DNA of 44,082 nucleotides from a virus: positions 1 to 44,082 of IMG/VR virus record IMGVR_UViG_3300005347_000203; one strand, written 5' to 3'. Below, in pieces: positions 1 through 44,082 of the stretch. Position numbers and translations under genes: made by a program. The notes beneath the pieces were generated by a model. It worked only from the letters and a program-made list of their open reading frames with translations, did no database searches and was not told the origin of the DNA. Positions within the stretch are counted from its first letter, which is position 1. Each line of letters begins with the position of its first letter.

Positions 1-1365
1 GTGACCTCGCCCTACCCGCACGGCATCTCGCTCGGCGAGGCGACCCGCACCTGGGGACGCATAGCAGCGCTCAGCTTCGGCGGGCCCGCCGGGCAGATCG
101 CCGTGATGCACCGAATCCTGGTCGAGGAGAAAAGGTGGATCGGCGAGACGCGTTTCCTGCACGCGCTCAACTATTGCATGATGCTGCCCGGTCCCGAGGC
201 ACAGCAACTCGCCATCTATCTCGGCTGGCTGCTTCACCGGACCAGGGGCGGGCTCATCGCGGGCGCGCTGTTCGTGCTGCCCGGGTTCCTCGCCATCCTT
301 GCGCTGAGCTTCGTCTATGTTCTTCTCGGGACAGTGCCGCTGGTCACCGGACTCTTCTTCGGGCTGAAGGCGGCGGTGCTCGCGATCGTCGTGCAGGCGG
401 TGGTGCGCCTCGGCGCGCGCGCGCTGCGCCAACCGGTGATGCGCGCGATCGCGGTGATGGCCTTCCTCGCCATTTTCCTGCTTGATGCCCCCTTCCCGCT
501 GATCGTCCTCGGCGCGGGGCTGACCGGCTGGCTCGGAGGGCGCAGCGGCAACCGCGCCTTCGCCTCAAGTGGCCATGACGACGCACGAGGCTCGCTTTTC
601 GCTGACCGGCACGCCGCGCTCGGGGAAGCGTTGCCCGATCACGCCCGGCCGGGGCTCCGCTGGTCGCTCGGGATCGGCGCCACGATGTTGCTGCTCTGGC
701 TGGGGCCCGTGGCGGCGCTCGTACTGCTGCTCGGACCCGATAATGTCTTTGCCCGTATCGCCGTCTTCTTCGCCGAGCTCGCGATGCTCAGTTTCGGCGG
801 CGCCTATGCAGTGCTTGCTTATGTCGCGCAGGAAGCGGTGCAAACGCTCGGCTGGTTGCGACCGCAGGAGATGCTCGACGGACTGGCTATGGCCGAGACG
901 ACCCCGGGGCCGCTGATCATGGTCGTTCAGTTCGTCGGCTTTCTCGCGGCGTTCCGTCACGCCGGCCCGCTGGAGCCGCTGCTGGCCGCCAGCTTGGGTG
1001 CGGTCCTGACCTGCTGGGTCACCTTCCTCCCCTGCTTCCTCTGGATCTTCGCGGGCGCCCCGTTCATCGAGCGCCTGCGCGGTCATGCCGCACTTTCCGC
1101 CGCGCTGACCGCAATCACCGCCGCCGTGGCCGGCGTGATCCTCGACCTCGCGCTCTGGTTCGCGATCCACACACTCTTCGGTGCGGTCCACACGCTGCGA
1201 TTCGGGCCGATCGCCCTCGATCTGCCGATATGGAGCTCGCTCGATCCCGCCGCCGCGGCGCTGGCAGCCGGCGCCGCCATCGGCTTGTTCCGGTTCAGGC
1301 TCGGGGTCCTTCCCGTGCTTCTCGGCTGCGCCGCGGTCGGCGCGATCTACCGATTGGTCGGCTGA
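1..1365 (+). CDS. chrA: ChrA-family chromate efflux transporter
   Basis: The 454-residue product is an inner-membrane protein of the CHR family, which exports chromate. It shows the two homologous halves of long-chain CHR proteins. The N-terminal half has FGGPAGQIAVMH followed by WIGETRFLHALNYCMMLPGPEAQQ. The C-terminal half repeats the pattern with SFGGAYAVLAYVAQEAV and GLAMAETTPGPLIMVVQFVGF. Hydrophobic segments run along the whole protein. Translation begins with GTG at the first base of the window, so the true start could lie upstream. The gene lies outside the prophage and is the only host gene visible; it ends 58 bases before the tRNA-Gly remnant. Family assignment is secure. Chromate specificity is family knowledge, not seen here. 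Confidence 0.93.
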   Translation: MTSPYPHGISLGEATRTWGRIAALSFGGPAGQIAVMHRILVEEKRWIGETRFLHALNYCMMLPGPEAQQLAIYLGWLLHRTRGGLIAGALFVLPGFLAILALSFVYVLLGTVPLVTGLFFGLKAAVLAIVVQAVVRLGARALRQPVMRAIAVMAFLAIFLLDAPFPLIVLGAGLTGWLGGRSGNRAFASSGHDDARGSLFADRHAALGEALPDHARPGLRWSLGIGATMLLLWLGPVAALVLLLGPDNVFARIAVFFAELAMLSFGGAYAVLAYVAQEAVQTLGWLRPQEMLDGLAMAETTPGPLIMVVQFVGFLAAFRHAGPLEPLLAASLGAVLTCWVTFLPCFLWIFAGAPFIERLRGHAALSAALTAITAAVAGVILDLALWFAIHTLFGAVHTLRFGPIALDLPIWSSLDPAAAALAAGAAIGLFRFRLGVLPVLLGCAAVGAIYRLVG

Positions 1366-1383
1366 GTCCACGAAGGCGGTTGC

Positions 1384-1402
1384 CCGAACCCCCTATGTTC
1401 GG
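1384..1402 (+). terminator. weak hairpin after chrA
   Basis: CCGAAC (1384-1389) can pair with GTTCGG (1397-1402) across a 7-base loop, 18 bases after the chrA stop codon. There is no T-run, so this would be at best an imperfect or Rho-assisted end of the chrA transcript. The rest of the interval between chrA and the tRNA remnant holds nothing else that I recognise. Confidence 0.3.
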
Positions 1403-1423
1403 CTATCAGCCGCGCTCCGGCGA

Positions 1424-1463
1424 GCGGGTATAGCATAGTGGTAATGCTCTAGCCTTCCAAGCT
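1424..1463 (+). other. attL candidate: 5' half of tRNA-Gly(TCC)
   Basis: The 40 bases from GCGGGTATAGCATAGTGG to CTTCCAAGCT match the 5' half of an alphaproteobacterial glycine tRNA. The half acceptor stem GCGGGTA, a D-arm with GCAT/ATGC, and an anticodon arm with loop CTTCCAA (anticodon TCC at 1456-1458) are all present. After GCT at 1461-1463 the sequence leaves the tRNA consensus: the second half of the anticodon stem is cut to three pairs, and no T-arm, acceptor 3' strand or CCA follows. I read this as the host-phage junction left by the tyrosine integrase, with crossover in the anticodon arm. Confidence 0.72.
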
Positions 1464-1476
1464 CCCGCGAATGACG

Positions 1477-1521
1477 GATTTCCGGGCCTTTCGCTGTAAA
1501 ACGCCCCGATTTCCGGCCCTT
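1477..1521 (+). repeat. 14-bp direct repeats next to attL, possible integrase arm sites
   Basis: GATTTCCGGGCCTT (1477-1490) and GATTTCCGGCCCTT (1508-1521) are nearly identical, in the same orientation, and begin 31 bases apart. They lie just inside the prophage, 14 and 45 bases from the tRNA junction. Tyrosine integrases of lambda type bind short arm-type direct repeats beside the core, and the placement fits that role. No protein-coding explanation was seen, because the first credible start codon is further on at 1607. Confidence 0.45.
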
Positions 1522-1606
1522 GCCGATCAATAGCTTAGCAGCAGCCGGTAAAACGATCGGTGTCGAATCTCTGGAATTTTGTTCTTGTTGCGTTCACGGT
1601 GAGCGA

Positions 1607-1963
1607 ATGTCTCAGCGCGTCGTCTCGACCATGACCGATCTTTGCGAATTGCACGGCGGCGGATGGATGCTGATCCGCTGCGCGAACGGGCTGTGTAAGC
1701 GCATGCGCGTGTTCGAGGTTCGCGAAATCCGCGATCACTGGCGGAAACGCCGCTGGTCCGATCGGTGGAAGGACGTTCCTGAGCATTTCCGCTGCGCGCT
1801 TTGCGGCTCCCGGCCGCAGCATCCCGAATGGATCGCCTCGCGCAGGGATATCGGCGCAGTGGGCGCGGCCGAGGCATACCTCGCGCCCCACGGGATCGAC
1901 CCACGCGCATGGGCGCTGGCCGGCCCCGATGATCGCGAACGGCTGATCAAGGCCAGACGCTGA
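1607..1963 (+). CDS. small cysteine-rich zinc-ribbon-like protein
   Basis: The product from the ATG at 1607 has 118 residues. It begins MSQRVVSTMTDLCELHGG and carries a CANGLC pair followed about 45 residues later by CALC, the spacing expected of a four-cysteine zinc ribbon. Basic stretches such as HWRKRRW suggest nucleic-acid contact, but no specific family is recognised. A TTG at 1520 in the same frame would add 29 residues of unlikely composition and would run through the att-proximal repeats, so I prefer the ATG, although its ribosome site is weak. It is the first gene inside attL, transcribed toward and overlapping by 17 bases the end of the leftward late operon. Lysogenically expressed cargo is possible. 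Confidence 0.6.
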   Translation: MSQRVVSTMTDLCELHGGGWMLIRCANGLCKRMRVFEVREIRDHWRKRRWSDRWKDVPEHFRCALCGSRPQHPEWIASRRDIGAVGAAEAYLAPHGIDPRAWALAGPDDRERLIKARR

Positions 1964-2234
1964 GCGACCGTAGCCATCCGATGACGCCGGATCGTCGCCG
2001 GATGGCCTGCCACCCGGCGAGATCACGTTCGATAGTCCGCCGACTTTCCTCGCCGCCGCCCTCCCGCTCGCAATCGTCGAGTTCCTGTTCGAGGCCGGCG
2101 ATATGCAGATCGATGACGTGGCGGGGCGGATCACCCGATCGCCGCCTCGGCCGATCCCACCACCATTGGAACCCGAGGACGGCGCCGAACATCAGGACGG
2201 GCATGATCAGCAGGACGAGCAATCCCGTTGGCAC
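1947..2234 (-). CDS. small single-pass membrane protein, end of late operon
   Basis: The 95-residue product has an N-terminal hydrophobic segment (roughly residues 4-23, LLVLLIMPVLMFGAVLGFQW) followed by basic residues. A charged, probably helical tail follows (LEQELDDCEREGGGEESRR). This anchor-plus-helix plan resembles inner-membrane spanins and small phage accessory proteins, but no family motif is present, so the function is unknown. The start used is GTG at 2234, nine bases after the SGNH gene; an in-frame ATG 10 codons later would shorten the membrane segment. It is the last gene of the leftward series. Confidence 0.55.
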   Translation of the reverse strand: MPTGLLVLLIMPVLMFGAVLGFQWWWDRPRRRSGDPPRHVIDLHIAGLEQELDDCEREGGGEESRRTIERDLAGWQAIRRRSGVIGWLRSLSVWP

Positions 2235-2243
2235 TAGGCGCGC

Positions 2244-4130
2244 CTAGTTCAGATATTCGGGATAGGTCGACTTGTAGAGGCTCATCCTCGACAGTTTCAC
2301 CGTGAAATTCATCGTCCCGGCAGCGTACTTGACCTGCAAGCCTATCGTTCCGCTGGACATGGTGACTCCGGCAGCTTTAGCAGGACGTAAATCTATTACC
2401 GGCGTCAAATGCCAAAGATCGGAATAACTATTGTCTAGTGAGGTGCGCAACGAGTAGTCACCAGACGCTGCCGCTTGGCTACTTACCTGTTGTGTATAGT
2501 TTCCATTAGACATCGTAATTGAGGGAAACAGATTAACAGCTGACAAAGGCTGAGGACCTGAAGAAACATCAAGCGACACTTTGGCGCTGGCGCGCAGCAA
2601 CGAAACTGTATCGCCATCCGCCGCCGCGATCATTGCATTGACAACTGAGGCATTGATCGACTGACGAATCGTAACCGTTCCCGAGCTTGCGGCTGTGCCG
2701 GAAAAGGTGAGCGTCATGGCGTTGCCGTTGCCGTCTGGCTCGGGCGATACCGAAAAGCTAATCTGCATCCCGGACCCGCCACCATTTATTGTGGTTGAGG
2801 CGGGCACGAGAGCAGTATTGAAGGTCGTAGGTGTGGAAACATCACCGGGAGAGCTATTCAAATTGTATGTACCTACTCCTCCACTCCCCGTTCCAAGGCT
2901 CGAAATTCTTGGCTCTGTCGCGGCCGCGGTATTCGTCAGCGTCTGGTTGACAGCTATGGTCCCGGCCTCAACGCTAGTCACTGTGAGAACACTACCGGCG
3001 ATCGTTCCGGTGAAAACTGCCCCATTAGTGCCGTCCGTCCTCGTAATGAGTGCCGAACAATTAGTAATCGACCCAAGGCTGCCGGGATCTGCGAAAAGCT
3101 GATTGGGAATGAAGGTCCGCGACGACGCGTTCGCCGTCGTCACCGGCTCATTATAGTCGGGGCTCTTAAGTAGCGGGACGATGCGATTTGCAACGATTTG
3201 CGAAATGCGGCGCGCACCCGTCGGCATCTGATGAACGCCATCCTCCAATATGCCCTGAAGATTACGCCAAAGCGCCGCATCTGACGGATTTGCGCTGAGC
3301 AGCAGCGGCGATGTGAGCGTTTCGACCGCCACGATGCGCGGATTGGCGTTCGGGCTTCCGCTGTCATAACTGAATGATTTTAGCCAGGTCGACCAGCCCT
3401 TCCACTCGGCCGCCGCCGCGGCATCGGTGATCAGGTAGGATGCGAAGGTCGTGCCATCATCCTTGATGCCGTTCGGAACCTCGCTCAACACGATGATCGT
3501 CTTCGGCAGGCCATTGTAGAGCGGCAACGGCCCGCTGTGCGTCAGAACACCGTCGGATTTTCGATATAGGTTGATGCTGAAGGTAGGATCGGTCAGCGCC
3601 TTGAACACAGCGGCGGTCGCCGCCCGAGCATCGCCGGTCGCCGAGAGTTGGGTGCTCGAACCGCTCGTGGCCATATTGTTGACGCCGCCCCAGAAGACGA
3701 CGATCGCCGACGGCGACGCCGCGATTTGGAGCAAGCCAGTGTTCGGATCGGTCGATCCGCCACCGCCATTCGCGCGCGGGTTCGAATAAAAGGGCAACGT
3801 GCTCGATGGTGACGGCCCGGAGCCCCCGACGCCAAACTGCCGGGACGCGCCGGCGCGGAGCCGGTTGCCGGAAAGCATCGGTAGCCAGCCATCCAGCCCG
3901 CGAGTGTTCGGGGTGTCGAAAACAGCGGAGGTGCCCGTCGCGCCCGAGCGCTGGCCACCATAGGCCGTCCGGCTGTCGCCGAAGAAAGCCAAATCGTAAT
4001 TGTAAGGCTGGAGAAAAACCGGCGCCTTGGCACCCAGGATCGCCGCCCGCACGGCCGGCGACTGTGCCGAGGCGGGTGCGACGATCTGGGCGGCGACCAG
4101 GAACGCGAGAAGAAGCTTGCGCCAGATCAT
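2244..4130 (-). CDS. exported SGNH-hydrolase-like protein with tail-fibre-type C-terminus
   Basis: The 628-residue product starts with a Sec signal peptide ending in PASAQS near residue 23. Residues 45-310 carry SGNH/GDSL esterase landmarks: FFGDSRTAYG with Ser53, a glycine-rich block GVGGSG near 100-105, FWGGVNNMA near 147-154, and DGVH at 297-300 giving the Asp/His pair. Such enzymes remove acyl groups from surface sugars or lipids. The C-terminal 300 residues are Ser/Thr/Gly-rich beta-type sequence. One part (AVFTGTIAGSVLTV, then GTGSGGVGTYNL) is a repeat common in phage tail fibres. Base composition is visibly AT-richer over this C-terminal part (about 2260-3150), suggesting separate ancestry. 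A TGA-C-ATG junction couples it to the upstream gene. The substrate is unknown. Confidence 0.72.
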   Translation of the reverse strand: MIWRKLLLAFLVAAQIVAPASAQSPAVRAAILGAKAPVFLQPYNYDLAFFGDSRTAYGGQRSGATGTSAVFDTPNTRGLDGWLPMLSGNRLRAGASRQFGVGGSGPSPSSTLPFYSNPRANGGGGSTDPNTGLLQIAASPSAIVVFWGGVNNMATSGSSTQLSATGDARAATAAVFKALTDPTFSINLYRKSDGVLTHSGPLPLYNGLPKTIIVLSEVPNGIKDDGTTFASYLITDAAAAAEWKGWSTWLKSFSYDSGSPNANPRIVAVETLTSPLLLSANPSDAALWRNLQGILEDGVHQMPTGARRISQIVANRIVPLLKSPDYNEPVTTANASSRTFIPNQLFADPGSLGSITNCSALITRTDGTNGAVFTGTIAGSVLTVTSVEAGTIAVNQTLTNTAAATEPRISSLGTGSGGVGTYNLNSSPGDVSTPTTFNTALVPASTTINGGGSGMQISFSVSPEPDGNGNAMTLTFSGTAASSGTVTIRQSINASVVNAMIAAADGDTVSLLRASAKVSLDVSSGPQPLSAVNLFPSITMSNGNYTQQVSSQAAASGDYSLRTSLDNSYSDLWHLTPVIDLRPAKAAGVTMSSGTIGLQVKYAAGTMNFTVKLSRMSLYKSTYPEYLN

Positions 4131-4131
4131 G

Positions 4132-5076
4132 TCAGTTCACCAGCGCTTCGAGGACGATCGTATGGACCTTCGCGCCTTGCGGCGTGATCGCCTCATTCGC
4201 GACGAGCAGCCCGTAGATCACGCTCGTGCCGGTCGCGCAGTCATAATTGATCTCGCTGCCGGCCGAGGGCGTGCCCACGCCCTTTTCCATCGGATCGCTG
4301 AAATGCTGGTCGAGCGTAACGGAGATCTGACCGAGATAATTGCTTTCGGTGGTCAGCCATGCGCCATTGTCGCCGTTGGTGCTGGTCGGGCTGTCCTTAT
4401 AGAGCTTGAGGATCACACCCTTCGCCGCGAAGCCAGTATCGGTCGTCTTGATCCGCGCGCGGCGGATCATGCCGGTGCCGGCATTGACCCGGCATACCGT
4501 GAACGACATCGGCGTGACGCTGCCGGCGGTCGCATTGTTGGCGATCAGGTCGCCCGAGGCATAGGCGGTCGTGCCGGCCGGCGTCGTGAAGTTCGAGCTG
4601 GCGATGATCGTCTTGCCGCCGATCTCGCCGACATGGTTTTCGCCGGCCCCGAGCGCGCCGCCCGCCTGGAAGGGCGAGCCGAGGGCGGTGATCAGGTCGC
4701 CGTCGCGAACCCGGCCCTCGCCCTTGTTGGTGCAGTTCCACGCGATATTGTCGCCATCGGCGCTAACCTCCGCGGCCGTCAGCGTATCGCGGCGACGGCA
4801 GATGATCTGCCCGCCGATCGGATTCGCGGCCGAGGCCGCATCCTCGGTATATTCGGTCCCGGCACTGCCACCGCCGCCACCGCCGCCCGTGACGGGCAGC
4901 GGGTTGCTCGCACTCACCGGCACCGAAAGTCCGGCGCCATTGTCAAAAACGATCGCTTGGCTCGGGATCTTGCCGGCCGGCGCGACGATAGCCTTGCCCG
5001 TGACATCGGCGGTCAGGGCGATGGCAGGCGTCAGCAGGGCGAGCAGCGCGAACGCCGCCCAAAGGGTCTTTTTCAT
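4132..5076 (-). CDS. virion-like protein with Sec signal peptide
   Basis: The 314-residue product begins MKKTLWAAFALLALLTPAIA, a clear Sec signal peptide. A Gly-rich linker lies near residues 65-72. The C-terminal 170 residues (YASGDLIANNATAGSVTPMS, then MIRRARIKT, LYKDSPTSTNGDNGAWLTT and SEINYDCA) match a beta-rich family that I know as uncharacterised structural proteins in many phages. The signal peptide on a virion-type protein is unusual. The start is supported by GGAGGACATC before ATG. It sits between the lysis genes and the SGNH gene, and the two exported proteins may act together at the cell surface. No enzymatic motif is visible. Confidence 0.65.
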   Translation of the reverse strand: MKKTLWAAFALLALLTPAIALTADVTGKAIVAPAGKIPSQAIVFDNGAGLSVPVSASNPLPVTGGGGGGGSAGTEYTEDAASAANPIGGQIICRRRDTLTAAEVSADGDNIAWNCTNKGEGRVRDGDLITALGSPFQAGGALGAGENHVGEIGGKTIIASSNFTTPAGTTAYASGDLIANNATAGSVTPMSFTVCRVNAGTGMIRRARIKTTDTGFAAKGVILKLYKDSPTSTNGDNGAWLTTESNYLGQISVTLDQHFSDPMEKGVGTPSAGSEINYDCATGTSVIYGLLVANEAITPQGAKVHTIVLEALVN

Positions 5077-5100
5077 GATGTCCTCCGGGTTTGGCTGGGT

Positions 5101-5310
5101 TCAGCCGTTCAATCGATCGCTCGCTGCATCGAGCCGGTCATCAAGGGCGACACCCTCGGCGCGCAGCGCATCCCATTCGTCGGGCGTCGGATCTCGGCCC
5201 TCGGCCTTCATCGTCCGCACGGCCGCGACATGGACCTGATAGCGCTCGAAGGTGAGCGTGCCGGCGACGAACAGGTCGAACAGCTGGAGCAACAGCTTGG
5301 CGTAATCCAT
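5101..5310 (-). CDS. small acidic phage protein, unknown function
   Basis: The 69-residue product begins MDYAKLLLQLFDLFVAGTL and ends with an acidic helix (EWDALRAEGVALDDRLDAAS). No family is recognised. It follows the holin-like gene with a single base between stop and start (TGAAATG arrangement), so it is translationally coupled and probably a lysis or virion accessory protein. No membrane segment is convincing, although residues 5-20 are amphipathic. Confidence 0.6.
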   Translation of the reverse strand: MDYAKLLLQLFDLFVAGTLTFERYQVHVAAVRTMKAEGRDPTPDEWDALRAEGVALDDRLDAASDRLNG

Positions 5311-5311
5311 T

Positions 5312-6037
5312 TCAGCGCCCTCCCGTTTCGCTGAGGATCTGCGTCGCGGCCGATCGCAGCGCGATCGCGGCGCTGCTCAGACTCGCGGGCGTGAAGCTGA
5401 AGGCCGAACACGGCACCGGCCCGGCGCCAAGGTCGACCGATGGCCTGCCAGCCAGTCGGCAGGCGGCATAGGCGTCGACATATTGGACGCTCGGCCGCGC
5501 GACGTTGCGGATCCGCACGAGCGCCGCCACCGCCGCCGGGCTCGCGGCCGGCCCCTCGGCATAGGCGACGGCCGCCATATGCGCGACCTCATAGCCGCTG
5601 CGCGCCTCGAACAGCCGCTGTGCCGGCGTGCCCGCCCCCATGGTCGCGCAGCTCGTGACGAACAGTCCGGCCGCGATCATCGCCAGATATTTGAGCGGGC
5701 CGTGCGCCTTGATCTGGGCAAACTGATCGTCGACCAGCTGCGCCAGCTGCCGCTTCTGCACTTCGTTGCGCCAGGTCCGCCACAGCGAGCTGAGCGAACC
5801 GATGATGCCGGCGATCGCCGTGGCGGCGAGCAGCGCCTCGTCACCCTGCAACGCGGCGATGAAGCCGTTCAGATCGCGCTTCCAGCCCAGCGCCACCAGC
5901 AGGCCGATGAAGCCGATCGCGATCGCGACCTGACGGAAAAAGTTCATGATCATCGGCACGAGCGAAGTCGGCTGCACCCTGATCGGCGCATCGGGCCGGT
6001 CGACGGCGTCGCCGACGCCATCCTGCAAATAGGCCAT
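5312..6037 (-). CDS. holin-like membrane domain fused to a lipoprotein-like domain
   Basis: The 241-residue product combines two parts. Residues 1-110 contain two hydrophobic segments (about 35-52, VAIAIGFIGLLVALGW, and 69-88) and a charged helix, as in small phage holins. Residues 114-130 (LKYLAMIAAGLFVTSC) look exactly like a lipoprotein signal with lipobox LFVTSC, followed by 111 residues resembling phage lipoproteins. An internal ATG (residue 120, position 5680) could start the second part alone, but no ribosome site precedes it. The protein lies directly downstream of the endolysin. A holin or spanin role is inferred from location and topology only. Confidence 0.6.
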   Translation of the reverse strand: MAYLQDGVGDAVDRPDAPIRVQPTSLVPMIMNFFRQVAIAIGFIGLLVALGWKRDLNGFIAALQGDEALLAATAIAGIIGSLSSLWRTWRNEVQKRQLAQLVDDQFAQIKAHGPLKYLAMIAAGLFVTSCATMGAGTPAQRLFEARSGYEVAHMAAVAYAEGPAASPAAVAALVRIRNVARPSVQYVDAYAACRLAGRPSVDLGAGPVPCSAFSFTPASLSSAAIALRSAATQILSETGGR

Positions 6038-6064
6038 TGGCTTTCCCTTTCTGGGTTTGGAAGG

Positions 6065-6793
6065 TCAGATCAGCACGACGTCGAGCCGGTCGCGGCGCCG
6101 GATCCGGCTGCAGACCTTGAAGCCCTCGCGGCTCCCGGCGTCGTTGGTATTGCCCTCGATCGTCGAGAAGGTCTCGGCGTCGAGATCGATGATGATTCCG
6201 GTGTGGATCCAGTCGCCCTTGCGCGCGCCCGGCATGAGGAAGACGCAGCCCGGTGCCGCCTCGCTCGATGTACCGCCCACCAGCTTGCCAGCGTCACGCG
6301 CCCGGCCGCCCATCACGTCGCAGCTATAGGTTCGGATGAGATGCCCGCTCAGCTTCCCGCCCAGCGCGGCCGCCGCCTGGGCGAGCACGCTGGTGACGAA
6401 GCCCATGCACCACGGCCAATCCGGCCCCTCATGCCCGTCCATATAATGGCGCACCCACGGCCCCGCATTCTGCCCGCCGATTTCGATCGGTCGCGGCGCC
6501 ATATTCTGCACGGCAGTGCCGACGATCGCGTCGGCGAGGCTATTACCGGTCATGGTCGGCCTGATCGCCCGCAGCAGCGGCTGCGCCAGCGCATCCATCA
6601 GCGCCTGGTCGACGGCGATCGCCCCGTTGCGGAAGCGATCGAGCCCCTTCGCCGTCGCCGGCCCCCAATCGCCGTCGACCGTCACGATGATGCCGTTCAC
6701 GTTCAGATATTCCTGAACCAGCTTGGCGCCGGCACTTATGCCGCGGCCGATCGGAGACGAGACCGTCAGCTCCTTTTTGAGCCGCGCGTTCAT
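6065..6793 (-). CDS. endolysin with peptidoglycan-binding and CHAP-like domains
   Basis: The 242-residue product has an N-terminal peptidoglycan-binding-like region (residues 24-60, VQEYLNVNG and VDGDWGPATAKGLDRF). The C-terminal catalytic domain has WPWCMGF with Cys129, DWIHTGI with His197, and IEGNTND with a polar residue near 213-215. This is the Cys-His-polar arrangement of CHAP/NlpC-type cell-wall hydrolases. There is no signal peptide, so release would depend on a holin. The start overlaps the upstream coiled-coil gene by four bases. Cleavage of peptidoglycan peptide bonds is the family activity; the exact bond is not evident. Confidence 0.82.
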   Translation of the reverse strand: MNARLKKELTVSSPIGRGISAGAKLVQEYLNVNGIIVTVDGDWGPATAKGLDRFRNGAIAVDQALMDALAQPLLRAIRPTMTGNSLADAIVGTAVQNMAPRPIEIGGQNAGPWVRHYMDGHEGPDWPWCMGFVTSVLAQAAAALGGKLSGHLIRTYSCDVMGGRARDAGKLVGGTSSEAAPGCVFLMPGARKGDWIHTGIIIDLDAETFSTIEGNTNDAGSREGFKVCSRIRRRDRLDVVLI

Positions 6794-7239
6794 GCCTTCT
6801 CTCCCTCGATATCGCCGATGACGTGCTTGCTGCTGGCCACCTTCTGCGCGGACTGGCGCAGGTCACCGATTTCCGGCCGCATCCGCCGCAGAAAGGCCTT
6901 CGCGCGCCGCTCGGCCGCACGATGCTCGATCTCCCCCTCGGCGTGCAGCAGCGCGTGGATATGATCGAGCGCCTCTTCTAGATGCGCGACCCGGATGCTG
7001 ATCGGCCGCAGCTCGCTTACCTCGGTGCGCAGATCGCTCAGTTCCTCGCGCGCCGCTTCGAGCAGATCGAAGGTCAGCCGGTCGCGATGTTCCTCCAGCT
7101 TGACATCGGAGAAGCGATCGGCGCGCCGATCGCGCGCGCGTTCCCTGAACCATCCGCCCACGGCCTGAAAGAGAAGCGTCCCGCCGCCACCCGTCAGGGC
7201 GGCTACCGACAGTTCGAACACCCCATTGCTCCCCAACAT
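6790..7239 (-). CDS. membrane-anchored coiled-coil protein of the lysis cassette
   Basis: The 149-residue product has a hydrophobic N-terminus (residues 7-28, VFELSVAALTGGGGTLLFQA) followed by a strongly basic stretch (RERARDRRADR). A long, heptad-like helix runs to about residue 120 (LLEAAREELSDLRTEVSELR). An inner-membrane spanin or holin-associated protein would look like this, but no family signature settles it. It is the first gene of the lysis block and overlaps the endolysin by ATGA. Its start codon lies only 22 bases after a strong terminator hairpin. Confidence 0.6.
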   Translation of the reverse strand: MLGSNGVFELSVAALTGGGGTLLFQAVGGWFRERARDRRADRFSDVKLEEHRDRLTFDLLEAAREELSDLRTEVSELRPISIRVAHLEEALDHIHALLHAEGEIEHRAAERRAKAFLRRMRPEIGDLRQSAQKVASSKHVIGDIEGEKA

Positions 7240-7260
7240 CCACGATCTCCGGCAGGCATT

Positions 7261-7282
7261 AAAAAACCCGCTCAGAGGCGGG
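7261..7282 (-). terminator. intrinsic terminator before the lysis cassette
   Basis: On the minus strand CCCGC-CTCTGA-GCGGG is followed by TTTTTT (7261-7266). It stands after the DUF4376 gene and 22 bases before the start codon at 7239. A promoter for the lysis genes therefore does not fit between them. Confidence 0.8.
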
Positions 7283-7308
7283 CGAATGGGTCAGCGATCA
7301 CGCGGCCG

Positions 7309-7932
7309 TCAGGGCCACCCAGCCTCAAGATCGATCGCATTGAGGGTGGCGAAATCCTCGGCCGCATCGATCGCGACCCCGATCGCCTGCGCGTTCGCAT
7401 GGCACGCCGCGACGCGGCCGAGCACGGCCAGCCCTGCCGCTATCATCTGCGCCGCGTCGAGCGCGACGAGGCTGTTGTCGGCCAGCTTCCAGCTGATGGT
7501 GAAAGGCGCTCCCGCGCCTTGCGCGATCATCGCGCCTGTCACCGCCCCGTTGATGTTCTGCCGCGACGGCAGGTCGCTGTCGAAGACCCCGATTCCCTCG
7601 ACCGGGCAACCGCCGTCGATCTCGATATCGCGCCGCGCGCGCACCGCCGCCTGCTTCTCCTGCTTCAGCAGCGCTAGGTCCGCCTCATTGCGCGCGACCA
7701 GCTCCCATTGCTGCGTCCACACGCCCTCGATCAGCGCGGGCGCCACCTCAACCGCTTGCTCGTCCGCCGCGGCCTCGGGCGGCGAGGCCGTCGCGACCGG
7801 GAAGACCCCCCAATCGGAAAGCCGCTCGTCGGGGATAACCGCCGAGAACGAGGTGTCGGGATTGTCTGCGCGCAACTGGTCGACCGAATAGGGGTAGGTC
7901 GGGCCGCCGTCGGTGATCAGAATGTAGGCCAT
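7309..7932 (-). CDS. DUF4376 family tail-fibre-associated protein
   Basis: The 207-residue product begins MAYILITDGGPTYPYS and ends with a DUF4376-type domain. The landmarks are ARRDIEIDGG, DLPSRQNINGAVTGAM and WKLADNSLVALDAAQM. DUF4376 is found at the end of phage tail fibres or in small proteins next to them, with no known enzymatic role. The ATG at 7932 is preceded by GGAG at good spacing; a TTG five codons earlier lacks support. It closes the distal tail operon, immediately before the terminator at 7261-7282. It may assist fibre folding, or form part of the fibre tip with the glycine-rich protein upstream. Confidence 0.72.
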   Translation of the reverse strand: MAYILITDGGPTYPYSVDQLRADNPDTSFSAVIPDERLSDWGVFPVATASPPEAAADEQAVEVAPALIEGVWTQQWELVARNEADLALLKQEKQAAVRARRDIEIDGGCPVEGIGVFDSDLPSRQNINGAVTGAMIAQGAGAPFTISWKLADNSLVALDAAQMIAAGLAVLGRVAACHANAQAIGVAIDAAEDFATLNAIDLEAGWP

Positions 7933-7943
7933 AAATGCTCCGC

Positions 7944-8732
7944 TCAACTGACCGTGAAGGTGCCGCTGCTGGTGAAGGTGTGGATCGTGTAGCCGCCGCT
8001 GGTGGTGACGGTGCCGCCCGATGCGCTCATCGACCCGGTCGGATATCTGATGATCACCCGGCCATTCTGCCCGGCACTGCCAACGCCGGTGACGGTGTTG
8101 GAGCCGCCGCCCTGGCCGCCGCTTCCGACGCCGCCGTAACCAGACGGGTTGCTGCCGCGAACGCCATTGTAGGAGCCGCCGCCACCGCCGGCACCGTAGA
8201 TGACTGCGGCGCCGCTGATCGAGCTGGACAGGCCAGCGCCACCAGCACCGCCATTTGTTGCGCCATTGCCACCGGCGCCTCCCGCACCGCCGCCGCCACC
8301 GCCGCCGCCAAGATTGACGCCTCCTGCGCTGCCGCCTGCGAAGCCCACGCCGGTCGAGGTGCCGCCAGCGACGATAGTGACGGTGCCATTACCTGTGCCT
8401 GCGCCGCCGCCACTGCCGCCTGCGCCGCCGGGGCGGGTTGGGGATCCGGCCGCGGTGCTTCCGCCGCGCCCTCCCCCCTTCGCCGTTCGGCCGAGAATCG
8501 TGCTGTCGCCGCCCGCGATACCCGCGCCGGTTCCACCGGACACGTTTGCGCCACCCGCACCGCCCAGCCCGACCGTGACGGCGTAGGAGCCGGGAACGAT
8601 CGCCGTCTGAAACGGGAGCACGTCGCCACCACCGCCACCGCCACCAGCCTCGCCACCGCCGCCACCGCCACCCGCCACGAGCAGGATGTCGACCGGAGGA
8701 CGCAGGGCTCTAAGGAGCTTTCTTGCGAGCAT
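7944..8732 (-). CDS. glycine-rich tail adhesin / receptor-binding protein candidate
   Basis: About 45 percent of the 262 residues are glycine, arranged in blocks such as GGGGGGGEAGG and GGAGGAGGNG between residues 20 and 225. The protein ends with a short beta region (GGYTIHTFTSSGTFTVS), the usual end of glycine-rich phage fibre domains. Proteins of this kind, such as the adhesin at the tip of some T4-like long tail fibres, form polyglycine-II bundles that expose variable loops for receptor binding. It overlaps the upstream gene as TGATG. The order (tail protein, Gly-rich protein, DUF4376 protein) fits a host-recognition complex. The receptor is unknown. Confidence 0.75.
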   Translation of the reverse strand: MLARKLLRALRPPVDILLVAGGGGGGGEAGGGGGGGDVLPFQTAIVPGSYAVTVGLGGAGGANVSGGTGAGIAGGDSTILGRTAKGGGRGGSTAAGSPTRPGGAGGSGGGAGTGNGTVTIVAGGTSTGVGFAGGSAGGVNLGGGGGGGGAGGAGGNGATNGGAGGAGLSSSISGAAVIYGAGGGGGSYNGVRGSNPSGYGGVGSGGQGGGSNTVTGVGSAGQNGRVIIRYPTGSMSASGGTVTTSGGYTIHTFTSSGTFTVS

Positions 8733-9532
8733 CAGGCAAAGGCTCCGGCGTAGGCGCCGTGATAGCCATCAGCATCGCGCCACAGAATAATGCCGCCATA
8801 GCCGGTCGTCGGCAGCGTCGGCGCAGCACCCCAAACCCAATCGGCCGCGCTGAGAATCGATGTCCACGTCACCGAATAAGCCGCCCCATCGGCGATCTTG
8901 ATGAAGATGGAATCGCCTACCGCGAAATTGGCAACGGTCGGCGTTCGGTTCGCGCCTAATATCCATTTCTGGATTGAGCCGTTGCGGGGATCGATGATCA
9001 CCGCTCCACTGTCCGGGATCGTATAGGTGTCTTCCGTAATCGTGCCATCGATTGTCGGATTCAGCAGCGTCATCAGATCAGGCGGCGCGATCGCAATCGT
9101 CCACGCGTTTTGCGTGCCCGACGCGCCGGCGCCGATCCGCGTGACGTTCACGTCAAGAGCGCCAGTGCCGCTATTATAGGCGGTGATCTGCCCGGTCATC
9201 CAGTTTGCCGGCGTGCCGGTATGGGCGATCGTCACGAACATGCCTACGACAAACGCTTTGCCGGTCTGAGTCACGAAACTCTTGTTGCCTATCCCGATCG
9301 CGACATTGCTCGTGCTCGTCGCGCTGGTCCCCGGCGCATTGACGGCGGTAAGCGCCGCCGCCTCGGCGTCCTGCGCATTCGCATAGACATTATCGGCAAC
9401 ATCGCCGATCTCGTCGGCGAACGTCGGCATGGCGCCGAACGCGGCCTCGGCGCGATCATCGAAATTGTCGGGATCGGCGCGCGTCGGAGCCGGGCCGGGA
9501 AACGGCGTGATGGTGGGCGGTGCAGTCGGCAT
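8732..9532 (-). CDS. tail fibre / base structural protein
   Basis: The 266-residue product begins MPTAPPTITPFPGPAPTRAD, a proline-rich N-terminus often seen at the tail-binding end of siphophage fibres, followed by DPDNFDDRAEAAFGAMPTF. The middle and C-terminal parts are beta-rich (FVVGMFVTIAHTGTPANWMT, then GGIILWRDADGYHGAYAGAF). I recognise the N-terminal pattern from tail-fibre proteins but cannot name a family for the rest. The ATG at 9532 was chosen because the longer upstream reading frame is basic shadow sequence that overlaps the neighbouring gene. It probably anchors the glycine-rich adhesin to the tail. Confidence 0.68.
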   Translation of the reverse strand: MPTAPPTITPFPGPAPTRADPDNFDDRAEAAFGAMPTFADEIGDVADNVYANAQDAEAAALTAVNAPGTSATSTSNVAIGIGNKSFVTQTGKAFVVGMFVTIAHTGTPANWMTGQITAYNSGTGALDVNVTRIGAGASGTQNAWTIAIAPPDLMTLLNPTIDGTITEDTYTIPDSGAVIIDPRNGSIQKWILGANRTPTVANFAVGDSIFIKIADGAAYSVTWTSILSAADWVWGAAPTLPTTGYGGIILWRDADGYHGAYAGAFA

Positions 9533-9543
9533 GTTGGTCCCCG

Positions 9544-10449
9544 TCAGGTGCTGGAGCTGAGGCCTTCGATCGTGATGTTCAGATAGCTGACGCTGCCCAA
9601 GCCCTCGGTCAGCTCGATCGAGAAATCGGTGACGAAGCCATAGACGGCGAGCTGGTCGTAACCGTCCTCGCCGAACCACAGCACCGCCGTGTCGCGCAAT
9701 TCGGTAAGAAGCTGATAAATGATGTCGGCCTCTGCGGTCGGGAACTGCGTCCGCAGCGTCATCCGCTTCGAAAAGCCGCGCTTGGCGACGCGCCAGACGC
9801 CGAACTGATCCTGTTCTTTGACGCTGAACGATATGATGTCGGACTTCGCGCCCTTTTCGGTCGTCCCGAGGCTGCGGCTGCGGCCGGGGATGACCGTGCC
9901 CGCCGTCACGGCCGCGCCCGAATCGCGCCCGGTCAACGTCAGCGTGACCTCACAATCCGAATAATCCGGCAGCTTGTCGAAATCGACTTGCGTGCGGATG
10001 CCGATCGGCTCCGTCAGCCAGCGATACCAGCTGTTGATTGCCTGCCCGCCCCGGTTGAACGAACGCGTCTGATTGTAAATCGTGACGCCCAGGCGCTTCA
10101 TCTCAAGCGTCGCGGTTTCGGCGTTGCTGTCGAGCACGGCCAGCGCGGTGATAGAGCCGAGCGTCAGCACATATTCCATACTGCCGATCCGCGTCGTGAG
10201 CGTTCCCACCCCCTCGTCGAAAACTGCGAATGTGTTGTCCGGTCCGGTGTCGAGCCACCACGCCGGATCGGTCAGCGCGTGCCCGGTGTTACCGGCCGCC
10301 ACGCTTTTCATGATCCGGTGATTGACCGTGTCGCGTGCCAAGGCCGCGGCTGCATAGGTCGTCGCGCCGTTATAGGCGGCGACGGTCTCGGTAACGTCGG
10401 TGGAGACCAGCATCGCGCTGGTCACCGGCGTGGGTTTGATCAGCCTCAT
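9544..10449 (-). CDS. phage tail protein following the tape measure
   Basis: The 301-residue product begins MRLIKPTPVTSAMLVSTDV. Near residue 60 it carries the pattern DPAWWLDTGPDNTFAVFD, typical of a conserved but uncharacterised siphophage tail family. It overlaps the tape measure gene as ATGA and is the only sizeable gene between the tape measure and the fibre genes. It may therefore form the tail hub or distal adaptor. The frame extends upstream without a credible start, and the ATG at 10449 fits the conserved N-terminus. No hydrolase motif is present. Confidence 0.68.
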   Translation of the reverse strand: MRLIKPTPVTSAMLVSTDVTETVAAYNGATTYAAAALARDTVNHRIMKSVAAGNTGHALTDPAWWLDTGPDNTFAVFDEGVGTLTTRIGSMEYVLTLGSITALAVLDSNAETATLEMKRLGVTIYNQTRSFNRGGQAINSWYRWLTEPIGIRTQVDFDKLPDYSDCEVTLTLTGRDSGAAVTAGTVIPGRSRSLGTTEKGAKSDIISFSVKEQDQFGVWRVAKRGFSKRMTLRTQFPTAEADIIYQLLTELRDTAVLWFGEDGYDQLAVYGFVTDFSIELTEGLGSVSYLNITIEGLSSST

Positions 10450-13400
10450 GCCGCGATCTCGACCGTTCCCAGCGCGCCTGCCACCCCGTTCGCCGCGGCT
10501 AGCCGCTCCGCCTTGTCGAGCACGGCCGCGGTTTTTTCGTCGGCGGAGGCGATCCGGTCGAGACGCGCCGTCAGCTGCGCGCGCGTGTCGGCCAGCTCGG
10601 CCTTGACGCTGCGCAGCTCGCTCACCAGCGCGTCGTTCTGCGCCGTGCCCGCCGTCGCCGCCGCGAAATTCGAACTCGTCTGCCACCAGCTGCCGGCATT
10701 GCCGTTGCTCATCGTCGGCGCGATGCTGCCGCCGGCATTCGTCACCGCCATGATCAGATCATAGGTGCGCTGCAGGCTGGCCGCCGTTCCCGCTTCGATG
10801 AAGTCGAGCTGCGTCTTACTCGTCGCGATCGTCTGAGCCGCTTCGAGCAACGCGCGCGACAATTCGGGCAGCTGCTTAGCGGCATCCTGATTGCCGCCAC
10901 GCGCCGCGATCGTCGCCGCGTCGAACTGTCGCTGGAGCGTGGCAAAGCTGGCATCGGGAGTAGCCGTCAGCCCGCGGATCCGCTGAACCTCGGCAAGAAT
11001 ACCATCCGCCACCGAAATCCACGCCTGCCGCAGCTGCTCGGCCGCGCGCGCGGCTTCCTGCGCCGCCTGCGCCGCCTGCCGCTGCGCCTCGGCCGCCGCC
11101 TGCTCGGCCGCGATCTGATCCTGCCGCGCGTAGATCTGCTCGAGCAGCGCCTTGTTCGATGGATCGAGCTGGTCGATCTCCATCTGCCGCAGCGCGGCGG
11201 TGTCGCCGTTGATCTGCAGCAGCTGCTTTTCCAGATCGCGGCGCTCGCGCAGGATCGCGGCGGCGGATGCCGCATTCTGACCGGCTGTGACGATGCTGGC
11301 GAAGGCCGGAGCCAGCTGGATCAGCGTCGCATAAAGCGTGCGGCCGCCCTCGGTCGTCAGATCCTGCGCCTCGACCAGAGCACGGAACGCCGCGATGCTG
11401 TCGGGCATCGCGATGCCCAGGCTATCGAAGATCGTGCCGAGCTGCGCCATCTTCGCCGCGCTCTGCTCGGCTTCCGAATAGAAGGTCGTGAAATAGCTTT
11501 CGATCGCACCCTGATAGTTGCCGACACTGTCAAACAGGTCGGCGATGCCCATGCTCGCGTCGATGCCCAGCGACTTCGACGCGAGGCCGAGCAGCTGGAG
11601 CGAGCCGGTGACCGCCTCGACTGTCGATGCCACCCGGACCAGCGTCTCGAACGCGCCTTCGCCGACTTCCTGGAAACGCTGCAGGTCGATGACGAAGCTC
11701 GCCATCTTGTCGGCCTGCGCGCCGAACACGGCGGTCAATTTCTCCTGGATCTCCTCGCCCGACAGATCCTTCAGATCGATCTTGCCGATATCGACGATGA
11801 AGCCAGCCAGCTTCGCGTCGATCTCGTCGAGACCGACTCCCAGCGGCCCGGCGGCGAGCCGGATCGTGTCGGCGAAGCTCAGGATCAGCTTGCCGAACTG
11901 ATCTTCCAGAACATCGTCGAGATCGCCGAACTGCGTCTTGTATTTCTTGGATGTGCTGACGCCCAGAAACTTTTTCGTCTTCTTGATGTCGGCATAGGTC
12001 TGCCCATCAAAGCCGAGACCTTCGATATCCTCGATCGACTGCGGCCCGCCGAAAATGCCGCTGCCGACGACCTTGGTTTTCGTTCCGAACAAGCTGCCCA
12101 GCACCTTGCCGATGCCGCCGATAATATCGCCGAGGATCGGGATCTTGCTCGCGATCCCCAGCGGATCGAACAGGCTCTCAATCGCCTTGCCGAGCAGGTT
12201 CTTCTCGAACCCTGTGGCTATGTTCATCTGGCCGCCGACATCATCGAGGCCCTGTCGCAGTACGAGGTTCGTCACCCCGCCCAGCTGGCTTTCGATCGAT
12301 TTCAGGCTTGCCAGCATTTGCCGCGAGACCGCGAGCATATCGGTATCGAGATCGGCCAGCAGATCCAGCGAACGCTTAATGCTGTCGCTCTTGGCGTCCC
12401 CATCGCCGAACACGGTGCCCGTGCCGCTATTAGTGATCGGCGCCGATCCACCGCCCCCGCCGCCGCCCAGCACCACGCCGACCGCCGCCAGCGCCGCGAG
12501 CACCGCCGCGATCGCGCCCAGGCTGAGCGGGAAGGGTGTCGTCGCCGCCGCCTTCGCTGCCGCCGCGCTCGCGTCGGCCGTAGCCCGCGCACCGCTGTTA
12601 GTGATGCTCGATACAGTCTCCGCCGCGTCCTGCACCATCGCCTTGATCGACATGGCGAGCTGCACCGCGCGGAAGGTTTTTTCGACCGCTTCCAGGGCCT
12701 TGTACCCCTTCGAACGCTCGCTGAAGAATTCCTTCGCGGCGCCGGTCAGGTCGCCATACAGGCGAAGCTCGTTCTGCGACTTTTGCTGCGCGTAATCGCG
12801 CTCGACCTTCGCCAGCTTGGCGGCGTCACCGGCTGCGGCGGCAGTGCCTACCCGTCGTGCCTCGTCGGCGGTCTTCTGTGCGTTGAGATAGTAGCTGAGC
12901 GACATGGTCGCGTTTTCGATCGAACGGCCGACGTCACCCCAGGAGCGAGCGAAATCGCGCAGCGTGTCGATAAATTCCTGTGGCGGATTGGCGAGCATAT
13001 CGCTGAAGGTCTGCACCTCGGGCAGGGCGAGGCGGAGGCTGGAGATCAAGTTCGGTAACGCCTGGTCATCGAATTTGAAATCGACGACTTTCAGTTCCAC
13101 CAGAGAGCCCCGGAGCCTCTCGATCTCCTCCCGCTGGTTTCGGTATTCTTCAAGCGCGCCCTCTCGGAGCAACCCCTTGGTGACGTTGTCGAGGGGCAAT
13201 TTCGCTATGTTCGCAAGGGTCTTTTCATATTCATCCGCAGCTGCCTGCAGAGGCATGTATTTCTTCGTGTAGTCTTCGATCATCTGCACCTGATCTTCGA
13301 GCGCCTTTTTAGCTTCGGCCTCGCGCTTCCGCTGCGCCGCTTCGGCGGCGGCAGCCGCCTTCCGGGCATTAGCTTTGCGATCGGCCTCGGCTTCGGAGCG

Positions 13401-14900
13401 CTGCGCTTCCTCCGCGGCCCGGCGCTTGCTCTCGGCCTCCATCTTTTGGGCCGCCTCATATTCGAGTGCCTGGAGCTTCTGGCGCTCCAGCAACAGTCGG
13501 CCGACTTGGCCAAATGTCTTTCCTTCCGCCTCCTTTGCCTTGCGATATTCGGTCAGTTGCCGCGCTTGGTCGTTCAGTGCCATCGCCTGCGGTCCCGCCG
13601 CCACCGCCTTCTGTCGCTCCTGAAGCTCCCGCAACTCTTCGCTGTATTTGGCCGCGCTCGATGCCGCCGCATCGGTCGCCGACTTATGCTTCATCCACAC
13701 GGTCGCCGCGACGCCGGCCGCCGCGCTGAGTCCCGCGACAATCCAGCCGACCGGACCGAGGCTGGCATAAAGCGCGATCGCTGCCCCCCGCACCACCGTG
13801 AAGATCGCCGGTAGCGTCCCCATCGTCGTCGCCATCGCGATGAACCCCAGGCGCGCGGCCGCCGTCGCGGCCATGAGGGCCGTCAAGGCCGTGCGGATCG
13901 CCGTGAACGCGGTGACTATTGCCCCGGCCGCCGCCACACCGACATAGGCGCTGCCCAGCGCGACGACGGCGATAGTCAGCGCCTCCACCGCCGTCTTATT
14001 ATCCGCGAGCACTGCGCTGATCGCCCCGATCGTACTGACCGCGCCGCTGCCCAACAGCCGCACGATCGATGCAACCTCTTCGAGCGCCGATCCCATCAGC
14101 CCCGTCAATTCGGTCGAATTATTTAACTCACTGGCGACCAACATCAGATCGGTGCGGAAATTGGCGAAGCTGCCCGACACCGTCTGCGGCAGCTTCATGG
14201 CCTCGGCTTCGAGGCCCACCATCTGTTTGAGGAGGGCTCCGCCGACGACGCCCGCGGTCAACTGTCCCTGCGCCGCCATTTCGCGCAACGCACCCTCGGC
14301 GATCCCCGATCCTTCGGCAATTGCCTGCAGGATTCGGGGCGAAGCCTCGGCGATCGAGTTGAACTCGTCGCCGCGCAGCACCCCCGATGCCATTGCCTGG
14401 GCGAACTGCTGCGTCGCCGCCGCCGCCTCGGTCGCGTTAGCGCCGCCGACCCGCATCGCCTTGCCGAACGCATCGGTAACGTTGATCACCGTCTGCGTAT
14501 CCGCGCCGAGCTGGCGCAGCGGGCGCGACAACTTCGTGTAGAGGCCCGCCGTCGCCTCGATCCCCACCTGATTCTCTTTCGAGATCCGCACCAGCTGCTG
14601 CTGTACTTCACCCAGGTCGACACCCTCGGCTGTCACCTGTCGGATCCGGGCTTCGACCAGCTTCATGCTGTCGGCCATCTGCACGAACTCGCGCACGACG
14701 ACGCCGGTGCCGATCGCCGCGATCGTGTTTCTTACCATCCCCCCGATCTGGTTCAGCGCCTGCATCGCGCCCGAGACCCGATCGACCTCGTTGCGCATCG
14801 CGGTTGATGCCCCGGTGACCGTCCGCGCGGCCACGTCCATATCGTTCTTCAGCTTCGCCAGATTGGCGATGAAGTCGATTTCCAGCTCGCCAGCGTTCAC
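10446..14900 (-). CDS. tail tape measure protein
   Basis: The 1484-residue product has the N-terminal tape-measure domain (about residues 55-260), with TAGLYTKLSRPLRQLGADT and AMASGVLRGDEFNSIAE as landmarks. Hydrophobic segments near residues 275-400 follow, including ALTIAVVALGSAYVGVAAAG. Long Ala/Glu/Arg-rich helices lie around 430-620 and again near 1250-1310. Tape measure proteins fix tail length and pass through the host envelope during injection. At roughly 0.15 nm per residue the tail would be about 220 nm, an estimate from family behaviour. The start is GTG, only 15 bases after a strong terminator hairpin. It lies downstream of the Rha island, not directly after the chaperone pair as in most siphophages. 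Confidence 0.93.
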   Translation of the reverse strand: MNAGELEIDFIANLAKLKNDMDVAARTVTGASTAMRNEVDRVSGAMQALNQIGGMVRNTIAAIGTGVVVREFVQMADSMKLVEARIRQVTAEGVDLGEVQQQLVRISKENQVGIEATAGLYTKLSRPLRQLGADTQTVINVTDAFGKAMRVGGANATEAAAATQQFAQAMASGVLRGDEFNSIAEASPRILQAIAEGSGIAEGALREMAAQGQLTAGVVGGALLKQMVGLEAEAMKLPQTVSGSFANFRTDLMLVASELNNSTELTGLMGSALEEVASIVRLLGSGAVSTIGAISAVLADNKTAVEALTIAVVALGSAYVGVAAAGAIVTAFTAIRTALTALMAATAAARLGFIAMATTMGTLPAIFTVVRGAAIALYASLGPVGWIVAGLSAAAGVAATVWMKHKSATDAAASSAAKYSEELRELQERQKAVAAGPQAMALNDQARQLTEYRKAKEAEGKTFGQVGRLLLERQKLQALEYEAAQKMEAESKRRAAEEAQRSEAEADRKANARKAAAAAEAAQRKREAEAKKALEDQVQMIEDYTKKYMPLQAAADEYEKTLANIAKLPLDNVTKGLLREGALEEYRNQREEIERLRGSLVELKVVDFKFDDQALPNLISSLRLALPEVQTFSDMLANPPQEFIDTLRDFARSWGDVGRSIENATMSLSYYLNAQKTADEARRVGTAAAAGDAAKLAKVERDYAQQKSQNELRLYGDLTGAAKEFFSERSKGYKALEAVEKTFRAVQLAMSIKAMVQDAAETVSSITNSGARATADASAAAAKAAATTPFPLSLGAIAAVLAALAAVGVVLGGGGGGGSAPITNSGTGTVFGDGDAKSDSIKRSLDLLADLDTDMLAVSRQMLASLKSIESQLGGVTNLVLRQGLDDVGGQMNIATGFEKNLLGKAIESLFDPLGIASKIPILGDIIGGIGKVLGSLFGTKTKVVGSGIFGGPQSIEDIEGLGFDGQTYADIKKTKKFLGVSTSKKYKTQFGDLDDVLEDQFGKLILSFADTIRLAAGPLGVGLDEIDAKLAGFIVDIGKIDLKDLSGEEIQEKLTAVFGAQADKMASFVIDLQRFQEVGEGAFETLVRVASTVEAVTGSLQLLGLASKSLGIDASMGIADLFDSVGNYQGAIESYFTTFYSEAEQSAAKMAQLGTIFDSLGIAMPDSIAAFRALVEAQDLTTEGGRTLYATLIQLAPAFASIVTAGQNAASAAAILRERRDLEKQLLQINGDTAALRQMEIDQLDPSNKALLEQIYARQDQIAAEQAAAEAQRQAAQAAQEAARAAEQLRQAWISVADGILAEVQRIRGLTATPDASFATLQRQFDAATIAARGGNQDAAKQLPELSRALLEAAQTIATSKTQLDFIEAGTAASLQRTYDLIMAVTNAGGSIAPTMSNGNAGSWWQTSSNFAAATAGTAQNDALVSELRSVKAELADTRAQLTARLDRIASADEKTAAVLDKAERLAAANGVAGALGTVEIAA

Positions 14901-14914
14901 CGGGTGATTCCCAT

Positions 14915-14939
14915 AAAAAAGGGCGGCAAAAGCCGCCCT
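14915..14939 (-). terminator. intrinsic terminator just before the tape measure start
   Basis: On the minus strand AGGGCGGC-TTTT-GCCGCCCT is followed by a run of T (14915-14920). It follows the rha gene and lies only 15 bases before the GTG of the tape measure gene. It probably ends the Rha-island transcript and must be read through for tape measure expression. Confidence 0.85.
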
Positions 14940-14979
14940 GGTTCAATTCATCGACACGGCGACAGCTTCCCGCCCATCC

Positions 14980-14993
14980 GTCCAATTTTGGAC
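14980..14993. repeat. GTCCAA-2-TTGGAC inverted repeat, copy 1
   Basis: GTCCAATTTTGGAC is an inverted repeat with 6-bp arms around two bases. It lies between the end of rha and the tape measure terminator. The same arms recur at 15672-15685 inside rha. A protein-binding site is possible; Rha or the nearby ribbon-helix-helix protein would be candidates. Confidence 0.4.
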
Positions 14994-15033
14994 CCATGGT
15001 CGGAAGGCTGTGCCTCCTTACATTTTCAGCCGA

Positions 15034-15819
15034 TCAGTGCGGCGATCGCAGCCGCAATCCGATCTTGTATGACACGTCCGATCTTCGGCCCGGATAGCCG
15101 AGGGACGTCAGCGCCTGCGAAAACGCCTTCATCGACAGTGCATCCTGCCGCTGCCCGACCGCCCACTGCACGAAATCATTATAGAGCGCCGTCGTCCTGA
15201 TCCGATGGCCCGGCACAGGCTCGGTGCGATCCCGCACCCAATCGAGCACCTGCCGCGCGACCGGGTCGCTCGCCGCCAGCAGCCGGATAGGATCGAGCGG
15301 ATCTTCCTCGGCTTCCCAGCCCAGCTCGCGCATCGCCACGATCGCCCCCGGCCGCCCCTTAGCCATCCGCATTTCGCGGACATAGGCAAGCTGGATATTC
15401 GGCGGCTCATATTTCAGCCGATCGACGAACCGCATGTCGCCGATCGGCAGCGGCGGCGCGAGCGGCGCGTCGTCGATGTCGTCGTCATCATTGCTTGCCG
15501 CCCGCAGCGCCAGCTCCAGCTGCTCGAACGCATCGTAAAAGGCGACTTTCCAGTCGAGCGCCTTCGGCCCCGTGAAACCCATGGCCAGGATCGTGAAGCC
15601 TTTCCGATCCATCTCATAATAATGGCTGTCACGCCGAGCCATCTTACCAGTTTCAACACGCTGGATCATGCGTCCAAAATTGGACGCAAGATCCTGCCTC
15701 GCTTCTACCAGCGCCCGGATAGCCCGCATCACGTGCTGATGCTGCTTCTCGAAAGCCCGTGCGACGTCGATGCTGCTCGCCATTGCCTGTCCGTCGCGAA
15801 CCTGAACCAATGCGGTCAT
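15034..15819 (-). CDS. rha: Rha family phage regulatory protein
   Basis: The 261-residue product has the Rha DNA-binding-type N-terminus: SSIDVARAFEKQHQHVMRAI, a conserved aromatic segment SHYYEMDRKGFTILAMGFTG, and ALDWKVAFYDAFEQLE. In lambdoid phages Rha proteins influence growth in certain hosts. Residues 185-260 form a second unit with RIRTTALYNDFVQWAVG and SMKAFSQALTSLGYPG, like the winged-helix domain at the C-terminus of phage D5/P4 primases. The start at 15819 overlaps the preceding gene as ATGA. Its position inside the tail operon is unusual. The longer reading frame upstream is shadow sequence. Confidence 0.85.
   Translation of the reverse strand: MTALVQVRDGQAMASSIDVARAFEKQHQHVMRAIRALVEARQDLASNFGRMIQRVETGKMARRDSHYYEMDRKGFTILAMGFTGPKALDWKVAFYDAFEQLELALRAASNDDDDIDDAPLAPPLPIGDMRFVDRLKYEPPNIQLAYVREMRMAKGRPGAIVAMRELGWEAEEDPLDPIRLLAASDPVARQVLDWVRDRTEPVPGHRIRTTALYNDFVQWAVGQRQDALSMKAFSQALTSLGYPGRRSDVSYKIGLRLRSPH
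15670..15687. repeat. GCGTCCAA-AA-TTGGACGC inverted repeat, copy 2
   Basis: An 18-base inverted repeat with perfect 8-bp arms lies inside the rha coding region, where it encodes part of SNFGRM. Its core matches copy 1 at 14980-14993. A weaker version, TCCAAAATTGG, is at 32414-32424 inside the methyltransferase gene. Confidence 0.4.
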
Positions 15820-16253
15820 GCCAGTCCTCCCAACCGGCGAACATCGGCGATCGCGTAGCGCATATTTTGTTCGAGCCGATCTTCGTCGAACATCATCACG
15901 TCCAGCTTGTCGGCCAGCGCCTGCAGGTCGGGCGCCGGGATCTTCACCAGCGCGTCGATCTGCCGGCACATCTCGGTGCACAGCCGCATGCTCTCGTCTT
16001 CCCATTGTACATGCGGCCCGAAAGCTGCCCGCGCCGCCATGGCCTGCGAATTCATCAAGCAACGTTCGTTCGCGCGATAGGCCGCCAGCGCCGGCCGCCA
16101 CGCCCCCGCCGCCATTGCTGGCGCTGCGGCGAGCGCTGGCACGATCGCGAGGCCGGCCAGCAGCCCGCGCCGGGTGGCCCCGGCAGTCTTGTTCGAAATG
16201 CCACCTGCCCTGTCGGGCGCGGCGGTGCTAAAGGCATTCACAGCTCGTTGCAT
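15816..16253 (-). CDS. small protein with twin-arginine-type signal
   Basis: The 145-residue product carries ATRRGLLAGLAIVPALAAAP near residues 26-45, a twin-arginine-like motif, a hydrophobic core and an AMA-AG cleavage-like end. A 100-residue helical domain with several cysteines follows (NERCLMNS, MRLCTEMCRQ). The start at 16253 is well supported by GGAGGT six bases upstream. It is the first gene of the two-gene rha unit and overlaps rha by ATGA. No family is recognised. An exported protein in this place suggests host modification by the lysogen, which is inference. Confidence 0.65.
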   Translation of the reverse strand: MQRAVNAFSTAAPDRAGGISNKTAGATRRGLLAGLAIVPALAAAPAMAAGAWRPALAAYRANERCLMNSQAMAARAAFGPHVQWEDESMRLCTEMCRQIDALVKIPAPDLQALADKLDVMMFDEDRLEQNMRYAIADVRRLGGLA

Positions 16254-16283
16254 CGGGTTACCTCCGTGCAGTGGGTTAGAGGC

Positions 16284-16307
16284 GGAGGAGTGGTCCAACA
16301 CTCTTCC
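16284..16307. promoter_or_regulatory. inverted repeat in divergent promoter region, candidate operator
   Basis: GGAGGAGTG (16284-16292) and CACTCTTCC (16299-16307) form arms with eight of nine pairs around a 6-base loop. They lie midway between the divergent starts at 16253 (minus) and 16339 (plus). TATAAA at 16327-16332 could be a -10-like element for the plus gene. The small ribbon-helix-helix protein is an obvious candidate to bind here. Confidence 0.45.
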
Positions 16308-16338
16308 GCTTCGCATTAAATGCCGTTATAAAGTCGGC

Positions 16339-16530
16339 ATGTCAATTTCTAACGTTAAAAAATCAAAAGGTCGGCCTAGCGTGGATAGCGAGGCTATTAC
16401 CTTGCGCGTCCATCGTGACGTTCTGTCGAGGATCGATGAGTGGCGCAGGAAATGTGACGACCTTCCGAATCGCCCAGAAGCCATCCGACGCTTGGTTAAG
16501 CAGGCGCTTGATGCCAAAAAACCATCATAA
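16339..16530 (+). CDS. ribbon-helix-helix-type small regulator
   Basis: The 63-residue basic product begins MSISNVKKSKGRPSVDSE. It then shows a beta strand, AITLRVHRDVLSRIDEWRR, and a second helix, NRPEAIRRLVKQALDAK. This is the pattern of ribbon-helix-helix repressors, which bind DNA as dimers through the strand. It is the only rightward gene within the late region and diverges from the Tat-protein/rha unit across an 85-base gap holding an inverted repeat. Autoregulation and repression of the rha unit are the simplest reading. An antitoxin role is possible, but no toxin-like partner lies beside it. Confidence 0.75.
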   Translation: MSISNVKKSKGRPSVDSEAITLRVHRDVLSRIDEWRRKCDDLPNRPEAIRRLVKQALDAKKPS

Positions 16531-16618
16531 ACCATTGATCGGCGGCTTGTTCGTCATGGTAAGGATGACGGTCGCCATCGTCGTTATCGCTGAAACGGTC
16601 ATTCCGTAAGAGTGAGAG

Positions 16619-17053
16619 TTAATCGATCGCCCGCCCGCCCCCACTCGTACGATCCCGCTTTTTCGCTTCGAGTAACTGTAGCCAGAATTGGCGATCCATT
16701 CCTGGGCCTTCCGGATATCCTTTCGGAACCTCAGAGCGCCATTTGGCTTCCGTCCAACAGTCTTTTGCAAGCAGATAGAAAACGGCACTGTCTAGGCCGG
16801 GCTTTTCGAGAAAGAAAACCTGTTTCCTATCGAGCGCGTACACGAACGGCCGAAAGCCCACATACGCACCATAGAGATTCTTCGCGTTCATTTCCCCTTC
16901 GACATCGATTCCGGTTGGGCAAAGCTTCACACTACGGAACTGCGCAGAGGCGGGATCATTAAGGTTATGGCTGGCCGCCTGCTCTGCTTCCTTCTGCCAT
17001 GCCGGCTTGCAAGACGCCAAAACGAGCAACAACATCGCCGCGATATACCGCAT
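16619..17053 (-). CDS. lipoprotein, moron candidate
   Basis: The 144-residue product starts MRYIAAMLLLVLASCKPAW, a lipoprotein signal with lipobox LASC and Cys15. The body has NLNDPASAQFRSVKLCP and GEMNAKNLYGAYVGFRPFVY, a pattern I know from short lipoproteins scattered through proteobacterial prophages and genomes. The start is supported by GGAGGGGCGG before ATG. The gene is AT-richer than its neighbours and stands between the tail chaperones and the divergent regulator, a typical moron position. Envelope proteins of this size made by lysogens sometimes block superinfection. That role is a guess here. Confidence 0.72.
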   Translation of the reverse strand: MRYIAAMLLLVLASCKPAWQKEAEQAASHNLNDPASAQFRSVKLCPTGIDVEGEMNAKNLYGAYVGFRPFVYALDRKQVFFLEKPGLDSAVFYLLAKDCWTEAKWRSEVPKGYPEGPGMDRQFWLQLLEAKKRDRTSGGGRAID

Positions 17054-17076
17054 CCGCCCCTCCGCGCTTTAGGGGC

Positions 17077-17921
17077 TCAATCCTCGCCCAGCCCGACCAG
17101 ATGATCAAGCACCGCGCCGACCTGCATTTCGATCGCTGAAGCATCCCCCCAGGGCGGCTTGCAATCGATCTTTTCGGCCGCTTTGCCCATCCCGAAATAG
17201 GCTTCGGAAAGGCTATGGATGACCTCGAATTCCCAGCTCGACAGCTGGATGCCCGTGCCGAGCTGCCAGTTGACGATAGCCGCCCAACTCAGCGGCCCGG
17301 CACCCATCGCGCCCGCTTCATAGGGGCCGATCCGAAACATCGTTTCCGCCACCCCCGGCAGCGTCACGGGGGGCAGTTTGACCGGCTTTCCTTCCTTCGT
17401 CAGCTGGTCGAGCCGGGAGAGACCCGGCTCGTCGCTGTCGTCGCCCTCGATCCTCGGCACCGCATGGAGCCAGGCGAGGTGCTTGACGTAGAGGCTCAGC
17501 TCGTCGGCGAGGGCTTTGAGGCGTTTCCCCACTTCGCGGCATGCGCCTGGAATTTCTCGGGGACATAGCCGATGCTGCGATCGCGGAACGCCGCCAGGAA
17601 CTGTTCCTTGCCGGGTCGCGGGGCTTCCTCGCCATCGACGATGTAGCACCAGTTTTCGAACTCGATCGTGATCGCCGCCAGGAACTCGGCTTGACGCTCC
17701 AGCTTCTCGTCGGCGCTCTGCGATGTGCTGCCGTCCGTCTTCAGCATGTCGACGACGGCGTTCTGCGCAATCGCCTGCGCCTCCGCATATTCCCGGCTCG
17801 CCGGGCTGTGATAGCGGATCCGGCAGGGCCGGCCGTCTTCGCCGAGCTGCGGCTCGCCATTGGCGCCGAGCACATTGAAATAGGCGATCGGGGATACGCC
17901 CCGAGTCTTGAGGTTCAGCAT
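17077..17921 (-). CDS. tail assembly chaperone, frameshift fusion (gpGT-like)
   Basis: This product is read from the ATG at 17921, shifts by -1 at the slippery heptamer 17523-17529, and continues to the stop at 17077. About 133 residues from the first frame are joined to about 148 from the second, 281 in all. After the shift the protein reads RLKALADELSLYVKHLAWLH and ends LDHLVGLGED. The downstream frame has no credible start of its own. Its position between the tail tube gene and the tape measure is where siphophages keep the G/GT pair. The long form chaperones the tape measure protein and recruits tail tube subunits. Confidence 0.85.
17496..17921 (-). CDS. tail assembly chaperone, short form (gpG-like)
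   Basis: The unshifted product is 141 residues, beginning MLNLKTRGVSPIAYFNVLGA and ending WGNASKPSPTS. It includes ADEKLERQAEFLAAITIEFENW. The start has AGGAAG five bases upstream. It shares its first 133 residues with the frameshift fusion. In siphophages the short form is made in excess and coats the tape measure protein. The family is too divergent to name beyond its role, which rests on gene order and the frameshift. Confidence 0.82.
   Translation of the reverse strand: MLNLKTRGVSPIAYFNVLGANGEPQLGEDGRPCRIRYHSPASREYAEAQAIAQNAVVDMLKTDGSTSQSADEKLERQAEFLAAITIEFENWCYIVDGEEAPRPGKEQFLAAFRDRSIGYVPEKFQAHAAKWGNASKPSPTS
17523..17529 (-). promoter_or_regulatory. -1 programmed frameshift site GGGAAAC
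   Basis: On the minus strand the bases read TGG GGA AAC GCC in the short-form frame, giving a perfect X XXY YYZ heptamer G GGA AAC. A -1 slip gives GGG AAA and continues as CGC CTC AAA. The short stem CTCG-CCGA-CGAG begins about 15 bases downstream. Confidence 0.88.
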
Positions 17922-17952
17922 GTGTCTTCCTGTGCGGGGGATGCGGGGATGC

Positions 17953-17984
17953 CGCCCGCCCCGCCCCCGCGAGCGGGACGGGCG
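17953..17984 (-). other. strong hairpin between tail tube and chaperone genes
   Basis: CGCCCGCCCCGC (17953-17964) and GCGGGACGGGCG (17973-17984) pair over 12 positions with one mismatch. On the transcribed minus strand no T-run follows, so a terminator is unlikely. A 3' stability or processing element that uncouples tail tube from chaperone levels would fit. Confidence 0.45.
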
Positions 17985-18013
17985 ACGGTTTTCCGGTCGT
18001 GACCGGAACGGGA

Positions 18014-18460
18014 TTAGGCTGCTGCGACCTTCACCGGCTTGCGCGTGATTTCGATCGGCATCGTCACCTTGGTGACGTCGTTGGTGGCGCCGATGTTGAT
18101 CATCCACTGCATGATCTGGCCGGTGATGTAATAGACCGTGCCGCTCTGCAGCTCGATCTTGAAATAATAATCATTGTCGCTCTCGGCACCGGGCTCGCAA
18201 ATCGCCTGCCCGTCATCCTCATCGTCGATCGCGATCGACGGCGAGATCTGGCCGTAGTTGACCGAGCCCTTCTTTTTCTGGACGACGCGCTCAGCCAGCG
18301 GCGTGAACGTCACAAGATCGAATTGCGCGCCGAAGCTGCCCAGATTTTCGACCAAACCAACCAGCGCCCAATCCAGCGCGGCGAAAGCGACGCCCGTGAA
18401 TGCGCCGGGAGCGATAGCGGACACGTACAGCTTCGTGCCCGCGGAAGTGCGGAACGTCAT
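18014..18460 (-). CDS. major tail tube protein
   Basis: The 148-residue product has the size, acidic composition and layout of siphophage tail tube proteins. It begins MTFRTSAGTKLYVSAIAPGA. A central Q-rich strand follows (VVQKKKGSVNYGQISPSIAI), and it ends with a positively charged strand (MPIEITRKPVKVAAA). It lies between the tail completion gene (DUF3168) and the chaperone pair, as in many HK97-like genomes. AAAGGA precedes the ATG. The protein polymerises around the tape measure to make the tail. Confidence 0.8.
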   Translation of the reverse strand: MTFRTSAGTKLYVSAIAPGAFTGVAFAALDWALVGLVENLGSFGAQFDLVTFTPLAERVVQKKKGSVNYGQISPSIAIDDEDDGQAICEPGAESDNDYYFKIELQSGTVYYITGQIMQWMINIGATNDVTKVTMPIEITRKPVKVAAA

Positions 18461-18526
18461 GGCGTTTTCCTTTGTGATGAAGCCCGCGGGCGCGGGCGGA
18501 CATGCCGTGCGGGGCCGACCTTGGAA

Positions 18527-18931
18527 CTACGTCGCTACGTTGTAGCCGACGCTGAAATCTTGGCTTTGCATGACGATCGAGCCGTCATCGGAGGTGAAGT
18601 CGGGGCCGGCGCTGTCGAGCAGCACACTGACCTCGGTGACATCCGCGAAGTCGCCGAGCCGATCGGCGCAGATCCGGCGCGCCAACGACAGTATCTCTTC
18701 CTTTTGCGCATAGTCGTCGGCCAGCGCGGTGACCTGCACACGCTCGGTAAACCGCCGCTTGCTGCTCGGCGTGAGGAAGTTGAGCGGGACGATGCTGATC
18801 GACATCAACCCTACGGCAGGCACGGGCGTGTTGATCGGCAGCACGCCGGCCCGCGTGTCAGCGGCCGAGACGACGGCGAGATAGTCGGCCGAGGCGAGCA
18901 GCAGCTCGCGGATGACCGCGACGCCGCTCAT
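18527..18931 (-). CDS. DUF3168 tail completion / terminator protein
   Basis: The 134-residue product matches the DUF3168 pattern: an N-terminal helix (IRELLLASADYLAVV), a PLNFLTPSSKRRFTERVQV strand region and YAQKEEILSLARRICADRLG. This family caps the tail tube and joins it to the head. It overlaps the HK97 gp10-like gene upstream by ATGA and precedes the tail tube gene, the conserved order. A short GC hairpin (GCCCGC-GGGC-GCGGGC, 18482-18497) lies between it and the tail tube gene. Confidence 0.8.
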   Translation of the reverse strand: MSGVAVIRELLLASADYLAVVSAADTRAGVLPINTPVPAVGLMSISIVPLNFLTPSSKRRFTERVQVTALADDYAQKEEILSLARRICADRLGDFADVTEVSVLLDSAGPDFTSDDGSIVMQSQDFSVGYNVAT

Positions 18932-19470
18932 TCGTCAACATCGTCGGCGACGCCGAAATCGGGGGCCGCCAAGCCCTCTTTCGTCAGGCGCGACCGGACG
19001 TAGGTGGCGGCCGCGGCGACGGCCTCGCGCGACTTGCTGTCGAGCGCGGGACGAAAGAACGGCCGCGCGGGCGTGCCGGGATGGAATACGGCTTTGCCGA
19101 CGAAGCGGCCGTCGATCAGCAACGATTGGCGTGGCGTGTCCTGATCCTTCGCTGTCCAGCGCTTCCGGCGCTTCGCGAACTTGACCTTGATCGGATGCGC
19201 GGCGGTCCCGTACTCGATGAAATTGGCGATATAGGCGCGGTTGCCGCGCACCCGCAGCGTCGCCTTGACCACGCCCTTGCGCGACGACGTGCGGATGACG
19301 ATCGCCTTCTTCGTCAGCCCGGTATCGATCGGCACGTTCAACCGTGCCTCGATCTGGACAACGCGGGCCGCCGCCCGCATCGCGCCGCGCACGACATTGC
19401 GCTGCAACTTGTCGGGCAGCGCTTGGAGGAAGGCGGCCAGCTCCGGGCCGCCTTTCAACCCGATCGACAT
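18928..19470 (-). CDS. HK97 gp10 family tail-neck protein
   Basis: The 180-residue basic product has the gp10 landmarks: an N-terminal helix (LAAFLQALPDKLQRNVVRGA), VPIDTGLTKKAI and YIANFIEYGTAAHP, then FFRPALDSKSREAV. The family sits at the head-tail interface of siphophages and helps join the two. A single shared base links it to the small gene upstream. It lies between the head closure genes and the DUF3168 protein. Confidence 0.88.
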   Translation of the reverse strand: MSIGLKGGPELAAFLQALPDKLQRNVVRGAMRAAARVVQIEARLNVPIDTGLTKKAIVIRTSSRKGVVKATLRVRGNRAYIANFIEYGTAAHPIKVKFAKRRKRWTAKDQDTPRQSLLIDGRFVGKAVFHPGTPARPFFRPALDSKSREAVAAAATYVRSRLTKEGLAAPDFGVADDVDE

Positions 19471-19661
19471 CAGGCGGCGTCCACCTTGCGTTTGGCTTTC
19501 AGCTCGCCGAACCGCTCCGGCGTCAGCGTCAGCTCTGCGCCCTTGGCGACGAAAACCTTGGTCTCGCGATCGATATAGTCGGCGATCGCCACCGCCGCTA
19601 CGCCCTCGGCCGCCGCGGCGCCGGCCTTCGCGGGCGCCTTCATACCCTTCGGATCCATCAT
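19470..19661 (-). CDS. small Ala/Lys-rich protein in the neck module
   Basis: The 63-residue product begins MMDPKGMKAPAKAGAAAAEG and then reads YIDRETKVFVAKGAELTL and TPERFGELKAKRKVDA. No family is recognised. It is tightly placed between the decoration-protein-like gene and the gp10-like gene, so it is probably translated and virion-related. A small head-tail accessory role is only a guess from position. Confidence 0.65.
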   Translation of the reverse strand: MMDPKGMKAPAKAGAAAAEGVAAVAIADYIDRETKVFVAKGAELTLTPERFGELKAKRKVDAA

Positions 19662-19684
19662 CTATCTCCGTTTTCGGTTGAGGA

Positions 19685-20095
19685 TTACAGGGCGACGCCG
19701 GCTGCCTTGATGTCGAGATCGAGCACCGTCGCCGAGATCGCGAAGCCGAGGAAAACCGGATAGTCGCCGGCTTGGACGTCGGCGATCGGGCATATCCCGC
19801 CAGCGGTAGGGCTGAGATAATAGGCTAGCCCCGGCGTCAGTGCCGCGCCGATCACGATCGGACCCTTGCGATGCACGCGAACCGGCTGATCCACGCCCGC
19901 GGCATTGAGCGCGATGCCATCGGGCAGGCGCGCGGCGGCCGTGGCACTGTCACAGTCGGCGAGCTTATACTTGCTGGTGTCAGGGTCGGAATAGACGACC
20001 TTCCCGGCCGTCAGCGCTTCGCCGGCGGTGGCGTTGCGCGTGCTGCCGCCCTCGCTCGACAGGACGTTCGCAGCAGTGATGACAAGGTCGGCCAT
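19685..20095 (-). CDS. capsid decoration (DUF2190-like) protein
   Basis: The 136-residue product begins MADLVITAANVLSSEGGSTR and reads AGEALTAGKVVYSD, RLPDGIALNAAGVDQPVRVH and then GAALTPGLAYYLSPTAGG. This compact beta-rich pattern of small repeating strands is typical of DUF2190-type capsid cement proteins. Such proteins stabilise expanded capsids. It lies in the neck module rather than next to the capsid gene, which slightly weakens the assignment. Confidence 0.68.
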   Translation of the reverse strand: MADLVITAANVLSSEGGSTRNATAGEALTAGKVVYSDPDTSKYKLADCDSATAAARLPDGIALNAAGVDQPVRVHRKGPIVIGAALTPGLAYYLSPTAGGICPIADVQAGDYPVFLGFAISATVLDLDIKAAGVAL

Positions 20096-20119
20096 ATCAA
20101 TTCTCCCTCACGGTCAGCA

Positions 20120-20464
20120 TCAGCCGGCCCCGCCGGCAGTCGAATAATCCTGTGCGATGAATTCCAGCGCCTCGCGCCGGCCGATCTCGGCAGGCCCGGC
20201 GATGATCTGCATGATCCGATCGCCGTGCAGGATCCGCATCGAGCTATCGAGGCCGGTGCGATACCGGATCCGCACCCGCGCCGGCCGACTGGCGATCACG
20301 ATCTGGTCGGAGATCCGCTCGGCCCGGCTCGGCAGCATGTCCTGCACGTTCGCCCTGACCGTCGCGACATCAACCCATGGGCCGGCGGTCGTTCCGAACT
20401 TGCCCTCCTGCCCGGCTGACGGGCGCTGGAAGGTGATCGTGCGATCGAGCGTGCCAGCGCGCAT
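20120..20464 (-). CDS. head closure / head-tail adaptor protein
   Basis: The 114-residue product begins MRAGTLDRTITFQRPSAG, followed by WVDVATVRANVQDM, a conserved RIRYRTGLDSSMRI strand pair and a final REALEFIAQDY. This is the SPP1 gp16-type head closure family, which plugs the connector after packaging. The start at 20464 shares one base with the upstream connector gene (TGATG). The longer reading frame is shadow of that gene. Confidence 0.85.
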   Translation of the reverse strand: MRAGTLDRTITFQRPSAGQEGKFGTTAGPWVDVATVRANVQDMLPSRAERISDQIVIASRPARVRIRYRTGLDSSMRILHGDRIMQIIAGPAEIGRREALEFIAQDYSTAGGAG

Positions 20465-21069
20465 CAGCTGAAGATCCGGTAGGGGCCGAGCAGCGCCTCG
20501 ACCGTCGTCGACATCGCAATCGGCGTCGCCGACACGCCAACGGCCACCGTTTCGCGATTCGCGTAGAGATCGCCGAGCATCAGCAGGATCGCTGCGCGGA
20601 TGGGCGCCGGCAGCGTCGAGACGATCGGATCGGCGTCCGGATCCTTCACATAGCCCGCGCGATAGCGCACCCGCACCGCCTCGCGGCCCCAATATCCGCC
20701 TTCCCAAGGCCACGAAGCCGCGATGGGATAGACCGTTCTGTCGATCAGCTCATAGTCGCTGGGATCGACGGTGATTTCCTGCCGATTGACGTCGAGATAG
20801 GAGACCCGCACGAGATCGACGACGGGCGGGCATGGCAGCTTCAGCCCGCATCCGATTTCCCACATATCGAAGCGCGCTTCGAGCGTCTGGAGGCCCAAAG
20901 CACGACCAAGCTCAGCTTCCGCCTCTGGCCCATCGAGATGCTCGCACGCAGCGGCGATATAGCCTTCGACCTTCACCTGCTGGCTTACATCCCCGCTCAG
21001 CTCCAGATGCGCGTCAGCATCCTCCCACGTCACGACAGGCGCGGGAGCTTCAATGACGATGACGCGCAT
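20464..21069 (-). CDS. head-tail connector protein, phiE125 gp8 / gp6-like
   Basis: The 201-residue product begins MRVIVIEAPAPVVTWEDADA, followed by HLELSGDVSQQVKVEGYIAA. It has helical segments ending APIRAAILLMLGDLYANRET. This is the pattern of the phiE125 gp8/HK97 gp6 connector family that binds beneath the portal. The C-terminal segment with GPYRIF is also typical. It overlaps the head closure gene and follows an unknown capsid-proximal gene. Confidence 0.85.
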   Translation of the reverse strand: MRVIVIEAPAPVVTWEDADAHLELSGDVSQQVKVEGYIAAACEHLDGPEAEAELGRALGLQTLEARFDMWEIGCGLKLPCPPVVDLVRVSYLDVNRQEITVDPSDYELIDRTVYPIAASWPWEGGYWGREAVRVRYRAGYVKDPDADPIVSTLPAPIRAAILLMLGDLYANRETVAVGVSATPIAMSTTVEALLGPYRIFS

Positions 21070-21078
21070 CTACCGCGC

Positions 21079-21441
21079 TCAATCGACCAGAATGTGGAAG
21101 GCGCCCGTCTTGGCGTTGCCGCCTTGCGCGAGCACGATCTTGACCCTGTCGTTCGCCAGCGCCACCGGGACGGTCTGCGCCGTGCCGCCGGCGGCGTAGA
21201 GCAACGCCGCGCCAACCTGCGAATGCGTTGGCTGTCGTGGCGCCCGGATCGCCGACGCATTGACGTCGCTTTCCGTCCAGAGGTTTACGCCGGTCGCCTC
21301 GCCCGTGATCGTGAAGTCGACACCATTCGCATAGTCGGTCTTCACATATTCGATCTGGTGGATCTTGCCCGAAATGCGCGGGCTGTAGGCAGTGACCGTG
21401 CCATCGGCAGCGGTCGTAACCGTCACTTTATAACGCTTCAT
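21079..21441 (-). CDS. conserved phage protein of the head module, unknown function
   Basis: The product is 120 residues if the ATG at 21441 is used; that ATG has GGAG six bases upstream. An earlier ATG at 21453 (adding METT) lacks a ribosome site. The sequence begins MKRYKVTVTTAADGTVTAYS, has ISGKIHQIEYVKTDYANGVD, and ends FHILVD. Beta-strand patterns predominate and suggest a small virion protein. I recognise no named family. Gene position points to the head or neck. Confidence 0.65.
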   Translation of the reverse strand: MKRYKVTVTTAADGTVTAYSPRISGKIHQIEYVKTDYANGVDFTITGEATGVNLWTESDVNASAIRAPRQPTHSQVGAALLYAAGGTAQTVPVALANDRVKIVLAQGGNAKTGAFHILVD

Positions 21442-21480
21442 CGTCGTCTCCATGCTGCGGCGCTCGGCGCCTGGGGCGGC

Positions 21481-21975
21481 CTATTCGGCCTTGGTCTGGG
21501 CTGCGGGAGAAGCCTTGTTCGCCGCGCGGGATCTCCGAGCGGGAGGCGGCGGAGGCGGAGGCGAGGCGGGCTCGGCTTTGGTCTCTACGCCGGGCTCAAC
21601 CTTCGTTTCGGTCGAGTCGCCCTCGGACTTGCCAGTCTGGGCGCCGCCGGCACCTTTCGCGGCGAGGTCCTGCTCGGCGATCGCCGCGGCGATCTCTTTC
21701 TTCGTGCTGCGCGAGGCATAGCCCTTGGGCGGGTAGTTCTTGGCGAGGTAGCCGGCCCCGACGAACTCGGCGATCGTCGGCCCATCGCTCCGCAACTCGC
21801 CCGCCTTCGGAGCATCCGGATCGATCAGGACGCCCGAATCCACGAGCGTCTTCACGATCACCGGATCGGCAAGGCGCGTGTCGCCCTCCGCAAAGCGATG
21901 AACGACGCTGCCGTCATCGGTGATCTTGTCGCCCTGATGTTCGCGAGCGACCTTGAATTTCTTCAGTTCGGCCAT
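21481..21975 (-). CDS. head-module protein with disordered Pro/Ala-rich tail
   Basis: The 164-residue product begins MAELKKFKVAREHQGDKITD and has a small folded N-terminal half (HRFAEGDTRLADPVIVKTLV). A low-complexity C-terminal half includes [15 protein letters not shown]. The ATG at 21975 has GAGGAG upstream. It follows the major capsid gene after tandem terminators. A capsid accessory or head fibre role is possible, but no family supports it. Confidence 0.65.
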   Translation of the reverse strand: MAELKKFKVAREHQGDKITDDGSVVHRFAEGDTRLADPVIVKTLVDSGVLIDPDAPKAGELRSDGPTIAEFVGAGYLAKNYPPKGYASRSTKKEIAAAIAEQDLAAKGAGGAQTGKSEGDSTETKVEPGVETKAEPASPPPPPPPARRSRAANKASPAAQTKAE

Positions 21976-22000
21976 GTCGGGGTGCTCCTCTTGCAAAGAA

Positions 22001-22049
22001 GGCGCTGCGGGCGCCTCCTATGGAAAAGGGGCGAGCCGAAGCCCGCCCC
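22001..22049 (-). terminator. tandem intrinsic terminators after the capsid gene
   Basis: The first hairpin after the capsid stop codon is GGGGCGGGC-TTCG-GCTCGCCCC followed by TTTT (22024-22049 on the minus strand). A second, GGCGC-CCGCA-GCGCC followed by TTCTTT, lies at 22001-22015. They would make the capsid transcript far more abundant than downstream genes. Confidence 0.72.
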
Positions 22050-22075
22050 TCCTGTCATGCCGATGGTGATTCCGG

Positions 22076-23269
22076 TTAGGCGGCAAGCGCCGTGTCGAAG
22101 TCGCCATAGATCAATGCGCCCGGCTTCTTGATCGCAAGGGCGACGCGTTCTTCGCAGCGCATCGTGTAGAGGTTCTTTTCGAAGTCGTCGGCGTTCTCCG
22201 ACGCGATCACGACTTCCGGCGCCATGCGATCGTACAGCGTCTGCAGCTTGAAGCCGCCAACGGTGAACTTCTTGATCGTCTGCGCCACGGTCGGCACCAC
22301 CGGCTTACCCCACAGACGCGGGCCTGCCAGCGCCAGCGGGTTCGCGAAGATATATGCACCCTCGCCCGTCTTCGACATTTCGATCTCGGCCCAGTCGGCC
22401 GGGTTCAAAACGACGCCATCGGTCGGATAGAGCGCCAGCTCGGCCTGCAACAGCGCGAGCCGGATGATGTCGATCTTGTTGACGCCTTCAATGACGATCG
22501 GGGCGGCATAGGCGGTGGCATTGGTATTGAGGCCGGTCAGATGCTGACCGGTGCCATCGCCGCTCAGCAATTCGCCCTCTTCCGCCAGCGCCAAGCCATA
22601 GCGCATTTCGCTATCGACCTCGCCTTTCAGCTGTACGACGTCATCGATCGCCTGCCGGGTGAGCTTGGCAAGGTGCGCGATCACGCGCACCGGCGCGTTG
22701 ACCATGGTCCAGACATACACGCTGGTCGGCTTCTGAGCGCCTTCGGCGACGACCGCCGCGTTATTCGTCCGGGTGGTTTGTTTGACATAATCAATCGAAC
22801 CGCTCGACGTCGGAACGACGGTGAGCAGGTCGCGGATCGTCATATCGCGACGCGGCAGCGACGTGACGGTCGGATCGCGCATGCTCCAGGCGGCGGCATC
22901 GGCCGCCGTGATCGCCTTGACCCGATTGGAGTCCTTCAGCTCGATCCGAAACGAACCATTTGCACCGCCCTCACGATAGGCCTTGAACCGATCGGAATCG
23001 ACCAGCTGGCCACCGTAGCTCTTGACCTGGTCCTCCTCCTCACCGGGCTTCCGCGCCATCTTCTGCTCGACCTGGGCGAGCTGCTCGCGCAGCGTATTCA
23101 CGCCCGTCAGCAACTCGTCGACCGACTTCTTCGTTTCGGCACTGAGCCCGCCCGCCGTCTTAGCTTCCTGCAGGGCAGCGTCGGCTTTTTTCATGATCTC
23201 GTCATGCTTGGCGTCGATCGACTTACGAAGATCCTCGGCCATCTGCTCAGCCGTCTTGGTCTCGGACAT
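22076..23269 (-). CDS. major capsid protein, HK97 family
   Basis: The 397-residue product has an N-terminal coiled-coil delta domain of about 100 residues (AEQMAEDLRKSIDAKHDEIM, later LREQLAQVEQKM), removed by the protease in HK97-type assembly. The shell domain follows, with DPTVTSLPRRDMTIRDLLTV, VIAHLAKLTRQAIDDV, LLSGDGTGQHLTGLN and LNPADWAEIEMSKTGEGAYI as fold landmarks. AGGAG before ATG supports the start at 23269 over a TTG two codons upstream. It follows the protease gene directly. Confidence 0.95.
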   Translation of the reverse strand: MSETKTAEQMAEDLRKSIDAKHDEIMKKADAALQEAKTAGGLSAETKKSVDELLTGVNTLREQLAQVEQKMARKPGEEEDQVKSYGGQLVDSDRFKAYREGGANGSFRIELKDSNRVKAITAADAAAWSMRDPTVTSLPRRDMTIRDLLTVVPTSSGSIDYVKQTTRTNNAAVVAEGAQKPTSVYVWTMVNAPVRVIAHLAKLTRQAIDDVVQLKGEVDSEMRYGLALAEEGELLSGDGTGQHLTGLNTNATAYAAPIVIEGVNKIDIIRLALLQAELALYPTDGVVLNPADWAEIEMSKTGEGAYIFANPLALAGPRLWGKPVVPTVAQTIKKFTVGGFKLQTLYDRMAPEVVIASENADDFEKNLYTMRCEERVALAIKKPGALIYGDFDTALAA

Positions 23270-23296
23270 TTTCAATCTCCTCTGGGGGATAAAGGG

Positions 23297-23959
23297 TCAC
23301 GCCTGCATCGCGGCGAGAAACCGCGTCAGCGCGTCATCCGCCTTCGCCTCGGGCTCCCCCCGAAGATGCGGCGTCGCCTTGGCGGCGATCGCCACGGCAA
23401 GGCTTTTCGAGAAGCCGCCTGCATCCCGCAGGAACTCCTCAAATTCGCGGACGGTCGGCAGATTGCCGGCCGCCAATATCTGTTTCACGCTCTCGACACG
23501 GGCGCGATCGTTGGCGGCGAAGGTGACGATCGACACTTCGCGCAGCAGCAGCTTCTTGAGCTGGATGATGCCGGGCTTCGTCGGATGCGGATCGGCGTCC
23601 TGCGTGCGATAGCCGATCGACAGGCCGTCCAGCGCTTCTTCCTTCAGCAGGCCGTAGGCCTCGGCCGCCAGCGGCGAAACATCCTTCAGCAGCCGGCCCT
23701 TGACGTAGAGGCCCTTGGCATCCTCGGCGAGATCCTCCCAAACGCCGATCGGCTTGCCGCTGTCGTGCTGCCAGAGCATCTTGATCTTCTTGCCGGCCCG
23801 CTTCGCATCGACGAGCGATTGCGAGAAGGCGCCGGGCATGACGATCTCGCCGTAGCTGTCGACATTGCCGAAGATCGAGCCATAGCCCTCGATCGTGCCG
23901 TCATCGCCGACAGCCTTCATATCCAGCGGCACGCCGCTGATCTTGGTCTGAAACGTCAT
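23297..23959 (-). CDS. HK97-type prohead protease
   Basis: The 220-residue product has the family motifs EGYGSIFGNVDSYGEIVMPG, KMLWQHDSGKPIGVW with catalytic His65, EALDGLSIGYRTQ with Ser114, and LREVSIVTFAAND. This serine protease cleaves the capsid delta domain and then itself during maturation. The start at 23959 was chosen over a longer shadow frame that overlaps the portal gene. Order portal, protease, capsid is canonical. Confidence 0.93.
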   Translation of the reverse strand: MTFQTKISGVPLDMKAVGDDGTIEGYGSIFGNVDSYGEIVMPGAFSQSLVDAKRAGKKIKMLWQHDSGKPIGVWEDLAEDAKGLYVKGRLLKDVSPLAAEAYGLLKEEALDGLSIGYRTQDADPHPTKPGIIQLKKLLLREVSIVTFAANDRARVESVKQILAAGNLPTVREFEEFLRDAGGFSKSLAVAIAAKATPHLRGEPEAKADDALTRFLAAMQA

Positions 23960-23969
23960 GGGCGTTTCC

Positions 23970-25208
23970 TCACTTGGGCGAAGAGGCCGGGCTCGCCTGC
24001 AGCTTGCCGTCCGGCGACATGGTGATCGGAATGTTCTGCATCTGCATCCGGGGCACATCACCACCCTCGACCGGCGCCATATTTTCCTTGGCGCGCACCT
24101 CGTTGATGGTCATCCAGCCATTCTGCAGAGCCGACGTGTAGAATTTGGAGCGGGTGTCGCTGTCGGCGCGGAGCAATCCCTCCATGTTGAATTCGATCGT
24201 GATGCCCTTGGCGATGTCCTCGGCGGTCAGCAGCTGCTTGCGCAGTGCCTTCTCGATCCGGTTCAGCCGGCGGCGGAGCGTGAATTTCTCGAACAGCAGC
24301 AGCTGCGATTCCAGGCTGGTCGGATAGCCGCTGTTCTTCTCGTTATGCCCGATCATGAAGGGCGGCACGCCGAAGAACCGGCAGATCTCCTCGACCGAGA
24401 AGCCGCGCGAGGCGAGCAGCTCGACGTCGACCGGATTGATCGTCAGGGCCTGCCATTTCAGGTCATGACCCAGCACGAGCGGCCGCCCTGCGTTCGCAAC
24501 GCCGGCCATCCGCTTCATCAGGCTGTCTTCGATTTCCTTTCGCTGCTCGGCATTCAGCTTCGTCGGCGTCTGATACACGCCGCTCGGCCGGATCGAATTC
24601 CGGTTGAGGTTTCCGATCGTTCGGTTCTGCGCACGGCTGAGGCCGAACGTCTCGGCGGCGAAGGACAGCGTCGACAGGCCGCCCAGCTTCCCACCGCCGA
24701 AGCCGCGGATATGCAGGACATCCTTGCTCGTCTTGTCGTGCGACCGGCCGTCCAGCGTCCAGCGATAGCCTATGTCGCCGTCATCGCGAATTCGCGTCGA
24801 CATGATCGTCGGCGCGATCGGCTCGAGTGCGACCAACTGGCCGGATGCGCCCCAGATCTTCTCGGCGAAGGAGTCGCCGCGCAGCTCTAGCGCCGTGGCG
24901 CCATATTCCCAGAAATCGACATCGGTCTGATCGGCGTTCGGATCGTCGTGCAGGATCCGGTAAAGCGGATGATCGCGCGCCGGCTCGCGGCCGCTGCCCT
25001 TCGGCCGGTACACCATCAACGGCAGCGTCGCCGTGGTCCCGGCGAGCAGGTTGACACACGCCCACACGGCCGAGAGCGACAGTGCGACGCCGTCGTCGAC
25101 ATACTCGCCCGAGCTGTTCCCGCTCGCCGGTTCGGCGTCCACGCTCGTTCGCGTGCCCAGCCTGATGATGCCGCTCAGACGGTCCGCGAGCCCCGAGAGC
25201 AACGTCAT
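23970..25208 (-). CDS. portal protein, HK97 family
   Basis: The 412-residue product has HK97 portal landmarks: SLSAVWACVNLLAGTTATLP near residues 45-65, LRGDSFAEKIWGASGQLVAL, DVLHIRGFGG and the conserved FGVPPFMIGHNEKNSGYPTS near residue 290. Near the C-terminus NGWMTINEVRAKENMAPVEG is also typical. The dodecameric portal is the DNA gate of the capsid. The start overlaps the terminase stop by ATGA. The upstream 150 residues of the open frame are terminase shadow. Confidence 0.94.
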   Translation of the reverse strand: MTLLSGLADRLSGIIRLGTRTSVDAEPASGNSSGEYVDDGVALSLSAVWACVNLLAGTTATLPLMVYRPKGSGREPARDHPLYRILHDDPNADQTDVDFWEYGATALELRGDSFAEKIWGASGQLVALEPIAPTIMSTRIRDDGDIGYRWTLDGRSHDKTSKDVLHIRGFGGGKLGGLSTLSFAAETFGLSRAQNRTIGNLNRNSIRPSGVYQTPTKLNAEQRKEIEDSLMKRMAGVANAGRPLVLGHDLKWQALTINPVDVELLASRGFSVEEICRFFGVPPFMIGHNEKNSGYPTSLESQLLLFEKFTLRRRLNRIEKALRKQLLTAEDIAKGITIEFNMEGLLRADSDTRSKFYTSALQNGWMTINEVRAKENMAPVEGGDVPRMQMQNIPITMSPDGKLQASPASSPK

Positions 25209-26926
25209 GCCGCCATGCTCTTCGTGAGGCCCACCGCATCGTCCTCTTCGTTGCCAAGCGCAGCACCGACCGCCATCACGGCCGCGGCGATGCCGTCGAC
25301 CTTCTCGGCGGATCGCTTTTTCGCGACCATGAAATTCAAATTCTCGTCGAACCGAACGACGGCGTTGCCGGCCATCCAGCGCAACACCGGATGACCGCCG
25401 TGATCGAGCACGCCCGCGAACACGAGACGCTCGAACTGTTTCGTTGGCTCGCCCAGTGTGGCGATACCCTGCCGCATCGCGAGCAGCTGCTCGGGCTCGA
25501 CACCCTCGGCCTGCAGATCCGCGACCAGCTTGCCCGCATTCCAGGGATCGTAAGCCACCTGCTGCACATCGAAGGTTTCGAAGCCTTCGAGCACCGCGCG
25601 CATGACAAAATTCTGGTCGACGAAATCGCCGGGCGTCGTCTCCATCGCGCCCGCCTTGACCCATTTGTCATAGGCGACGCGATCGTTCTTCACCCGCTCG
25701 GCGAGCGTATCTTCGGGCACCCAGAACCGGCACAGCATCCGCCATTGCGGATCCTCGGCGGTCGGCGGGAAAACCCAGACCAGCGCCGTGACATCGCGGG
25801 TCGACGATACGTCGATCGCGCCCCATGCCGGCCGGCCCGCATATTTCGCCGCCTCGGCCTTCCAGCCCTGCTTATCGTCCGCGCAGGCGTCCCAGCGCTT
25901 GATCGGTAGCCATCTGACCGTGGCGTCGATCCACTGGTTCAGATGGTAGCAGCGGAAATGTGCTTCGGCTCTCGGATTGTCCTTTGCCATCGCCGCCTCG
26001 CGGCGGAGGAAGGCGATCGTCGGCGACAGGCCGAGCGAGGGATTGGCCTTCCCCCAGACGGCCTCGTCTTCCCAATCGTCATTGTCGTTGGCGGCGAACA
26101 ACACCACCAGCGTCGTCGGATCGGGCGTCCGACCTTCGAGGATCGCGAGGCTCTCCTCCCACAGTTCGACGCCCGTGGCGTTCGTCTTCAAGCCGGCGGT
26201 CGAGGCGTACAGCTCGATCGGCTGAAGCCGGGCGCCGGTGCCCTGCCGCAAGGTCGTCTCGACCGTGCGGCTGCGCCATTCGTGCATCTCGTCGCCGACG
26301 ATCACGGTCGGCGATTTGCCGTGCTTACCTACCTCGGCCCCGGTCAGCAGCTCGAACAGCGCAGCGCAGGGCTTCAGGTAGATCGACTTTTTATGCGCCT
26401 GGACATCGCGCGCCAGGCGCGGCTCCAGCGCCAGCATGGCCTTCATCTTGTTGAAAACCATGAATGCCTGTTTCTCGTCGCGGGCGAACACGAAGCCCTG
26501 CCCGCCGACGACGCCTTCGAGCGCCCAGAACAGCAGGGCGAGCGCGGCGAGGAATTCCGACTTCCCGTTCTTGCGCGGCACCCACAGCATCATCCGGCGG
26601 AACAGCCGGACATGCAGCCACTGCGTTTCGTGCGTTTCCGGGTCGAGCACCTCGACCGGGATTTTCCATCCGACCAGCAGCCGGACGGTGATTTCCTGCC
26701 AGCGCGTCAGCCGGAATACCTTGCCGGCGAACCGATCCTCGGTCAGCCGGAAGATCTTCGGCCAAAGCTCGACGACTCGATCGGCCTTTGCGTGATCGAA
26801 CCATGCGCCCGGCTCGGCCGATGCCGACTGCCAGGCGCTCCGCGCCCAATTGTAGATCTCGTTATCGTTGACCGCCGTCAGCCATTCGGGCGCGTCGCTC
26901 TCGATCCATTCCGGCCGGGCGGCCAT
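25205..26926 (-). CDS. terL: terminase large subunit
   Basis: The 573-residue product has an N-terminal ATPase with a Walker A-like VPRKNGKS (residues 116-123) and Walker B VIVGDEMHEW (208-217). The C-terminal nuclease half includes GAIDVSSTRDVTALVWVFPP, an acidic metal-site strand. It belongs to the Terminase_1 type that pairs with P27-type small subunits. It packages DNA into the prohead through the portal. It follows terS with one base between stop and start. Confidence 0.95.
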   Translation of the reverse strand: MAARPEWIESDAPEWLTAVNDNEIYNWARSAWQSASAEPGAWFDHAKADRVVELWPKIFRLTEDRFAGKVFRLTRWQEITVRLLVGWKIPVEVLDPETHETQWLHVRLFRRMMLWVPRKNGKSEFLAALALLFWALEGVVGGQGFVFARDEKQAFMVFNKMKAMLALEPRLARDVQAHKKSIYLKPCAALFELLTGAEVGKHGKSPTVIVGDEMHEWRSRTVETTLRQGTGARLQPIELYASTAGLKTNATGVELWEESLAILEGRTPDPTTLVVLFAANDNDDWEDEAVWGKANPSLGLSPTIAFLRREAAMAKDNPRAEAHFRCYHLNQWIDATVRWLPIKRWDACADDKQGWKAEAAKYAGRPAWGAIDVSSTRDVTALVWVFPPTAEDPQWRMLCRFWVPEDTLAERVKNDRVAYDKWVKAGAMETTPGDFVDQNFVMRAVLEGFETFDVQQVAYDPWNAGKLVADLQAEGVEPEQLLAMRQGIATLGEPTKQFERLVFAGVLDHGGHPVLRWMAGNAVVRFDENLNFMVAKKRSAEKVDGIAAAVMAVGAALGNEEDDAVGLTKSMAA

Positions 26927-26927
26927 G

Positions 26928-27566
26928 TCAGTTCATTCGGGCAGGCGGCACCGAATCCATAGCGGCCAGCGATCCGATCAAGCCGATTTCACCTTCCTCT
27001 TCAGCCGGTGCGGCGGCCTCGGCGGCATCCGGGCGCGGCGCCTGACTGTCGCCGCGATCGAATAGGCCGGGGTTCTGCGCGGCCGCGACTGCCTGATCGC
27101 GGAACAGCGAATATTCGTCAGAGGGCGTCAGACCAAACCGCTCGCTCAACTTCAGCACCATGTCGAACGCGCGGTCGCGGATCGCCACGATCGGGCGGAT
27201 GCGCTCCATCATGCCGCCCGCCACCGTCTTGACCCGCTGCGTATGGCCGTTCTTCAGGACGTCCTCTTTGGCGAGCACCCACTCGGCGAAGTAAACGCAG
27301 AACAGAGCGAACATCGGACGATGCTGCGGCTGCAGCCGATGCGTCGATCGCAGCCGCGGCGCGAGATCTCGCCACACCGCGACGGCCGGCGCCGACCCGT
27401 CGATGATCGGCGGCGCCGCGAGCGGATCGCCGCTGGCCGGTGCCTGCGCGAGCAGCGCCGCGACGCGCTCGGCCTCTTCCATCCGCTTCGCCACCGCCGA
27501 CTTGCGCCGGCCCGGATTGCCCATGGCCTCTTGGAGGCCAGGTGCGGCGGGCTTTCGTCCGCGCAT
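26928..27566 (-). CDS. terS: P27-family terminase small subunit
   Basis: The 212-residue product begins MRGRKPAAPGLQEAMGNPGR, the usual N-terminus of P27-type small terminases. Helical segments follow (MFALFCVYFAEWVLAKEDVL), then SERFGLTPSDEY. This subunit recognises phage DNA for packaging. The ATG at 27566 has a strong GGAGG. The long upstream extension of the frame is shadow of the HNH gene. The 79 bases between it and the HNH gene include a run of seven T on the coding strand and may hold the cos site, but I cannot identify one. Confidence 0.88.
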   Translation of the reverse strand: MRGRKPAAPGLQEAMGNPGRRKSAVAKRMEEAERVAALLAQAPASGDPLAAPPIIDGSAPAVAVWRDLAPRLRSTHRLQPQHRPMFALFCVYFAEWVLAKEDVLKNGHTQRVKTVAGGMMERIRPIVAIRDRAFDMVLKLSERFGLTPSDEYSLFRDQAVAAAQNPGLFDRGDSQAPRPDAAEAAAPAEEEGEIGLIGSLAAMDSVPPARMN

Positions 27567-27645
27567 ATGTACCTCCTTAAAAAAACTTTCCCGCCAATTC
27601 CGCGCCGAAAAACTCGGTGCTGCGGACCGGTCCACGGCGGCGGGG

Positions 27646-28026
27646 CTATGGACTTTCGACCCGCCCCCCCTCCATCGGCGGGCGGCCGAGGCGGGCGGCG
27701 AGGCGGTCGAGGGCCTGCCGGCCCTGTCGCTCGATCGCCTGCTTGAACCCGCTATGGCAGGGGCCGCACGACGACACCCACCACGCCTGCACCCAGAACA
27801 CGCCGGCATATTGCCGATGCGGGTAGAGATGATCGACCAGCGCGGCCGCCGCCACGCGCCCGGCCATCGCGCAATATTCGCAGAGCGGGTGCTCGCGCCG
27901 ATGCGCCGCCGAGGCGGCCGCCCAACGCGCATCATATCCGCGCTCCTGCGCTGTCCCTCTCCGTCGATCGACATCGCGCTTCGATCCTGCCGCACGCGGC
28001 CGGAAGGTGGCTGGCCGTTTCGGCAT
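27646..28026 (-). CDS. HNH endonuclease of the packaging module
   Basis: The 126-residue product has an HNH fold with two zinc-type cysteine pairs. The landmarks are RGYDARWAAASAAHRREHPL followed by CEYC, then LVDHLYPH with the core His, then CGPCHSGFKQ. HNH proteins next to terminase genes assist cleavage at cos in HK97-type phages. The ATG at 28026 was chosen because the longer frame runs through a 12-bp terminator stem. Its own ribosome site is weak (GGGGTG very close to ATG), so the start is less certain. Confidence 0.85.
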   Translation of the reverse strand: MPKRPATFRPRAAGSKRDVDRRRGTAQERGYDARWAAASAAHRREHPLCEYCAMAGRVAAAALVDHLYPHRQYAGVFWVQAWWVSSCGPCHSGFKQAIERQGRQALDRLAARLGRPPMEGGRVESP

Positions 28027-28034
28027 GGCACCCC

Positions 28035-28080
28035 AAAAAGCACCGCGCCCCGCAGGCACGGGGCCAAGCGGGGCGCGGTA
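28035..28080 (-). terminator. very strong terminator hairpin before the HNH gene
   Basis: On the minus strand ACCGCGCCCCGC (28079-28068) pairs perfectly over 12 bp with GCGGGGCGCGGT (28053-28042). The loop is 14 bases, and GC plus TTTTT follows. It ends nine bases before the HNH start codon. It separates the early operon and the DUF6362-like gene from the late packaging genes. The remaining interval up to 28205 holds no other recognisable signal. Confidence 0.85.
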
Positions 28081-28205
28081 GTGTCGGTTCAGAGAGGATG
28101 CCTAGAGAAGCTATGCCGTGACCCCGTTCGAGGCACCGGCAATAGGCTCGCCCAAGCGTAGCAATCTATAAGCCCAAAAAGGTGGAGAAACGGACATGCA
28201 AAATT

Positions 28206-28727
28206 TCATGCCCGGCCTGTTTGTTCGCTTGACGCGCTGGAAGCCAAGGAATTCCGCGCGTTTAGCATTCGGCAAACGTCCGTGATGGCACGCGAATAGC
28301 GCTTCCGCAGGCCCTCGGTCGTGAAGCCGCAAGCCTTCCCGCCCATCCGCCGATGCACCGCAGGCCAATCGATCCGCGCCCGATCGCCGCGCGCCAGCTG
28401 CACGAGCCCGAGGCCGAGCACCCGCCGCGTATCGCCCGATGCCACGGCCGATGCCACCCAGCCCATCGCCTCATCGGCGTCCATCACCTCGGCGCGCGTC
28501 AGCGCGCAGGTCACCATGGCCCGATCGTCGCCGTCCGCATCCACGGCCTCGGGTCGCACCTGCCGCCACAGCGACATGCTCTCGACCCGCAGCCATGTCC
28601 GCTCGCGATCGCCCGAGCGCAGCAGCACACCCATCGCCGCTACCAGCCGATCCTCCGCCATCTCGAACGTCCAGAAAGCCTCGTCCGGCGCGGCCCCGGT
28701 GCTGGCATGTTCAGGGTCAGGGTGCAT
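28206..28727 (-). CDS. DUF6362-like protein, possible late-gene regulator
   Basis: The 173-residue product has N-terminal helices (EDRLVAAMGVLLRSGDRERT). It ends with a probable DNA-binding segment: RARIDWPAVHRRMGGKACGF, then TEGLRKRYSRAITDVCRML. This resembles the DUF6362 pattern and the helix-turn-helix of sigma-like factors. AGGA precedes the ATG at 28727. It stands alone between the primase-linked repeats and the strong terminator ahead of the packaging genes, where lambda-like phages keep a late activator or antiterminator. That role is inference. Confidence 0.6.
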   Translation of the reverse strand: MHPDPEHASTGAAPDEAFWTFEMAEDRLVAAMGVLLRSGDRERTWLRVESMSLWRQVRPEAVDADGDDRAMVTCALTRAEVMDADEAMGWVASAVASGDTRRVLGLGLVQLARGDRARIDWPAVHRRMGGKACGFTTEGLRKRYSRAITDVCRMLNARNSLASSASSEQTGRA

Positions 28728-28745
28728 GGGAATATCCTGTTTGAA

Positions 28746-28967
28746 GTTGGGAGCTTTGTTGGGAGGATTAAGGAAAGAAATACCAGTAGCTTAGATAGAC
28801 ACAGGGACGATGGGAGCGAATATGCGGGTCGGCTCGGGTGCGCGCCCGCGCCCGCATTACGTGAACAACCGACAAAATGGCTCCCAAACTCCCACAAGCT
28901 CCCGCGAGCCCGGAAAACCGGGCTTTAACCGGATAGGGCATCCTCCCGCGCGGGGGAGCGTGGGAGC
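28746..28967. repeat. cluster of GGGAG-type repeats after the primase gene, origin candidate
   Basis: Nine copies of a [T/C/G]GGGAG core lie in 222 bases. On the plus strand they are at 28748, 28760, 28811, 28953 and 28961; inverted copies (CTCCCA or CTCCCG) start at 28881, 28889, 28899 and 28943. A perfect hairpin AGCCCGG-AAAA-CCGGGCT occupies 28907-28924. No gene is credible in this 240-base gap. Related 9-mers YGGGAGGAT occur at 30640, 30703, 31838 and 31856. Iteron-like binding sites for replication initiation, or a regulatory region for the DUF6362-like gene, are possible. Confidence 0.5.
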
Positions 28968-31823
28968 TTAGAGCGGCCAATCGTCTAGGCCTCCATTGTC
29001 CTCGGGCAGGGGTGCGGAGGCGGGCGAAGCACGGCGTGGTTCGGGCAGATCGCGGGTCACCGGCTTGCCATCGGCGTCGGTGAAATCGCGGGGCTCGTAG
29101 AGCGTGGCGATCTCATCCCACACCATCGAGCTGGACTTGCGTTTGTGGAACCGCCGCTTCTCCATCTGCTGGGCCAGATATTTCGGCGACCAGGGCTTCC
29201 CAGTGGCGGGCAGCAGCTGCGCCCAGGTCTGCCACGCGGCAAACAGCTCGTGCAGCGCCATCGCGCCCACGGTCGACCCTTCCGACCGCTCCACGCACAG
29301 ATTGAGGAAGCGGCCGAGAATGTCGTTCTCGTCGAGATACTTGTCGGTCGCTTCGCGGATCGCGTTGGGCACCGGCAGACCGCCGTCGAGATAGGCGAGA
29401 GCACCGCGCACCATCCGGTTGAGGATCCCGCCGGCCTCCTTCAGCAGCTTGGCTTTGAGCAGCAAATCCTGCTCTTCATCGGGGATGATGATGGGCCAAG
29501 GGACGATCTGGATCCGCCGCCTTATGCCGTGGTCAGTGCCGATGCGCGGCGTGTTGTTGCAGATGATCGTGTTCTTGAAGGTGATCTGCAGCTCGAATGG
29601 CGGCTTCAGCAGCTCGCGCACGCCGCCCTTCGGCTCGTCGCTGGTCAACTCCTTCACCAGCGCATCGTCGAACTTCGATCCTTCCTGCGCTTCGTTGGCG
29701 GTCACCATCCGTCGCCCGGCGAGCGCGGCCAGATCCGGCGTGGCATCGGCCCCGCCACGACGGCGATCGCCCCCGGTGAAGCTGTCGATCGACGCGGCCC
29801 AAGCATAATCGCCCAGGATCGCGCGCTTCGTATTGATCCACACACCCTTGCCGTTGGCGCCCTCGCCATAGAAGATCGCCATCTTCTGCGCCGATGCGTC
29901 CCCGAGCATGTTGTAACCGGCCCACACGTCGAGAAAATCGCGCATATCGGCCTCGGGCTGCACCGTCTCGAGGAAGCCGTCATAGGTCGGGCAGGCGGCC
30001 TTCGGATCATAGTCCGCCGTCGCCATCTTCGTGATCAGATCCTCGCGCCGATGCGGATCGCGCGTCACGCTGGCCTTCCCGCCGTCCTGGGGGCGGGCGA
30101 AGACGAGCGTCCCGTTGGCGACGCACACCCGCAGCGGATCGACGTCGAATTCAATCACGCTGCGCGAAAGCCGAGCCTCAGCCATCGCGGCGATGCATTT
30201 GATATGGCCGGCGCCTTCCGACGTCCGACCCCATTTGGCGATCGAGTCCGACAAGAGCGTGACGACGCCGCGCTTCACGCTCAGCACCTTGTCGAGCTTG
30301 CCGGCGTGCTCGCGCCGATGCTCGGCTTTCTGCTCGTCGTCCCACATCTCCATGATGTCGGGCATGACGCCGCTTTCGCGGATCAGCTTCGCCTCATCCT
30401 GAATCGCGCGCATCGTGTCCTGTATGGCGCGGCCGAGCTTCGCCATCGCCATTTCGCGACCCCAACGGCGCTCGTCCCACGCCAGCCAACCCCACGCCTC
30501 GACATAGATGAAGTCGCGGCCATGCCGCTTCAGAAACCGCTCCAGATTGCCCAGATCGGTCTGCGGCAGGAACGCACATTCGCGGTCGACCTCGCCCCCC
30601 GCACCCCGTTCTTGATCACCATCGCCTTTCCCTCCCCCGTGGGAGGATGGCTCGCCATTGGCGTCATTGGCGGGGTGCGGGGCTTCGCGGGCGGCGGGAG
30701 CGTGGGAGGATCCGGGATCGGCGCCGGTACGTGGGCTGGGGGAGCCGCTGCCGCGGGAGCGTGGGCGGGAAAGGCGGTCTCGGATTGATGCCGTGATCTC
30801 TCCGAGATCACGAGGGCTGTTGAGCCCGGCTGACCAGCCGCTCGCGATCGTCGCGGCGATCTGACTCGGATCGTCGCGGCCGGGATTGGCGCGCGCGGCC
30901 GCCTCGATCGACGATCGCGCGATCATCTCGTCGAGCACGCCGGCCGCGACCAGCGCGGCGATCTTCAGCGCGCTTTCGTTGAGTTGGGCGTTCCGCGCCC
31001 CGCTCCGCGCATTGCGCACCGCCTGGCACTCGCCGTCTAGACCGCGCATCGCATATTTGCGCAGCTCCTCAAACAGCTGATCGTCGACGTCGGCCGGCCG
31101 GGCCGGCGCCGGCCGCGACGGCGCGTCCGAGTTGGTCGACTCGCTCGCGGGACCTTCCGACGTCGCCGCTCGCGATCGCGTCCGGCACAGCTCCACCACT
31201 TCGGCCGGCGCCTCGCTCACCGGCGCGTCATGCTTGCCGCGCAGCCAGCGATAGCTTCCCACAGCCGCCCCGCTATGCTCACCGTTCACGCACCGGCTCG
31301 GCGGAACGATCACATAGCCGCCGGCCGCGCGCACATCGACATGCTGTGGCAGATTATTCTTCTTCGTGCCCACCCGGTTGCGCAACCGCTCGCCGGCATC
31401 GGCCGGCTGCAGCAGATAGACATGGACGCCCCCCGACGGCGTCCGCGCCGCCAGCGATGTCGGCAGCTCGCATCCGGCGATCGCCTCCAGCTCCGCCTTC
31501 AAGGATTCGAGCGTGAATTCCTCGCCGGTTTCGGCGTCGTGGCGTGGATCGAAATCGAGCGCGAACAGGCCGTGATCGCCCATCGCCAGGCCGATCATCG
31601 CGTTCGGCCAGCGCTTCCACCAGCCCCGAATGACGGCCTCATCGGTCGTCGCATCCTTCACGCCGTTGCCCGAATAGGGCGCCTTGGCCTTCAGCAGCAC
31701 TGACTCGCCCTTGCCGTTGACGAATGTCTCGTCACCCTCCCGGCATGGGAAGACGCGCCAGCCCCGGCGTGCATATTGGAGCGCCGCTTGACCGAGCGGC
31801 GAGGGGAGGGAGGCGGCGGCCAT
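28968..31823 (-). CDS. primase-polymerase / D5-type helicase (P4 family)
   Basis: The 951-residue product joins two modules. The N-terminal prim-pol domain shows ARRGWRVFPC, LFALDFDPRH with Asp90 and Asp92, RTPSGGVHVYL with His134, and HVDVRAAGGYVIVPPS. A low-complexity linker (about 230-400) is followed by a D5/P4-type superfamily 3 helicase with Walker A GEGANGKG near residues 650-658 and RRMVTANEAQEGSKFDD. This enzyme primes and unwinds phage DNA at the origin. A C-terminal winged-helix-like end includes HELFAAWQTWAQLLP. The ribosome site is weak. Repeats related to the 28746-28967 cluster lie within its linker-coding part. Confidence 0.92.
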   Translation of the reverse strand: MAAASLPSPLGQAALQYARRGWRVFPCREGDETFVNGKGESVLLKAKAPYSGNGVKDATTDEAVIRGWWKRWPNAMIGLAMGDHGLFALDFDPRHDAETGEEFTLESLKAELEAIAGCELPTSLAARTPSGGVHVYLLQPADAGERLRNRVGTKKNNLPQHVDVRAAGGYVIVPPSRCVNGEHSGAAVGSYRWLRGKHDAPVSEAPAEVVELCRTRSRAATSEGPASESTNSDAPSRPAPARPADVDDQLFEELRKYAMRGLDGECQAVRNARSGARNAQLNESALKIAALVAAGVLDEMIARSSIEAAARANPGRDDPSQIAATIASGWSAGLNSPRDLGEITASIRDRLSRPRSRGSGSPSPRTGADPGSSHAPAAREAPHPANDANGEPSSHGGGKGDGDQERGAGGEVDRECAFLPQTDLGNLERFLKRHGRDFIYVEAWGWLAWDERRWGREMAMAKLGRAIQDTMRAIQDEAKLIRESGVMPDIMEMWDDEQKAEHRREHAGKLDKVLSVKRGVVTLLSDSIAKWGRTSEGAGHIKCIAAMAEARLSRSVIEFDVDPLRVCVANGTLVFARPQDGGKASVTRDPHRREDLITKMATADYDPKAACPTYDGFLETVQPEADMRDFLDVWAGYNMLGDASAQKMAIFYGEGANGKGVWINTKRAILGDYAWAASIDSFTGGDRRRGGADATPDLAALAGRRMVTANEAQEGSKFDDALVKELTSDEPKGGVRELLKPPFELQITFKNTIICNNTPRIGTDHGIRRRIQIVPWPIIIPDEEQDLLLKAKLLKEAGGILNRMVRGALAYLDGGLPVPNAIREATDKYLDENDILGRFLNLCVERSEGSTVGAMALHELFAAWQTWAQLLPATGKPWSPKYLAQQMEKRRFHKRKSSSMVWDEIATLYEPRDFTDADGKPVTRDLPEPRRASPASAPLPEDNGGLDDWPL

Positions 31824-31837
31824 CGGAAACTTTCAGG

Positions 31838-31866
31838 CGGGAGGATCGGGACGTTCGGGAGGATCG
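31838..31866. repeat. direct repeat CGGGAGGATCG before the primase gene
   Basis: Two perfect 11-base copies, 31838-31848 and 31856-31866, begin 18 bases apart in the 45-base gap between ssb and the primase. They share CGGGAGGAT with the repeats at 30640, 30703 and 28760. They overlap the region where a primase ribosome site would be expected. Confidence 0.5.
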
Positions 31867-31868
31867 CC

Positions 31869-32372
31869 TCAGAAGGGAACGTCGTCGTCCAGCTCGTCGC
31901 CGGCGAAGGATCCTCCGCCGCCGCCCTGGCCTGTCCCGGACCCCGATCCGGGATCACCCCAGCCCCCGCCGGCGGATCCGCCGCGATCGCCACCACCGCC
32001 ACCGCCGCCGCCCGAGGCGCCGTCGTTCCGATCGAGCAGCACCAGCACCGCGCCGTAGCCCTTCAGCACGACTTCGGTCGAATAGCGGTCCTGGCCCTGC
32101 TGATCCTGCCACTTGCGCGTCTGCAGCTGGCCTTCGAGATAGACCTTGCTGCCCTTGCGCAAATAGCGTTCGGCGACACCGGCCAGCCCGTCATTGAGGA
32201 TCGAGACGCTATGCCATTCGGTCCGGTCGCGCCGCTCGCCCGATTGCCGGTCCTTCCATGATTCCGACGTAGCGACGCGCAGGTTCACCACCTTGCCGCC
32301 CGACTGGAAGGACCGGGTCTCCGGATCCCGGCCGAGATTGCCGACCAAAATCACCTTGTTGACGCTTGCCAT
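31869..32372 (-). CDS. ssb: single-stranded DNA-binding protein
   Basis: The 167-residue product has the OB-fold signature of bacterial [37 protein letters not shown] and RTEWHSVSI, then [21 protein letters not shown] Gly-rich linker is followed by the acidic tip DDDVPF that recruits replication partners. It coats ssDNA during phage replication. The start shares bases with the methyltransferase stop (TAATG). It is directly upstream of the primase-helicase. Confidence 0.96.
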
Positions 32373-33070
32373 TAGCCCCCCATCGCCGCGAGCAGCGGCG
32401 CATCACTCTTGGATCCAAAATTGGCGGCGTCGTCCGGCATCCACAGACGATCGCGCGTGCCCGGCACGATCGGCATGATCGGCCGGGGCTCGGCGCCCTT
32501 CATCCATAGGAACCACGCATAGGCGGTCGCGCTGCTCGCTTCCGGGTCCCATCGCCCCAGCACCATCGGCACGCGCTCGCTGAACGGCGCCAGCACCGTC
32601 AGCGGCTCCGCGCCGTGCAGCAGCTCATGGCGCCCTGCGCCTTCGAGGAACGACAGCCGCAACAGCATCGCCACCCCGCGGCGCGCCCGCTGAAGGCCGA
32701 GCCGGATGAAGTCCGGCGCCGTGCGGAATGGCGGATTCGTCACGATCCAGTCGGGGGGATCGATCGGGATAGCGGGATCTAGGAAGTCGATCAGATAGCC
32801 ATAGCCGTGCGAATGCACATCGCTCGCCAGCACACTCTCGAAATAATCGCGAAACGACGCCGCCATTTGCCCCGCGCCGCAGGCCGGCTCCCACACGGTG
32901 CGCGCATCTGGATCCAGCCTTCGGATCAGCTCCGCACCCGCCCGCGCCGCCCAGGGCGGCGTCGGGAAATAATCGAGCTGCCGGTAAAGCGCGGCCTGCG
33001 CATCGTCGGCCTCCACCAGCTCCGGCGCCCGCCTCGCCATCACGGCGGTGGAGTTCGGCACCCGCGTCAT
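32372..33070 (-). CDS. SAM-dependent DNA methyltransferase-like protein
   Basis: The 232-residue product has [18 protein letters not shown], a SAM-binding motif [12 protein letters not shown] (residues 59-70) and DWIVTNPPF with NPPF at 112-115. These are hallmarks of amino-group (N6-adenine or N4-cytosine) DNA methyltransferases. A target recognition domain is not obvious at this length. No restriction enzyme lies beside it, so it looks like an orphan phage methylase that could protect phage DNA from host restriction. ATGA overlap links it to the DUF5131 gene. Confidence 0.82.
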
Positions 33071-34002
33071 GCCGGAAACCCGTCATGCAACACGCCATCG
33101 AGCAGGCGCCCGGTGATCTTCTTCGTACCGCGAAACATCGTGCCTTCCGGCGCGGACTTCAGCGGAGCGTAAGAGCCCCATTGCTTGAACAGGAACGGCA
33201 CGCCGGCAGACGCGCACTGATCGCGCAGGCTCCGCGCCCAATCGGGGTGCATCGGCCGAGGGCCATTCTCGCCACCGGCAACGACCCAATCGAGAGCATC
33301 GAGCCAGGTCAGCCAGGCATTGGCCGGCAAGCCCTCCTGCAGTTGGCCGAGATCGATCGGCCCCAGCAACGGCTCCGCCGATATCCACCGCTTCGCCGCC
33401 GGCGTCGCCAGCAGCTGCGGTATCCGCTCGTCGGCCGCGCGCTGATCCTCGACCGAGACGCCGAGCCAGACATTCGGAAGCGGCAGATGCACGGCCAGCC
33501 ATTCGTCCACGGTGTCGTCGCCGGTGCGCTCGTAATGGATACTCTGCGCCATCCCCTCGATCAGCGCCGAGCGGAGACCTTCAAGACGCTCGCCATCGCC
33601 ATTGTCGATCGACTCCATGTACTGGCGCATCCGCTCCGCGCGCTTCGTCAGCACCTGAAATATATGCTGCGGGCACAGCGCCATCACCGCGAACACCTGG
33701 TCGATCCATTCGTCAGGCACCGCCTCATGAAAGAGATCGCCATGCGCGACGGGAAAGATCCGGCGCGGCCGGCGCCAGCGCAGCGGCTCGGTCAGCCATT
33801 CTTCGTTGAACCGCACCTCGCCGGTCCAGACCGGCCCCGCTTTGCTGTCGGCGGTCAGGCCGACGCGCGATGGATGATCCTTCAGCCGCGTCCCCGCGAG
33901 CCGCATCGCATAGCAGTTCGTACAGCCGGCGCTATGGACCGAGCAGCCGGTGATCGGATTCCAGGTCGCGTCGGTCCATTCGATGGGTGTGTTGTCAGCC
34001 AT
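33067..34002 (-). CDS. DUF5131 (phage Gp37/Gp68) family protein
   Basis: The 311-residue product begins with the family signature IEWTDATWNPITGCSVHSAG followed by CTNCYAMRLA, giving Cys20, Cys27 and Cys30 in a C-x6-C-x2-C cluster. Further landmarks are GDLFHEAVPDEWIDQVFAVM, FQVLTKRAERM, NVWLGVSVEDQ and GENGPRPMHPDW. The family is related to radical-SAM enzymes and is predicted to hold an iron-sulfur cluster; its substrate is unknown. It is common in phages and often near nucleic-acid modifying genes, here a methyltransferase. Confidence 0.9.
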   Translation of the reverse strand: MADNTPIEWTDATWNPITGCSVHSAGCTNCYAMRLAGTRLKDHPSRVGLTADSKAGPVWTGEVRFNEEWLTEPLRWRRPRRIFPVAHGDLFHEAVPDEWIDQVFAVMALCPQHIFQVLTKRAERMRQYMESIDNGDGERLEGLRSALIEGMAQSIHYERTGDDTVDEWLAVHLPLPNVWLGVSVEDQRAADERIPQLLATPAAKRWISAEPLLGPIDLGQLQEGLPANAWLTWLDALDWVVAGGENGPRPMHPDWARSLRDQCASAGVPFLFKQWGSYAPLKSAPEGTMFRGTKKITGRLLDGVLHDGFPA

Positions 34003-34300
34003 GACCGCCGCCCGTCAGGCCCAAGCCCTGCTGCTGCGGATGATTCGCGGCGATCCACTCGCGCACCTCGCGAGCAACGGTCAGATACTCGCCGCTCGGA
34101 TCCTTGGTGACTTCCTGCCCTGGCCGATACGCCCGCCACACCTTCGCGCGGATCTCCGCCGGCAGCATGTACCAATGCTTGCGGCAACCCCACATCGCCG
34201 GGGGCACCTTCTTGTCGCAGCCGGTCCAATGGCAGTGATGATCAAACGTCGTGTTCCGCCGCGCCTGATCCCGAACATAGTCCGCCTTATGATTGCCCAT
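33995..34300 (-). CDS. small zinc-binding-like phage protein
   Basis: The 101-residue product has TTFDHHCHWTGCDKKVPPAM and WGCRKHWYMLPAEI, a Cys/His-rich set (HCHWTGC ... CRKHW) suited to zinc binding. It ends with a helix (TVAREVREWIAANHPQQ). Similar short proteins occur in phages of alphaproteobacteria, but I know no function. It overlaps both neighbours in the early operon by a few bases, which supports translation. Confidence 0.7.
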   Translation of the reverse strand: MGNHKADYVRDQARRNTTFDHHCHWTGCDKKVPPAMWGCRKHWYMLPAEIRAKVWRAYRPGQEVTKDPSGEYLTVAREVREWIAANHPQQQGLGLTGGGHG

Positions 34301-34505
34301 CGGCTTCGCCTTTCCCCGGATCCGGCAAATGCATCTCGGCGCGGATCTCGGCGGCGAACGCGGAGAAATACCGCCGCAGCTGCCGCGCCGCGCGCTCGTC
34401 GATCACGTCGTTGCCGCCGGCTTCGAGCAGCCTTTCGAACCGAGTCGACCAGCTCTCCGCGAGGGCCGCGCAAGCCTCGCGCTCGATCTTGACTGGATCG
34501 TTCAT
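34287..34505 (-). CDS. small helical early protein, unknown
   Basis: The 72-residue acidic product begins MNDPVKIEREACAALAESWS and contains RQLRRYFSAFAAEIRAEMHL. No family is recognised. It overlaps the gene before it (ATGA) and the gene after it (14 bases), so translational coupling within the early operon is clear. Predicted helical content suggests a small adaptor protein, but nothing more can be said. Confidence 0.62.
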   Translation of the reverse strand: MNDPVKIEREACAALAESWSTRFERLLEAGGNDVIDERAARQLRRYFSAFAAEIRAEMHLPDPGKGEADGQS

Positions 34506-35167
34506 GCCGCGTCTCCCGATTTGGCCGCGCGCGCGGCATGCTCGAGCCTGGCAAGCGCCAAGATCGTCGGCCTCAGTTCCGGCGCCGCCTCATCGAACGC
34601 CACCACGTTGCGATGGCCATTTCCGCCCGCCAGCCGCGGCAGCAGCGCGCGGGGAACCGCCTCCCAGTTCGAGGGATCTACATTGCTGCGATCGCCATCG
34701 AGGCACTTGAGCGCGTGGCCCTTCGGGAGCGGACCGTTCAGGATCTCCCATTCGATCAGATGAACCGCGCGCCATCGCGACTGCAGCGGCATGCCGTCAT
34801 GGATCTTGCGCTCGCGATAGCCATCCTTGCTCAGCCGCTCGGTACCGATCGGCTTGTAAAGACGGGCGGCAACGCCTCGCCGCTCGCCCTTCACGAAATG
34901 CGTCCTGCGGGCGTTCGGATGCCGGCCGCCCTTTCCGGGCTCGCACGGTTTGCCTTTGTTGCTCGGGGTCTGGCCCTTCTCAAAGCGGCCGGTGCGGCCC
35001 GTCTTCAGGCCGCGTCGCTTTCGGAGCGAGTTGAGATTCGCGGCCGATACATCGGTTCGATCGAAGCGCCCGCAAAATTCGCGGTGCAGGTCGCGGATCG
35101 ACAAGGTCGCGTTGGCGTCGATCCATGCCAACTGCTCGACGCTATACGGAATCCAGACGCCCTTCAT
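34502..35167 (-). CDS. HNH homing-endonuclease-like protein
   Basis: The 221-residue product has an N-terminal helix-turn-helix-like region (YSVEQLAWIDANATLSIRDL). A central basic linker follows (GRFEKGQTPSNKGKPCEPGK), of the kind seen in phage homing HNH enzymes. The nuclease core is RWRAVHLIEWEILNGPLPKG, then HALKCLDGDRSNVDPSNWEA. It is distinct from the packaging HNH gene at 27646. It sits inside the early operon with ATGA overlaps on both sides, which is unusual for a homing gene and suggests domestication. DNA cleavage is family inference. Confidence 0.85.
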   Translation of the reverse strand: MKGVWIPYSVEQLAWIDANATLSIRDLHREFCGRFDRTDVSAANLNSLRKRRGLKTGRTGRFEKGQTPSNKGKPCEPGKGGRHPNARRTHFVKGERRGVAARLYKPIGTERLSKDGYRERKIHDGMPLQSRWRAVHLIEWEILNGPLPKGHALKCLDGDRSNVDPSNWEAVPRALLPRLAGGNGHRNVVAFDEAAPELRPTILALARLEHAARAAKSGDAA

Positions 35168-35400
35168 TCGGATTTGCCCAGCGCCGGCAGCATCGGGATG
35201 AACCGATCGCCATGGTTTGCGATGATGGTCGCGGCTTTCAGCTGGAGATCGGCATTGCGCACGATCTGCTCGGCGACGGAGACGATCGCCTCGGTGCGCT
35301 GGCTCTCCTGCTCGATCTGCTCGGCGGTAAGGTTCTCTTCGCCGAGCCGCTCCAGCTGCGCGAACAGATGGTTGTTCAGGTCGCTAAGCTTGTTTTTCAT
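35164..35400 (-). CDS. conserved small phage protein (MKNKLSDLNNHLFAQLERL type)
   Basis: The 78-residue product begins MKNKLSDLNNHLFAQLERLG and continues ENLTAEQIEQESQRTEAIVS and AEQIVRNADLQLKAATIIAN. I recognise this as a widespread small early phage protein in lambdoid and related phages, always near replication or regulatory genes; its biochemical role is not known to me. It is predicted entirely helical. The start at 35400 overlaps the upstream gene; the longer frame is shadow. Confidence 0.78.
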   Translation of the reverse strand: MKNKLSDLNNHLFAQLERLGEENLTAEQIEQESQRTEAIVSVAEQIVRNADLQLKAATIIANHGDRFIPMLPALGKSE

Positions 35401-36029
35401 GATGCGTTCCGCGCCCCCGTGCTCTTCCCTGTGCGCACGATCGTGATCACGCGCTGCGTCGGATATCGCGCCGGCCGGTTGAGGATCAGCCCCTCCTTCA
35501 CCAGGATCCGAAACAGATAGCTCACCTGCTTGGCCGAACTCAGGCCCAGCGCCTCCGCGATCTCGACATTGCCTCGGCAAGGCACACCCTTCTCCGCCCA
35601 GGCGTCGAGCATGTCGAACAGCTCCGCCGCGTGCGGGTCCATATGCTGGACGATGCGCGCGATCCGGTGCGGCTGCGGCAACACGGCGGGCCAGGGGGCG
35701 GCCGTCCGCTGCGCGATATAATCCTTCGCCTTATGATCCTGCGTCAGCGCCACGAGCCCCAACGTCGCCAGATGCCGCAGCCGCGCCGGGGCCTTCGCCC
35801 ATTGCGGCAGATAGCCATGCGCATAGACCAGCTCGGCCCCGGCCGGCGCGAGCCGCACCCACGCCTCCACCGCCTCGGCCAGCATGCACGCCCCGTTGCC
35901 GCGGAGTGACGATGTCGAGGTCTGCATCGGCCCGCGCACCCGCCCGCCCAGCTCAATCGGAAGCCCGATCGCCGCCGGATCGTCATTCGCCGCCGGCATC
36001 ATCGCCGGCCCTTCGATCTGCAATGCCAT
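35397..36029 (-). CDS. winged-helix DNA-binding early protein
   Basis: The 210-residue product has a central region of unknown type (LVYAHGYLPQWAKAPARLRH). Its C-terminal winged helix reads CRGNVEIAEALGLSSAKQVS, then YLFRILVKEGLILNRPARYP, suggesting sequence-specific DNA binding. The start could be either of two adjacent ATG codons (36029 or 36032). It lies in the early operon between an unknown gene and the small MKNKL-type gene. A role in replication or transcription control is inferred from the domain only. Confidence 0.68.
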   Translation of the reverse strand: MALQIEGPAMMPAANDDPAAIGLPIELGGRVRGPMQTSTSSLRGNGACMLAEAVEAWVRLAPAGAELVYAHGYLPQWAKAPARLRHLATLGLVALTQDHKAKDYIAQRTAAPWPAVLPQPHRIARIVQHMDPHAAELFDMLDAWAEKGVPCRGNVEIAEALGLSSAKQVSYLFRILVKEGLILNRPARYPTQRVITIVRTGKSTGARNAS

Positions 36030-36631
36030 CATGCCTCGCCCTCCCGTTTGAGAATGATTCCGCCCGGCCGTACGCTGCGACGCGCCAGCGCCTCACCCGT
36101 CGCGGCGTGCAGTGCCGCCAGCTGGCTGTCGTCGAGCGTGATCGACAGGCCCATGCCCGCGATCATCGTCAGCCGGCCGAACAACCGGATCGTCCGGAAC
36201 AGCGGCCCTGATGGCGTCTCGCCCAGGCGGCCTTGCCAGAAGGGAACGGGCGGCAGTGCGAGGCTCGTCACCTCCTCAGCACCGCCGCCCTTCGCACCCG
36301 CGCGTTCAGGGGGCTCGGACGCGGGCGCGATATGAAAGGAAAACCAGTCGGTCCAGCCGATCCACCCGCCGGTGATCAGGCCGATGAACTCCGCATCCTC
36401 CCGGCCGATCGTTGAGGGCGTGCCGCTCAGCACATGGCCGATATCGATCCCATTCCCGCTCAACAGCGGCGGCAGGGCGTCCGGATCGCTGAGCAGCCAT
36501 TCGGCCAGCTTTGCCTGCGCAATGCTGATCGCCCCACCGGGGCAACCGCGCTCGTCGCGCACGAACAGGATCACGTCGATCGCCGTCGCTTGGCGCTCGA
36601 TCAGCTCGGCCGGGATATGGAAGGGCGTCAT
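36029..36631 (-). CDS. early operon protein, unknown function
   Basis: The 200-residue product begins MTPFHIPAELIERQATAIDV and contains LFVRDERGCPGGAISIAQAK. A central variable stretch precedes FWQGRLGETPSGPLFRTIRL and TLDDSQLAALHAATGEALAR. I recognise no family. ATGA-type overlaps join it to the CII/CP76-like gene and to the winged-helix gene, so it is expressed with them. Confidence 0.65.
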   Translation of the reverse strand: MTPFHIPAELIERQATAIDVILFVRDERGCPGGAISIAQAKLAEWLLSDPDALPPLLSGNGIDIGHVLSGTPSTIGREDAEFIGLITGGWIGWTDWFSFHIAPASEPPERAGAKGGGAEEVTSLALPPVPFWQGRLGETPSGPLFRTIRLFGRLTMIAGMGLSITLDDSQLAALHAATGEALARRSVRPGGIILKREGEA

Positions 36632-37104
36632 TCGCCCGCCTCGATCGCTTCGATCAGCGTCACCAGCTCGATCGCCGAGGCGATCATGTCGCGCCCCTCG
36701 CGCACCAGCTGCGCCTCGCGCACCTCACCGGCGGTGAGCCCGCCCTGCAACCTGGGCAGCAGCGCCGCCATCAGCTCGCCATGCTCCTTCGCCAGGGCGG
36801 CAAGCCGTGTGTGCAGATCCCCGCCCTGGTCGCGCGGATCCGGCTTGCGGACGAAAACGCCGCCGGCCAGCTCGCACAGATAGCTGGTCACCGCCGGGTG
36901 CGCCGGCGTGCCATGCGTCACCGCTTCCAGATCGATGATGACATCGAGCGGCATGAACTTGTCCACCTGCTCGATCGACGCGAATTCCGAATAGCTCTGG
37001 TGCCGCGTATAGCGCGCGAAGCCGGGGCAGGCCTCCTGCCCACCCACCGCCCGCACCAGCGCCCGCGTCGCCAGCTTGGCGCCCTGCTTCTCGGGGGTCA
37101 GCAT
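36628..37104 (-). CDS. CII/CP76-like phage regulatory protein
   Basis: The 158-residue product begins MLTPEKQGAKLATRALVRAV. It then has GGQEACPGFARYTRHQSYSE and the signature FMPLDVIIDLEAVTHGTPAH, then PAVTSYLCELAGG. This layout matches Phage_CP76-type CII-like regulators, in which a helix-turn-helix near residues 20-55 precedes an MPLDVIADLE motif. The C-terminal part is a helical oligomerisation region. It follows cro in the leftward operon, the position of cII in lambdoid phages. It probably influences the lysis-lysogeny choice; its target promoter is not apparent. ATG at 37104 is preferred over an extension of four residues. Confidence 0.72.
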   Translation of the reverse strand: MLTPEKQGAKLATRALVRAVGGQEACPGFARYTRHQSYSEFASIEQVDKFMPLDVIIDLEAVTHGTPAHPAVTSYLCELAGGVFVRKPDPRDQGGDLHTRLAALAKEHGELMAALLPRLQGGLTAGEVREAQLVREGRDMIASAIELVTLIEAIEAGE

Positions 37105-37433
37105 TTCTCTGCCCACTCGTCGATGATCACTATCGACGGCCTGAGTCCGGCAAGGACCGGCGCTTTGCCGCTGTTCACCGCGATCGTTTCGGACTCAACC
37201 AAGCACGCAGACTGTCCGGGGGACAGGGGACAAGGGAGGTGCAAGCCATGCGCGCAAAGATCATCCACTGCGGCACCCTGATCGTCGGCATGGCGATCCC
37301 ATGCCGCCATCCGGCCAACGAAAATCTCGATCTCGGCCGCGATCGCGCTGCCGAGCGCTCGGGTCGCGCCGAAGCCGATCACGCCAACCGCGAAGATCAG
37401 TCCACCGATGGTGATGCCCCCCGCCTCGGTCAT
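37098..37433 (-). CDS. small membrane protein between cro and the CII-like gene
   Basis: The 111-residue product has one hydrophobic segment (residues 7-29, ITIGGLIFAVGVIGFGATRA) and a soluble C-terminal part with four cysteines. It overlaps cro by ATGA and the CII-like gene by seven bases. No family is recognised. An early membrane protein could affect superinfection or host physiology, but there is no direct evidence. Confidence 0.55.
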   Translation of the reverse strand: MTEAGGITIGGLIFAVGVIGFGATRALGSAIAAEIEIFVGRMAAWDRHADDQGAAVDDLCAHGLHLPCPLSPGQSACLVESETIAVNSGKAPVLAGLRPSIVIIDEWAEKC

Positions 37434-37669
37434 GGCGCGGCCTGCTGTTCGAAAGGCAGTGCGGGTTCCTCCTCGATTACGGCGATAGCTGCCGCCAGCT
37501 CGTCGCCTTTGCCCCGCGCTTCAGCGGCAAGTCTGATATGATCCAGGCGCGGCTCGGGGATGCCGGTTTTGCGCCAGCTGTGAACCGTGGTCATGGGCGT
37601 GCGGATGAGCTTTGCGACCTCGCTGGTGCCCCCCAGGGCGTCGATCAAATGACAGCTTGCGTCGTGCAT
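37430..37669 (-). CDS. cro: Cro/YdaS-type repressor
   Basis: The 79-residue product contains a helix-turn-helix: LIDALGGTSEVAKLIRTPMT, then TVHSWRKTGIPEPRLDHIRL. This is the YdaS/Cro pattern, in which the protein binds operators between itself and the divergent repressor. ATG at 37669 lies directly before the operator block. It opens the leftward early operon. It should down-regulate cI after induction. Confidence 0.82.
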   Translation of the reverse strand: MHDASCHLIDALGGTSEVAKLIRTPMTTVHSWRKTGIPEPRLDHIRLAAEARGKGDELAAAIAVIEEEPALPFEQQAAP

Positions 37670-37680
37670 GGTCCGCAAAA

Positions 37681-37743
37681 ATACGAAGATCGTACTTTTC
37701 GTCAACCGGAAAAATACGATATTCGTGATTGCGATAATCGTAT
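37681..37743. promoter_or_regulatory. operator region between cro and cI, three 15-bp sites
   Basis: Three copies related to the palindrome ATACGATWATCGTAT lie here: ATACGAAGATCGTAC (37681-37695), ATACGATATTCGTGA (37714-37728) and TTGCGATAATCGTAT (37729-37743). The last overlaps the cI start codon, which suggests autoregulation. Two perfect copies of the same palindrome at 38621-38670 support the motif. Confidence 0.85.
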
Positions 37744-38350
37744 GGCGCTAGTTGATGGTCGAATGCGCCTCGAAACCCCGGATCAAATCAAAGCCCGCAT
37801 GAAAGAGAAGGGCGTCAAACAGCGCACGATCGCCAACGCCCTAGGCTTCGATAATCCGAACAAAGTAAGCCTGATGTTGAGCGGGCAACGCACCATCAAG
37901 GCGCACGAGATGGATATCATCCGCGCCATACTCGCCGACGATGAGCCAGCTTTGCCGGCTGACAGCAAGCCAGTTCGGCGCATCCCCGTCGTGGGTAAGG
38001 TGCCGGGTGGCAATTGGCGCGAAGCGATCCAGCAGCCGCTTGGATCAATGACCGTTCCGGAAGACACGCCCCCGAACGCGGTTGGCCTTCGGGTGGAGGG
38101 CGATTCGATGGATCGCTTTGCAGCCGATGGCAGCGAGATCATCTTTGATCCCGATGATCGGCAGTTTTTCGCCGATCGGCTATATGTTGTCATCAACGCC
38201 GAAGGCGAAACAACATTCAAGCAATTCAAGCCGGACCCCGCTCGACTAGTCCCGTGCTCGACGAACCCCCGCCATCGAGAAATCATGATCGCGGACGGCC
38301 AGTTCCAGATCGTCGGCCGGGTAATAGCGGCGTATTCCCGCTTCAGTTGA
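37742..38350 (+). CDS. cI: CI-type repressor with S24 peptidase domain
   Basis: The 202-residue product has a helix-turn-helix near residues 13-50 (QIKARMKEKGVKQRTIANAL, then DNPNKVSLMLSGQRTI). The C-terminal LexA-like domain has VEGDSMDRF (Ser122) and ETTFKQFKPD (Lys160) as the catalytic pair. The cleavage region reads VVGKVPGGNWREA, where Gly-Gly replaces the usual Ala-Gly. It is the only gene transcribed rightward against the early operon and holds the prophage state by binding the ATACGATWATCGTAT sites. The longer frame upstream runs through the operators and cro, so ATG at 37742 is used. Confidence 0.92.
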   Translation: MALVDGRMRLETPDQIKARMKEKGVKQRTIANALGFDNPNKVSLMLSGQRTIKAHEMDIIRAILADDEPALPADSKPVRRIPVVGKVPGGNWREAIQQPLGSMTVPEDTPPNAVGLRVEGDSMDRFAADGSEIIFDPDDRQFFADRLYVVINAEGETTFKQFKPDPARLVPCSTNPRHREIMIADGQFQIVGRVIAAYSRFS

Positions 38351-38548
38351 TTATGCTGCCTCTTCGTCTTCGACACCCCAGGCATAGACGATCCGGCCGG
38401 GCACTGTGTCGAACCACTGGCCATATTCATCATAGCTTCCCAGGCCCAGATCGATCGCATCGCGCCGCGCCTCTTCCTTCGTTTCCCGCCACGGGCCGCG
38501 AGGCCTGCCGAAACACGTGACTCGATAGGATCGAACCGCTGTCATCAT
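38351..38548 (-). CDS. small protein convergent with cI, unknown
   Basis: The 65-residue product contains RVTCFGRPRGPWRETKEEAR and GLGSYDEYGQWFDTVPGRIV. No family is recognised, though short proteins with this GPWRETKEEA pattern seem to recur in phages. Its stop codon touches the cI stop codon. The start could be either of two adjacent ATGs. It is expressed away from the integrase operon and could be a lysogenic gene. Confidence 0.55.
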   Translation of the reverse strand: MMTAVRSYRVTCFGRPRGPWRETKEEARRDAIDLGLGSYDEYGQWFDTVPGRIVYAWGVEDEEAA

Positions 38549-38620
38549 CCCCTACGTCTCCGATTCGCGACGCGCTTAGATGGAACATTGAGAGAACATA
38601 AATCAACCGATTCGCGCTAA

Positions 38621-38670
38621 ATACGATTATCGTATCTTTTCAGTTGACGCCGAAGATACGATAATCGTAT
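38621..38670. promoter_or_regulatory. two perfect repressor operators before the integrase operon
   Basis: ATACGATTATCGTAT (38621-38635) and ATACGATAATCGTAT (38656-38670) are perfect palindromes around one central base, with centres 35 bases apart. TTGACG at 38644-38649, between them, is a -35-like element for rightward transcription. Any matching -10 would fall within or beside the second operator, so bound repressor would block it. The next gene starts at 38703. Confidence 0.85.
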
Positions 38671-38702
38671 TTCCTGCCTCGTCACAATCGACGGAGGCAC
38701 GA

Positions 38703-39083
38703 ATGCACAGCCCATCTCTCCGCCAGACGAAGCGCAAGCCCGCCAAGGCAGCGCCCGTCCCGGCCCCCGAACTCCCCGCCCATCTGAACTTCACCTTCAA
38801 GGATTGGCTGCGCCAGCGCACCGAACCCGCGCGCCTCGTCACGGGCTGGACGCCGATCCGGACCCTCCACGCCGACTATGTTGGCTGGTGCGAGGCCAAT
38901 CGCAGCCCGGCCGAATATGTCCTCGGCATCGACGAACTGTCCGGCCGCCTGCGCGCCCATGACGATCGCCAGCCCGAAACCCGCCTGATCGAACGCCGCC
39001 CGTTCGGCGCTCCGATCGGCAACACCGATTATCAGCTCTGCTTCCCCCGCCACCTGCTCCCCGCCATCCGGGTGACCCGGTGA
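38703..39083 (+). CDS. first gene of the integrase operon, winged-helix-like
   Basis: The 126-residue basic product has a Pro/Ala/Lys-rich N-terminus. It then has FTFKDWLRQRTEPARLVTGW and TPIRTLHADYVGWCEANRSP, a W-x-LHxDYxxWC pattern like the C-terminal winged helix of phage primases. DNA binding is likely but untested. ATG is preceded by GGAGG. Transcription starts from the operator-controlled promoter at 38621-38670, so it is made when the repressor is lost. A directionality or regulatory role is possible. Confidence 0.68.
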   Translation: MHSPSLRQTKRKPAKAAPVPAPELPAHLNFTFKDWLRQRTEPARLVTGWTPIRTLHADYVGWCEANRSPAEYVLGIDELSGRLRAHDDRQPETRLIERRPFGAPIGNTDYQLCFPRHLLPAIRVTR

Positions 39084-39328
39084 GCGCCCCGGATCAGCTC
39101 CGGGCGCTCCGCCGAAAGGCGATCGTCCAGAGCCTCGCTGTCGCGGCCCGCGTCTTCGAACGCGCGGGCCGGGGTGGCGCCGCCACCATGGCCCGGCAGA
39201 TGCTCGTCGATCACCTCGATCATCCCCGCGTCGATGACGCGGTGCTGGCGTCCCGATCGACGAACGCTCTCGCCCTGACCCGCGACGCCCACCGCGCCCG
39301 CATCCAAATGGGGGAGGCGGCGGCATGA
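39080..39328 (+). CDS. small basic protein, unknown
   Basis: The 82-residue product begins with GTG overlapping the previous stop (GTGA). It contains QLRALRRKAIVQSLAVAARV, then FERAGRGGAATMARQMLVDH and DDAVLASRSTNALALTRDAH. No family is recognised. Two predicted helices and an overlap on both sides support its translation within the rightward operon. Confidence 0.58.
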   Translation: MSAPDQLRALRRKAIVQSLAVAARVFERAGRGGAATMARQMLVDHLDHPRVDDAVLASRSTNALALTRDAHRARIQMGEAAA

Positions 39329-39705
39329 GCGCGAAGCACACGGCGGGGCCGTGGCGGATCGTCCCTTATGGCGATGGTGACAGCCTCGTCATCCACGACG
39401 CGCGCGAAGGCGAATGGCGCGTCTGTTTCCTGGCAACGCCGGCGAAGGATGGCGATTTCGAATGGATCAAAGCCAACGCCCGCCTGATCGCCGCCGCGCC
39501 AGATTTGCTGGATGCCACCAAGATCGGACTGGCGGCCATAGAGCGTGAGCTTCGCGGGCTTCTCGAGAGCGAATGTCTGCTGGACAAGCAAACACTGGAG
39601 CCGCGTCGCGAGACGATTGATCCAGAATTTGAATCGGAGGCTAAACGGCTAGAAGAAGCCATCGCGACCGTCGAGGCGGCCATCGCCAAGGCCGTCAGCG
39701 AATGA
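39325..39705 (+). CDS. conserved phage protein with NARLIAAAPDLL motif
   Basis: The 126-residue product starts with KHTAGPWRIVPYGDGDSLVI. It contains WIKANARLIAAAPDLLDATK, a signature of a very widespread uncharacterised phage protein family. The C-terminal half is a charged helix (FESEAKRLEEAIATVEAAIA). The function of this family is unknown to me. It overlaps both neighbours by ATGA. Confidence 0.78.
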   Translation: MSAKHTAGPWRIVPYGDGDSLVIHDAREGEWRVCFLATPAKDGDFEWIKANARLIAAAPDLLDATKIGLAAIERELRGLLESECLLDKQTLEPRRETIDPEFESEAKRLEEAIATVEAAIAKAVSE

Positions 39706-40166
39706 CCGCCGATCTCACCATCGCCGGCTTCCAGCCCGACTTCGCCGTCTTGGCCGAGCACATCGCGTCCGAGCGCGCCGCGATCTACCCGGCGAAGATC
39801 GAAGCCAAGGCGATGACCCAGGCCGACGCCGATCATCGTATCTTCGTCGCCCGCGCGATCGCCGAGATCTGGCGCTGCGCGACCGACGTCCATCTGCGTC
39901 CGAAGCCCGGCCTGCTCAGGCTGACCAGGGGAGAGGCGCTCGCCGATCTCGACCGCGCGATCGACATCGCCGATCGCCGGATCCTGAAAGCGCCCGACGA
40001 TCGCCACCGCCAGCACGAACGCGATCAGCTCGCCGCCATGCGCTGGTGGCACGCCCGCTATGATCACCCGAGCGCCTACGCGCTCAGCATGATCCTCAAT
40101 CTGCGCTACGACGCCCTGCAGCTGCAGCTGCGCGCCGACGCGGATAGAGGGAAGGCGGCAGCCTGA
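39702..40166 (+). CDS. helical accessory protein, unknown
   Basis: The 154-residue product is largely helical, with VLAEHIASERAAIYPAKIEA, then ARAIAEIWRCATDVHLRPKP and HERDQLAAMRWWHARYDHPS. No family is recognised. It is coupled to its neighbours by ATGA and TGATG overlaps in the operon expressed from the repressor-controlled promoter. Confidence 0.6.
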   Translation: MTADLTIAGFQPDFAVLAEHIASERAAIYPAKIEAKAMTQADADHRIFVARAIAEIWRCATDVHLRPKPGLLRLTRGEALADLDRAIDIADRRILKAPDDRHRQHERDQLAAMRWWHARYDHPSAYALSMILNLRYDALQLQLRADADRGKAAA

Positions 40167-40411
40167 TGCTTCCGCACATCCGGTTCCAGGCGACGCGGCC
40201 GAGCGAAGAGTGCGGCTGCCCCGAGGAGGAGTGGCTCGTCGGCGGCATCAACCTGATCATCCATCACGATCCTGATGGCCGGGTTCACGCCTTCATGGAC
40301 GGCGGCGATTGGGGCGAAGCCGACGCCATGTTTCCCGGCTTCGCCTCGCTCGACGAAGCTCGGCCGACTGTCTTCGATTGGGCCACTTCTGTGCTCCGCG
40401 GAGAGTCGTAA
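40166..40411 (+). CDS. small acidic protein, unknown
   Basis: The 81-residue acidic product begins MLPHIRFQATRPSEECGCPE. It contains INLIIHHDPDGRVHAFMDGG and ends FDWATSVLRGES. Its two nearby cysteines (ECGC) and low pI do not suggest a known family. It lies between two small proteins in the rightward operon and shares one base with the gene before it. Confidence 0.58.
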   Translation: MLPHIRFQATRPSEECGCPEEEWLVGGINLIIHHDPDGRVHAFMDGGDWGEADAMFPGFASLDEARPTVFDWATSVLRGES

Positions 40412-40417
40412 GGGGCC

Positions 40418-40792
40418 ATGGTCCACACCCCGGCTAAAACAGCGCACAGCGCACAGGCGGCGCCCATGGGCACCGCTCACCTATGCGCCGAATGCCTCGC
40501 CCCCCTGACCGGTGCGCAGCCCGGAAAGCTGTTTTGCTCAACGAAGCACCGGGACGCCTTCCAGACGCGCCAGCGCATTCGCGGCCGCCAGCTGCAGCCC
40601 TATGCCATGGTCGACCGGATGACGCGCAGCGGCACCGCCGGCCCGCCCGAGGCGCGCGAGATCGGCAAGACGGCCCGTGCCGTCACCCAGCGCCTGATCG
40701 CCAAATGGGCGGCCGAGGACAAGGCCGCCGGCCGCCTGTCGATGGTCGACTATCTGCGCCGCTACGCCAAGCATTACGATCTGCCGCTATGA
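40418..40792 (+). CDS. zinc-finger-like protein
   Basis: The 124-residue basic product carries CAECLAPLTGAQPGKLFCST followed by KHRDAFQTRQRIRGRQ. This is a C-x2-C / C-x3-H arrangement like phage zinc ribbons. The C-terminal helices (RAVTQRLIAKWAAEDKAAGR) may contact nucleic acid. AAGGGG precedes the ATG. Role unknown; it overlaps the Lar-like gene by ATGA. Confidence 0.65.
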   Translation: MVHTPAKTAHSAQAAPMGTAHLCAECLAPLTGAQPGKLFCSTKHRDAFQTRQRIRGRQLQPYAMVDRMTRSGTAGPPEAREIGKTARAVTQRLIAKWAAEDKAAGRLSMVDYLRRYAKHYDLPL

Positions 40793-40983
40793 CGGCGCCG
40801 CGCCCCAAGCCGTGCCCGCGCTGCCCAGACGGCGGCGACATCGTCGTGATGACCTATGATCACGGATGGCGTCATGTCGAATGCCTCGACTGCGACTATC
40901 TCGGACCCGGAGCCGGGAGTAAGGCCCGAGCCATCCGAGCACATAACGACCGCGTTGGCGATCGCGGGACAGGCGTCCTATGA
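40789..40983 (+). CDS. Lar-like restriction alleviation protein candidate
   Basis: The 64-residue product has KPCPRCPDGGDIVVMTYDHG, then HVECLDCDYLGPGAGSKARA and IRAHNDR. The two CxxC pairs and the final AIRAHNDR pattern match the Lar family (typically CPFCG ... C..CGA.GP ... AI.AWN). In Rac prophage Lar relieves type I restriction, so this may shield incoming phage DNA. ATGA joins it to the zinc-finger gene. The longer frame upstream is shadow of that gene. Confidence 0.65.
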   Translation: MTAPRPKPCPRCPDGGDIVVMTYDHGWRHVECLDCDYLGPGAGSKARAIRAHNDRVGDRGTGVL

Positions 40984-41198
40984 ACGTCGAAACGCCCATC
41001 AAAGGCCGGCGCGCCTATCCGGGTAAGGTGGCGATCCGCCATGTCGTCCAGGCGGCGCGCGATCTCGGCCTTGACGTTGCCGGGATCGAAGTCACCCTAG
41101 ACGGCACGATTCGCGTGATCGAGGCGCGCGCCGTGCCGCAGCCCACCACCGGCCCGCAATCGCTGTTCGACCAGCTCGAAGCCGAAGGGAAGATATGA
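40980..41198 (+). CDS. small integrase-linked protein, possible directionality factor
   Basis: The 72-residue product begins MNVETPIKGRRAYPGKVAIR and contains HVVQAARDLGLDVAGIEVTL, then DGTIRVIEARAV. Short proteins of this pattern occur beside integrases in alphaproteobacterial prophages. Overlaps of four bases with the genes on both sides place it in the int operon. Excisionases often sit here, but no clear winged helix is seen, so this is only a candidate. Confidence 0.58.
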   Translation: MNVETPIKGRRAYPGKVAIRHVVQAARDLGLDVAGIEVTLDGTIRVIEARAVPQPTTGPQSLFDQLEAEGKI

Positions 41199-42298
41199 GC
41201 GACGTTGAGGGCGTCCACTTCGTCCGCATCGCCAAGCCCGGCAAACCGATCCGCTGGTATGTCTATGCCTGGCGCGGCGGTCCCTGCATCCTCAAGGCCG
41301 ATGGGCCGAACAAGCCGAAGCTCGACGTCGCCGCCATCGCGAAGATCGCCGCCGCCCAGACCAAGCAGAACGCGGCCCCGCCCGATCTGCTTTACGCGAT
41401 GATCCGCGATTGGCAGGCCAGCCCCGAATGGAAGGCTCTCGCCAAGTCCACCCGCGATCTCTGGGGCGGCGAGCTGGATCTGATCGAGGCCAAATGGGGC
41501 AAGCTGCCGATCGCGCTCTGGAACGATTTCCGCATGGTCGCCAAGGTCGTCGCATGGCGCGACAGCCGCGCCGCCACGCCACGCGCGGCCGATCAGGGCG
41601 TCAACGTTCTGGCCGAGTTGCTGAAGTTCGGCAAGCTCCGCGCCCGCGTGAAGCTCAACGTCGCCGCCGACGTGCCCGCCATCTACCGCGCGGCCGATCG
41701 CGCCGAGATCATCTGGACCGAGGACGATCTGGCGCGGGCCGAGGCCGCCGCGAAGAAACTCAAACGCGAAAGCGCCATGGACGCGATCCGCCTTGCCTGC
41801 CTGACCGCCTTCCGCCGCGCCGATCTTGCCGCGTTGACCTGGGATGAAGTCAGCGAGACTTCGATCGTCCGCACCGCCCTGAAGAAGAGCCGGGGCCGCC
41901 GCCGCCGCGCCGTCGTCCCGGTGATCCCGGCGCTGACCGAGCTTCTGGCCGAGCTGCGCAACCGGCCGCGCAAGGAAGGCGTGAACACGGTGCTGGTGAC
42001 GAAGCGCGGCACGCCCTGGCAGCCGGCCAGCCTGACCGAGGCCGTGATCGCGATCGCGAAGGAAGCGAACATCGTTCAACCCGCCATTCCTGCGTTGGAC
42101 GCGCCCGAGAAGCGCAAGCACCTCCACGACTGCCGGGGCACCTTCGCCACCCATCTCTGCCGCGCCGGACTGTCGAACGACGAGATCGCCCGGATATGCG
42201 CCTGGTCGCCCGAAAGCGTCGAACGCATCCGCCGGACTTATGTTGACGACGCCGCCGTTGTGGTGGCGTTGAGCGAGCGGATCAGGCGCGTCCTATAG
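41195..42298 (+). CDS. int: tyrosine integrase
   Basis: The 367-residue product has the catalytic C-terminal domain of tyrosine recombinases. Its landmarks are LACLTAFRRADLAALTWDEV with the first Arg, a lysine-bearing RTALKKSRGRRRRAVVPVIP, HLHDCRGTFATHLCRAGLSN with HxxR, and CAWSPESVERIRRTYVDD with the nucleophile Tyr near residue 355. The N-terminal part (about 1-170) should bind arm and core sites. It ends the rightward operon under repressor control. By inference it made the junction in the tRNA-Gly gene. The next gene is convergent and ends five bases away. Confidence 0.94.
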   Translation: MSDVEGVHFVRIAKPGKPIRWYVYAWRGGPCILKADGPNKPKLDVAAIAKIAAAQTKQNAAPPDLLYAMIRDWQASPEWKALAKSTRDLWGGELDLIEAKWGKLPIALWNDFRMVAKVVAWRDSRAATPRAADQGVNVLAELLKFGKLRARVKLNVAADVPAIYRAADRAEIIWTEDDLARAEAAAKKLKRESAMDAIRLACLTAFRRADLAALTWDEVSETSIVRTALKKSRGRRRRAVVPVIPALTELLAELRNRPRKEGVNTVLVTKRGTPWQPASLTEAVIAIAKEANIVQPAIPALDAPEKRKHLHDCRGTFATHLCRAGLSNDEIARICAWSPESVERIRRTYVDDAAVVVALSERIRRVL

Positions 42299-42303
42299 GT
42301 CGA

Positions 42304-42771
42304 TTAAATGAGCTTGAGATCCTTGACCGCAACATGCTCCGAATAGACATCGAGCGCGAGCGCTTCGAGAAGCTTTACATCATCATCCGAGAACCGGCGA
42401 AGTTCAACATGGCCCTCGTTGGGGCCGTCCGGGGCGTGGACGATCCTAATCGCCTTGCCATGCGCGTTCGCCGTCTCACGCGTCAAGCCCGCCTGACCGA
42501 TCGCGAAATACGCTTTCGTAGCTAGCTTTTTGTCATCGAGGCTGTCTCGAAACGCGGAGGCCGCGATGCCCAATGTCTCAGCTGACTTGTCGCCGTAATA
42601 TTCAACCCAAGTCAGCGAGAGGTGGCCCTTGTCAGCAGCCCGGATCTCGAAAGCCTTGTTGGTGATCCCAATGAACTCGCCGGTATCGGGGTCTCGCACC
42701 TGCCGACCAAAGGGCACATACCGCATCAGACTATGGTCGTCGGCAACATTTCGCTTCGGTCGCCTAGCCAA
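42304..42771 (-). CDS. right-end cassette protein C, conserved unknown
   Basis: The 155-residue product has a pattern that recurs in a widespread unknown family: RYVPFGRQVRDPDTGEFIGI, AFEIRAADKGHLSLTWVEYY, KAYFAIGQAGL and IRIVHAPDGPNEGHVELRRF. No catalytic motif is evident. The start used is TTG at 42771, overlapping the upstream stop; an ATG 15 codons later (MRYVPFG) is an alternative. It is the last gene of the leftward cassette, convergent with int. Base composition is lower in GC than the rest of the prophage. Confidence 0.65.
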   Translation of the reverse strand: MARRPKRNVADDHSLMRYVPFGRQVRDPDTGEFIGITNKAFEIRAADKGHLSLTWVEYYGDKSAETLGIAASAFRDSLDDKKLATKAYFAIGQAGLTRETANAHGKAIRIVHAPDGPNEGHVELRRFSDDDVKLLEALALDVYSEHVAVKDLKLI

Positions 42772-43363
42772 GCTTGAACCACGTTTCAGGCTTGAAACCC
42801 TGGATGTTCGCCATCAATCGCGCGCTCGAAGTCGTGCCTGCCGCCCGCTCGGTAGCGTCGCCTTCCTGGCGGCTGATGACCCACTCCACGCTATCGCCGG
42901 GCCGGAATTCGATCGTCAGGCGATCGCGGCCCGCCAGCCAGATACCTAGCAGGTTACCCGATGCCGACAGCGCTAGCGAGGGTTTGGAGGAACCATCAAC
43001 AGTCAGCATGAAGCGAATGAACGTCTTGTAGCTTTCTAGATTGAGCGGCAGATCCGCACCAAACCACTCGTCGCAGTCATGGAGAAGATCAAGCTGCCGA
43101 AAATAGCGGTCGCGAGTGGCGAGATTCATGTGCATCGCCACCTGCGCCGTCCATACCTTGGCGTCAGCCAGGGCCTTGAACACCCGCTCCTGTAGCGACG
43201 GCGGAGAAGCCGGGGTGCCACCACGAAATGTATGGCGGTCGTCAATGAGGCCCGAACGCAAGATATCGCCAGCTGACAATCCTGATCCGGCCGAGCTTGA
43301 CGAACCCAGCTTCACACGGCGCTGCAACGCGTTGCTTGCAAACTCGTGAAACTCAGGTCTCAC
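42764..43363 (-). CDS. right-end cassette protein B, unknown
   Basis: The 199-residue product begins MRPEFHEFASNALQRRVKLG. It has a central acidic/aromatic region (YFRQLDLLHDCDEWFGADLP) and a beta-rich C-terminal half (GNLLGIWLAGRDRLTIEFRP, then VEWVISRQEGD). I recognise no family. It overlaps the TIGR04255-type gene by ATGA and protein C by a few bases, so the three are translationally coupled and probably function together. Confidence 0.65.
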   Translation of the reverse strand: MRPEFHEFASNALQRRVKLGSSSSAGSGLSAGDILRSGLIDDRHTFRGGTPASPPSLQERVFKALADAKVWTAQVAMHMNLATRDRYFRQLDLLHDCDEWFGADLPLNLESYKTFIRFMLTVDGSSKPSLALSASGNLLGIWLAGRDRLTIEFRPGDSVEWVISRQEGDATERAAGTTSSARLMANIQGFKPETWFKLG

Positions 43364-44082
43364 TTGCCGAAAGCCTCCCTAGCCTTGTCCGTAATGGACG
43401 TTTCGAATGCTTGGTTTTTCACGTCGCGCATCTCTTCAAGCTTGGCGAAAATTTCGTCAAGCTTTATCGGAAGTGTGCCGCCCGCGATGACATCGATATC
43501 AAGCAAGAAGGCGCCAGTGTTCGGAAGCACTTGCTCGGCCGTGGCAGACTGCAAAATCAGCAAAAGATCTTTGGCCACGATTTCGTGCTCGAACCGCCAG
43601 CCGTAATTCAGAACCGCAGGATATATTTGGGGTACGCGGATGTTCACCGCAAGGTAGCTCTCATATTGGATCCTGCCGTCTACCTCGGCCGGAATATCGA
43701 ACCTGTTGATATATCTCACGCCCATGCGGACCAGCTTGCGCCGGCCAAAAACATCCAGCAGCGCTTCGTAATCCCGCTTAACCCGCGCGATAAATTCGTC
43801 CCAGCCTTGATAAGGAGCCAGCCTCGTCCAGAGACACATGCCAGGCTCAATTATGAAGGCGTCGGCTTGGTCATCCGACGCGAGCTTGGATTGGGGCGAG
43901 TCCTCGAATTCAGCACTTCGGCTCAGGACGTTGATTTTGGCTTGGACGTTCAAAAGATCGGTAGTTGCTGGATAGAATCTCTTGAGGCGCCCGACAGCCT
44001 TCCGCATTTTCGCAGCCGGCAGGGGCTCTGCGAACACGAACTGGACTATCGCCTCCACTATCGGCGGCGCCACATAAATCAT
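43360..44082 (-). CDS. right-end cassette protein A, TIGR04255 family
   Basis: The 240-residue product begins MIYVAPPIVEAIVQFVFAEP, matching the family start (PP-hydrophobic-VEA-...-F). It continues through YQGWDEFIARVKRDYEALLD, VRMGVRYINRFDIPAE and LLDIDVIAGGTLP, all expected landmarks of TIGR04255. The family is sporadically distributed in bacteria and mobile elements, with unknown function. The ATG is the very last codon of the window, so the start fits the family, but the promoter lies outside. The gene overlaps protein B by ATGA. Confidence 0.82.
   Translation of the reverse strand: MIYVAPPIVEAIVQFVFAEPLPAAKMRKAVGRLKRFYPATTDLLNVQAKINVLSRSAEFEDSPQSKLASDDQADAFIIEPGMCLWTRLAPYQGWDEFIARVKRDYEALLDVFGRRKLVRMGVRYINRFDIPAEVDGRIQYESYLAVNIRVPQIYPAVLNYGWRFEHEIVAKDLLLILQSATAEQVLPNTGAFLLDIDVIAGGTLPIKLDEIFAKLEEMRDVKNQAFETSITDKAREAFGK

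Follow-up and report, generated by a model that had tools for sequence, protein, structure and literature searches.

The three small overlapping genes at the right end of the window, the 44,082-bp stretch of viral DNA analyzed here, appear from their sequences to be mobile lysogenic cargo. Within a prophage at a tRNA-Gly gene, they lie between the integrase gene (int) and the attR arm, and they belong to a modular class of operons that carry a protein of the TIGR04255 family. Anti-phage activity would be the most likely role of this trio, and we give that reading about an even chance. The system and the modular grammar of its class appear to be new, whereas prophage cargo that is probably defensive is a known kind. 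The genes concerned are the following:

41195..42298, plus strand, tyrosine integrase (int) of the prophage (Phage_integrase, E = 7e-13; phrog_1 integrase, 2.5e-25)
42304..42771, minus strand, gene C, 155 aa, TTG start
42764..43363, minus strand, gene B, 199 aa, GTG start
43360..44082, minus strand, gene A, TIGR04255 protein, 240 aa, ATG start at the very last bases of the window

The cassette and int are convergent and only 5 bp separate the end of int from it, as an earlier note, made from the letters of this DNA, had indicated in placing the trio beyond int. That note had also described three leftward genes overlapping by ATGA or a few bases. The three leftward, overlapping reading frames are indeed there, but the 4-bp overlap of A and B reads GTGA, not ATGA; the overlap of B and C is 8 bp long. 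The lower GC content it had remarked on was borne out: A, B, and C have 54%, 60%, and 57% GC against a window mean of 65%, and the trio as a whole, at 56.7%, falls below every stretch of equal length sampled elsewhere in the window (minimum 57.9%). None of the three frames is broken, and their third-position GC is of the coding type. Many of their residues are invariant across distant bacteria; in the alignments the conserved residues of A include R119, R123, N126, D195, and D197, and R17, S52, W55, E57, R109, and H121 are invariant in C. A scan of the region upstream of A did not find a sigma-70 promoter consensus.

The assignment of A to TIGR04255 is secure. It scores 115.7 bits (cutoff 30; E = 3e-33) over profile positions 4–252 of 252 and is therefore a full-length member. 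B, which the earlier note could not recognize, has no accepted match in Pfam, NCBIfam, PHROGs, or PADLOC, and the same is true of C. The claim that C matches a widespread family is therefore unsupported by these libraries, although a conserved family of C proteins is present in other genomes. No known toxin or antitoxin domain was found in A, B, or C with any of the four collections.

It is useful to establish where the prophage ends. The window is a complete IMG/VR record (IMGVR_UViG_3300005347_000203), which stops on the first base of the start codon of A. Because both ends of the record coincide with gene starts, the right end probably reflects trimming rather than the limit of the prophage. 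In a second record, IMGVR_UViG_3300005841_000131, the sequence matches the window at 99.99% identity over 8.9 kb and extends 312 bp past it. This extension carries an intact tRNA-Gly(TCC) gene (locus L004:28-101) 212 bp to the right of A, and with it the boundaries of the element can be read as follows:

1..1365, plus strand, host flank left of attL: chromate transporter gene chrA (Chromate_transp, E = 4e-68; 71% identical to Sphingobium ChrA)
1424..1463, plus strand, attL core: 40 bp identical to L004:62-101, the 5′ half (first 40 nt) of the tRNA-Gly(TCC) at attR
1494..1503, plus strand, putative integrase arm-type site CTGTAAAACG, beside attL, by motif positions
window-equivalent 44294-44333, attR: direct repeat of attL, outside the window and read from the second record

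The only other copies of CTGTAAAACG lie beside attR, at window-equivalent positions 44239 and 44251, one of them with a single change. Put more generally, the ten-base motif CTGTAAAA[C/T]G is present at 1494, 44239, and 44251 only, that is, beside both attachment sites. This is the position expected of integrase arm sites, and we infer that the motif probably serves as such. Since attR lies to the right of A and is a direct repeat of attL, the cassette is inside the prophage. Together with the putative arm sites, attR rules out the alternative that the cassette is host DNA beyond the prophage. An attR to the left of the cassette, which the earlier note had named as a finding that would tell against its proposal, is likewise ruled out by the tRNA-Gly repeat. 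The bacterium that carries the prophage is sphingomonad-like, as is the chrA gene. The att core corresponds to the 5′ half of the tRNA gene, whereas the 3′ end is the more usual choice. Once the prophage is integrated, the complete tRNA-Gly at attR is preceded by phage-side DNA and is divergent from the cassette.

Cargo slots of prophages and genomic islands commonly adjoin the integrase gene or the attachment site. Three prophages with related integrases show that the slot of the window is of this kind. In one (L164; int 76% identical), tRNA-Gly follows int after 114 bp and the slot holds no cassette. Its alignment with the window stops at the end of int and restarts at window-equivalent position 44236, so that the difference between the two prophages corresponds almost exactly to the cassette and its upstream region. 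In a second (L166; int 56% identical), the same slot before tRNA-Gly is filled, in the same orientation, by a different TIGR04255 trio (L166:7135-9450), whose members are a relative of A (E = 1e-14), a protein of HTH-like type, and one that bears a "TQSCDI" motif. In the third (L167), the slot holds a 373-aa gene (L167:7104-8225) that is unrelated to the cassette and has no Pfam match. The cassette thus lies between the att sites and is missing from a related prophage, as is characteristic of prophage cargo (a moron). It resembles the accessory operons of other int/att slots, which are empty or replaced in relatives, and differs from them in that its content is not a recognized system. Hotspots of defense islands have been the subject of previous studies (PMC10121019, PMC12629846).

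The trio is not confined to this prophage. A, B, and C occur in the same order and direction, and overlapping, in nine other genomes (L013–L017, L112, L113, L038, and L178). A scan of genome contigs with the TIGR04255 alignment returned 12 loci, 5 of which have homologues of all three genes with the order kept and with similar overlaps; their hosts are two Betaproteobacteria, one member of Hyphomicrobiales, one Nitrosomonas, and one member of Acidiferrobacteraceae. The reverse searches agree. Used alone against 398 Pseudomonadota genomes, the C profile gave four matches, one already known and three new, and all three new ones have A and B just upstream. The B profile, run alone against 350 genomes, recovered a trio already known, a further full trio that was new, and a B–C pair with another first gene; a first genome scan with B, which reached close relatives only, had found no relative. 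At one locus, B and C homologues are preceded by a first gene of 219 aa (L179:456-1115) whose profile shows no relation to TIGR04255. Overall, the trio is present in about 1% of the sampled genomes. Thus, B and C homologues do co-occur with TIGR04255 genes, the partnership that the earlier note had proposed to look for. The trio is one real, conserved operon that recurs more often than by chance; we read it as a horizontally mobile accessory operon, found intact in unrelated bacteria.

When viral contigs were scanned with each of the three genes singly, and with the C alignment, the near-identical record was the only match, so the exact trio is rare in phages; tblastn searches of phages with A and C gave no phage match. 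The corresponding searches of plasmids with A, B, and C yielded one distant TIGR04255 gene and a solo C on Rhizobium plasmids. Such a C, with neither A nor B, was found only on two Rhizobium gallicum plasmids (L007:5935-6465 and L008:5935-6465), where it is near nif genes and adjoins a DUF433/VapC pair.

A survey of TIGR04255 itself places the trio in a larger class. It found 32 genes in 30 of 398 genomes, or about 7.5% of the sampled Pseudomonadota, and most of these genes head three-gene operons. Partners were grouped by inspecting by eye the genes that follow and from their profile matches, so the counts are approximate: about 14 of the 32 have partners of the B–C type (6 like those in the window and 8 of a more distant type, here B′′–C′′), in about 6 the partners are an HTH gene plus a Cys-Asp-motif gene, in 5 a short gene plus a different Cys-Asp-motif gene, and in 2 the third gene is HEPN-like. 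In one further TIGR04255 operon (L019), the third gene matches Pfam HEPN (E = 1.3e-5), and the third genes of L103 and L108 resemble that HEPN protein with remote similarity (E = 2.6e-4). In this third gene, the sister operons resemble HEPN ribonuclease systems. C of the window differs, having no Pfam match and aligning with the L019 HEPN protein over 8 residues only in hhalign. Before our work, TIGR04255 (NCBIfam sporadTIGR04255) was a family annotated without function, whose model is silent on partners. The B–C partnership, the exchange of partners, and the mobile context are what is new. In the open literature searched, which leaves out most subscription papers and preprints so that absence there is not proof, we found no mention of TIGR04255 and no description of the system, in keeping with the earlier proposal that it is an undescribed one.

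Several of the chromosomal copies are small islets. A tRNA gene lies within 600 bp of the operon at 6 of the 32 TIGR04255 loci, whereas control regions, taken mostly from these genomes, give an expectation of 2.9% (P = 3e-4). At three loci an att-like repeat of the tRNA 3′ end lies beyond the opposite end of the operon, with 2 of 45 (L035), 1 of 45 (L106), and 11 of 45 (L111) mismatches; shuffled versions of the same tRNA fragments never gave fewer than 18. One of the three (L106:8411-14820, the same island as L067) is a 6.3-kb island bounded by tRNA-Arg repeats, which carries a TIGR04255 trio and an integrase-like gene assigned by reading the sequence, not by family search. The other two occupy the same chromosomal site (recJ, tRNA-Glu) and hold two different B–C types, each flanked by tRNA-Glu 3′-end repeats. 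These repeat-bounded copies are small integrated islets. Most copies are in bacterial chromosomes with no visible phage, some in islets with little else. Most trios of the window type sit between housekeeping genes rather than in defense islands, many of them alone, as small islets would.

The neighborhoods bear on another check proposed in the earlier note, whether TIGR04255 genes cluster with known defense genes. In an unbiased count, 125 PADLOC models were matched among 117 neighbors and 72 among 117 controls, which is weakly above the control level. There are individual cases: one locus lies between HsdS and HsdR (L022), one beside a type I methyltransferase and S subunit (L012), and one beside GmrSD (L039), and AbiE was a further such neighbor.

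A more specific link to defense is provided by PDC-M32, a candidate system in PADLOC. Searched directly against PADLOC, A, B, and C give no match at E ≤ 1, and the trio falls outside the PDC-M32 models. Two B′′-type proteins and one C′′-type protein, on the other hand, match PDC-M32A (in its C-terminal part) and PDC-M32B weakly. Profile comparison with hhalign completes the chain: B resembles B′′ (1.4e-4) and B′′ the C-terminal part of PDC-M32A (3.5e-9), while C resembles C′′ (1.8e-5) and C′′ resembles PDC-M32B (2.5e-7). Pairs with no expected relation gave 0.03–0.9, except for two adjacent parts of one protein at 0.007. The B protein of L179 matches both the B and the B′′ models. Thus, the last ∼110 residues of PDC-M32A are distantly homologous to B, in its C-terminal domain, by way of the B′′ group, and PDC-M32B to C by way of C′′. 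Over its first ∼250 residues, PDC-M32A shows no relation to TIGR04255 (hhalign E = 0.16–0.26), which rules out PDC-M32A as a TIGR04255–B fusion. The two systems also differ in organization. PDC-M32 has two genes and the window trio three; of four full-length true PDC-M32A genes, three (L058–L060) are embedded in a type I restriction–modification operon, flanked by HsdM and HsdS, whereas the cassette lies between int and attR with no restriction–modification gene beside it. The relation is therefore one of two distantly homologous domains and not of direct membership. At one further locus (L066:3853-6311), an AAA_21 ATPase gene, and not a TIGR04255 gene, precedes a B′′–C′′ pair. Because PDC-M32A and this ATPase also go with relatives of B and C, the B–C pair seems to be a module able to act with more than one kind of first gene.

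Structure prediction offers a view of the first gene. The AlphaFold2 model of A, built from 14 aligned sequences, has a pLDDT of 90.4 and a pTM of 0.86, and its elements run beta-alpha-beta4-alpha followed by a similar second half. Its top Foldseek matches among solved structures are TATA-binding proteins (TBPs; E = 1.6e-5 to 6e-4, probability ∼1). The TM-scores of these matches are low (0.25–0.43, with an rmsd of ∼11 Å), and the fold assignment therefore rests on topology and local similarity. Against BFVD, A matches an unnamed viral protein with TM-scores of 0.50–0.57; a sequence search of A against solved structures found nothing similar. A is thus predicted to be a doubled TBP-like domain with a different arrangement of its halves; the order of its predicted secondary-structure elements fits the doubled beta-alpha-beta4-alpha topology of TBP-like proteins, which include TBP and the N-terminal domain of RNase HIII. 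In RNase HIII the TBP-like domain binds DNA–RNA hybrids, and relatives of RNase LS carry such domains in fusion with HEPN (PMC3710099). For C, the model (pLDDT 51) is too poor for use. Borderline sequence matches of B to DNA polymerase IV (E = 0.03) and of C to a ribosomal protein (E = 0.04) among solved structures are implausible and were set aside.

The case for defense is contextual and draws on the exchangeable slot, the tRNA-bounded islets, the type I restriction–modification neighbors of some loci, the distant homology of B and C to PDC-M32, the HEPN genes of sister systems, and the predicted TBP-like fold of A. Against it stand the weak excess of PADLOC matches near TIGR04255 genes, the location of most trios of this type among housekeeping genes, and the negative PADLOC result for A, B, and C themselves. 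If the defense reading is right, the trio would block superinfection of the lysogen, probably through abortive action. The doubled TBP-like domain of A may serve as a sensor, binding some nucleic acid or nucleotide that arises in the course of infection; B would be an adaptor linking A to C, and C would carry out the response or control it.

Two other roles would also explain a mobile operon of this kind. First, the genes could be an addiction or maintenance module, similar to a toxin–antitoxin pair, that stabilizes the prophage and the tRNA islets, with any phage resistance a by-product. Small overlapping genes in mobile islets bordered by tRNA repeats are what such a module would look like, sister systems have a HEPN third gene or an HTH second gene, and a PemK/MazF toxin gene lies downstream of one TIGR04255 locus. 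However, three genes are co-conserved here and not two, none of them carries a known toxin or antitoxin domain, and C stands on the Rhizobium plasmids with neither A nor B. We consider this role unlikely, though deserving of some weight. Second, a lysogenic-conversion operon, serving counterdefense, the regulation of lysogeny, or a host fitness trait, would be at home next to int and attR. C has a weak, below-threshold similarity to Antirestrict PF03230 (E = 0.22), but its score of 12.1 bits is far from the gathering cutoff of 25, and an antirestriction role for C was rejected on this score. Most copies, moreover, are chromosomal with no visible phage, some in nearly bare islets; we consider lysogenic conversion unlikely, slightly more so than the maintenance module. 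Finally, the trio could be passenger DNA in decay, a relic of imprecise excision or transposition that now has no role. This would match the unphagelike composition but is highly improbable given three intact frames with coding-type third-position GC, many residues invariant across distant bacteria, and an order preserved in nine other genomes.

The anti-phage reading of the trio may extend to the whole class. TIGR04255 may mark widespread, unrecognized modular three-component immune systems, each combining a TBP-fold sensor with an exchangeable adaptor/effector pair (B–C, HTH plus Cys-Asp-motif, HEPN, or others). Such systems would be spread by prophages and tRNA-targeting islets and would share the B–C pair with other first genes, such as PDC-M32A and the AAA_21 ATPase. 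We offer this generalization tentatively, at somewhat less than an even chance. TIGR04255 in any event gains a genomic grammar: operon partners, a mobile context, a slot that is empty or otherwise filled in relatives, and a predicted core fold. Its function is directly testable, since the operon is small and matched cassette-free relatives are available. The PADLOC candidate PDC-M32 is joined to a larger class through the domains of B and C. PDC-M32 has also been reported in a Sinorhizobium prophage (PMC12429752).
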